Part shown: in pieces, positions 1 through 35,106 of the stretch
How positions within the stretch are numbered: position 1 is the stretch's first letter
How the letters are laid out: every line of letters starts with the position of its first letter
IMG/VR virus record: IMGVR_UViG_3300042359_000060
Coordinates: 1 to 35,106 of that record
Strand: one strand, 5' to 3'
DNA: 35,106 nt
Origin: a virus
Translations under genes and position numbers: made by a program
The notes under the pieces: generated by a model
The model's database searches: none
What the model was told of the DNA's origin: nothing
The model's input: only the letters and a program-made list of their open reading frames with translations

Positions 1-396
1 ACCACGGTTTATTTTCATCCGAATAGAAGAACGCTGAAAAGCCCCCACTCCGGCGTTGAAGGCAAAGCTGACACACGCGTCGAAAGCGCCTTGACGACCA
101 GATAAAGCGGGAGCAAGTCGTAGAACACCACGTTCAGTAGGGCCGACGTCATCCTCGAATAGTTTCTCGATTTCTTCTTTAGTCCAGACACGGTTGTCCT
201 CCGGCTTCAATGGCATCTCTTTGCGGATCATGGGGGTATCTTTGCCCTCTACCCTGACTACGGGCAGACGTATCTGATCTTGATACAAGACGTGCCCATA
301 ACCAATTGTCCAAATGTGGGCTGGGCAGAGGTACGGCTTAGTGCGATACCCCTCCCACTGGTGCATCAAGTCAGCGCCAGCTTTGCCTAATTTCAT
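1..396 (-). CDS. endolysin, GH24 lysozyme family (3' part missing)
   Basis: The frame is open from an ATG at 396 to the left edge (132 codons), so the C-terminus lies outside the window. Near the N-terminus it reads WEGYRTKPYLC, then WTIGYGH. This is the catalytic region of T4/lambdoid-type GH24 muramidases, with Glu15 as the acid and Thr30 in the TIGYGH motif. The usual Asp position is Cys24, as in many E-C-T lysozymes. Family knowledge: it cleaves peptidoglycan between MurNAc and GlcNAc at lysis. No signal peptide is seen, so it should depend on the holin. A GGAG sits 7 bases before the ATG, and the start overlaps the holin stop as ATGA. Confidence 0.9.
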   Translation of the reverse strand, partial: MKLGKAGADLMHQWEGYRTKPYLCPAHIWTIGYGHVLYQDQIRLPVVRVEGKDTPMIRKEMPLKPEDNRVWTKEEIEKLFEDDVGPTERGVLRLAPALSGRQGAFDACVSFAFNAGVGAFQRSSIRMKINRG

Positions 397-896
397 TTCT
401 TGCTCCAGCTACGTGAGCCAAACCAAAAGCCAATGATGCCTCCAAGCATAGCCATTTCGTCTGTGGAGAAGATGATGTCAGATACACGAATCAGGTCTTC
501 CATGCTCAAGACAAGCCGTGGGTTGCTGTAGACGTAATAGGCAATCCAAGCATTGATGGCGCAGAGTTCCAATACAAAGATGTAAGTAACCATCGGGCGC
601 ACAGTGCCCACAAAGTTTACAACCCAGCGGCTGGCTTCTTCCATGATCTTCTTGTCGTGGTCATAGGCCGCTACAGTCATCTGTGCGTCTGTTTCCATAG
701 CAATCTGGTCGGTGCGAATCTCTTCCATCCGCTCTTGTGCCGCAAAGCCTTGAGCCATCATCTGTAGCTGTAGTTCTACTTGGACGCGGGCAAGAGCCAA
801 CTCATGCTTCTGGTCAGCCTTGTTCTGGAAGAAGTCCAGTAGTTTAGGTAAGCCCGATATGAGCAAACCGCCAAGTGTTGAGAATAGTGAAAGCAT
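393..896 (-). CDS. holin, GTA-holin 3TM type
   Basis: This is a 167-aa membrane protein. It has a hydrophobic N-terminal segment (about residues 3-22), a charged helical middle (about 25-88), two central hydrophobic segments following RPMVTYIF (about 92-125), and a C-terminal segment ending GFWFGSRSWSKK. The RPxxTY and GFxFGSRS elements and the layout match the three-TM holin family known from gene transfer agents and many phages. It should form the inner-membrane hole that lets the adjacent endolysin reach the wall. Its ATG overlaps the stop of the upstream 50-aa gene (TAATG), so the two are probably translationally coupled. Confidence 0.8.
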   Translation of the reverse strand: MLSLFSTLGGLLISGLPKLLDFFQNKADQKHELALARVQVELQLQMMAQGFAAQERMEEIRTDQIAMETDAQMTVAAYDHDKKIMEEASRWVVNFVGTVRPMVTYIFVLELCAINAWIAYYVYSNPRLVLSMEDLIRVSDIIFSTDEMAMLGGIIGFWFGSRSWSKK

Positions 897-1048
897 TATC
901 CGAGTCCTATCATTCCAAGTAGTTTATCGACAATTTTTCCCGCCAACTCATCTGGCAGAAACCGGAGCAGTCCAAGTACCCACCACGCAATGCACAACCG
1001 CACAAAAACTTTAAGGAAGAGGTCAAACTGTTTTTGGTATTCATTCAC
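896..1048 (-). CDS. small single-TM protein of the lysis cassette, GTG start
   Basis: This 50-codon gene starts at a GTG whose last two bases are shared with the upstream gene's TGA (GTGA). It ends TAATG, overlapping the holin start. The product has one strongly hydrophobic stretch (KVFVRLCIAWWVLGLLRFL, about residues 13-31) followed by an amphipathic helix with DELAGKIVDKLL. The tight overlap on both sides and the membrane helix argue that it is real. An out-of-frame ATG two codons later gives a Ser/Cys-rich product that looks like noise. No family is recognised; an accessory holin, antiholin or spanin-like role is possible from context only. Confidence 0.6.
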   Translation of the reverse strand: MNEYQKQFDLFLKVFVRLCIAWWVLGLLRFLPDELAGKIVDKLLGMIGLG

Positions 1049-1539
1049 CGCCCACACCTTGATCTGGCACACAGATCAGATACTTCATTGATACCCCAAC
1101 CAACAGCACCAATAAACATCACAATAATAACAATGGCAATTGCCCACTGCATTTGTTCAGCTTCAGCCTCTTTGCGCTTTTTTTCTTCAGCGTGTAAGGC
1201 CGCCATCTCTTTGGCATCATCCCTGTCCATTTCAGCTTGACGGGCTTTGGTTGCATTCCACACGTCTATGCGACCAGCTTGCATAAACAACATTTTTAAC
1301 TGCTCTTCAAACCGCTTGGCTTCATCTAAAGCCATCTCAATCTGTAACGCCGCGCCAAGGTTAGACTTACCACCTGTACGCTTGGCCTGAAGCATGGCCT
1401 TGGTAGCGGTGCTCTTTGCATCAAAAAGCTTGGCTATTGACGGCGTTAGACCTGCCAGATCACTAGCGACTTTACTAGCTTTCTTAACGACACTTATTGC
1501 AGTTTGCAATCCTTCTAGCGCCGTGATCGGATCAATCAT
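1045..1539 (-). CDS. coiled-coil protein with C-terminal TM segment
   Basis: I place the start at the ATG at 1539 (MIDPITALEGLQ), which overlaps the upstream stop as ATGA, rather than 30 bases upstream. That gives 164 aa. The N-terminal half is Ala/Lys-rich and helical. Residues about 85-140 are highly charged (KARQAEMDRDDAKEM, EEKKRKEAEAEQ) and predict a coiled coil. A TM helix follows (about 143-162, WAIAIVIIVMFIGAVGWGI), with a short Cys/Arg tail. The order coiled coil then TM at the C-terminus, inside a lysis cassette, suggests a membrane-anchored lysis or tail-end protein. No family is named with confidence. Confidence 0.7.
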   Translation of the reverse strand: MIDPITALEGLQTAISVVKKASKVASDLAGLTPSIAKLFDAKSTATKAMLQAKRTGGKSNLGAALQIEMALDEAKRFEEQLKMLFMQAGRIDVWNATKARQAEMDRDDAKEMAALHAEEKKRKEAEAEQMQWAIAIVIIVMFIGAVGWGINEVSDLCARSRCGR

Positions 1540-1691
1540 TTCCGTACAACCTTTTCCCACTGTAGGCAAACAACTTTGCGGTTATAAACATCACCCGTCC
1601 ACGCCCACCGCACACAGCGGTATTCAGTCTTCCTATCTTGGCTGGCTGCTCCCGGTAGAAACACCAAAAAAAGCATCAATAGCCAACGCAT
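1536..1691 (-). CDS. small secreted protein with signal peptide
   Basis: This is a 51-aa product. Its N-terminus (MRWLLMLFLVFLPGAAS, then QD) looks like a Sec signal peptide with a plausible cut after AAS. The mature part is only about 33 residues, carries two Cys (RCVRWAWTGDVYNRK, VVCLQW) that could form a disulfide, and is basic at the C-terminus. There is no lipobox Cys after the signal, so it is not an obvious Rz1 lipoprotein. The ATG directly follows the upstream TAA, and its TGA overlaps the next ATG. The role is unknown; a periplasmic lysis accessory is inferred from position. Confidence 0.6.
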   Translation of the reverse strand: MRWLLMLFLVFLPGAASQDRKTEYRCVRWAWTGDVYNRKVVCLQWEKVVRK

Positions 1692-1787
1692 TTACCACGC
1701 CCAACTCCATGCAATTATGTACGTGCCATAGATGACGAAGGCCACAAGAAGGGCCGCCGCAATGAATGCTTCAGCCCAGTCCCACAT
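1692..1787 (-). CDS. 31-aa single-TM protein
   Basis: The frame encodes a short protein that is almost entirely a membrane helix (AFIAAALLVAFVIYGTYIIAW) flanked by Trp-rich ends. It starts two bases after the upstream stop and ends immediately before the next ATG (TAAATG), so it fills its slot exactly. No strong Shine-Dalgarno is visible, suggesting coupling to upstream translation. Function is unknown. It belongs to the group of tiny membrane genes before the holin. Confidence 0.5.
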   Translation of the reverse strand: MWDWAEAFIAAALLVAFVIYGTYIIAWSWAW

Positions 1788-1789
1788 GG

Positions 1790-2026
1790 TCAATTAACCG
1801 TTACGTCAGTCACGGCCTCTTCAGGCTTGGCTTCTAACGCTGTCTTTAACATTGTGAAGAAGGCATCTCTGCCCACTTGGAGTTGGTCAAGCTGGAACTT
1901 GGTAGAACCAATCTTGCGCTCAATGTCTGCAACGTGATTTAACAACATCTGCTGCTGCTCCGTCATGTCTTCAACTTTGAACTCAACGCCGTCTATAGTT
2001 ACGATTTGGGATTGTTGGTTTGCCAT
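1790..2026 (-). CDS. small coiled-coil protein, possibly virion-associated
   Basis: This is a 78-aa protein. A short N-terminal strand (IVTIDGVEFKVEDM) is followed by a long helix with heptad-like spacing (LLNHVADIERKIGSTKFQLDQLQ) and VGRDAFFTMLKTAL. It resembles small conserved proteins of marine and freshwater phages (DUF6447-like, from memory, not verified). An AAAGGAAA ribosome binding site precedes the ATG. It sits between the tail appendage genes and the lysis cassette. Function unknown. Confidence 0.7.
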   Translation of the reverse strand: MANQQSQIVTIDGVEFKVEDMTEQQQMLLNHVADIERKIGSTKFQLDQLQVGRDAFFTMLKTALEAKPEEAVTDVTVN

Positions 2027-2073
2027 ATCGTGTTTCCTTTAATGTGCCACCAAGATCGGGTGGTGGCTTCCCG

Positions 2074-2391
2074 TTACGCTACCCAAGGCAAAGGCTGTGA
2101 TGCAGGGCTGACAGGCGGTGTAATCATGCTGTCGATTTGTCCCTGCACACACTGCTGTGCGCTTGTAATGGCTGATTCAGGAATCCAACCAATGACGGTG
2201 GCTTCTGTCAACTGATCGTATGGGATGAATGCACCCACTTGGTCAGCAGAGTTAAACTGTGTATTGCCGCCGATAGAGGCAGTGTAAGTGCCGTCTACTC
2301 CAGTGACCTGCCAAAGGGCGTTAACGACATACCCCGGATCGGGAGTGTCGAGCGTGTACATGGAAGTGATGGTTGTTGTAAAAGTGGTCAT
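2074..2391 (-). CDS. conserved phage protein next to the tail fibre
   Basis: This is a 105-aa protein. It has a beta-rich first part (TTTITSMYTLDTPDPGYVV, then WQVTGVDGTYTASI), a central FIPYDQLTEATVIGWI stretch, and a Pro-rich end (PPVSPASQPLPWVA). I recognise this pattern from many uncultured tailed phages, where it lies beside tail fibre genes, but no function is established to my knowledge. It lies just downstream of the large fibre gene with a 15-base gap. A fibre-associated or assembly role is inference. Confidence 0.7.
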   Translation of the reverse strand: MTTFTTTITSMYTLDTPDPGYVVNALWQVTGVDGTYTASIGGNTQFNSADQVGAFIPYDQLTEATVIGWIPESAITSAQQCVQGQIDSMITPPVSPASQPLPWVA

Positions 2392-2406
2392 GATTTACCT
2401 TTTAGT

Positions 2407-5400
2407 TTAAAGATTAGCGGCATCCAAACGTGCCTTGAGGGATTCAATGATTGCTTGTTGTTCTTGCAGGGCTTTGGTCAAAATAACAGTCATACGGTCA
2501 TATTGGAAACCCTCTACCTCGCCCTTTAAGTTGTAGCTGATTAATTCTTTTATTCCTTGTTGGTCTACTTCATCAGCAATAAAACCAAAATGGTCTTTTG
2601 TTTTGTCATCATCTTTGCAAAGAGAGTTGTAAACAACAGGTCTAAATTTGTTAATGTCTATTGATGCAATATCCCGAATATTTGTTTTGTATTTAAGTGC
2701 GGATGTTGATGTTCTTAATGTACCAGCGGCATCACAATTAACATTTGCCGCATTACCAGTTGTATTTGATGTAACACCTTCCGCTCTCGTTAGACCAGTT
2801 GAGTTGATATAAAACCAAGCATTTCCATCACCATCGCTAAGTACAATGTTGGAACTAGATGTTCTTATGTCTAGAGTGTTTCCTGTGACAGGTAGTGTTT
2901 GGTTTCCAGAATAACCACCAAGGATGGTGTTTTTTGTACCTGTGGTAACAGAGTAACCTGCGGCTGAATTAGTACCCGCACCAATAAATGTGTTTGCGCT
3001 ACCAGTTGTGTTTAAGCCAGCCTGATAGCCAACAAAAGTACTTTGAATGCCCGTTGTGTTGGAATATCCTGCTTGATAGCCAATTGCAGTTATTTGTCCA
3101 GTCGCATTGCTATACGCCGCACGATAACCTACAGCGGTGTTACCAGAGGCTGTAGTGCTGGCAATAAGAGATTGTGAACCTAAAGCAGTATTATTACTGC
3201 CTGTAGTGTTAGCATTAAGTGCGGCGTTACCCAAAGCGGCATTATCAGAACCAGTTGTGTTCGCGTTTAGAGATAGACGACCAATAGCAGTAGATGAGTT
3301 GCCTGTAGTGTTTGCATACAAAGCACCTAGGCCAACAGCTACTAGTTCTACGCCCGTTGTATTTGAGCGCCCCGCCTCAAAGCCTAGAGCAGTATTATTA
3401 GATGCTGTGGTGTTAGAAAAAAGTGCATCTCTACCGACAGCAGTGTTTTGACTACCTGTGGTGTTAAACAAAAGCGAATTTGTCCCCAATGCCACGTTAC
3501 TAGTGCCAGTTGTATTTGTGTAAGCGGCTTGAAAACCTACGGCTGTATTGTTAGATGCTGTGGTGTTTTTTGCCAGTGCTGTGCCACCAATTGCAGTATT
3601 TTGAGTACCTGTGGTGTTGTTTTCCATTGCATAGTCGCCAACAGCAGTGTTGTATCCACCCGTTGTAGTTAACTTTAATGCCGCCATTCCTATTGCTACG
3701 TTTGCATTTGCAGTGGTAGCTGTAGAAAGAGCTATTGAACCAAGGGCTACGTTTTGAACTCCCGTGGTATTAGCATAACCCGCTTGATAACCTACCGCAG
3801 TATTGTTAGATGCTGTGGTGTTAGATTTAAGCGATTCTGCGCCAAAAGCAGTATTGTATGAACCAGTTGTATTGACATTTAAAGACGCAACTCCCAATGC
3901 AGAATTAGCTGTACCTGTTGAGTTTGTATATAAACTTCCAGAGCCAACTGCCGTGTTGTTTGAACCTGTATTAGAAAATAACGCACTCCAACCAATAGAG
4001 GTATTTTCTGCTCCAGTCACGTTTGTATAGCTTGACTGATAGCCTACAGCAGTGTTGTAGGATGCTGTGGTATTTTTACCAAGTGCGGAGTTACCAATTG
4101 CTACGTTTGCTGATCCTGTGGTGTTGGAAGACAAAGCAGATTCAGACGCAGTTCCACTAATATCCGCACCGATTGCTACGTTATCACGACCGCTTGTATT
4201 AGCGTACAGAGCGGATGCGCCAACAGCGGTATTACCACTGCTAGTATTAAATCTTAATGCCGATGCTCCAATTGCAGTAGAGTTAGCACCAGAAGCGGCT
4301 GTAAGCGTTAAAGCACCAACAGCAGTAATACCTGTAGTTGTTACGCCAAACGCAGATTGATAACCTACAGCAGTGTTATAGGATGCTGTAGTGTTGGAAA
4401 AAAGGGCTTGCCTACCTATGCCTACATTAAATTGACCTGTAGTGTTTGTAAACACTGCGGCACTACCTACTGCTATGTTTCCTTCTCCCGTAGTATTATT
4501 TTTTAAAGCGGCAAGACCTATCGCCGTTGTAAAGTTACCCGTGGTGTTGGCATAACCCGCCTGCACGCCTATGCAAGTAATTTCCACACCCGTTGTATTT
4601 GAGTAAGCCGCCTGATAACCTACAGCAGTGTTGTCGGAGGCTGTGGTGTTTAGATACAAAGCCTGCTGACCAATTGCAGTATTGTTTGCACCGCTTGAAC
4701 CAGAGCCATAAGCATAATAACCAACAGCGGTATTACTGTTTCCAGTAATAGAGGAATTACCAGCAAGACTACCTACATAAGTGCCATAACTTCCAGTTGC
4801 ACCACTTCCAGCCGCACGACCAATAGCAACATTATCTGCGCCAGTAGCGTTAGTTGCAAAAGCACTAGCACCCACCGCAGTATTGGTAGACACAGCACCC
4901 GCACCTTTACCAACAGTCAGACCGCTGATAGAGGCATCATTAGCCATCGTTACAGTAGTGCCGTTGAATGTGAAGTTAGCAGAGTCAACTAAATTACCTG
5001 ATGCACCCGCATAGAGAACACGACCAGATGTCAAAGAAGAATCAGTCAAGTCATTGACAGTCAGCGTAGTGCCGTTGAATGTCATGTTAGAAGAACCAGC
5101 CAATACACCAGAACTGTTGAACTGAACCTGAGTGTTAGAGCCACCAGCCGCGCCAGCCGTAGCCGTTCCGACAACCTTCACATAGTCTGTGCCGTTGAAG
5201 TAAACAAACGCTGTCTCGCCTACAGCCACAGAAACACCAGTCTGGCCTGCTGCTTTAAACGTAACAATGCCGCCCGTAGCGGCGTTCACCACTGTGTATG
5301 TCTTACTGTAGCTTGGAGCCGTTACTACCTTGGCTGTGGTTAGCGTACCTGTAACCCGAACGATGGCAAACTGGGCCGTAACTGTACCCGCGCCTGTGAG

Positions 5401-5604
5401 GGTGGATGTGACATTAGAAGCTGACGCATCGCCAGTGGTGTTAGCCAGAGTTACTGCACCGTCATTGGTCAGGGTCAAGGTTCCTGCAATGGCAATATTG
5501 ATGTACTGCGTTAGACCATTGTTAACGGTATCGCCCCATGTGCCGGAGAGTTCACCCTGTACTGGAAGAGCTAAACCTAGTTGTCCTGTTGCGCCTGTAG
5601 TCAT
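2407..5604 (-). CDS. tail fibre/spike with 17-aa repeats and C-terminal peptidase S74 chaperone
   Basis: This 1065-aa protein has four parts. The N-terminal ~180 residues have a phage-fibre look (GELSGTWGDTVNNGL and beta-rich Thr/Ala/Gly sequence). A linker follows, then roughly 38-40 tandem units of about 17 residues with consensus (T/V)A(V/I)GxxALxxNTTGxxN (about residues 240-900), resembling YadA/Hep_Hag-type trimeric beta repeats. The C-terminal ~98 residues match the intramolecular chaperone domain of endosialidase-type fibres (SALKYKTNI, then DHFGFIADEV). Family knowledge: this domain trimerises the fibre and then cuts itself off at a Ser-Lys dyad, here probably near Ser968. It should be the receptor-binding appendage. 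Confidence 0.88.
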   Translation of the reverse strand: MTTGATGQLGLALPVQGELSGTWGDTVNNGLTQYINIAIAGTLTLTNDGAVTLANTTGDASASNVTSTLTGAGTVTAQFAIVRVTGTLTTAKVVTAPSYSKTYTVVNAATGGIVTFKAAGQTGVSVAVGETAFVYFNGTDYVKVVGTATAGAAGGSNTQVQFNSSGVLAGSSNMTFNGTTLTVNDLTDSSLTSGRVLYAGASGNLVDSANFTFNGTTVTMANDASISGLTVGKGAGAVSTNTAVGASAFATNATGADNVAIGRAAGSGATGSYGTYVGSLAGNSSITGNSNTAVGYYAYGSGSSGANNTAIGQQALYLNTTASDNTAVGYQAAYSNTTGVEITCIGVQAGYANTTGNFTTAIGLAALKNNTTGEGNIAVGSAAVFTNTTGQFNVGIGRQALFSNTTASYNTAVGYQSAFGVTTTGITAVGALTLTAASGANSTAIGASALRFNTSSGNTAVGASALYANTSGRDNVAIGADISGTASESALSSNTTGSANVAIGNSALGKNTTASYNTAVGYQSSYTNVTGAENTSIGWSALFSNTGSNNTAVGSGSLYTNSTGTANSALGVASLNVNTTGSYNTAFGAESLKSNTTASNNTAVGYQAGYANTTGVQNVALGSIALSTATTANANVAIGMAALKLTTTGGYNTAVGDYAMENNTTGTQNTAIGGTALAKNTTASNNTAVGFQAAYTNTTGTSNVALGTNSLLFNTTGSQNTAVGRDALFSNTTASNNTALGFEAGRSNTTGVELVAVGLGALYANTTGNSSTAIGRLSLNANTTGSDNAALGNAALNANTTGSNNTALGSQSLIASTTASGNTAVGYRAAYSNATGQITAIGYQAGYSNTTGIQSTFVGYQAGLNTTGSANTFIGAGTNSAAGYSVTTGTKNTILGGYSGNQTLPVTGNTLDIRTSSSNIVLSDGDGNAWFYINSTGLTRAEGVTSNTTGNAANVNCDAAGTLRTSTSALKYKTNIRDIASIDINKFRPVVYNSLCKDDDKTKDHFGFIADEVDQQGIKELISYNLKGEVEGFQYDRMTVILTKALQEQQAIIESLKARLDAANL
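2910..4890 (-). repeat. degenerate 51-bp tandem repeat array inside the fibre gene
   Basis: The reading frame cycles every 17 codons, with AVG/AIG and NTTG as the fixed points. About 38-40 units are present with few insertions. A distinctive variant junction, TTAS followed by D/Y/N, N, then TAVG, recurs at roughly every fifth unit (and once after three). The repeats are coding and diverged, not an array of identical repeats. Confidence 0.75.
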
Positions 5605-5613
5605 TTAAAACTC

Positions 5614-6333
5614 CTAATTCGTTGAAACATCAGCCCATGCCGCTGTCTGTGTATTACCAATAGTCTGCCAGCTTGCAGTCTGCGTGTTACCGATATTCTG
5701 CCAGTTTGCGGTCTGCGTGTCATCTATAACACTCCACCCAAACGCCTGTGAAAATGCGTTAACCGCTCCAGTTGCCGATACGCCCGTTAAAGCTATTGAC
5801 TTGTTAATTCCTACCGACCCCACTGCGCCTGTTGCAGCTACACCTGTCAAAGCCGGAGAATGCAAAACACCCAGTGTTCCAACCGCACCCGCCGATACCA
5901 CACCTGTCAAAGCTACGGAGAACGCTGGAACCACCGTCCCAACAAACCCGCTGGCAAAAGTCCCATTCTCAACAATAATGTACGATGGTACGACCGTTCC
6001 TACATCACCCGTTGCCGATACACCCGTCAGAGCTATCGCTGTACTACTTACTACCGTTCCGACCTCGCCGGTTGCTTGAACACCTGTCAGGGCTATTGCT
6101 TTTTCAATACCTACTGACCCTACGGCTCCCGTTGCCGCTACGCCTGTGATAGCTGTCTCAGTGCTTGCTACAACCGTCCCAACCAACCCAGATGCCGTTA
6201 CACCTGAGAGAGCTACCTCAACACTTACCTTTACTAACCCAACTGCGCCCGTTGCTTCAACGCCCGTGATGGCAAGTTCACCGCCGCCCCAGACACTACT
6301 ACCCCATGTACCATCGCCCCATCCAAGAGACAT
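5614..6333 (-). CDS. repeat-rich virion appendage protein
   Basis: This 239-aa protein starts with a Trp/Gly-rich segment (MSLGWGDGTWGSSVWGGGE). It continues as about nine tandem 20-residue units with core (I/A)(A/L)TGVxATGxVGTV, the last ending before residue 200. It closes with three copies of a Trp-containing unit (NTQTAxWxxIG), which are 12 residues apart. Such beta-strand repeats suggest an elongated fibre or tail-surface protein, possibly an adhesin-like accessory to the larger fibre. Almost no charged residues occur in the array. No named family is recognised. It lies 9 bases upstream of the fibre gene in transcription order. Confidence 0.7.
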   Translation of the reverse strand: MSLGWGDGTWGSSVWGGGELAITGVEATGAVGLVKVSVEVALSGVTASGLVGTVVASTETAITGVAATGAVGSVGIEKAIALTGVQATGEVGTVVSSTAIALTGVSATGDVGTVVPSYIIVENGTFASGFVGTVVPAFSVALTGVVSAGAVGTLGVLHSPALTGVAATGAVGSVGINKSIALTGVSATGAVNAFSQAFGWSVIDDTQTANWQNIGNTQTASWQTIGNTQTAAWADVSTN

Positions 6334-6337
6334 GACA

Positions 6338-6838
6338 TCAAGTTGTAGACAAACGCAATAACGCAGTTGTCGTTGAACTTGTCGGCATCGTCAACGTAAA
6401 CACCCCAGACGTAATGGTCTGGCTACTGAATGTGTGAACGCTAACCGCTGTGTCGCCCTGTGTGGAGTTATAAATCAACACCGCATCAAAAGCAGCAAAG
6501 GTTACAGGTGTTGCAGTGGCCCCGTAGACAATACTTGCCGAAGGAGTCCAATACGCCACCCCTGCGGTAGCTGAAGCGTTTGTAGCTACAGGCACATTGG
6601 CATTGGTAATTGCCACACCACCAGGCGAATAGTTTGCTGACGACACTTCATTGCTCGCACTGTAAGCAGTGGTTGATGCGTTAACAGTGGCACCCACCAA
6701 ATACAAAGCCGCCTTAAACGTATCTTTTGTGGGTGCGGTTAAGCTACCCCTGCTGGTCAACGTAATAGTGCCAAATTGGTGACCGCCATTCAATAACTGC
6801 CCCATGAAAGAGGTGCACATACTTTGAGTATTCGCCAT
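6338..6838 (-). CDS. virion structural protein, paralogue of the gene at 7030-7458
   Basis: This is a 166-aa beta-rich protein. Its plan (SFMGQLLNGGHQFG, then FKAALYLVGATVNASTTAYS, then SPGGVAIT, then FDAVLIYNSTQGD, ending TLTMPTSSTTTALLRLS) follows that of the 142-aa protein two genes upstream (SFKAQLYQGIHDLT, IKIALYTADANLNEDTTAYS, VAGGAQLT, ARCALIYNDTVAG, TITMPANTATAALIRSS). The two are clearly paralogous. I know this family only as predicted phage structural or tail proteins. A fibre-proximal or neck role is inferred from position. Confidence 0.7.
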   Translation of the reverse strand: MANTQSMCTSFMGQLLNGGHQFGTITLTSRGSLTAPTKDTFKAALYLVGATVNASTTAYSASNEVSSANYSPGGVAITNANVPVATNASATAGVAYWTPSASIVYGATATPVTFAAFDAVLIYNSTQGDTAVSVHTFSSQTITSGVFTLTMPTSSTTTALLRLSTT

Positions 6839-6841
6839 GAT

Positions 6842-7033
6842 TTATCCTAGTGATGCTGCTTCAAGACCCGCCAACATGGATTTTTTCAAAGCCACATGAG
6901 CAGAACGATGTACTAATTCGCCGTCTAACCAATACTCCACCCATGTGGTGGTTTCGTTGTCATTATCGATGGTTCCTTCACGCTTTTCAAGCAATGAATC
7001 GTCCATGTCGCCTTTGGTTGTAGTAACAATCAA
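6842..7033 (-). CDS. small conserved phage protein
   Basis: This is a 63-aa acidic protein with an N-terminal strand (MIVTTTKGDMDDSLLEKREG) and a beta hairpin (TTTWVEYWLDGELVHRSAHVALK). It lies between two paralogous structural genes and overlaps the stop of the upstream one as ATGA. No function is recognised. Such small proteins are common beside phage tail genes. Confidence 0.65.
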   Translation of the reverse strand: MIVTTTKGDMDDSLLEKREGTIDNDNETTTWVEYWLDGELVHRSAHVALKKSMLAGLEAASLG

Positions 7034-7458
7034 TTTGAACTCCTGATAAGAGCCGCCGTAGCGGTGTTTGCTGGCATGGTAATTGTAAATGTAACGGCAG
7101 ATGTTTTGTCAGAACCGAAGTCCAGCACAGCTATGGATGGTTTACCGGCAACCGTATCGTTGTAAATCAACGCACATCTTGCGGTGATTGCGCCTGTCCA
7201 CGAGATGTTTGGGAAGCCCACAAAAGCTGTGTATCCAGACGTGCCGATTGTGATGGGAGTTAGCTGTGCCCCACCAGCGACGTAAGTGCCTGTGTTAGGT
7301 ACTTGTCCAGCCAGACCAACTGAATAAGCAGTTGTGTCTTCATTCAGATTAGCGTCAGCCGTGTACAGGGCAATCTTGATAACGTCAGTCGTCAGGTCAT
7401 GTATGCCTTGGTACAACTGCGCCTTAAAGCTGGTGGTCTGGGTCTGGATAATCGACAT
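7030..7458 (-). CDS. virion structural protein, paralogue of the gene at 6338-6838
   Basis: This is a 142-aa beta-rich protein with the conserved elements IKIALYTADANLNEDTTAYS, CALIYNDTVAGKPSIAVLDFG and TFTITMPANTATAALIRSS. It is shorter than its paralogue but shares the order of elements end to end. It ends overlapping the next ATG and lies one base from the adaptor-like gene upstream. A structural role in the neck or tail is inferred from position and family appearance. Confidence 0.7.
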   Translation of the reverse strand: MSIIQTQTTSFKAQLYQGIHDLTTDVIKIALYTADANLNEDTTAYSVGLAGQVPNTGTYVAGGAQLTPITIGTSGYTAFVGFPNISWTGAITARCALIYNDTVAGKPSIAVLDFGSDKTSAVTFTITMPANTATAALIRSSN

Positions 7459-7459
7459 A

Positions 7460-8119
7460 TCAAGTTACCTTCTGACGGAACTGACCAGAACGGTAAGCGT
7501 CTTGACGCTCCATGCCATCACCCAAACGCTTGGCCAACGCAAGAGCTTCCATAAACTTCTGGTTGTACAACGCCATCATGTCTTGCTCACCCTTCATGTA
7601 GGTGTAAGCCTCGACCAAAGAACCATACAAAAGCACTGAGTCAAAGTTATCACCAAGCCAAGATGTGAACGGTGCTACAGTAATGCTTGGTGGGTAGAAG
7701 AAATAGTGCAACTCAGCCCCGTATGCGGCGTCTGGTGTGGGGCCAAGGATGAAAGTCAACTCAGATGCGTTGTCTGAACGTGGGCCAAACAAAGCATAGT
7801 ACCTTGGGATTCCGGTGTCTGTGGGCTGTGGGTATGCTTGCCGGATAAAGTTAACGTCTTTGTTTAACAAGTACTCGTACTCACCGCTGGCGTTAATAAT
7901 AGCCAATGAATACACCGCTAAAAAATCCAACGGGCATTGCAAATACTTGTTGTTCGTTGTGGTTGCGCCTGTCACATTCTGGCGAAGCGACGGAAACTGT
8001 ACCGAGTTGAAAATACGCTGCTCAGCCTGCTCAACGAACACGGGAATATTAGCCACGAAATCTGCTTCCGTGTTCTCCGTGTACGCTTGAATAGCAGCGC
8101 TAAGTTCAGCGTAATTCAT
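7460..8119 (-). CDS. head-tail adaptor-like protein (P22 gp4/SU10 adaptor type)
   Basis: This is a 219-aa protein. The N-terminal helices (YAELSAAIQAYTEN, then VEQAEQRIFNSV) are followed by a beta-rich middle (QCPLDFLAVYSLAI, RYYALFGPR, ELTFILGPTPDAAYGAELHY) and C-terminal helices (LLYGSLVEAYTYMKGEQD, LYNQKFMEALALAKR). This layout, especially the N-terminal FVEQAEQRI and the C-terminal YNQKFMEAL, is typical of adaptor proteins that ring the portal in podoviruses. The assignment is by pattern, not by search. ATGA overlap with the downstream basic protein gene. Confidence 0.6.
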   Translation of the reverse strand: MNYAELSAAIQAYTENTEADFVANIPVFVEQAEQRIFNSVQFPSLRQNVTGATTTNNKYLQCPLDFLAVYSLAIINASGEYEYLLNKDVNFIRQAYPQPTDTGIPRYYALFGPRSDNASELTFILGPTPDAAYGAELHYFFYPPSITVAPFTSWLGDNFDSVLLYGSLVEAYTYMKGEQDMMALYNQKFMEALALAKRLGDGMERQDAYRSGQFRQKVT

Positions 8120-8361
8120 GCCATTGGGCCTCTAGCTGTAATGCCTTTGGTCGCCGCGCCGTTACCACGGGTGACGATACCGGATGTCTTAGTGGTTTCG
8201 TTACCAGCAGCTTTGCTGATATTACCAATAGACATATTAACGGTGTCAGCTTTACTGCGGTTTGGGGGGATGCCGGGGTTCTCGGATATGCCTACAGGTC
8301 TGCCATCCATTGTGTGTGGCTTAGCGTATGCAGAAGCAGGTAGATTGTTAATCTTGGCCAT
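8116..8361 (-). CDS. small basic virion-region protein with C-terminal GxAxxGxT motif
   Basis: This is an 81-aa protein of low complexity (Asn/Thr/Lys/Gly) with few hydrophobic residues, probably disordered. It ends NGAATKGITARGPMA, closely resembling stretches in two other small basic proteins of this module (11245 and 10759 genes). It overlaps the adaptor gene by four bases and lies two bases after the 59-aa gene. Function unknown; association with the virion is inferred from position. Confidence 0.65.
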   Translation of the reverse strand: MAKINNLPASAYAKPHTMDGRPVGISENPGIPPNRSKADTVNMSIGNISKAAGNETTKTSGIVTRGNGAATKGITARGPMA

Positions 8362-8363
8362 GA

Positions 8364-8543
8364 TTAGTCTCCGCGTTGATTAGCTACTTTAGCCATGCCA
8401 CGACCATACTTGAGCATCATCTCATTGGTCTTACCGCCCTTGGCAAGCTTTGTAGGCTTTTTGCCCGGGTGCATGTTTTTCTCGTGCTTGCCGACAGCAG
8501 ACTTAATCATCTTCTTGTCTTGGGCTAAATCTTTCTTGTCCAT
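8364..8543 (-). CDS. 59-aa Lys-rich basic protein
   Basis: The ATG at 8543 is preceded by a GGAG-type site. The product is very basic and helical: MDKKDLAQDKKMIKSAVGKH, then PGKKPTKLAKGGKTNEMM, then LKYGRGMAKVANQRG. It fits its slot exactly, ending two bases before the next gene. It is one of a set of Lys/Gly-rich small proteins embedded between connector and capsid genes, which may bind packaged DNA or other virion proteins. No established function. Confidence 0.7.
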   Translation of the reverse strand: MDKKDLAQDKKMIKSAVGKHEKNMHPGKKPTKLAKGGKTNEMMLKYGRGMAKVANQRGD

Positions 8544-8552
8544 ACTAGACTC

Positions 8553-8942
8553 CTATGTAACGGTTACTGTAACTGTACCAACAAACGTCGTTGCCACCAA
8601 GTAGTTTGGCGTTAACGCAACATCAAAACTGCTTGACCCACCAACGGGCAGCCAACCCCACTGAAGATCCCGCGAACCGCCAGTCAGACTGCCACTAGCG
8701 TTTACGCCTGCCGTGACGTAGGTTGTATCCTTGCGCGGGTTACGCACAGCCTGCGGATCATCCACTGGGTACATACCCAACAACAACTGCGGTTGATCGG
8801 GATCAAAACACACATCACACACAAGCAGATTATAAATCTTTGTCTTCTGTATCTCTTTACGAAGCGCCGTCAATTTGAACTGTTGGCCACATCTATCGCA
8901 CATGGCGATACTGTTTTTACCAGATGCAAACCGATTGCCCAT
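8553..8942 (-). CDS. zinc-ribbon-containing virion-region protein
   Basis: This is a 129-aa protein. MCDRCGQQFKL (Cys15, Cys18) and LVCDVCFDPDQPQLL (Cys42, Cys45) form a CxxC...CxxC zinc-ribbon pattern in the first 50 residues. A conserved-looking MYPVDDPQAVRNPRKD segment follows, then a beta-rich Thr/Val C-terminus (TFVGTVTVTVT). I know similar proteins from many uncultured tailed phages as structural-region hypotheticals. The stop lies one base from the start of the neighbouring connector gene. A structural zinc is likely; the role is unknown. Confidence 0.7.
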   Translation of the reverse strand: MGNRFASGKNSIAMCDRCGQQFKLTALRKEIQKTKIYNLLVCDVCFDPDQPQLLLGMYPVDDPQAVRNPRKDTTYVTAGVNASGSLTGGSRDLQWGWLPVGGSSSFDVALTPNYLVATTFVGTVTVTVT

Positions 8943-9881
8943 TTACGTACCACTACCAATAAACTGTTGCCTCGGAACAAAACGAACCGAAGCCTTCTCA
9001 CGATCTTCATCAGCAGCCAACTGCCAAGCTTCATCGTATTGTTGTTTTAAGACGGGCAGGCGCTCAGCACCACCTTCAATCTTAAGAGCCAAGTAATAGG
9101 CTAAGCCCGCCACCATACAGGGCAGGAAGCGGAAAGGCACATCCATCGTGCGTACACCACCGCCAGCATCATCAATACGGCGCATGCGCCAGTAAACAAA
9201 CTGATACGTTGTGCTGTTGTCTGGGGTTGGCCAGAGAGTCACAGAGGGCAGATTCTGCGTGTATACAGACACGCCTGTTGAGTGTGCTGCGGCAGTCGTG
9301 CCGTTCTGCCCACGGAAGCAGTTGTTAAGTACGTTGCCAGAGATGTAGCCGTACTGAATAGTCTCTTTAACAACCCCGTCAATATACAAGAACCCTGTAG
9401 CTGGAAGTCCGGCAGCGGAAGCTAATGTGATTGTGGTGTCTGTGGCCGTGATCCCGCCGTTAAGCGTAGTGCCAATCGAAGAAGTCTGGCCATCCAAACG
9501 CTGATACCACACCTGAATAGGACGGGCTTGTTGCAGTTTGTTGGGGATTGTGGCGTAAGTAGAAACACTGATACGCGTAATTGTCAAGTCAGCCTGCGTA
9601 GATACGTTCCCCGCGCCCGTGCGAATCACATGCTCAAGCAGATCCACTGTATCTACGGGCAGTGCATAATTGTTTAGACCCGGAGTCAGGTTAATTGTCC
9701 CCTGCTCAAATGTCCACATGTTGACACCGCGGTTTGCCCAATCAGCAAACATCAAATTCAACGACCGACGGGCTGTACGTAAATCGTAGCCCGTACGCAA
9801 CTCCGAACCGGCGCGTTCAAATGCTTCCTCAACCAACTCAGTGAGGTCAAGGTTAAACGCTGTGGTTCCTGAAGTGGTCAT
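8943..9881 (-). CDS. connector/neck structural protein
   Basis: This is a 312-aa protein. The N-terminus (LDLTELVEEAFERAGSELRT, YDLRTARRSLNLMFADWANRG) is a helical region typical of phage neck proteins that bind the portal ring. A beta-rich centre (TTLNGGITATDTTITLASA, then VWYQRLDGQ) and a C-terminal helical part (FLPCMVAGLAYYLALKIEGG, RLPVLKQQYDEAWQLAADEDRE) follow. The pattern is familiar from uncultured podovirus-like phages and resembles gp4-like or tail-tubular A-like proteins. The precise role is not certain. Confidence 0.65.
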   Translation of the reverse strand: MTTSGTTAFNLDLTELVEEAFERAGSELRTGYDLRTARRSLNLMFADWANRGVNMWTFEQGTINLTPGLNNYALPVDTVDLLEHVIRTGAGNVSTQADLTITRISVSTYATIPNKLQQARPIQVWYQRLDGQTSSIGTTLNGGITATDTTITLASAAGLPATGFLYIDGVVKETIQYGYISGNVLNNCFRGQNGTTAAAHSTGVSVYTQNLPSVTLWPTPDNSTTYQFVYWRMRRIDDAGGGVRTMDVPFRFLPCMVAGLAYYLALKIEGGAERLPVLKQQYDEAWQLAADEDREKASVRFVPRQQFIGSGT

Positions 9882-10111
9882 CTAAATCCTGCCGTTTTCT
9901 TTGCAATCGTTTTAGGTTGAGCTACGAACTGTTTTCCGGCTTTTTTGCCAGCACGTTTCGCACGCGTTGTCGCAGCGTACTCAGCAGGACTGAGGCTTTT
10001 AATCGCAGCACTAGGAAGGTATCGCTCACCCGTGTCAGAAGATTTTTTACCACTTTTGGTTCTCCATTTCTGGTCGCCCCAGTCTTTCAATGATTTCTGA
10101 GGCGCTTTCAA
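9878..10111 (-). CDS. small basic protein, DUF5872-like
   Basis: This is a 77-aa, strongly basic protein: QKWRTKSGKKSSDTGERYLP, then SPAEYAATTRAKRAGKKAGK, then QPKTIAKKT. It resembles the DUF5872 type found in phages and large DNA viruses (recognised from memory). It probably binds nucleic acid given its charge, but no function is established. Its start and stop overlap both neighbouring genes by four bases. Confidence 0.7.
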   Translation of the reverse strand: MKAPQKSLKDWGDQKWRTKSGKKSSDTGERYLPSAAIKSLSPAEYAATTRAKRAGKKAGKQFVAQPKTIAKKTAGFR

Positions 10112-10383
10112 TCTCGGTAACCCCCGCCTGCCGCCTTGTACTTCTTGGCAACAAGCTGAGCTTTACGCGCTGACCACTGACCTGCACCAGTACCCTGCGT
10201 TGCGGCGGCTTTTACTTGCGACACAATCCTCTTGCGAAGACTGGGTTTTGTGTAATTGCCAGCGGCGTTGACCTTCCCACCCTCTTTGTACTGGGTAAAG
10301 TCAGTGTCGTCCCGCCGGGCTTTCTTGACGCCCTTGGGCATTTTAGAGGGGGAAATATCCCCCATACCGCGACTGGCCATCAT
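10108..10383 (-). CDS. small basic protein
   Basis: This is a 91-aa Lys/Arg-rich protein with an N-terminal linker (ISPSKMPKGVKKARRDD) and a conserved-looking C-terminal segment (KPSLRKRIVSQVKAA, GQWSARKAQLVAKKYKAAGG). The latter resembles short repeats seen in other virus-encoded basic proteins. Four-base overlap with the next gene. A DNA- or virion-binding role is inferred from charge and position. Confidence 0.65.
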   Translation of the reverse strand: MMASRGMGDISPSKMPKGVKKARRDDTDFTQYKEGGKVNAAGNYTKPSLRKRIVSQVKAAATQGTGAGQWSARKAQLVAKKYKAAGGGYRD

Positions 10384-10387
10384 GGTC

Positions 10388-10759
10388 TTAGCAGGTCTTG
10401 CCGCCCATTTTCATCTTCTTCATGCCACCAGCTTTCATGGCAATCATGGTGCCTTTGGTTTTGCCTTGTTCAGCAATACCGTCACGGCTAGGGGCGGCTG
10501 TTTTAACTTTGCCCATTGCCATACCTCCACCAGCCATTTTCTTAGCAGGAGCACCTTTTTTCTTAGCCATCATTGCCATGAAGCCGGGGTTCATTTTAGA
10601 AGCCATAGTATCACCACCTTTTGAAAATTTGCGGCCCTTGTCCGCAGTTGTAAAATCCTTGCCCACAGACTGTGGGACTCCTGCTTTCTTAGCAAACGAT
10701 GGGTTGTTAGCCACCGCCGCCATGAAATTGTGTTGTTTCTTACTCGTCGACGGCATCAT
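10388..10759 (-). CDS. Lys/Met-rich basic protein (DUF3008-like N-terminus)
   Basis: This is a 123-aa protein. The N-terminus (PSTSKKQHNFMAAVANNPSF, then AGVPQSVGKDF) looks like the small DUF3008-type domain. The rest is Met/Lys/Gly-rich low complexity with the DGIAEQGKTKGTM motif (residues 93-105) shared with other small proteins in this module. An internal ATG at 10606 (MASKMNPGF) is preceded by AAAGGTGG and could start a shorter product. Function unknown. It overlaps the upstream holin-like gene by 20 bases. Confidence 0.65.
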   Translation of the reverse strand: MMPSTSKKQHNFMAAVANNPSFAKKAGVPQSVGKDFTTADKGRKFSKGGDTMASKMNPGFMAMMAKKKGAPAKKMAGGGMAMGKVKTAAPSRDGIAEQGKTKGTMIAMKAGGMKKMKMGGKTC

Positions 10760-10934
10760 CTGCCTTCTTGCGTTTAGTCATTTCACGAACAGTATCAGAC
10801 TCCCAAATACGAAGTCCAAGATAAATAATCGTGAACAGAGAAGCCAAAGGCGGAAGCCACGTAGCCATAACGCCGACAGTTGTTAAGACTGCCGCGCCAT
10901 CTGCAACTGCTTTAGCTGTGTCATGCTGAGTCAT
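10740..10934 (-). CDS. small membrane protein, holin-like
   Basis: This is a 64-aa protein. A hydrophilic start (MTQHDTAKAVADG) is followed by a long hydrophobic region (AAVLTTVGVMATWLPPLASL then FTIIYLGLRIW, residues 14-44) broken by Pro-Pro, and a charged C-terminus (REMTKRKKADDAVDE). The layout resembles class II holins of T7-like phages. It lies among capsid and connector genes, not with the lysis cassette, so it might instead be a membrane or virion protein. Confidence 0.55.
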   Translation of the reverse strand: MTQHDTAKAVADGAAVLTTVGVMATWLPPLASLFTIIYLGLRIWESDTVREMTKRKKADDAVDE

Positions 10935-11245
10935 ACCATCCGCCCTTTTGTCTTACCTTTTGTAGCGCAGCCATCAGCCGCAGTTACATAGCCGCCATCC
11001 TTACAGTTCCACGCCCTCAAAGATTTATTGATGCGTGAGTTTGGATCGTTTGCCGTCTTCTCGCTGGTCAGCTTCTTTTTCATGCCAGTCATCCTTGCGC
11101 AGAAGGAGTCGCGCCGTGAGCCGCCTTCCGGCTGGGGACGTTTCAAGTTCATGCCTTGCGCTTTGGCGGAGGCTCGCCCCTTGGCGTTCAAGCCACCCTC
11201 GGGGTTCTTGCCTTCTGCTCTCTGCCATGCTGGGCTCTTAGCCAT
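10931..11245 (-). CDS. Cys-containing basic protein, DUF6321-like
   Basis: I place the start at the ATG at 11245 (MAKSPAWQRAEGKNPEGGLN), giving 104 aa and an 8-base overlap with the upstream gene. The longer in-frame start at 11356 would overlap that gene by over 100 bases and adds a Cys/Arg-rich stretch unlike the rest. The core (GLNAKGRASAK, then RRDSFCARMTGMKKKL, then LRAWNC) matches a small virus-encoded family I recall as DUF6321. The end, DGCATKGKTKGRMV, is the motif shared with two other small basic proteins here. No established function. Confidence 0.7.
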   Translation of the reverse strand: MAKSPAWQRAEGKNPEGGLNAKGRASAKAQGMNLKRPQPEGGSRRDSFCARMTGMKKKLTSEKTANDPNSRINKSLRAWNCKDGGYVTAADGCATKGKTKGRMV

Positions 11246-11519
11246 AAAACACCGTAATTTTGGCGTTAGCGGGCAAAGTAATGTGGACATCTGTACTAAA
11301 CAAAACACCTTCGCCGGGTATCGTAAACGACAACGGATTTGTTGGCGTAGTAGCAATATTAAATTCTATAAGAATAGGGCCACCGGAACCCCCGTCACGG
11401 AAAGTAATGTCGCCAGCAGTACCACCAGTCAAAAACTGATACCCTCGTATGCGAGTGCGATAAGCCACCGCAGTGCCTGTAGCCTCTAGGTGCGCTGACT
11501 TTACGTCTGTCTGCATCAT
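11238..11519 (-). CDS. small beta-rich virion-region protein
   Basis: This is a 93-aa protein of alternating strands: ATGTAVAYRTRIRGYQFLTG, ITFRDGGSGGPILIEFNIA, PLSFTIPGEGVLF, then VHITLPANAKITVFYG. It looks like a small beta-sandwich of the kind used for decoration or fibre-tip proteins. GGAG precedes the first of two adjacent ATGs (11519 and 11516), and the first overlaps the upstream stop. Structural role inferred. Confidence 0.65.
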   Translation of the reverse strand: MMQTDVKSAHLEATGTAVAYRTRIRGYQFLTGGTAGDITFRDGGSGGPILIEFNIATTPTNPLSFTIPGEGVLFSTDVHITLPANAKITVFYG

Positions 11520-11686
11520 GATGATTGCTCCGTTTCTTTGTCAGGTTCAGGTGCATCTAATCTGTTAATAAGCATCTTGTACGCTTGGATTGTGGCTTGA
11601 GCCTGAGTCAAAAAGGTTTGAGCTTTCTGCGCTTCAGTCTCAAGGTCACGAATCTCAGTCTCCAAGAATTCCTTGGTGATCTGCAT
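11516..11686 (-). CDS. 56-aa coiled-coil protein
   Basis: The product is a single long helix with heptad spacing (KEFLETEIRDLETEAQKAQT then QAQATIQAYKMLINRLDA), followed by an acidic tail (EPDKETEQSS). It overlaps the next gene as ATGA and starts one base from the stop of the upstream gene. It resembles small coiled-coil proteins commonly placed downstream of capsid genes in uncultured phages. Function unknown. Confidence 0.65.
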   Translation of the reverse strand: MQITKEFLETEIRDLETEAQKAQTFLTQAQATIQAYKMLINRLDAPEPDKETEQSS

Positions 11687-11687
11687 A

Positions 11688-12260
11688 TTAAGCCGCGCTA
11701 GAGCACATGATGAAATAAGGCGTACCGTCTGATGCCACGACTCTCAAAGTCTTAGCAATAGTGGCCGTGCTTGTTACAAACAAAGCTGCGGGGATGTTAA
11801 ACAAATTAGGAACAGTGCCTGTTCCGCTATTTGTAAAGCGGATGAATGAAGTGTTAGTCCAAGTGCCACCAGAAGCAAAGTCAGAGTCAGCCTGAATAGC
11901 TGCCAGTGTGCCGCCGGGGTTTGTAGAAGTGCCACCCAAAGTAGCGCGAAGTGCGTTACCAGCGCCAGAGATAGTGCCAGAGCCGTTAACGCTTAAGCTA
12001 ACGTGAGCACCATTGATCGTGCCGCCTGTAGCGCCGCCAGCACCCGTTACGCGGGTCAAAGCGCGGATAGTCTCGCCAGAACCAGTGGAAGTAAACTCCA
12101 AGCGGTTATACGACAGACGTGTATCGCCAGTAGCGGCTGAAGTCGTAGCGTAAAACTCGGATACGTTGCCAGCAGTTGTTTCTGCAATAGGGCTAGTGGC
12201 TGTGCCGCCAATAAAACCATTGAGGGAAGAGACTGGGCCGGAGAATGTGGTTAATGCCAT
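11688..12260 (-). CDS. virion protein, possibly head decoration or fibre
   Basis: This is a 190-aa, Gly/Ser/Thr-rich, beta-predicted protein with almost no helix-forming stretches: FSGPVSSLNGFIGG, then GAHVSLSVNGSGTISGAGNA, then IPAALFVTSTATIAKTLRVV. The last segment resembles the C-terminal part of phage head-fibre or decoration proteins, where a repeated beta pattern ends in a short strand. It lies just after the major capsid gene, past a terminator-like hairpin, with AAGG as its ribosome binding site. Confidence 0.65.
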   Translation of the reverse strand: MALTTFSGPVSSLNGFIGGTATSPIAETTAGNVSEFYATTSAATGDTRLSYNRLEFTSTGSGETIRALTRVTGAGGATGGTINGAHVSLSVNGSGTISGAGNALRATLGGTSTNPGGTLAAIQADSDFASGGTWTNTSFIRFTNSGTGTVPNLFNIPAALFVTSTATIAKTLRVVASDGTPYFIMCSSAA

Positions 12261-12265
12261 GATTT

Positions 12266-12358
12266 TTACCTTACATGCAAGTTAGGCGTATCAATCTGCA
12301 TGTCGTCAGCCGGGACTGTTTGATACACCGGAAGACCCGGATTAAAAGCAATATACAC
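12266..12358 (-). CDS. possible 30-aa ORF after the capsid gene
   Basis: A GTG-initiated frame (VYIAFNPGLPVYQTVPADDM then QIDTPNLHVR) fills the gap between the capsid terminator hairpin and the next gene. The protein-like composition (Pro-flanked, no stops, ends 5 bases before the next ATG) is the only support. No proper ribosome binding site is seen. An upstream in-frame GTG within the hairpin would add a hydrophobic start. It may simply be leader sequence. Confidence 0.25.
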   Translation of the reverse strand: MYIAFNPGLPVYQTVPADDMQIDTPNLHVR

Positions 12359-12365
12359 CAAAAGA

Positions 12366-12410
12366 AAAAGGGGCACAAGGCCCCTTTTCAAATATTTCCA
12401 AAGAAATATT
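12366..12410 (-). terminator. double hairpin after the major capsid gene
   Basis: Reading the minus strand, an 8-bp perfect hairpin (GAAATATT/AATATTTC, loop 4) overlaps the capsid stop codon. It is followed by a GC-rich hairpin (AAAAGGGGC/GCCCCTTTT, 5-base loop) and a T-rich tract (TTTTTCTTTT). The second is a good intrinsic terminator on the minus strand. It probably trims or attenuates transcription after the most abundant protein. Confidence 0.75.
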
Positions 12411-13320
12411 AGGTCGAACCGGGGGAGCCAAAGACGCCCAGTGGATCGGAGAAGCCAAAGCTGTAACGCTCACGGGCTTTGTAACGAACGTTACCTGTAT
12501 CAAAGTCACCGTCCATTGACGTAGTCAAGGCCATACGCTCAAAGTGCTTCAGGCCGTTAGGAACGTCTGTGCACAAGAACCAAGCATTGGTGTCTGTCAG
12601 GTAGTGGTTAATTGTGTAACCTTCAGGGATTGAACCGTTGTTCTTCAACGCGTTGATGTCGTTGTCAGCGGTACCAACACGAAGGTTAGTCTCGAGCAAA
12701 CGAGTAGCAACGAACTGAAGTGCAGGAGGCACAACCAATTTTCTAGGTTTAGCGGCGATCAACAAGCCACGCTCATCAGTCCAAGCAGCGATCTGAATCA
12801 CAGCGTTTTCCAACGATGTTTCATTCAAGTCAGAGTTGGTTGAAGGACGGTTGCTGTTAGTACCACCAGACACCAATGGGTGCGCTGTAGAGAACAGAGC
12901 AACACCATCACCACCAGCGTAAGCATTGCTAAAACCGTTGTTCAAAACGGATGCAGCTTTAACTTGCTTGGTGTAAGCCATAGCACGAGCCAAGCCTTTG
13001 GTGTAGCGAGCAGACAAGCTGTCGTACAAGTTATCTTCAACCGCTTCTTCAGTGATTGAGAAACCCAAGGCAATGGTTTCGTGGTTATAGCGAGCCGTGA
13101 ACGCTTCTTGCGCATTGTCATAAGCAATGGCTGAACCTTCGTTCTTGACAGGAGCCGCAGAGAAGCCAGACAGTTTTGTCTCTTCTTCAAAGCTACGCTC
13201 AGATTTCTCTGTTTCGTAGATTTCTTTGTGCTCTTCGCCGTAGGTGGCATACTGCAAGCCGAACAAAGCGTTCAAGCCGGGGAGCAGTTCTTTAAGTAGT
13301 TGTGCGCGTGAAATAGCCAT
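12409..13320 (-). CDS. major capsid protein, Mu gpT-like (HK97 fold)
   Basis: This is a 303-aa protein. The N-terminal part (LLKELLPGLNALFGLQYATY, then SERSFEEETKLSGFSAAPVK) and the middle (HETIALGFSITEEAVEDNLY) are typical of Mu-like major head subunits, as are LARAMAYTKQVKAASVLNNG, the FSTAHPLVSGGTNSN loop and the C-terminal RERYSFGFSDPLGVFGS. It should assemble the icosahedral shell. It has a strong AAGGAG site, lies downstream of the scaffold and two other head genes, and is followed by a terminator, all as expected of the most highly expressed late gene. Confidence 0.9.
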   Translation of the reverse strand: MAISRAQLLKELLPGLNALFGLQYATYGEEHKEIYETEKSERSFEEETKLSGFSAAPVKNEGSAIAYDNAQEAFTARYNHETIALGFSITEEAVEDNLYDSLSARYTKGLARAMAYTKQVKAASVLNNGFSNAYAGGDGVALFSTAHPLVSGGTNSNRPSTNSDLNETSLENAVIQIAAWTDERGLLIAAKPRKLVVPPALQFVATRLLETNLRVGTADNDINALKNNGSIPEGYTINHYLTDTNAWFLCTDVPNGLKHFERMALTTSMDGDFDTGNVRYKARERYSFGFSDPLGVFGSPGST

Positions 13321-13331
13321 GATTTAACTCC

Positions 13332-14168
13332 TTAGACCGCTGTGCCAGTGTAGTAGGAATGGGTGCCAAAGTTAAGTTTGACAAGCATTTCTGGATACTG
13401 GGTGAAAACAATAGTGGAAGCGGCTGGAATAGCCGTAACACTGCCGGGAACTGCAATCGCAGAATTGATGGTCACTGTTGTTGCACCAGCAGCCGCAGCC
13501 ACAGACACAAACGAACCAGACTGAATGTACTGACCATTAGCAGCAAGATAGCCAACTTCTGTACCTACCACCAAGGCGTTAGGTAAACCAGAACCAGTCA
13601 AGGTAATGGTAGTAGAAGAAGACGAACCAGTTGCGCTAGTTTGAATGGAGGTTTCCTCAACCAAACCAACTGCACGCAAAGCTAAGTCAACACCTGTGGT
13701 AGATGCGCTATACAGAGCAGCAACAGCAGAATTACCTGTGTTGACGTTACCTGCATTTTGAATCAAACCAAAGTTTTGGCCCAACATGGCAGTAGAAGCG
13801 GAAGCAATTACTGTTGTAGCGGAACACATCACCACTTTAAACACTGTGTCAGGATCATCACAAACGATAGCCCTTCCAGTAGCAGTAGTACCAGCGGGCC
13901 AAAACTGAGCAAATTGCGTTTGCTTAGTTGTAGGGTTTACATACTCACAACCCAAGAACACACCAACCAAACCGTTGCCAGTAGAGTCAGTAGTGTCAGT
14001 GTTTTTAACAATAGAACCACGAACAATATTGACCAAATCACCGTAAAAGATGTTTGATGCAAAACCGTACTGGATCGAGTAATCGCGGGTAGAACCAGCG
14101 AATACCTGTCCGCCAATCAAATTGATTGGCTTTAGCCCGTAAGGGGCGTCAACAACCGGATAAGCCAT
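13332..14168 (-). CDS. virion structural protein next to the capsid gene
   Basis: This is a 278-aa protein. The N-terminus (PYGLKPINLIGGQVFAGSTR) and the early strand region (YGDLVNIVRGSIVKNTDT) are typical of a family annotated only as phage structural protein. The middle and end are Ser/Thr/Ala/Gly-rich beta strands (TTITLTGSGLPNALVVGTEV, then VTAIPAASTIVFTQYP). It sits 11 bases before the capsid gene in transcription order with a good ribosome binding site. A head decoration or accessory capsid role is inferred. Confidence 0.75.
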   Translation of the reverse strand: MAYPVVDAPYGLKPINLIGGQVFAGSTRDYSIQYGFASNIFYGDLVNIVRGSIVKNTDTTDSTGNGLVGVFLGCEYVNPTTKQTQFAQFWPAGTTATGRAIVCDDPDTVFKVVMCSATTVIASASTAMLGQNFGLIQNAGNVNTGNSAVAALYSASTTGVDLALRAVGLVEETSIQTSATGSSSSTTITLTGSGLPNALVVGTEVGYLAANGQYIQSGSFVSVAAAAGATTVTINSAIAVPGSVTAIPAASTIVFTQYPEMLVKLNFGTHSYYTGTAV

Positions 14169-14184
14169 AAAAGACTCCTATAAA

Positions 14185-14643
14185 TTATTTAGAACCAGAA
14201 CCAAATCCTGTTCCGCGACTTGTTGTTGACTTGCGGTCAGCAAACAAGGGCATCCGAGGGTCGTTATTTCGCATGAAATGATTATCAACTGAATCCATCT
14301 GGTTTTGAGCTTGCTTGTTGTAATAGTCAGCGCGAGCTTCAACGCGTTCCTTGGGAGCCTTGCAAAGCATCAGCCCACCAATTTCCACATTGCCATTTGC
14401 GTTGTTACCAAACAAGGCCAATTCTGGATGATCCACTGCTTTCACCGGCTCATAACCATCGCGCATCTGTAAGGACACGTTGTTGGCTAGTGGCTGACCT
14501 AGCACATGAGTCGCTACCCAGCGAAACGTGTAATCTGGATCAGGTGTCGGATCGGGCAAGTTGCTCGGTGGTACGTATACCGTACGAGCAGATTTATCGC
14601 GTGACTTATTGTCACGATTTGAGCGGTCAATTGTTTCAGCCAT
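14185..14643 (-). CDS. conserved head-region protein
   Basis: This is a 152-aa, polar protein. The core (DYTFRWVATHVLGQPLANNV, then MRDGYEPVKAVDHPELALF) is a conserved block I know from many phages of this type, always near the scaffold and capsid genes. It is followed by GGLMLCKAPKERVEARADYY, a helical stretch, and a Ser/Thr/Gly-rich, probably disordered end. No function is established; an assembly or minor capsid role is inferred from position. Confidence 0.7.
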   Translation of the reverse strand: MAETIDRSNRDNKSRDKSARTVYVPPSNLPDPTPDPDYTFRWVATHVLGQPLANNVSLQMRDGYEPVKAVDHPELALFGNNANGNVEIGGLMLCKAPKERVEARADYYNKQAQNQMDSVDNHFMRNNDPRMPLFADRKSTTSRGTGFGSGSK

Positions 14644-14644
14644 T

Positions 14645-15595
14645 TCAGTTCTCCAACTTTGCTACTTGAACAGCATACTGCTGTGGGGTTAAACCAAATT
14701 TTTTCGCTAACGCTACTTGCGTTTGAGTTAGCCTAATTTTTCCTGCACTCGTAGAACGAGATACAGAGGCAACCACTGTCGTAGGTCGTTTTTGAACCTC
14801 ACCAGACCTTGGCTTGTCATTTGCTTGCCCGAATAAATCCGGAAAAGTTGACTTCATGCGACCATCAATTTGGTCGAAATATTCAGCAGAGCGGGGATCC
14901 ACTCCGTTTGTGACTAGTTTTTGATGCAGCCCTAGTGCGTAGCTGGTGTATTCCTCAAACCCTTGCTGTCCGAACCACTGGTTTTTTGCCTGCCAGCGCA
15001 GGGTTTTTTCGTCCGGTTCAGCCCTTGTGGGTTGGGCTTGATGAGTTTGTACCTCATAATTATCTTCCTGTAAAGGGGCAGGACGATAATTTTTTACTTG
15101 CTCTGCACGAATCTTTGCATCCATCACAGCTTCTTGGGCTTCAATGATGGCGTCTGTGTCAAACGATTCTTGTGCAGCTTTGAGTCTGCCACGGGCTCTG
15201 TCCAACTCACTCTCGGCCTTTGACTTAGCGCCTTCAATGATGGCTTCCTGCCCTGTGTAGACGTTTTGCTTGAGGCGTTTGTTCTCTTCAATCAACTGCT
15301 GTGCAAGACGCTCAAGTTCTTGCTTTTCACGCATTGTCGCTTCTTTGACACGGCGCTCGTCGTGACGGGCGTGGGTCAACTCTTTAATGCGTCCCTTGAC
15401 TTTGTCAGAATAGGACTCGATTTCTTCATCGGTTGGATCCAGCACTTCACGGTCAAGGGGCTTGCGGCCTCTGTCACGTTCAGGGGTATCGTCTTCAATT
15501 TCAATCTCTACTTCATCTACCCCTTCAATCTCAAACTCAACCTCATTGGTCTTCTTGTCTTCGACTTCGTCGGGGAACTTGTACGGTTCAGCCAT
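14645..15595 (-). CDS. capsid scaffolding protein
   Basis: This is a 316-aa protein. It has a very acidic N-terminus (residues about 13-37, EVEFEIEGVDEVEIEIEDD), a long coiled-coil centre (KVKGRIKELTHARHDERRVK through RLAQQLIEENKRLKQ, about residues 60-115), and a basic C-terminus with KFGLTPQQYAVQVAKLE. Acidic head, coiled-coil body and basic helical tail immediately before the capsid genes is the standard scaffold signature. It should guide procapsid assembly through its C-terminal helix. No protease domain is visible. Confidence 0.85.
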   Translation of the reverse strand: MAEPYKFPDEVEDKKTNEVEFEIEGVDEVEIEIEDDTPERDRGRKPLDREVLDPTDEEIESYSDKVKGRIKELTHARHDERRVKEATMREKQELERLAQQLIEENKRLKQNVYTGQEAIIEGAKSKAESELDRARGRLKAAQESFDTDAIIEAQEAVMDAKIRAEQVKNYRPAPLQEDNYEVQTHQAQPTRAEPDEKTLRWQAKNQWFGQQGFEEYTSYALGLHQKLVTNGVDPRSAEYFDQIDGRMKSTFPDLFGQANDKPRSGEVQKRPTTVVASVSRSTSAGKIRLTQTQVALAKKFGLTPQQYAVQVAKLEN

Positions 15596-15605
15596 ATTCT
15601 TCCTT

Positions 15606-16037
15606 TCAAGCGCGGGTTAAGCCGCGGGGGTCTTGCACAACAGCATCAACTTGATCGTCGTTGATGAGACGGAACTCTTTGCCAAAGATTTTGAATCTTG
15701 TGCCGGAGTAAGTACGTACTAACACGAAGTCGCCCTCTTTACACCATGCTCCGTTGGGAAACTTGGCGGTGTCGTTGTACGCATCGGGGCCAACTTTCAA
15801 AACAAACAACACAGTGGTTGCTGTTTCTTCTTGGCGCATGCTTTCAATAGGCCGGACTAAGTCCAGACTTGTACCGTCAACTCGTTCAGAGATGTCGGGC
15901 ACGGCGCAAAGAATCTTCCAACCTGTAGGGATGGGGAGTTGCGTGGCCTTCTGCTCGTCAGTAGCTTCAGGAGCATCCAGAGGCTGGATGGGTTCAGGCA
16001 GTGCAAAAGCACCGGGGGATAAATCAACATCACTCAT
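15606..16037 (-). CDS. GroES-like co-chaperonin
   Basis: I choose the ATG at 16037 (MSDVDLSPGAF), which overlaps the upstream gene by 8 bases, over the one 30 bases upstream. The 143-aa product has a ~30-residue Pro-rich extension, then a Cpn10-like barrel: GWKILCAVPDISE, a loop with GTSLDLV in the mobile-loop position, FVLKVGPDA, KEGDFVLVRTYSGTRFKIFG, KEFRLINDDQVDAVV. The FVLVRTYSGT...KIFGKEF and DDQVDAVV elements match the GroES core. Family knowledge: phage co-chaperonins such as T4 gp31 cap GroEL to fold the major capsid protein. The gene lies next to the scaffold, which fits. Confidence 0.75.
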   Translation of the reverse strand: MSDVDLSPGAFALPEPIQPLDAPEATDEQKATQLPIPTGWKILCAVPDISERVDGTSLDLVRPIESMRQEETATTVLFVLKVGPDAYNDTAKFPNGAWCKEGDFVLVRTYSGTRFKIFGKEFRLINDDQVDAVVQDPRGLTRA

Positions 16038-16224
16038 CTGATTCTTCAACTTTCTGCGCAAGGTCAAGTAGATAACGCTCTGCGAGGGCTAGACCCTGAA
16101 TAATCCCGCAAAGTTTTTGATACTCTTCAAAAGTACGGCACGAACCACCAGCCAAGTCATCGGCGTAGTTGTTCATGTCAGTGCGTATTTTTTCACGTAA
16201 AACGCGTACGAAGTCTTGGATCAT
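16030..16224 (-). CDS. small helical protein between portal and co-chaperonin genes
   Basis: This is a 64-aa, mainly helical protein (MIQDFVRVLREKIRTDMNNY, then FEEYQKLCGIIQGLALAERY) with an acidic end. It overlaps the portal gene by four bases and the co-chaperonin gene by eight. Similar small proteins (with EYQKLCGIIQGL) are common downstream of portal genes in this group of phages. Function unknown. Confidence 0.7.
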   Translation of the reverse strand: MIQDFVRVLREKIRTDMNNYADDLAGGSCRTFEEYQKLCGIIQGLALAERYLLDLAQKVEESDE

Positions 16225-18716
16225 TTTCTAGAACCTTGGTTCCTACTATTTGAGAGCGCAGCAGTACGCGCTTGTAACTCCATTTGGGCTTTACTCTTTG
16301 CGATGTCGGAACCCATCTGGATACCGGCACGTTCTTGTTCAAACTGTTGCTTGAATTCGCTCTCTTTGATTTGCGCACCTGTGCGAAGAGCTTCCAACTC
16401 CAGTTTGCCGCTGACTTCTTGCTCTTTCAAAGCCTGTGCGTCGGCCTTGGCTGCAGCGTCCATCATGATCTTTTGTTTCTTCAACTCTAACTCTTGGCCT
16501 TTGAGTTGAAGTTCCTGCATCTGCAACTGCATGACGGGGTCTTGCATCTGTTGCTGTGCCTGCATCTGCGCGGCCTTGGCTTTGTTCTGCATCAGCACTT
16601 GATTGGCCGCTTGAGCCATCATGCCGGACAACGCGATCTCCACCTGTGGTGGCAACTTCTCGTCTTCGGGAGGCAGTGGCATACCCAACTGCTGCTCGAT
16701 CTGCTGGCGCATCTGATAACCGACGTGCTCTGCAATGTGCGCCGTGATTGCACCCATGATCTTGGGAGCCTGCGGGTTCTGCCCAATGAACTGCTGCATC
16801 ATTGGGTCTTGCATCAACATCATGTGCACCTGCATGTGAGCGGCGTGATCTTGATGTAAAAACGCTTTCATCGGTTTACCCTTGAGTGCGTTCTGATTCT
16901 CTTGCACTGGGTCTGTTGGCTTCTGATCGTCCTCAATCGGCACAAGTTTCTCTGCGTTCTTAATGCCAAGAACGTTTAACATACCGCGATGAAGTTCTGG
17001 CAAGTTGTAGATGTCCGGAGCCATCTGCGCCATCTGAATGACCGCTTGATACTGGATAACGCGCTGAGACATGGTCGCAGCGTTGGGGTCTGACACGGGG
17101 ATAACGTCCACCAAGTCATAGTCGGCTTTCTTAGCTTTGCGAGTGCCGTACTCGGGTGTGTATGTGTAATCAGCGTCGGTGTAGTCGCGGATGATGTTCT
17201 TCAAGAGCTTAAACTCTTGCTTCAGGGCAAAGTGCACACGAGCCTGCACCGCAGTCATCACCTTCAACTGGCGCTCAAGCAATGCTAGCGTTGTACCAAC
17301 GGGAGCCTGCGCAGACATGTCAGACACCTTCATGTCAGCAGTCGCGGCGAACCGGCGGCCTTCATCAACGATGGTCTGCATCAAGTTAAACAAAGTCTGG
17401 CTTGGCTCTTTGTATGGCAGTGGCAAGATGTTGTCGCGGATCGTGCCCGAGCCAACGTCTACATCACGGAACTCTCCGGGTGCGATTGGCGTATCGTCGC
17501 CCTTGATTCGCAGGCCCCGTGTCTTGAGTCCACCGGGCAAGTTGGCAAGTGTTCCTGCATCGACGAGTTGTCGCATGAGGGATGTAGCGGATTTAGCAAA
17601 GCCTCCGATAAGATGGAACAGCCCGAAGCCGTAAGCTCCAAAACCCGGAATATATTGGTAGTGAACGAAGTGCTGGCGCTTGAGTCTGAGGTCATCTTCT
17701 TCCTTCCAGTTGCGGCGAATTGACAGGATGTCGTTAGAACCCTTAATCAACGTGACAACGTATGGCAGCATGATGCCGGTCTCTTCACCAGAGTCGTCTT
17801 TGTCCTCGTAACCTTCAAGGTTCAAGTCGACATGGCACTCATACAGGGTGTAGCGGTCGTCGTTCAAATCGCTAAAGCCTGTCTCTTTGTCCTTGGCTTT
17901 CTGAATGTCTGTCAACTCTTTAGGTGCATCAGACAACTCAACGTCAATGTAAAAGCCTGCTTGCTGAAGCTTGATGATCTCGTTCTTAGTCTTGCGCATA
18001 ACGTGCGTGATGCGGTAACAAGTGTCTAGATCCGTTGTTCCGTACGGCAGATACATATCTTCCGCAGGAATAAACATAGAGACCTGACGTCCCAAATTGG
18101 GATCATAGTAGACCTTCTTAAACGCTGAGCCTGTGGCTGGCAGTGACCAGAGCATGCGCTCATGTTCAGCGCGGTACTCCGTCATGACTTCCGTCAACTC
18201 GTAGTTCATATCGTCTTTAACGTTGGCCGCAACCTCTAGCATCTCTGGCGTTTCTTTGCCAATGAGTTTGCTACGCACAGGCCCTTGGGCTGGAAATGTC
18301 TCAGTAATTGTCTCAGCTTGGAAGCGCACAACCGCTTCTGTAATCATGGGGTGGAACACGCCGCATGCGCCGTTCCAAGGTTCTGTGCGCTCTTCAATCT
18401 GTAAGCCCAACAGCTTCAGACCATCAACGTACGTCTTTTCCCAATCCTTGCGGCCATTCTTGTCGTTGTCAATGTCAGACACCAAGTCCCCAGCCAGTGA
18501 CTGCAAGGAACCGCTTTTTATGTACTCGGCCAAGTTATCATTGAAATCTTCTTCGCCGTCATCTTCTCCGGGCGTGATGGTAATCTCCATCCCGTCCATG
18601 CCAATGGTGACTTCTTCGGGATCAACGATCTCGATCTCCAAGGGGGATTCTTGTTCGCCCAGCGCGTCAATGCCCACGGGTTGTTGGTAAAGCGCTTTGT
18701 CGATGTTCGTTGCCAT
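16221..18716 (-). CDS. portal protein, P22/SU10 type
   Basis: This is an 831-aa protein, large as in podovirus portals. It has an acidic N-terminal region (EIEIVDPEEVTIGMDGMEIT), a wing/stem body with WNGACGVFHPMITEAVVRFQ, AEDMYLPYGTTDLDTCYRIT and FVHYQYIPGFGAYGFGLFHL, then NLMQTIVDEGRRFAATADMK. A Gln/Met-rich helical C-terminal barrel/coiled coil (MQAQQQMQDPVMQLQMQELQ) closes it. Portal rings form the DNA entry vertex and bind the terminase and neck. It directly follows the terminase in transcription order with a short gap. Confidence 0.9.
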   Translation of the reverse strand: MATNIDKALYQQPVGIDALGEQESPLEIEIVDPEEVTIGMDGMEITITPGEDDGEEDFNDNLAEYIKSGSLQSLAGDLVSDIDNDKNGRKDWEKTYVDGLKLLGLQIEERTEPWNGACGVFHPMITEAVVRFQAETITETFPAQGPVRSKLIGKETPEMLEVAANVKDDMNYELTEVMTEYRAEHERMLWSLPATGSAFKKVYYDPNLGRQVSMFIPAEDMYLPYGTTDLDTCYRITHVMRKTKNEIIKLQQAGFYIDVELSDAPKELTDIQKAKDKETGFSDLNDDRYTLYECHVDLNLEGYEDKDDSGEETGIMLPYVVTLIKGSNDILSIRRNWKEEDDLRLKRQHFVHYQYIPGFGAYGFGLFHLIGGFAKSATSLMRQLVDAGTLANLPGGLKTRGLRIKGDDTPIAPGEFRDVDVGSGTIRDNILPLPYKEPSQTLFNLMQTIVDEGRRFAATADMKVSDMSAQAPVGTTLALLERQLKVMTAVQARVHFALKQEFKLLKNIIRDYTDADYTYTPEYGTRKAKKADYDLVDVIPVSDPNAATMSQRVIQYQAVIQMAQMAPDIYNLPELHRGMLNVLGIKNAEKLVPIEDDQKPTDPVQENQNALKGKPMKAFLHQDHAAHMQVHMMLMQDPMMQQFIGQNPQAPKIMGAITAHIAEHVGYQMRQQIEQQLGMPLPPEDEKLPPQVEIALSGMMAQAANQVLMQNKAKAAQMQAQQQMQDPVMQLQMQELQLKGQELELKKQKIMMDAAAKADAQALKEQEVSGKLELEALRTGAQIKESEFKQQFEQERAGIQMGSDIAKSKAQMELQARTAALSNSRNQGSRK

Positions 18717-18724
18717 GTGTGTTC

Positions 18725-20266
18725 CTAATAGTATTCGGCTTTCCTACGGCGAAAGATTTCAAGGTCATCTTTCTCGTCGGTGTCTAAACTGATAAAGCCG
18801 CCTTGCCTAAAGCGTAGCAGCGCCTGTGTTGTCGTATCCACGTAGTCGTCGTGCTCCCCAACTGGGAACGCAGCTAACTCTTCAATCACTTCCCGTGCCC
18901 AGCGTGTGTCGGGTGCCCAGACTTTACCTGAACTGAATAAATCCGCAACCGCGTTCACGCGCACCATCTTGTCGTTACCGCGACTGGGGGAGAACTCTTG
19001 GACTGGGATTCCCAATGCTCGGAGTTCCTGAATCAACGGCCCCCCAGATGCCTTTTTCTCCACAATGAACGCGTCTGGCTCCCACTCTTTGTACTGCTTG
19101 AGCGCAATTTGCTTGAGTTCAGGGAAAGCCATCCTGTCTTTAAACGCGTCGAGCAAGATAAGCTGGGGCGAGTCATTCTCTTCCTCGTTGTAGAAGATCC
19201 CCCACGTTGTACACGCAGAGTAGTCGGATGTGTTCTTGGTCTCAAACGCCGTATCCCAAGACTGGATGATGTATTCACACCTTGGTGGGTCATCAGGCTC
19301 CCAGATACGCCACATCTTGCGGCTGACGATGGCCGAGTTCTCGGATGTGGGCTGCTGCATGTACTGCGCGTTCCAATAACGCGGGTCAATACTGGCTTTT
19401 GTAGATTTTAACGCCTCAAGTGACCACTGCTCTGGCCAAAGTGACTTCTCGTCTTCTTCGTCCTCGTTCAGAATAGCCGGCAACTCCACAATCTCCCATG
19501 GAACCGCCTCTGGGTTCTTGGTTTGGTAGTCAATCAGGCGCCCAGTCAGGTCTAAAAGCGACCAACGGGTCATCACAATGATAATCCCACCACCCGGCAT
19601 CAGACGTTGCAAGGGGCCCGTCTGGAACCAAGACCAAGCTGTATCAAACGCAAGTCTAGAGTTTGACTTTACGTCCTGCTCCGAGTGAGGATCGTCAATA
19701 ACGAACAGATCAGCACCACGACCAGCAAGAGCGCCCCCGACACCAGCAGCATAGTACTGACCGCCAGCGCTTGTAGACCACTTACCGGCAGCCTTTTGGT
19801 CATCTGCCACCATTGTTTGGGGGAAAACTTCACGGTATTCATCTGAATCAATCAAGTTACGTATGCGCCGACCAAAGTCTTCAGACAGACCCGCAGTGTG
19901 CGTGCCCATGATGATCTTCTTCTCAGGATACTTACCCAGAAAGTACGCAGGAAACAGGTAAGACGAGAACTCAGACTTACCCATACGAGGCGCGATGTTG
20001 ATAATCACGCGCTTCTTACGTCCTTCAACCACATCTGTAAATATTTTTGCAAGTTTCTTGTGATGTGGGCCAATCTTAAAGCCCGGATATACCGCTTGGG
20101 CAAATCCCAGCATGTTTGTTTTAGCCGCTTGTAGATTAGCGCGGGACTCACGTAAGTCCAAATCGGCAAAAAGCTCCAGTTTCTCCGGTTTGGACAAGTG
20201 CGGCAGCGCTTTTGCCATCGCTTCTAGCTCAAGCTTGCTCAAAGTCGTGAAGTTTTTAGTCTTCAT
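18725..20266 (-). CDS. terminase large subunit
   Basis: This is a 513-aa protein. The ATPase shows Walker A (APRMGKS, residues 92-98) and Walker B (LFVIDDP, about 187-193), with the coupling region around GGGIIIVMTRWSLLD. The nuclease domain shows IIQSWDTAF, then FIVEKKASGGPLIQEL, and a late HDDYVD acidic cluster typical of RNase H-like terminase nucleases. It should drive genome packaging into the procapsid through the portal and cut the concatemer. It overlaps the putative small subunit gene by 11 bases. Confidence 0.95.
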   Translation of the reverse strand: MKTKNFTTLSKLELEAMAKALPHLSKPEKLELFADLDLRESRANLQAAKTNMLGFAQAVYPGFKIGPHHKKLAKIFTDVVEGRKKRVIINIAPRMGKSEFSSYLFPAYFLGKYPEKKIIMGTHTAGLSEDFGRRIRNLIDSDEYREVFPQTMVADDQKAAGKWSTSAGGQYYAAGVGGALAGRGADLFVIDDPHSEQDVKSNSRLAFDTAWSWFQTGPLQRLMPGGGIIIVMTRWSLLDLTGRLIDYQTKNPEAVPWEIVELPAILNEDEEDEKSLWPEQWSLEALKSTKASIDPRYWNAQYMQQPTSENSAIVSRKMWRIWEPDDPPRCEYIIQSWDTAFETKNTSDYSACTTWGIFYNEEENDSPQLILLDAFKDRMAFPELKQIALKQYKEWEPDAFIVEKKASGGPLIQELRALGIPVQEFSPSRGNDKMVRVNAVADLFSSGKVWAPDTRWAREVIEELAAFPVGEHDDYVDTTTQALLRFRQGGFISLDTDEKDDLEIFRRRKAEYY

Positions 20267-20909
20267 CTTTGTCTTCGTTTATATCGACAACGTCAATCAC
20301 ACCCATGAACCTGTTGAGTTTCTCTTTGATGCGCATCTCAAGCTCTACGTCCGACATCTCGGTCTTCTTGACCTCAACCCGTTCAGTAAACAGCGCCACT
20401 TCGGTGACCTTACCGAGCATGTCCAAGGCTTTAAGCCTGATGCGTGCGTCTGGGTGTTTGACTTCTTCTAGGATCTGAGCCACTGCGTAGCCCCTAAGTT
20501 CCTTGGCTTGCTCAACAAACGCCCAATCGTAGGCTGTCAGCATCCCAACTAAATGCTGCACTGCAGCAGGAGCCTTAATGTTAGCAAGCGCTTGCTGTGT
20601 ATTCTGGGGTGGCTGGCCTGTGACCAGTGAGGCGAAGGAGTTTCTTGCCGCCTGTGCGTCTGCCTTGGACTCTGCCTCATCATCGTCTAGCTCTAGCTCT
20701 TTAAGCCAGTTGGCCGTTTGGACTTGTGCGTCAATGATATCTGCCGGCGCTGCGTCAGCAAAAGGCAACGGCGTAGCCGCAGTCATGTCGACCACGCTCG
20801 GTTCAAACTCGCCGTTAATCAGATGTTCTAGCATTGCGTAGGTTTGTGCTGGCGTCGCACTTGTTGCCTCGTTGGTGTTAGTGTACACTTCTTTTCGGTG
20901 ATGGCGCAA
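20256..20909 (-). CDS. putative terminase small subunit, uncertain start
   Basis: This is a protein of up to 217 aa, acidic in the middle, with a helical C-terminal half (LRGYAVAQILEEVKHPDARI, RLKALDMLGKVTEVALFTER, VELEMRIKEKLNRF). Position immediately before the large subunit, overlapping it, is the main evidence for a small subunit (site recognition). A helix-turn-helix is not obvious. The frame has no ATG near its beginning: TTG at 20909 or GTG at 20888 are the choices. The strong AAGGAGA site is spaced best for an ATG at 20914 in a different frame, which reads only 28 codons. Confidence 0.6.
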   Translation of the reverse strand: MRHHRKEVYTNTNEATSATPAQTYAMLEHLINGEFEPSVVDMTAATPLPFADAAPADIIDAQVQTANWLKELELDDDEAESKADAQAARNSFASLVTGQPPQNTQQALANIKAPAAVQHLVGMLTAYDWAFVEQAKELRGYAVAQILEEVKHPDARIRLKALDMLGKVTEVALFTERVEVKKTEMSDVELEMRIKEKLNRFMGVIDVVDINEDKDED

Positions 20910-20947
20910 GTCATTGCTTCTCCTTGATGGTTTCAGTTGCCATCTTT

Positions 20948-20977
20948 GCCCCGGCTCGCAAGGTCGGGGCTTTTTTT
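20948..20977 (+). terminator. rightward intrinsic terminator in the divergent region
   Basis: GCCCCG/CGGGGC arms (extendable with G-T pairs) around a short loop are followed directly by TTTTTTT on the plus strand. On the minus strand the T-run is on the wrong side, so it would act on rightward transcripts. No plus-strand gene lies before it; it would stop antisense transcripts from the late module before they enter the early operon. The same hairpin falls in the leader of the terminase transcript. Confidence 0.75.
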
Positions 20978-20984
20978 ATATTGT

Positions 20985-21027
20985 AATGTCCAACGTTTGA
21001 CATTGATCCTTGGAAATTTTTTAAAAT
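20985..21027 (+). promoter_or_regulatory. palindromic operator overlapping a sigma70-like promoter
   Basis: AATGTCCAACGTTTGACATT (20985-21004) is a 20-bp palindrome with one mismatched pair. It contains a perfect -35 TTGACA (20997-21002). A -10-like TAAAAT lies at 21022-21027 (spacer 19), with TTTAAA at spacer 17 as an alternative. This reads as a rightward early promoter controlled by a dimeric regulator. No regulator gene is identified. Confidence 0.5.
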
Positions 21028-21130
21028 TTTTAGGGGGTGGGGTGTTTGGTTTTTGGATCGTGATTTTTAAAAATTGGGATTGCGGGTGTGGAACACTGTT
21101 TATAGCAGCTAGCTACTACGCCCTTACATA

Positions 21131-21153
21131 GGGGTGATGGGGGATGGGTGGGG
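21131..21153 (+). other. potential G-quadruplex
   Basis: Four G-runs of 4, 5, 3 and 4 bases separated by TGAT, AT and T fit the G3+N1-7 quadruplex pattern exactly. A second G-rich patch (GGGGGTGGGG) lies about 100 bases upstream. It sits in the 365-bp divergent control region between the late and early modules, which otherwise holds AT-rich palindromes (such as ATTTTTAAAAAT at 21063-21074) and no gene. Confidence 0.5.
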
Positions 21154-21200
21154 TTCTTCGTATTCAGAAACAGCCCTCAAAGCAGAATAAAGTACCCATT

Positions 21201-21209
21201 TGGTAATAT
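21201..21209 (+). promoter_or_regulatory. candidate extended -10 promoter
   Basis: TGGTAATAT matches an extended -10 element (TGn then TAATAT). No good -35 lies 17 bases upstream (AGCAGA). A transcript from here would begin shortly before the GGGGAGA hairpin and the first early gene. Weak evidence. Confidence 0.25.
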
Positions 21210-21240
21210 AGATGCATCGGTTGGGACAAGCCTAGCCGAT

Positions 21241-21261
21241 TCGGGGAGACATTCTCCCCGA
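21241..21261. repeat. GGGGAGA hairpin repeat, copy 1
   Basis: TCGGGGAGA and TCTCCCCGA form a perfect 9-bp stem around the loop CAT. It lies in the leader of the first early gene, 34 bases before its ATG. It is the first of eight copies of the same palindrome found between 21.2 and 29.1 kb. Confidence 0.85.
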
Positions 21262-21294
21262 CACAACAACTTAGTCAACTCAAGGAGAAACACC

Positions 21295-21765
21295 ATGACT
21301 AAATCAAAAGCAATCGTTATCACTTACGAGCAATTCGCAGAGGGCTGTGGCAGAACAGATGGCATGACGCTTAACGCAAGTGACGACTACCACAAGCAAT
21401 ACCTGAAGCTAGACGCTGACGGCAAGGCAAACAGGGAACTGGTCTACGTTACGAACTACGTTGTCGGCTACACCGACTCACGCAAGACCATGCCAAGCAT
21501 GACGCTCAAGCAAGCAATCGATGCCTTCGGTAAGAAACGCACAGAACGCTCACGCAATGAGGAACTGGCTGTCAATGCGGGCAAGGCAAAGTTCCGCTAC
21601 CACATCAGTCGCCCTGAGAAATCAGATGGCAAGAAGCCTGCTGTGAAGTTCACCCCTGCTCAGAGACAGGCTTGCGACAATGCTTTGGCATCTTTCCCTG
21701 CTACCAAGCTCGCAGATCAGATCAAGATGTTGCGTGCTTACCTGACTTCTTTAGAAGCTCAATAA
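21295..21765 (+). CDS. first early gene, unknown protein
   Basis: The start is the ATG at 21295 (MTKSKAIVITYEQFAEGCG), directly after CAAGGAGAAACACC. A longer in-frame version would run through the hairpin leader. The 156-aa product has an alpha/beta N-terminal part (YEQFAEGC, LVYVTNYVVGYTDSRK), a basic middle (KKRTERSRNEELAVNAGKAK) and a helical C-terminus (TPAQRQACDNALASF, LADQIKMLRAYLTSLEA). I do not recognise the family. It is the promoter-proximal early gene and is followed by a hairpin repeat and a terminator, so it may be transcribed on its own at high level. Confidence 0.75.
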   Translation: MTKSKAIVITYEQFAEGCGRTDGMTLNASDDYHKQYLKLDADGKANRELVYVTNYVVGYTDSRKTMPSMTLKQAIDAFGKKRTERSRNEELAVNAGKAKFRYHISRPEKSDGKKPAVKFTPAQRQACDNALASFPATKLADQIKMLRAYLTSLEAQ

Positions 21766-21768
21766 TCT

Positions 21769-21785
21769 GGGGAGACTTTCTCCCC
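21769..21785. repeat. GGGGAGA hairpin repeat, copy 2
   Basis: GGGGAGA/TCTCCCC with loop CTT starts three bases after the stop of the first early gene. The flanking ATCTGG (21765-21770) can also pair with CCAGAT (21792-21797), giving an alternative larger fold before the terminator hairpin. Confidence 0.85.
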
Positions 21786-21797
21786 GATTCTCCAGAT

Positions 21798-21834
21798 CAC
21801 CGCACGAGAGAGGCTTGTGCGGTGTTTCTTTTCC
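21798..21834 (+). terminator. intrinsic terminator after the first early gene
   Basis: CACCGCAC (21798-21805) pairs perfectly with GTGCGGTG (21817-21824) around an 11-base loop and is followed by TTTCTTTTCC. It is correctly placed to end the transcript of the first early gene. Confidence 0.75.
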
Positions 21835-21864
21835 TGTCCAATCAATAATCTCAAGGAGAGCATC

Positions 21865-21963
21865 ATGAGCAAAAAAAACCTGTATCTCATCAAACAACTT
21901 ATGTTCTACGCATATCGTGAGGCGTGTCGTAACAATCGCCCCATGTCAATCATCATTCGTTGA
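21865..21963 (+). CDS. 32-aa early ORF
   Basis: The ATG is preceded by CAAGGAGAGCATC, as for its neighbours. The product (MSKKNLYLIKQLMFYAYREA then CRNNRPMSIIIR) is short, basic and helical. It ends 12 bases before the next gene. Unknown function; the ribosome binding site and spacing are the only evidence for it being a gene. Confidence 0.5.
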   Translation: MSKKNLYLIKQLMFYAYREACRNNRPMSIIIR

Positions 21964-21975
21964 AAGGAAAACATC

Positions 21976-22128
21976 ATGCCAACTCGTGACATATTCAACT
22001 ACTACATCCGCCTTCGTGACGTACAACTCATGTGCTTCCAGCGCAAACGCAAGGCATGGGCAAAGGCAATGGGCGAACAGCTCAAAGACTTGCGTGATGA
22101 ATACCCCCACCTCAAATCGTACGACTAA
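21976..22128 (+). CDS. 50-aa basic early ORF
   Basis: AAAGGAAAACATC precedes the ATG. The product is helical and basic: MPTRDIFNYYIRLRDVQLMC, then FQRKRKAWAKAMGEQLKDLR, then an acidic/aromatic end. Genes on either side keep the same spacing and strand. The family is not recognised; the FQRKRKAWAKAMGEQL stretch could bind nucleic acid or a host protein. Confidence 0.55.
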   Translation: MPTRDIFNYYIRLRDVQLMCFQRKRKAWAKAMGEQLKDLRDEYPHLKSYD

Positions 22129-22139
22129 GGAGAACAGCA

Positions 22140-22319
22140 ATGAAATTGCCATCAATCAAACGCTTGGCTCAAGACTCCGATCTTGCGCTACTCACAGTTC
22201 TAACACTCATCTTCGCCCCCATCATGGATGACGAAGGTCTTGCGTGGACACACTTGTTAGCCAACACCCTTAACGCAAACGACTACGACTACGTTGAATT
22301 CAACCTAGGGAGAATGTAA
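22140..22319 (+). CDS. 59-aa early ORF
   Basis: AAGGAGAACAGCA precedes the ATG, and the TAA overlaps the next start as TAATG. The product has a hydrophobic stretch (DLALLTVLTLIFAPIM, residues 14-29) that could be a membrane or buried helix, followed by an Asn/Asp/Tyr-rich end (NTLNANDYDYVEFNLG). Unknown function. Confidence 0.55.
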   Translation: MKLPSIKRLAQDSDLALLTVLTLIFAPIMDDEGLAWTHLLANTLNANDYDYVEFNLGRM

Positions 22320-22558
22320 TGCGTAACTTAATCCAACCCATCACCAAGGAAGTGGGCATCATCACCATCAGAGGGCGTGACTACCATATGCAGACCATCA
22401 GCTATGGCTCACAGCATCAGGTTCATGTATTCCGCAAGGGTGCATTGCATCTGCGTGGTCTTGTGTTCAACACACAGCAGGAATATGAGGCGTGGCGCAA
22501 TGGAATGCATCAACTCGACCTACCATTTGGGGAGACTTTCTCCCCATCTGCACTATAG
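22319..22558 (+). CDS. 79-aa early protein carrying a hairpin repeat in its 3' end
   Basis: The product is a compact beta-rich protein: VGIITIRGRDYHMQTISYGS, QHQVHVFRKGALHLRGLVF, then NTQQEYEAWRNGMHQL. Its last residues, PFGETFSPSAL, are read through hairpin copy 3. The start overlaps the upstream stop. The family is not recognised. The GETFSP segment looks acquired with the repeat rather than being part of the fold. Confidence 0.65.
   Translation: MRNLIQPITKEVGIITIRGRDYHMQTISYGSQHQVHVFRKGALHLRGLVFNTQQEYEAWRNGMHQLDLPFGETFSPSAL
22529..22545. repeat. GGGGAGA hairpin repeat, copy 3 (coding)
   Basis: GGGGAGACTTTCTCCCC is identical to copies 2, 5 and 8. It is read in frame as Gly-Glu-Thr-Phe-Ser-Pro at the end of the 79-aa gene, only four codons before its stop. 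Confidence 0.85.
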
Positions 22559-22922
22559 TGCGAGATTATTGAGGCAAAAAACCAGTCACAGCCAAATGTC
22601 CGACACTACAACCCGTGAACTAAGATGCGTGTAACCCCGCAACCCGCATCCACGCTAGCGTTCCGCAAAAACTGTCCTATCTATCTATCTATTTAATATA
22701 TATTTATATATAGAGATGTATGTATCAGGGGGTGAGCATTTTCTTTTGCTTAAAGACTTTCTTTTTTAAGCTGGCGTTAGCAATCCCCAAACAAGATAGA
22801 TACATCGGACACTTTTCGTGCTAAGCTAGCATTGGTGCGGGTTTAGAACCTACACGCTTCTTAGTCACAGCCCTGTAGTGTTGGACATTTGTCCGACCCT
22901 CACTTTTGGAGTCAATAATCTC
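22559..22922. other. structured non-coding region, candidate origin or control region
   Basis: No gene is seen in these 364 bases. The region contains palindrome ACGCTAGCGT (22652-22661), four CTAT units (22677-22692) running into an AT-rich core (to about 22725), and a hairpin GCTTAAA/TTTAAGC (22748-22771). AGATAGATA (22794-22802) is inverted relative to the CTAT units. A 10-mer AGTCACAGCC occurs twice (22584, 22863). TGTCC-type half-sites lie at 22597, 22673, 22805 (inverted), 22881 (inverted) and 22890. Clustered repeats plus an AT-rich core are typical of phage replication origins or multi-site operators. Confidence 0.5.
22881..22896. promoter_or_regulatory. inverted repeat TTGGACA-TT-TGTCCGA
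   Basis: Two 7-base half-sites (one mismatched pair) face each other across TT, 27 bases before the ATG at 22923. Half-sites of the form TGTCCRA also occur in the 20985 operator, at 21835, twice elsewhere in this intergenic region, and at 28774 (inverted). This looks like a binding site for a dimeric regulator or an initiator protein. Confidence 0.5.
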
Positions 22923-23627
22923 ATGTACGAAACATACCTCAAACTCTCAGCCAACGAGCTACACAACCGCTTAACCGAGCGCAAGATGCACCCATCTGAG
23001 GTGGAACGCATCAAAGCAGAGGTGGCTGACCTCAAAGAAACCCTGCGTGTATCCAAGATCACACGCACCCAACGCAAGGCAGAGTGGGACAAAGTGCTGC
23101 AACCCCTGCGCTACGAGATCAACAACGCCCGTGTTGGCATGAGATACGGCGGGGAGAAAGTCTCCCCAGAACGGGTGCTAGCTTTCAGCGAGTACATCAG
23201 GGTCATGGAGAAGCTCTTAGCCATGCTCGATGCACCATTCAAAGCGCTTGACCACACACCCATACAGATAGCCCGTGACAAGGGCTTGCCCAACGATGGC
23301 GAGCATTGGACTGACTGGATACCCGCTAGGGTCAAAGACAAGGTGTCCCTGTTGTTCGATGTTGTACCCATCACACCAAGGGGCAAGCGCAAGACACCCT
23401 TCCAACGCACGATGCTTCCTGACCAATTTAATAAAGCAAAAACCAGATTATTGACCAAGACCAAGCGAGAGCTTGAGACGCTGATGCGTCAAGCGGATAT
23501 CAACCCGACAGTAGCACGCTTAGACAAGATAACCAAAATGAAGCGAGCCATTAAGATTATTGACACGCTAGACAAGAACGAAGCTGTGCCAGCCACATGG
23601 ACAAAACTAGCCCTAGGGGGGAACTGA
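22923..23627 (+). CDS. 234-aa helical protein, unknown
   Basis: The start is taken at ATG 22923 (MYETYLKLSANELHNRLTER); the GTG at 22878 would translate through the inverted repeat. The protein is highly helical and charged: VERIKAEVADLKETLRVSK, LAFSEYIRVMEKLLAML, then basic C-terminal helices (KAKTRLLTKTKRELETLMRQ, LDKITKMKRAIKIIDTL). Residues around GGEKVSPERV are read through hairpin copy 4. The family is not recognised. Its position next to a candidate origin and its basic C-terminus would suit a DNA-binding role, which is inference only. Confidence 0.7.
   Translation: MYETYLKLSANELHNRLTERKMHPSEVERIKAEVADLKETLRVSKITRTQRKAEWDKVLQPLRYEINNARVGMRYGGEKVSPERVLAFSEYIRVMEKLLAMLDAPFKALDHTPIQIARDKGLPNDGEHWTDWIPARVKDKVSLLFDVVPITPRGKRKTPFQRTMLPDQFNKAKTRLLTKTKRELETLMRQADINPTVARLDKITKMKRAIKIIDTLDKNEAVPATWTKLALGGN
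23151..23167. repeat. GGGGAGA hairpin repeat, copy 4 (coding, inverted loop)
   Basis: GGGGAGA/TCTCCCC with loop AAG, the exact reverse complement of the common CTT form. It is read in frame as Gly-Glu-Lys-Val-Ser-Pro in the middle of the 234-aa gene. Confidence 0.85.
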
Positions 23628-23629
23628 CG

Positions 23630-23650
23630 ACTATCAACACTACTATCAAC
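23630..23650 (+). repeat. 21-bp direct repeat, copy A
   Basis: ACTATCAAC ACT ACTATCAAC is itself a doubled 9-mer. The identical 21 bases recur at 29108-29128. In both places a GGGGAGA hairpin lies within 10 bases, after the repeat here and before it there. Confidence 0.8.
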
Positions 23651-23658
23651 TCTTTCTT

Positions 23659-23702
23659 GGGGAGACTTTCTCCCCGAATGTTCGGCGTGTGGGCTACGCC
23701 GA
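23659..23702. repeat. GGGGAGA hairpin repeat, copy 5, with a second hairpin
   Basis: GGGGAGA/TCTCCCC (23659-23675, loop CTT) is followed by another perfect 7-bp hairpin, TCGGCGT/ACGCCGA (23682-23702). Both lie in the 117-base gap between two early genes, which holds no gene of its own. Confidence 0.8.
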
Positions 23703-23744
23703 GCACCATCCCGTTAGTGCCTAGAGTATTTAAGGAGAAGCATC

Positions 23745-24038
23745 ATGACGTATGCAGACGCAGCAAAAGCGTGGATACAAAACGCACCAGAGGCGGACAT
23801 CCATATTGGGCGGTTCACGCTCAAGTTCTACTTCACAGCCAACAGAGATTGGACTTGGTGTTGGGACTTTAAGCGCTGGCTCACGCCAGACGAGTACAGA
23901 GGCTCGCCTGAGCATAACTACCTCGACAGGATCCTCGACGGCTTAGACGTTAGTTATAACGAGATCGAGTTCATCGACCGATTGCAAGAAGCAATGCAAG
24001 CCAAACCATTTAACCAAGGAGAAAGCTATGAAATCTAA
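23745..24038 (+). CDS. 97-aa early protein, unknown
   Basis: TTTAAGGAGAAGCATC precedes the ATG. The product is alpha/beta and rich in aromatic residues: YADAAKAWIQNAPEADIHIG, FTLKFYFTANRDWTWCWDFK, then acidic helices (NYLDRILDGLDVSYNEIEF, IDRLQEAMQAKPF). It overlaps the next gene by 11 bases, suggesting a shared operon with the three genes that follow. Not recognised. Confidence 0.65.
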   Translation: MTYADAAKAWIQNAPEADIHIGRFTLKFYFTANRDWTWCWDFKRWLTPDEYRGSPEHNYLDRILDGLDVSYNEIEFIDRLQEAMQAKPFNQGESYEI

Positions 24039-24252
24039 ACACATAACGAACGTAGAGCTTATCAACAAGCTCATGACGCACTCACAGCAGGGCGTACTAA
24101 TGCAAGCGTTCATCATCGAGGCTATTGCTAAGTACGCAGAGCAGACTAAGGTGTCACCGCCTTGGTCAAAGGACAACACATTCATAAGCGAGGAATCGTG
24201 GCGTGCGTGTGCTGACGAGGCAATGGAAGCAATCAACAACAGGAGTAAATGA
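24028..24252 (+). CDS. 74-aa helical early protein
   Basis: AAGGAGAAAGCT precedes the ATG. The product is almost all helix: VELINKLMTHSQQGVLMQAF, then IIEAIAKYAEQTKVS, then SWRACADEAMEAINNR. Similar small helical proteins with a C-terminal WxxCAxE element occur in phage early regions; no function is known to me. One base separates it from the next gene. Confidence 0.65.
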   Translation: MKSKHITNVELINKLMTHSQQGVLMQAFIIEAIAKYAEQTKVSPPWSKDNTFISEESWRACADEAMEAINNRSK

Positions 24253-24253
24253 A

Positions 24254-24460
24254 ATGAACACAACTAAGTCAACCATCTACTGGAGGGACATCAAGTCTCA
24301 AGACGAAATCAATGGGCGCTGGGTTATCGAAGCGATAGGCGGCACTTTGGTCGCCGACAGCGCACCAGTTAGCACAGACGAGAGTCTGACATTCACCGCA
24401 CCCAACGGCAAACGCTACTGGGACACAACAACCCACTCACAGTGGACACCAAGAACTTAA
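24254..24460 (+). CDS. 68-aa beta-rich early protein
   Basis: The ATG at 24254 (MNTTKSTIYWRDIKSQDEIN) has CAGGAG about 10 bases upstream; the longer in-frame start at 24203 lies inside the previous gene. The product looks like a small beta fold (GRWVIEAIGGTLVADSAP, SLTFTAPNGKRYWDTTTH). Not recognised. Confidence 0.6.
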   Translation: MNTTKSTIYWRDIKSQDEINGRWVIEAIGGTLVADSAPVSTDESLTFTAPNGKRYWDTTTHSQWTPRT

Positions 24461-24470
24461 GGAGTAAGTA

Positions 24471-24710
24471 ATGAGAGTAATCCGTATTCGTATACACGGG
24501 AGATACACAGCCCCATTCAATAACCCGTTCACGGCTAACGCCTTAGTCATACCGCCCGAGTTATCCGACTCGATGCGTGACGAGGTGCTGAAGAAGTATC
24601 ACGACACGTTCTACGTGTTCAATGCAGGTGACCCAATCGAAGGTGAGCATCGCACTTTCGAGGTGGATTCGTTCGATGTAATAGATGACATGGAGGTAGC
24701 CCTAGCCTGA
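24471..24710 (+). CDS. 79-aa early protein, unknown
   Basis: TTAAGGAGTAAGTA precedes the ATG. The product starts with a strand (MRVIRIRIHGRYTAP), has a helix (PELSDSMRDEVLKKYHDTFY) and an acidic end (VDSFDVIDDMEVALA). It is the last gene before the hairpin preceding the amidoligase gene. Not recognised. Confidence 0.65.
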   Translation: MRVIRIRIHGRYTAPFNNPFTANALVIPPELSDSMRDEVLKKYHDTFYVFNAGDPIEGEHRTFEVDSFDVIDDMEVALA

Positions 24711-24756
24711 GCAACAGGCGCTGTTAGTAACAAGCGCTCCGATAGGAGTGCGTGTC

Positions 24757-24780
24757 GGGGAGAATTTCTCCCCATTTTTT
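24757..24780 (+). terminator. GGGGAGA hairpin repeat, copy 6, with T-run
   Basis: GGGGAGA/TCTCCCC (loop ATT) is followed by ATTTTTT, so this copy has full intrinsic-terminator form. It lies 27 bases before the amidoligase start, just before the AAGGAG site. Another bulged hairpin (GCGCTGTTA/TAACAAGCGC) lies just upstream at about 24718-24737. Confidence 0.8.
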
Positions 24781-24799
24781 ATACATCAAGGAGAAACAT

Positions 24800-26896
24800 A
24801 TGTTTCAAATAACTAGATTCGTGATGGAAGATTTCGTTGACTCACTCGATCAGATCATTTATATCGTGTCACTCAACAAGCGGTACATGGTGTACAACGC
24901 CTCTCGTAGGCGTCTTGTCTACTCAGAGTTGCAGCACATGGATGCAGGTCAAGCGCCACTCGATCTGATCACGACCAGCAACCTGTCTGTGTGGACTCGT
25001 ACCTCACGCTATCGTGTCAACCCCGATGAGAATCTTGCACCCCGTGCTATGACCTATCGAGAGGCTGTTGACGAGAGTCGTGATCGCTACGATATACATC
25101 AGATGATGCGCCGTCTGTTGCTGCCCGCTAGCATCGACAATAGTAGGCTTGATCGCACTGAGCGCAACCTGTTGATCCATAGGGTAGATCGTGTCATTGA
25201 GGGGTATGCAAGAAAGCGTGACCCCAATGCGGACTCACCGCCTAACCCATGCGCTCAGTTCAAGGGCTCGTGGTACTACGGAAGCAGCGTTCTTCCATTC
25301 GCCCTTGCTCGCAAGACGTATCGTGACTTCGGTCACTTGGTTGCTCGTGCCAAGGCAGGTGATGAGTCCATCACGAACGATGATCTTCGCTCTACGTTCT
25401 TCAACATAGCCAATCGTTACAGCGATGCTAGTCTTCCCGTTTCGAGTGCGTTCCGTGTTATCTCGGATATGGGCGACATGGACATTGTGCATTGCGACTG
25501 CGGTCACTACGAGGACAGCAACAACACACACGATGTGCGTAACGATACGTGGTGTGACTCGTGCTTCGATGATGACGCTGTGTACTGTGAGGACAATGGC
25601 GAGTACTGGCCCCGTGACGATGCGTACTACTCTGAGTCTCGTGATGCCTACTACTCGTATGATCGTGACAGCGAGGACGACGATGATGACGATGACGATG
25701 AGGAAGATCGTAACCAGCCGATCATGTCGTACTGTACCAACGTGCTTCATGTCCTTGACTACCCCTCTGGCATCACGTCGTCTCACTTCGGTGAGTTCAC
25801 GATGGGCATCGAGCTTGAGATGACGTCCGGCGATCACGACAGCAACGATGCCGCTGAGTCTGTGCGTAGCCGTCTTGGTTCCGCATACTGCATCATCAAG
25901 AGTGACGGCTCGCTTCCACACAACGGCTTCGAGGTCGTGACTTCACCGCAAGGTCTAGCCAAGCACATCGAGGTGTTCAAAGCGTGGGAGATTGACCCCG
26001 CCTATCGTGCATGGAACACAGGCAAGTGCGGTATGCACGTACACATTGACTCTCGTGCCTTCACGCAGTTGACTGTTGGCAAGTTCTTGATGTTCATCAA
26101 CAGCAGTGGCAACGTCGACTTCATTCGTAAGATTGCAGGTCGTCACCCATCTGTCGATGACCAAGCTCGTAGCTACTGCGCCGCTGAGCATCAGTCCATA
26201 CTTACCAACCCCAAGACTGCGGTCAAGGGTAAGTCAGGTGAGCGCTATCGCATGGTCAATATGTGCAACCTCGGCAGTCGTGAGGCTAGGCGTCTTGGTC
26301 TTAGCATGGACAACAGCTACAACGGCAAGTACAACACTGTCGAGTTGCGTATCTTCCGTGCTTCGCTCAAGAAGGAGCGTCTGCTTGCGCAGATCGAGTT
26401 CACTCATGCGGCTGTCATGTTCTGCCGTGTCGCATCGTGGCGTGATCTCAATGGCACATCGTTCGTCAAGTGGCTCAAGACTGTAGCGGGTCAGTACCCT
26501 GCGCTCGTCAAGTGGTACGGCGTGCGCAATGTACATACATCTGTGCCTACTGTTACTGCGCCAGCGCAGGACACTTGTGCTGATGCTGTGCCTCTTGCCC
26601 CTTCCGCAGAGTCTCGCTATGCCCACGGGCATGACCATCGCTATATGTTCCAGATACCTTATGAGGATGGCTATGGTATGCGTAGCTACGCTAACAACTA
26701 CGGGCTTCACTTCACCTTCTTCAGGGTGCTTGGCTTGCAGTTGGCTGTGTTCCCGTACGGGGGCAACGATGAGCACATCAGCGATATCGATGTGATCTAT
26801 GTGCGTGACGGCGATGTGTGGCGTCTGCAAGAGGACAGCTTCAACGAACTGATTGTGGGTCACAACCCTGTGTCAGCTAACTCAGTTACCGAGTAA
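24800..26896 (+). CDS. amidoligase-family protein (COOH-NH2 ligase) with N-terminal zinc-binding region
   Basis: The start is the ATG at 24800 (MFQITRFVMEDFVDSL) after CAAGGAGAAACAT, giving 698 aa; an upstream in-frame start would run through the hairpin. The C-terminal half shows the amidoligase signature: GIELEM (336-341), KSDGSLPHNGFEVVTSPQG (from 367), GMHVHID (411-417) and NTVELRIFRAS (512-522). Family knowledge: these glutamine synthetase-fold enzymes use ATP to join a carboxyl to an amine. The N-terminal half has CDCGH (Cys232, Cys234), CDSC (252-255) and Cys263, a probable zinc site, then an Asp/Glu run at about 292-305. The next gene is a class II glutamine amidotransferase, a plausible ammonia source. 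The substrate is unknown. Confidence 0.8.
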   Translation: MFQITRFVMEDFVDSLDQIIYIVSLNKRYMVYNASRRRLVYSELQHMDAGQAPLDLITTSNLSVWTRTSRYRVNPDENLAPRAMTYREAVDESRDRYDIHQMMRRLLLPASIDNSRLDRTERNLLIHRVDRVIEGYARKRDPNADSPPNPCAQFKGSWYYGSSVLPFALARKTYRDFGHLVARAKAGDESITNDDLRSTFFNIANRYSDASLPVSSAFRVISDMGDMDIVHCDCGHYEDSNNTHDVRNDTWCDSCFDDDAVYCEDNGEYWPRDDAYYSESRDAYYSYDRDSEDDDDDDDDEEDRNQPIMSYCTNVLHVLDYPSGITSSHFGEFTMGIELEMTSGDHDSNDAAESVRSRLGSAYCIIKSDGSLPHNGFEVVTSPQGLAKHIEVFKAWEIDPAYRAWNTGKCGMHVHIDSRAFTQLTVGKFLMFINSSGNVDFIRKIAGRHPSVDDQARSYCAAEHQSILTNPKTAVKGKSGERYRMVNMCNLGSREARRLGLSMDNSYNGKYNTVELRIFRASLKKERLLAQIEFTHAAVMFCRVASWRDLNGTSFVKWLKTVAGQYPALVKWYGVRNVHTSVPTVTAPAQDTCADAVPLAPSAESRYAHGHDHRYMFQIPYEDGYGMRSYANNYGLHFTFFRVLGLQLAVFPYGGNDEHISDIDVIYVRDGDVWRLQEDSFNELIVGHNPVSANSVTE

Positions 26897-26911
26897 TCAT
26901 CAACAACCAAA

Positions 26912-26936
26912 CGGGGAGTAACTCTCCCCGATCTTT
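26912..26936 (+). repeat. GGGGAG hairpin repeat, copy 7
   Basis: CGGGGAG/CTCCCCG with a five-base loop (TAACT) and a short T-rich tail (ATCTTTT). It lies 15 bases after the amidoligase stop and 26 bases before the amidotransferase start, ahead of its AAGG site. This is the most diverged copy: the innermost A-T pair of the arms is lost. Confidence 0.8.
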
Positions 26937-26955
26937 TACATCAAGGAAATTTATT

Positions 26956-28062
26956 ATGTGTCTTATTATTACTGGTCAGTCTTCCAAAGTTCGTTCCACA
27001 TTGCTCGATACACACGGGCTACTGAGCGATATCTTTACCTCCAATCCTGACGGCATCGGCTTTATGTACGGCACTGCCAAGGGACTGAAGGTTACCAAGA
27101 CTCTGCCTAAGAATCTCGGCGATGCTACTGCATTCATTCAGCGCCTGCCCAATGACGATCGTGAGATTGCCATTCACTTCCGCTGGACTACGCACGGCAA
27201 GACCGATATGCTCAACTGCCATCCGTACGATGTGATTCCGGGCTTCATCGCCATGATGCACAACGGCGTGTTGCACACAGGCAATGCTGCTGACAAGAAC
27301 AAGTCAGACACATGGCACTTCATCAATGACTACTTGCACACTGCTGTGTCGTCTGCACCTGACCTTGTGTATGACACGGGCTTCGTGTCTATGATGGAGG
27401 AGTTCATTGGCAACAATCGCTTCGTGTTCATGAATGGCGAGGGTCGTATGCAACACGTCAACTTCGATCAGGGTATCGAGCATGATGATCTGTGGTTCAG
27501 CAATACCTATGCGTGGTCACCATCACGTCTTATACCCAGCTACAAAAGTGCGACTCTCAAGTCATACAACTACAAAAGCTCGTACGGCAGCTACATGGAC
27601 GACGAGTACGACGAGATGTACGACTACAACGCAAGCTTCGGCATCTATCCCCGAAGTGTCAGCGCACACAGCGCCAACTACGACGAGACAGCGCATGACT
27701 TTCCCGATGCTGAAGATGGTTTCATTCGCCCTGAGCTTGATGATCTTGCTACTGCTCTGACCGAGTGTGACATTCAGACTATGGAGATATGGCTTGAGGA
27801 GATGCCTGCGTACACGATCACTACGCTACTGCATGCTTTCGAGGCATCAGCACTTGACTACTCGCCTCGTGCTGATCTGTGTGTACCTGATCAGCTTATC
27901 TATGATATGTTGATCGAGGGTGATGCGTCTGGTCTCATCAGCTATGCGACCAAGTCTTACTCTGCGTCAAGCAGTATTGCCGAGGTCATCTGCTACTACA
28001 CGCAGTGGGATGTACGCAAGCCCGTGTCGTTCAAGCCAACATTGCCTGCACTGTTGACCTGA
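26956..28062 (+). CDS. class II glutamine amidotransferase-like protein
   Basis: This is a 368-aa protein. The N-terminus MCLIITG places Cys2 as the Ntn nucleophile once Met is removed. The rest of the class II pattern follows: PDGIGFMYG (31-39), HFRWTTHGKTDMLNCHPYDV (74-93; Arg76, His89), MMHNGVL (Asn103-Gly104 oxyanion hole) and KSDTWHF (Asp118). These match the catalytic residues of GlmS/PurF-type glutaminase domains. The C-terminal ~190 residues are Tyr/Asp/Ser-rich and then helical, with no synthase domain recognised. It should release ammonia from glutamine, presumably for the adjacent amidoligase. AAGGAAAT precedes the ATG. Confidence 0.85.
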   Translation: MCLIITGQSSKVRSTLLDTHGLLSDIFTSNPDGIGFMYGTAKGLKVTKTLPKNLGDATAFIQRLPNDDREIAIHFRWTTHGKTDMLNCHPYDVIPGFIAMMHNGVLHTGNAADKNKSDTWHFINDYLHTAVSSAPDLVYDTGFVSMMEEFIGNNRFVFMNGEGRMQHVNFDQGIEHDDLWFSNTYAWSPSRLIPSYKSATLKSYNYKSSYGSYMDDEYDEMYDYNASFGIYPRSVSAHSANYDETAHDFPDAEDGFIRPELDDLATALTECDIQTMEIWLEEMPAYTITTLLHAFEASALDYSPRADLCVPDQLIYDMLIEGDASGLISYATKSYSASSSIAEVICYYTQWDVRKPVSFKPTLPALLT

Positions 28063-28068
28063 TGTGTA

Positions 28069-28095
28069 GCGGGGGCTAACCACCCCCGCATTTTT
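28069..28095 (+). terminator. terminator-like hairpin after the amidotransferase gene
   Basis: GCGGGGG/CCCCCGC (28069-28075 and 28083-28089) around a seven-base loop is followed by ATTTTT, and then at once by AAGGAGG of the next gene. It has the same hairpin, T-run, ribosome-site order as copies 6 and 7 but a different stem sequence. Confidence 0.75.
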
Positions 28096-28106
28096 AAGGA
28101 GGATGT

Positions 28107-28532
28107 ATGAAGAAGACTGGATGGGATCCACCTGCGCTGATGCAGGATGACAACGCACAACTGAGCCAATGGTTTGCTACACGCCCTGATGCACGCTATG
28201 TTTTTATACGTAATCAAAGGAGAGAGAAGATGAAATATGAAGTACAAGTAGTTATGTCCTACTGGCAAACCATAAATGTGGAAGCCGACGATGCGGAAGA
28301 CGCCAAGTACAAAGCGTTTGAAGCTTTTGACATTACCAAAGCCGACATTGGTGAGGGTGAGGCATACAACATAACACTGCTTGACAAGGTGCAGTACGTA
28401 GTAAGAAACCACAACCACACAGTACTTGGTGTGTTTGACAACGAGCATGACGCTGAGAAAGATGCCATAGAGTATCGATACCAAACAGGCAATCCCGCCT
28501 ATGTAGACAAGGAGCACGAAGATGAAAGTTAA
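28107..28532 (+). CDS. 141-aa early protein with a second internal start
   Basis: AAGGAGG precedes the first ATG. At codon 42 an in-frame ATG (28230, MKYEVQVVMSYWQTINVEAD) has its own strong AAAGGAGAGAGAAG site. The 100-aa short form looks like a self-contained domain (strand, acidic helix AEDAKYKAFEAF, then FDNEHDAEKDAIEY) of a type common in phages. The first 41 residues are Trp/Asp/Arg-rich and unlike it. Either two products are made or the upstream part is a fused or leader segment. Function unknown. Confidence 0.65.
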   Translation: MKKTGWDPPALMQDDNAQLSQWFATRPDARYVFIRNQRREKMKYEVQVVMSYWQTINVEADDAEDAKYKAFEAFDITKADIGEGEAYNITLLDKVQYVVRNHNHTVLGVFDNEHDAEKDAIEYRYQTGNPAYVDKEHEDES

Positions 28533-28671
28533 AGAACTGATTGGGTACTTGAAACAGTGTGACCCAGAGACGGAGGTGTACACCTTCAACGACCATGAGA
28601 TACACGAGATCGAGTGCGTCGATGCAAGCATCACCGAATGGGTACACCTCAACTTAGGAGAGAAACAATGA
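28522..28671 (+). CDS. 49-aa acidic early ORF
   Basis: AGGAGCACGAAG precedes the ATG. The product starts MKVKELIGYLKQCDPETEVY and continues with TFNDHEIHEIECVDASITEW. The first part strongly resembles the short LKxLIxxLxxxxPdxEV domain common in phage and bacterial small proteins of unknown function. It overlaps its upstream neighbour by 11 bases and the next gene as ATGA. Confidence 0.65.
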   Translation: MKVKELIGYLKQCDPETEVYTFNDHEIHEIECVDASITEWVHLNLGEKQ

Positions 28672-28760
28672 TGACTGGATGGGAGAAAATAGAAAGAGTA
28701 GTACTTTTGTTATCGGTGATTGTACTAATACTGGATCTTTTATACTGGAGACCCTATTGA
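28668..28760 (+). CDS. 30-aa single-TM peptide
   Basis: The product is MMTGWEKIERVVLLLSVIVL then ILDLLYWRPY, essentially one membrane helix with a short charged head. Its ATG overlaps the upstream TGA and a GGAGAG lies 6-8 bases before it. Unknown function; the fit to the slot and the clean TM support it. Confidence 0.5.
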   Translation: MMTGWEKIERVVLLLSVIVLILDLLYWRPY

Positions 28761-28786
28761 CAACTGTCTACTCTTGGACAAATAAT
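28757..28786 (+). promoter_or_regulatory. candidate promoter with TTGGACA half-site
   Basis: A perfect -35 TTGACA (28757-28762) is followed at spacer 18 by AATAAT (28781-28786), or TAATAT at spacer 20. The half-site TTGGACA (28774-28780) lies between them, the same element as in the 20985 operator and the 22881 inverted repeat. It precedes the 72-aa gene by 20 bases. Confidence 0.35.
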
Positions 28787-28806
28787 ATTCATTCAAGGAG
28801 AAACTA

Positions 28807-29025
28807 ATGAACAACACACCCTACGACACAGGTAAGGTCAAGATCGGCTTGACCTACGTACCCCCACCCCCTGCATCTACGCCTGAATCCGACTGGATAC
28901 AGTGCATATTGCTTGGCGACAAGCCGGGGATGGATGACCTACTACTCACCACAATACAGTCCATCGGACTCATTGCTTTTATCGTTATCGTCATGCTACT
29001 AACAGGAGGAACCTCAAATGCCTGA
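28807..29025 (+). CDS. 72-aa protein with C-terminal TM helix
   Basis: CAAGGAGAAACTA precedes the ATG. The product has a Pro-rich stretch (TYVPPPPASTPESDW) and then a TM helix near the end (TIQSIGLIAFIVIVMLLTGG, residues 49-68). It overlaps the next gene by eight bases. Unknown function; the layout suggests an inner-membrane protein with a soluble Pro-rich N-terminus. Confidence 0.6.
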   Translation: MNNTPYDTGKVKIGLTYVPPPPASTPESDWIQCILLGDKPGMDDLLLTTIQSIGLIAFIVIVMLLTGGTSNA

Positions 29026-29674
29026 CATGCAAACCGCCCTTAAAACCGCACTGACCCGCACCTTACAGGAGTGGGATGACGATGGGGAGACTTTCTCCCC
29101 ACCTTCTACTATCAACACTACTATCAACAACTCTGTACCAACACCTTCTCAGGAAATTCCCATGAAGAAAACATTCAACATCTCCAACAACATCTCACGA
29201 GTAACCTTTGACTACATCAAGAACAATCCCGGCTCCACACGTAAGGAGATCATCGAGGCTCTTGAACATCAGGGGTTTGCAGGCGGGTCAACATCGAGCC
29301 TGATTGCGCAGATGAGACGCAACCAAATGGTTCATGAAACCAACAACGCATACTACGCAGACATACCCGAGTACCGCCCAATCAAGTCACTCAAAGCGCT
29401 CAAGAAGATGGAAGCCCCGATAGCACCACCCAAGCGCAAGTACGAGAAGAAAGCCGTGACAGGCATCGGTGCGTTGCTACGAGAGAAGCTTGAGAATACG
29501 CCTATGCCTAGCCAAGATGCGCTTGATGCTGCTGCTTACGCTATGGGCGGGCATACGCCTAAACGAATGATCTCGCTTGTGCGTGTCAAGTCGCCCGAAG
29601 ATATCTTAAAAGACATGACTGTGTATCAGGCACACGACTTGTACCGCCACCTTAAAGAAATGTTTGGAGGTTAA
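29018..29674 (+). CDS. winged-helix DNA-binding protein, probable early regulator
   Basis: GGAGGAACCTCAA precedes the ATG at 29018, and a second in-frame ATG at 29162 (codon 49, MKKTFNISNNISRV) has AGGAAATTCCC before it. From codon 49 the protein shows a winged-helix pattern: VTFDYIKNNPGSTRKEIIEA, LEHQGFAGGSTSSLIAQMRR, NQMVHETNNAYYA. A basic linker and a C-terminal SPEDILKDMTVYQAHDLYRH segment follow. Residues 25-40 are read through hairpin copy 8 and the 21-bp repeat, so the first 48 residues may be an extension created by those elements. It is the best DNA-binding candidate in the window for the palindromic sites. Confidence 0.65.
   Translation: MPDMQTALKTALTRTLQEWDDDGETFSPPSTINTTINNSVPTPSQEIPMKKTFNISNNISRVTFDYIKNNPGSTRKEIIEALEHQGFAGGSTSSLIAQMRRNQMVHETNNAYYADIPEYRPIKSLKALKKMEAPIAPPKRKYEKKAVTGIGALLREKLENTPMPSQDALDAAAYAMGGHTPKRMISLVRVKSPEDILKDMTVYQAHDLYRHLKEMFGG
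29084..29100. repeat. GGGGAGA hairpin repeat, copy 8 (coding)
   Basis: GGGGAGACTTTCTCCCC, identical to copies 2, 3 and 5. It is read in frame as Gly-Glu-Thr-Phe-Ser-Pro near the start of the winged-helix gene. It is the last copy; none is seen from here to the right edge. Confidence 0.85.
29108..29128 (+). repeat. 21-bp direct repeat, copy B
   Basis: Identical over 21 bases to 23630-23650. Here it is coding (part of STINTTINN) and follows the hairpin by seven bases. Confidence 0.8.
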
Positions 29675-29675
29675 G

Positions 29676-29927
29676 ATGCAAGATAAAAATACACCAGCAT
29701 TCCCGTTCGTTGCAAAGGATCACACAGGCACGATGATAAACATGGGCATGACCCTGCGTGATTACTTTGCGGCCAAGGCTTTGCCCAGTGCGGTGAAGCT
29801 TAACTCACAGCAGTACGACAGGGAACTTGGTAAAGCATGGTTTTGGGACGATGAAGAAGACGCCGCGTTTGCCGCAAACGTTGCGTATCAATTAGCAGAC
29901 GCAATGATGAAAGAGAGGCTGAAATGA
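29676..29927 (+). CDS. conserved small phage protein (TLRDYFAAKAL type)
   Basis: The start is the ATG at 29676 (MQDKNTPAFPFVAKDHTGTM) behind GGAGG; a TTG four codons upstream is less likely. The 83-aa product carries GMTLRDYFAAKALPSAV, a motif found in very many small phage and prophage proteins, then acidic and helical segments (DDEEDAAFAANVAYQLADAM). The family is widespread with no known function. It overlaps the next gene as ATGA. Confidence 0.75.
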   Translation: MQDKNTPAFPFVAKDHTGTMINMGMTLRDYFAAKALPSAVKLNSQQYDRELGKAWFWDDEEDAAFAANVAYQLADAMMKERLK

Positions 29928-30091
29928 ACCCGACTCAACTGCAAGCCGAACTGATTGAGGGTCTGACCCAAGAGATATGCAAGACTATTGAAAATTACGA
30001 AGGCTCGATACACGCTTCAACTGTGCTGGGCGTGTTGGACATAGTAAAGCACTGCATACTTATGGAAATCATGGAGGAAAATAATGAGTGA
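29924..30091 (+). CDS. 55-aa helical early protein
   Basis: The product is MNPTQLQAELIEGLTQEICK then TIENYEGSIHASTVLGVLDI and VKHCILMEIMEENNE. It is helical throughout and fits exactly between overlapping neighbours (ATGA at the start, 8-base overlap at the end). Small helical proteins of this look occur in phage early regions; no function is known to me. Confidence 0.65.
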   Translation: MNPTQLQAELIEGLTQEICKTIENYEGSIHASTVLGVLDIVKHCILMEIMEENNE

Positions 30092-30278
30092 CGCAAGTTT
30101 TAACAAAGAAGACTTTGACCGCATCTTTAGTATGCCCAAGAATGAGATCAAAGAAGACTACCCAATGATACGCAACGCTGTGCTTGAAGAAGTGGCGCAG
30201 GAGTTCGATGCCATGCGCATTGCCTTTGGTGACACAGCCCATAGCTTTGCCACGTATGTGAGGGACATGAAATCATGA
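30084..30278 (+). CDS. 64-aa early protein, unknown
   Basis: GGAGGAAAATA precedes the ATG. The product is acidic and helical (NKEDFDRIFSMPKNEIKEDY, then NAVLEEVAQEFDAMRIAFG, ending FATYVRDMKS). It overlaps both neighbours by a few bases. Not recognised. Confidence 0.65.
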   Translation: MSDASFNKEDFDRIFSMPKNEIKEDYPMIRNAVLEEVAQEFDAMRIAFGDTAHSFATYVRDMKS

Positions 30279-30529
30279 AAGGCAACGGACTTTTTAATGT
30301 GCTGGAGAGCAACAGTTTTGCAGTTAGTCCACAGCAGCATTTTGCAAAGTGGGCAAGCCGACAGGGGTTGCTGTGTTGGAAGTGTCAGAAAACCAAACCC
30401 CGTCAAGGCGGCTCAGAAAAGATGTTTGGTGGGTTTAATGGCTTGCGAAGATTCATCTGCCAAGATTGTGTAGAAGCTAAACAAAGGAGTATTGCGGCAT
30501 GCCAAGACCCAAGCCCCCCGAACCCATAA
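30275..30529 (+). CDS. small zinc-finger protein
   Basis: This is an 84-aa protein with CWKC (Cys34, Cys37) and CQDC (Cys62, Cys65) spaced as a four-Cys zinc site in a basic context (QKTKPRQGGSEKMFGGFNG). FICQDCVEAK is a typical second half of HNH-like or zinc-ribbon proteins, but no HNH His residues are visible. Its 3' end overlaps the next gene by 31 bases, so the last ten residues may be unimportant. A nucleic-acid-binding role is inferred. Confidence 0.65.
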   Translation: MKGNGLFNVLESNSFAVSPQQHFAKWASRQGLLCWKCQKTKPRQGGSEKMFGGFNGLRRFICQDCVEAKQRSIAACQDPSPPNP

Positions 30530-30720
30530 CTTTTAGGAACATACGAATGTCTGACAGGCAGTGGATCATATTCAACCAACTTGGCGGTGCTGAGTGGTTG
30601 CGTACGTTTCTTGAAAAGAAAGCACCAATGCCCAAACAGTACTACGACAACGAACTGGCACGTCTGCAAAACCCTGCCGATGCTGTATTCTTAAACAGAA
30701 AGAGAGAAATCAATGACTGA
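30499..30720 (+). CDS. conserved small protein
   Basis: This 73-aa product contains ITFRNIRMSDRQWIIFNQLG, then GAEWLRTFLEKKAPMPKQYY. RMSDxQWxxFxxLGGAxWLR is a pattern I know from many phages and plasmids, resembling the ribbon-helix-helix-like start of small DNA-binding proteins. AAAGGAG precedes the ATG at usable spacing despite lying inside the previous gene. The exact function is unknown. Confidence 0.65.
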   Translation: MPRPKPPEPITFRNIRMSDRQWIIFNQLGGAEWLRTFLEKKAPMPKQYYDNELARLQNPADAVFLNRKREIND

Positions 30721-30728
30721 GATATACC

Positions 30729-31040
30729 ATGTCCCAGACGCCTGAATGGAAAGTAAAGAAGGCGGTACGGCTGTTGCTCGACAGGCTAGGCGTGTACCAC
30801 TTCATGCCCCCTGCTAACGGCTTTGGCCGTGCAGGGATACCCGACATCGTTGGCTGTATGGACGGACACTTCATCGCCATCGAGTGCAAGGCCGGTAAGG
30901 GCAAGACCACTGCGCTACAGGACAGAGAACTCAACGCTATCCTCAATGCAGGCGGCACTGTGTTCATTGCCCGTGAGCACAACATACCAGACCTAGAACT
31001 ATTACTGAAGGAGAAACGAGATGAACTACGAGGACTTTGA
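30729..31040 (+). CDS. VRR-NUC domain nuclease
   Basis: This is a 103-aa protein. The PD-(D/E)XK core is clear: GFGRAGIPDIVGCMDG (Asp39), FIAIECKAGKG (Glu52-x-Lys54), then TALQDRELNAILNAGGTVFI (Gln64). Length and layout match stand-alone viral VRR-NUC nucleases, which are proposed to act on branched DNA such as Holliday junctions. It lies upstream of the DNA polymerase gene and probably works in replication or recombination. No strong ribosome binding site is visible. A 20-base overlap with the next gene. Confidence 0.85.
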   Translation: MSQTPEWKVKKAVRLLLDRLGVYHFMPPANGFGRAGIPDIVGCMDGHFIAIECKAGKGKTTALQDRELNAILNAGGTVFIAREHNIPDLELLLKEKRDELRGL

Positions 31041-31317
31041 CGGCTCCATGTCTGAGGCAGAACTGCACCGCAGGGTTCAAGCCATGTCAGACGATGAGCA
31101 AGCCCACTTCAAGCTACTGATTCACAAGCTGGTGATGTGCTACGGCGAAGGCAAGGCGCAAGGGATTGTTATCATTGGACGCGCTGAAGATGCGCTGGCA
31201 GGAGTCGTCACCCTAAACTGTGATGAGATGGAGGCGTCGCAACTCATGTTGGCGGCAAACGATTTTTTCGGCTTTCTAAACGTCCTCGACGCACCGCCCA
31301 AGGAGCAATTTAATTGA
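31021..31317 (+). CDS. conserved small phage protein
   Basis: AAGGAGAAACGAG precedes the ATG. The 98-aa product is acidic with helix (SEAELHRRVQAMSDDEQAHF) and an alpha/beta second half (GIVIIGRAEDALAGVVTLNC then MLAANDFFGFLNVLDA). I do not know a function. It overlaps the nuclease gene by 20 bases. Confidence 0.65.
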   Translation: MNYEDFDGSMSEAELHRRVQAMSDDEQAHFKLLIHKLVMCYGEGKAQGIVIIGRAEDALAGVVTLNCDEMEASQLMLAANDFFGFLNVLDAPPKEQFN

Positions 31318-31556
31318 CACAAGATGAAATCATTGAGATGCTTGCCAAAGTCTATGGTGTTGCATGGACTAGCAAGGCACAACTTAGAGACTTGACCGCC
31401 TTTGCCAAGCTAGTAGCACAGCATGAGCGTGAGGCGTGTGCAAGGGTGTGTGAGTTGATGTGGCACGAATGGTTGGACTCGCCCGAAGAGAATGAGCCAA
31501 ACAAACCTGATGCAGAAGACTGCTACAGAGCCATCCGAGCAAGGGGACAAGCATGA
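31314..31556 (+). CDS. small phage protein, TTG start
   Basis: The TTG at 31314 follows AAGGAGCAATTTAA and overlaps the upstream TGA (TTGA). The 80-aa product (MTQDEIIEMLAKVYGVAWTS, LTAFAKLVAQHEREACARVC, ending CYRAIRARGQA) belongs to a very common phage family in which AFAKLVAxxEREACAxVC and AIRARGxA are the fixed parts. No function is established. It overlaps the next gene by four bases. Confidence 0.75.
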   Translation: MTQDEIIEMLAKVYGVAWTSKAQLRDLTAFAKLVAQHEREACARVCELMWHEWLDSPEENEPNKPDAEDCYRAIRARGQA

Positions 31557-32194
31557 GTTACATCATTGCATCGTTGCCACCCATCAAATGTTTTGTGCGC
31601 AAGGAATTTCTTTACAACTTTCAAAAGGGTCATGGCGAGTTGGAGCCTGCGGTTTGGGTAAGCCTCAAAGCATTGCGCGGTCAAGTGTTTCGCATTGAGT
31701 CTTTGCTCCCTGCCTATGGTGCGCTGTACGACAAGCTACCTATCCACGCTTATGTGTGGCAAGAGGAGCATGGCAATCTGCCAGTTGATACTTTGCAATT
31801 GTGGGACTGCATGGGCTACCGATTCACCATCCTTGAAAAGATTGGCCTTCGCAACCTTGGTGTAAAGTTTCTTGGCAAAGACAAGGAGTGGCACTTTGGG
31901 CGCTATTTGTTTACGGTGGACTTCTGTGCTGACGGCATGGACTTGGACACGGGTTTTACTGAGCAGGCCGAAGAACATAAGTCTTTTAACTGGATTGCTT
32001 TGGACAACGGTCAGTTTGCTTGCCAGCCCAACAACCGATGCCTTTGGTATGACCAGAGCCTGATCCCTGCTGAGACAAAGTTCCCTGACTTTCAAGCTGC
32101 ACGGTCTTTGTGGACGGTTGACGGCACGCGCAAGTGGTCTGCTGGCGATGATTGGTTTTACGACATAAAGGAGAAGAATGAGCGCACCATATAA
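31553..32194 (+). CDS. conserved phage protein, unknown
   Basis: This is a 213-aa protein with an alpha/beta pattern: IIASLPPIKCFVRKEFLYNF, ELEPAVWVSLKALRGQVFRI, LPIHAYVWQEEHGNLPVDTL, then FGRYLFTVDFCADG. It is recognisable from many phages as a conserved hypothetical near replication genes. No catalytic motif is evident. The last 17 bases overlap the DNA polymerase start, so they are probably coupled. Confidence 0.65.
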   Translation: MSYIIASLPPIKCFVRKEFLYNFQKGHGELEPAVWVSLKALRGQVFRIESLLPAYGALYDKLPIHAYVWQEEHGNLPVDTLQLWDCMGYRFTILEKIGLRNLGVKFLGKDKEWHFGRYLFTVDFCADGMDLDTGFTEQAEEHKSFNWIALDNGQFACQPNNRCLWYDQSLIPAETKFPDFQAARSLWTVDGTRKWSAGDDWFYDIKEKNERTI

Positions 32195-34148
32195 ACAGAT
32201 CATCACGATCGACTTCGAAACCTACTGGGACACCAAGGAAGGTTACACACTCACCAAGATGACAACCGAGGAGTACATACGCCATGATAAATTTAGAGCG
32301 TTCGGAGCTTGCGTCCATGTATACGGAAGCGATGAACCAACTAGATGGGTTAGCGCAGAGGGACTACGTGAGTACTTCAATGGTGTCGATTGGGGACGAA
32401 CCGCAGTGCTTGCACATAACGCACAGTTCGATGTATCCATTATGGAGTGGGTCTACGCTGTACATCCAGCCTTTATCTTCGACACCTTATCAATGGCGCG
32501 AGCTTTACGGGGCGTGGAAGTTGGCAATTCCCTCGCTAAACTTGCAGGCGATTTTGGCCTTCCCCCCAAAGGGGATGCCGTATATTCGACGAATGGACTG
32601 GTGGAGCTTACGGACAAGATCGAAGAAGAGTTGGCCGCTTACTGCGCGCACGATGTATTTCTCTGCGAACAAATCTTCGGGCGACTTATTCGAGATTACC
32701 CGTCCAAGGAACTTCGGCTCATCGACATGACGCTAAAGATGTACACACGCCCTGTGCTGCAGCTTGACCCCAACATGCTGACTGACGCCATACTAGATGA
32801 AAAGGAAAAACGTGAAGCCCTATTACAAAAGCTCGGCGTGGATGAAACTGCACTGGCATCGAACCCGCAGTTTGCTGCACTACTTGAGAAACTCAATGTG
32901 GTTCCGCCAACCAAGGTCAGTAAGACGACGGGGAAGCAAACACTTGCCCTCGCTAAGAACGATGCCCTATTTCAAACGCTACTCAACAGTGAACGTGAAG
33001 ACGTTGCCCTACTTTGTGAAGCGCGTCTTCGGGTTAAATCGACCACTGAGCGAACCCGCGCCCAAAGGTTCCTTGACATCAGCAAACGCGGAGCCTTGCC
33101 TGTCCCACTCTCCTACTACGGGGCGCAGACTGGCCGGTGGACAGCAAGCAAAGGCTCGGCCATCAACATGCAGAACCTCAAGCGAGGCTCATTCCTACGC
33201 AAAGCGATAATGGCTCCCGAAGGGCATCAGCTTGTTGTTGGTGACCTCTCGCAGATCGAGCCGCGAGTCCTTGCGTGGCTTTCTGACTACACAGACATGC
33301 TCGGTATCTTCAGCGCTGGCGGTGACCCTTACGCCGCGTTCGGTGCGCAGATGTTCAACATCCCCGGCTTATCTAAAGAAAGCCACCCTGACTTACGCCA
33401 ATCGGCCAAGAGCGCGTTGCTCGGGTGCGGCTATGGGTTGGGTTGGGCATCCTTTGCGTCTCAACTCACAACAGGATTTCTGGGTGCACCGCCGGTACGC
33501 TACGAAGCGGATTTTGCGCGGCAACTTGGCGTAAGCAAGAAGAAGGCGATCGAGTTCCTGAGTTGGCAAGACACCGAAGCCAAGCTTAGGGATATCCCGC
33601 ACACCTGTAGCCTGTACGAGTTAGCCATGCATGCCGTAGCGTCCAAGCGCATCATTGATATCTACAGAGCTACAGCGTACCCTGTTGTGGGCTTTTGGCA
33701 GATGTGCGAGAGACAGATTGAGTCGGCTTTGTACTATGGCAAAGACTACACATACAAGTGCTTGACGTTTCGCAAGGGTCGTATAGAATTACCCAATGGA
33801 ATGAGCTTGCACTACCCCAATCTGAGACGAGAGAAGGATGAGAAGGGTAGAGACCAGTGGGTTTACGGCGCCGATGCAACCAAGTTGTATGCAGGCAAGG
33901 TAACAAACAATGTCACGCAAGCGCTGGCGCGTATTGTGATGACTGACGGAATGCTACGGGTATCCAAAAGATACTTCATAGCAGGCACAGTGCACGACGA
34001 ATTGATCGCTGTTGTACCTGATGCCGAGGTAGAGGAAGCTAAGACTTGGGTCTTGGCGCAGATGACTATGGAGCCAAGCTATATGCAAGGCATACCATTG
34101 TCCGCTGACGGTGGCGCGCACCGTCGTTATGGGTTAGCAAAAAACTAG
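32178..34148 (+). CDS. polA: DNA polymerase, family A, with 3'-5' exonuclease domain
   Basis: This is a 656-aa protein. The exonuclease motifs are TIDFETYWD (Asp12, Glu14), AHNAQFDVSIME and YCAHDVFL. In the polymerase domain, motif A is GDLSQIEPRVLAW (Asp356), motif B is RQSAKSALLGCGYG (Arg407-Gly420) and motif C is TVHDELIA (Asp607). The position equal to E. coli Phe762 is Leu415. The 5'-3' exonuclease domain is absent, as usual in phages. AAAGGAGAAGA precedes the ATG. It replicates the phage genome; the helicase and primase must lie beyond the right edge. Confidence 0.95.
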   Translation: MSAPYKQIITIDFETYWDTKEGYTLTKMTTEEYIRHDKFRAFGACVHVYGSDEPTRWVSAEGLREYFNGVDWGRTAVLAHNAQFDVSIMEWVYAVHPAFIFDTLSMARALRGVEVGNSLAKLAGDFGLPPKGDAVYSTNGLVELTDKIEEELAAYCAHDVFLCEQIFGRLIRDYPSKELRLIDMTLKMYTRPVLQLDPNMLTDAILDEKEKREALLQKLGVDETALASNPQFAALLEKLNVVPPTKVSKTTGKQTLALAKNDALFQTLLNSEREDVALLCEARLRVKSTTERTRAQRFLDISKRGALPVPLSYYGAQTGRWTASKGSAINMQNLKRGSFLRKAIMAPEGHQLVVGDLSQIEPRVLAWLSDYTDMLGIFSAGGDPYAAFGAQMFNIPGLSKESHPDLRQSAKSALLGCGYGLGWASFASQLTTGFLGAPPVRYEADFARQLGVSKKKAIEFLSWQDTEAKLRDIPHTCSLYELAMHAVASKRIIDIYRATAYPVVGFWQMCERQIESALYYGKDYTYKCLTFRKGRIELPNGMSLHYPNLRREKDEKGRDQWVYGADATKLYAGKVTNNVTQALARIVMTDGMLRVSKRYFIAGTVHDELIAVVPDAEVEEAKTWVLAQMTMEPSYMQGIPLSADGGAHRRYGLAKN

Positions 34149-34159
34149 GAGAAGCAGTA

Positions 34160-34459
34160 TTGAGGTTACCAACAAAAATAAGAGTAGGTAGGCGGTGGTA
34201 TAGCGTGGAAGTCATTGAGGCTATGATTGATAAGAGCTATGTGGGGCGTGTGCATTATGACGCTCAACACATTCGTATCGGTACACGCGACCACTCAGGC
34301 AAGCCGTTTACAAAGCACGAAGTCGGCGACACATTCTGGCATGAGCTTACGCATGCAATCCTGCATGACATGGACAGCCCCTTGTATCGTGACGAGCGCT
34401 TTGTATCTGCGTTTGCAACACGGCTTAACAAAGCCATTAACACAGCGAAGTTCGAATGA
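34160..34459 (+). CDS. HExxH zinc metallopeptidase-like protein
   Basis: A TTG start follows AGGAGAAGCAGTA. The 99-aa product has a clear gluzincin site: FWHELTHAILHDM (His61, Glu62, His65), followed at a suitable distance by RDERFVSAFATRL, where Glu79 could be the third ligand. This resembles small ImmA/IrrE-type phage metalloproteases. Its substrate is unknown; a host regulator or repair protein is a possible target. It overlaps the next gene as ATGA. Confidence 0.75.
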   Translation: MRLPTKIRVGRRWYSVEVIEAMIDKSYVGRVHYDAQHIRIGTRDHSGKPFTKHEVGDTFWHELTHAILHDMDSPLYRDERFVSAFATRLNKAINTAKFE

Positions 34460-35106
34460 AAAAACCAGCATGGTCACACAGCAGCCTCAAAGATTTTGAG
34501 GGTTGCCAACGCAGGTATCACGAGGTCAAGGTCTTGAAGAAGTACCCCTTCCAAGAGACTGAGGCCACGCGTTACGGCAATCAGGTGCATGAAGCTATTG
34601 AACACTACATCAGAGATCAAAAGCCTATACCGCCTGAGTACGAGCAGTTCCAGCCTGTGGTGGACGCCATGCTCAAGAAGCCCGGAAGAAAGCTAGCAGA
34701 GTACGAGATGGCGCTACGCGCTGACCTTACGCCTACTAACTGGAAAGCACCTGATGTTTGGGTGCGGGGCATTGCTGACATTCTGATCGTTGACGATGAG
34801 AACCTTACGGCATGGGTGGGAGACTGGAAGACCGGCAACAACAAGTACCCCGACAGGGATCAGCTTGTGCTTATGTCGCTCATGGTGTTCCAGCACTTCC
34901 CGCACATACGTAAGGTTAACTCAGCGTTGCTGTTCATTGTGAAAAATGATATGGTCAAGATGCAGATGACACGCGATCAATCTGAAGCCTTCTGGTGGAA
35001 GTATCGTGAGCGTACTGCGCGTCTTGAAGCATGCTTCGAGAACGAGGTATGGAACCCCAATCAAACCCCACTTTGCGGATGGTGTCAGGTCACCGGATGC
35101 GAGTTC
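34456..35106 (+). CDS. PD-(D/E)XK exonuclease, RecB/Cas4-like (3' part missing)
   Basis: The frame is open from ATG 34456 to the right edge (217 codons). Motifs: SHSSLKDFEGCQRRYHEVKV at the N-terminus, RYGNQVHEAIEHYI (His of the RecB-type motif), then GIADILIVDDENLTAWVGDW followed by KTGNN (Asp, Asp-x-Lys active site) and RDQLVLMSLMVFQ. Near the edge CGWCQVTGC (two CxxC-like pairs with the earlier region) suggests the Fe-S or zinc cluster of Cas4/AddB-type nucleases. It probably processes DNA ends during replication or recombination. Confidence 0.85.
   Translation, partial: MKKPAWSHSSLKDFEGCQRRYHEVKVLKKYPFQETEATRYGNQVHEAIEHYIRDQKPIPPEYEQFQPVVDAMLKKPGRKLAEYEMALRADLTPTNWKAPDVWVRGIADILIVDDENLTAWVGDWKTGNNKYPDRDQLVLMSLMVFQHFPHIRKVNSALLFIVKNDMVKMQMTRDQSEAFWWKYRERTARLEACFENEVWNPNQTPLCGWCQVTGCEF

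Follow-up and report, generated by a model that had tools for sequence, protein, structure and literature searches.

Genomic Context of the Two-Gene Locus

The window, a 35,106-base virus record (IMGVR_UViG_3300042359_000060) analysed at its full length, derives from a freshwater-type phage. Structural genes (terminase, portal, head, tail) occupy the left half as a leftward arm; the early/replication genes form a rightward arm in the right half, with DNA polymerase A (32178-34148) and a nuclease (from 34456). An amidoligase gene and a class II glutamine amidotransferase (GATase) gene lie in the rightward arm, 5' of the polymerase gene and opposite the structural arm (Table 1), in a gene neighbourhood without a pointer to the cell envelope. 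The window terminase is nearest to those of Pelagibacter phages HTVC027P and HTVC023P, phage 023Pt_psg01 and phage DSL-LC04 (~50-54%). Since none of these phages was among the phage records matching either gene, we regard the pair as an accessory trait of the window lineage. A separate ORF located just before the polymerase (31553-32194, + strand) showed a strong match to phrog_3704 ("ferredoxin", E = 1.8e-74) and no Pfam or NCBIfam match, which makes the ferredoxin label doubtful.

Table 1. Features of the amidoligase-GATase locus and its surroundings in the window.
Feature	Position	Strand	Description	Evidence
Amidoligase	24800..26896	+	698 aa	PF12224 match, phrog_16683, invariant core residues, dN/dS
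Amidoligase domains	residues ~1-225; ~230-290; ~291-306; ~332-575; remainder		lineage-specific N-terminal region; Cys-rich probable zinc-ribbon module; acidic linker; catalytic Amidoligase_2; variable C-terminal tail
GATase	26956..28062	+	class II (Ntn, Cys2) glutamine amidotransferase, 368 aa	Foldseek, GlmS profile match, conserved residues, dN/dS
GATase domains			N-terminal glutaminase domain (~200 residues); lineage-specific C-terminal part (~170 residues)
Palindrome upstream of amidoligase	24757..24773	.	GGGGAGAATTTCTCCCC, directly upstream, T-rich 3' flank	position kept, compensatory half-site changes in relatives
Palindrome between the two genes	26912..26930 (17-bp palindrome from 26913)	.	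CGGGGAGTAACTCTCCCCG
Hairpin after GATase	28069..28089	+	terminator-like, GCGGGGGCTAACCACCCCCGC + ATTTTTAAGG
17-bp palindrome copies	starts at 21243, 21769, 22529, 23151, 23659, 24757, 26913, 29084
ORF, candidate palindrome binder	22878-23627	+	249 aa	sequence follows palindrome class

Annotation of the Amidoligase and the Glutamine Amidotransferase

Both ORFs proposed in the initial annotation are present. The amidoligase starts at an ATG with AAGGAG in front of it; a mechanical ORF caller begins at an upstream GTG (24752), whereas conservation among relatives begins at the ATG. The motifs quoted initially were all found, and the family assignment was borne out by Pfam Amidoligase_2 (PF12224), which matched residues 374-537 (E = 4.7e-7; 30.4 bits against a curated cut-off of 22) and was also matched by 24 of 24 aligned relatives at E < 1. 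Among PHROGs, the protein matched the unnamed phrog_16683 (4.6e-20) as well as phrog_2443 and phrog_7469 (amidoligase). An 11-member alignment reaching down to ~18-25% identity revealed an invariant core comprising GxELE (G336, E338, E340), DGS (369-371), GxE (G376, E378), GxHxH (G411, H413, H415), Y483/N487 and TxExR (T513, E515, R517), so that every glutamine-synthetase-type core motif (GxExE, DGS, GxHxH, ExR) is retained. As an Amidoligase_2 member, the protein is assigned to the glutamine-synthetase-like superfamily, and the initial statement that neither protein carries a recognised synthase domain has to be corrected: the amidoligase is itself that domain. The gene is under purifying selection (dN/dS ~0.24-0.35). 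A Cys-rich module (CDCGH...CxxC) followed by the acidic linker stands N-terminal to the catalytic domain and probably binds zinc.

The second protein has the complete class II glutaminase active site claimed for it (C2, R76, H102-N103-G104 and D118) within a predicted GlmS/EgtC-like fold. The other invariant positions of this protein are M1, G33, H74, T79, G81, H89 and N169, and the active-site residues of GlmS (C2, R76, N103-G104, D118) are kept. A profile built from diverse members aligned with E. coli GlmS at E = 2.4e-6, and the RWxTHG...HNG motifs of the two coincided. Selection on this gene is also purifying and stronger than on the amidoligase (dN/dS ~0.09-0.15). The HMM searches suggested in the initial annotation succeeded for the amidoligase and gave only sub-threshold matches for the GATase, at 13.1 bits for GATase_6 and 10.8 bits for GATase_4 (cut-offs of 27 and 23). 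We read the protein as a divergent class II member; the Pfam cut-off concerns detection and says nothing about catalysis.

Single-protein structure prediction was likewise informative for one partner. The GATase model, of moderate confidence (mean pLDDT 66), had EgtC, GFAT and GlmS as its top Foldseek matches (probability 1.0; E 4e-4 to 1e-3 for EgtC and GlmS). For the amidoligase, the catalytic domain was poorly modelled (mean pLDDT 63), and the prediction offered no more than a hint: at this low confidence it had no significant PDB match, with glutamine synthetase, YbdK and GshA below threshold (E > 0.4), and its match to BFVD viral amidoligase models (E = 1e-8) was in part sequence-driven. 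A PDB sequence search with amidoligase profiles returned nothing meaningful.

Conservation and Joint Movement of the Pair

Adjacency of the two genes is obligate in the window lineage. Among 53 IMG/VR contigs with the amidoligase, the GATase came next in all 46 with room for it, the other seven ending within 81 bases; among 70 contigs with the GATase, the amidoligase preceded it in 60 of 60 with room, the other ten starting within 91 bases. The amidoligase-to-GATase order was constant throughout these close relatives, and MEP401-type phages showed the same pairing, with zero exceptions among loci with room. The strict co-occurrence envisaged by the initial annotation consequently holds for close relatives and the MEP401 lineage and fails as a general rule. 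In Clostridioides phage AR1086-1, the gene after the related amidoligase is one for RNA repair and not a GATase, and a Microcoleus phage amidoligase has no recognisable GATase beside it. Because such more distant amidoligases can do without the partner, the pairing is lineage-specific, and NH3 need not be a substrate of the ligase reaction in every case.

The pair also moves as a unit. Four unrelated backbones (podovirus ctgrD200, MEP401, Acinetobacter phage vB_AciJM_313 and a contig from an Oxalobacteraceae MAG) have only the amidoligase and the GATase in common with the window, which argues that the two genes travel together. The last of these, JAIXQK010000092.1, carries a divergent copy of the pair and was the one locus found in a scan of bacterial genomes. 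It is 63 kb long and encodes a phage SU10-type portal protein; it is probably a phage binned with the MAG, and the binning is a weak host hint. With their sole locus most likely of phage origin, given this portal, bacterial homologues were dropped as a clue to the substrate. A plasmid search gave matches only in Clostridioides difficile records, at 26-28% identity. Two viral scans with distant queries returned either nothing or a single locus, IMGVR_UViG_3300024493_000013 (1370-6647), in which a GATase-like ORF precedes two amidoligase-like ORFs in an alternative arrangement.

A Repeated Palindrome in the Early Arm

Just upstream of both genes lies a copy of the palindrome GGGGAGA-nnn-TCTCCCC, which occurs eight times between 21243 and 29100. 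The window holds nine matches per strand, against a mean of 0.5 in shuffled windows for both strands together; the ninth, at 10349, lacks the inner pairs. At homologous positions, relatives carry other half-sites, with GGGGAGA, GGGGAAC, GGGGAAA, GGGGAC and GGGGACA represented and GGGGTCA in distant genomes. Across 260 sites from 44 loci, a set that is not entirely free of redundancy, half-site agreement was 0.93 within genomes and 0.30 between them, and the concordance of half-site plus length was 0.85 versus 0.17, a value reached by none of 2000 label shuffles. The copies change in concert, the pattern that co-evolution with a trans-acting factor would be expected to leave. The palindromes range from 14 to 17 in total length. 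Some of them lie within ORFs, and the asymmetric centre can be reversed from one homologous site to the next; these two properties speak for a site in double-stranded DNA rather than a hairpin in RNA. In several relatives a short GGGGG..CCCCC hairpin occupies the place of the terminator-like hairpin after the GATase.

The 249-aa ORF listed in Table 1 is the sole neighbouring family that tracks the site class, with an identity of 0.80 within and 0.55 between classes, compared with a class difference of 0.08 or less for the other neighbouring ORF families tested; the match is by clade, not one-to-one. Its product has a basic C-terminal half and no Pfam match, and some family members carry the palindrome inside the gene. 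We consider this protein a candidate binder of the palindrome, and control of the amidoligase and GATase genes by the element is plausible.

Comparison with Known Phage Cassettes

The expectation that phages encode amidoligases, some with glutaminase partners, agrees with published examples. Genes of the PF12224 and PF13522 families are present in OM43 phages MEP401/402 (PMC10580990), and an amidoligase gene together with a GATase gene is found in UFV-P2, tf and LUZ24, the first and last of which have additional ligases (PMC3890496, PMC3517423). A peptidoglycan-modification cassette was proposed to act against superinfection (PMC5498523), and phage pairs have been read in print in the same way as here (PMC10580990, PMC3890496, PMC5498523).

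The pairs of MEP401/MEP402 and ctgrD200 (MW202733) have the same two families, order and adjacency as the window and, like it, no further cassette members that we could find; the MEP401 pair also lies close to where the replication arm begins. They differ in having only ~25-36% identity and other amidoligase N-terminal domains. The podovirus cassette of LUZ24, tf and UFV-P2 consists of a PF14395 COOH-NH2 ligase, a PF12224 amidoligase, a class II GATase, an ATP-grasp/RimK-like protein and GGCT. Like the window, it has an Amidoligase_2 gene in the early arm with a class II GATase gene after it, although the sequences are barely alignable and homologues of PF14395 and PF06094 are missing from the window lineage. 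PF14395 was found in 0 of 14 pair-bearing records and the gamma-glutamyl cyclotransferase PF06094 in 0 of 11, with LUZ24 positive as a control in both cases. The records are listed as linear and may not be complete. An ATP-grasp/RimK-like model had no match in pair-bearing phages, but it missed the annotated LUZ24 gene too. The window GATase shares with the glutaminase domains of GlmS/GFAT and EgtC the Ntn fold, the Cys2 nucleophile, R-x-x-T-H-G, HNG and D118, and differs from these proteins in having no fused synthase domain and a separate C-terminal extension. The pair type is thus already published, and the window holds a reduced two-gene form of it, without the COOH-NH2 ligase and gamma-glutamyl cyclotransferase partners. 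In the literature searched, we found neither an experimental function nor a known substrate for any amidoligase/GATase pair.

Proposed Function and Alternative Readings

We propose that the two proteins probably form a two-subunit glutamine-dependent amide ligase, with a host-envelope carboxylate as the most likely substrate. The initial annotation had suggested an ammonia-fed amide ligase, and the two families, the intact active-site residues, the co-occurrence in close relatives, the joint transfer to unrelated backbones and the purifying selection on both genes point the same way, since the chemistry of Cys2 class II glutaminases and of glutamine-synthetase-type acyl-phosphate ligases is established. 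Removal of Met would expose the N-terminal Cys2 of the GATase, which would hydrolyse glutamine and hand the resulting NH3 to the amidoligase; there, ATP would activate a carboxylate as an acyl-phosphate by glutamine-synthetase-type chemistry, and its reaction with NH3 would yield a primary amide. Complex formation, ammonia channelling and the direction of the reaction are what we infer. Following the published hypothesis, the target would be a host cell-envelope carboxylate, such as Glu or Dap of the peptidoglycan stem peptide, changed early in infection and possibly protecting against superinfection. Taken by itself, this substrate step, drawn by analogy, is a tentative choice that may well prove wrong. 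The options named in the initial annotation, a virion or wall target, a small molecule or a counter-defence role, are likewise candidates only.

An unlikely alternative is that the pair amidates a carboxylate on a host or virion protein instead of a wall precursor, the zinc-ribbon-like and N-terminal domains binding the target protein. In the window lineage a Cys-rich module precedes the catalytic domain, other versions of it are fused to the ctgrD200 and Acinetobacter phage amidoligases, and two wall-modification cassette members are absent, all of which is consistent with such a target; the fused modules could, however, just as well contact nucleic acid or have a structural role, and the Cys-rich one varies strongly between lineages. 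In a more specific form, to which we give a little less credence, the pair would be a minimal self-contained amidation machine, directed to proteins by the fused zinc-ribbon module and serving as a host-takeover or anti-defence modifier, not a wall enzyme. No PADLOC model matched the amidoligase or the GATase, so that homology gave no defence or counter-defence assignment.

The two proteins could also act separately, the amidoligase as a peptide-type ligase coupling carboxylates to amino acids or amines and the GATase as, for example, an amidohydrolase. EgtC, a top fold match of the GATase, is a hydrolase of the same fold and not an ammonia donor, and amidoligases without a GATase exist. Strict adjacency and joint transfer nevertheless favour a shared reaction, and the GATase active site is GlmS-like, so we rate separate roles as rather improbable. 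Most remote is a DNA base hypermodification pathway, with the GATase supplying the amidation step on a modified base: class II GATase-QueC fusions act in 7-deazaguanine phages, the GATase here is class II and replication genes adjoin the pair, but we rejected this reading because homologues of QueC, TGT/DpdA-type enzymes and thymidylate synthase are absent from the window lineage, including two ~60-kb records, the sole thymidylate synthase being found in the unrelated Acinetobacter phage.

Overall, amidoligase/GATase pairs recur in unrelated phages, and the window lineage shows such a pair moving as a unit. In this lineage the pair stands as a clean two-gene unit represented by dozens of natural variants, a reduced cassette whose activity should be easier to reconstitute.
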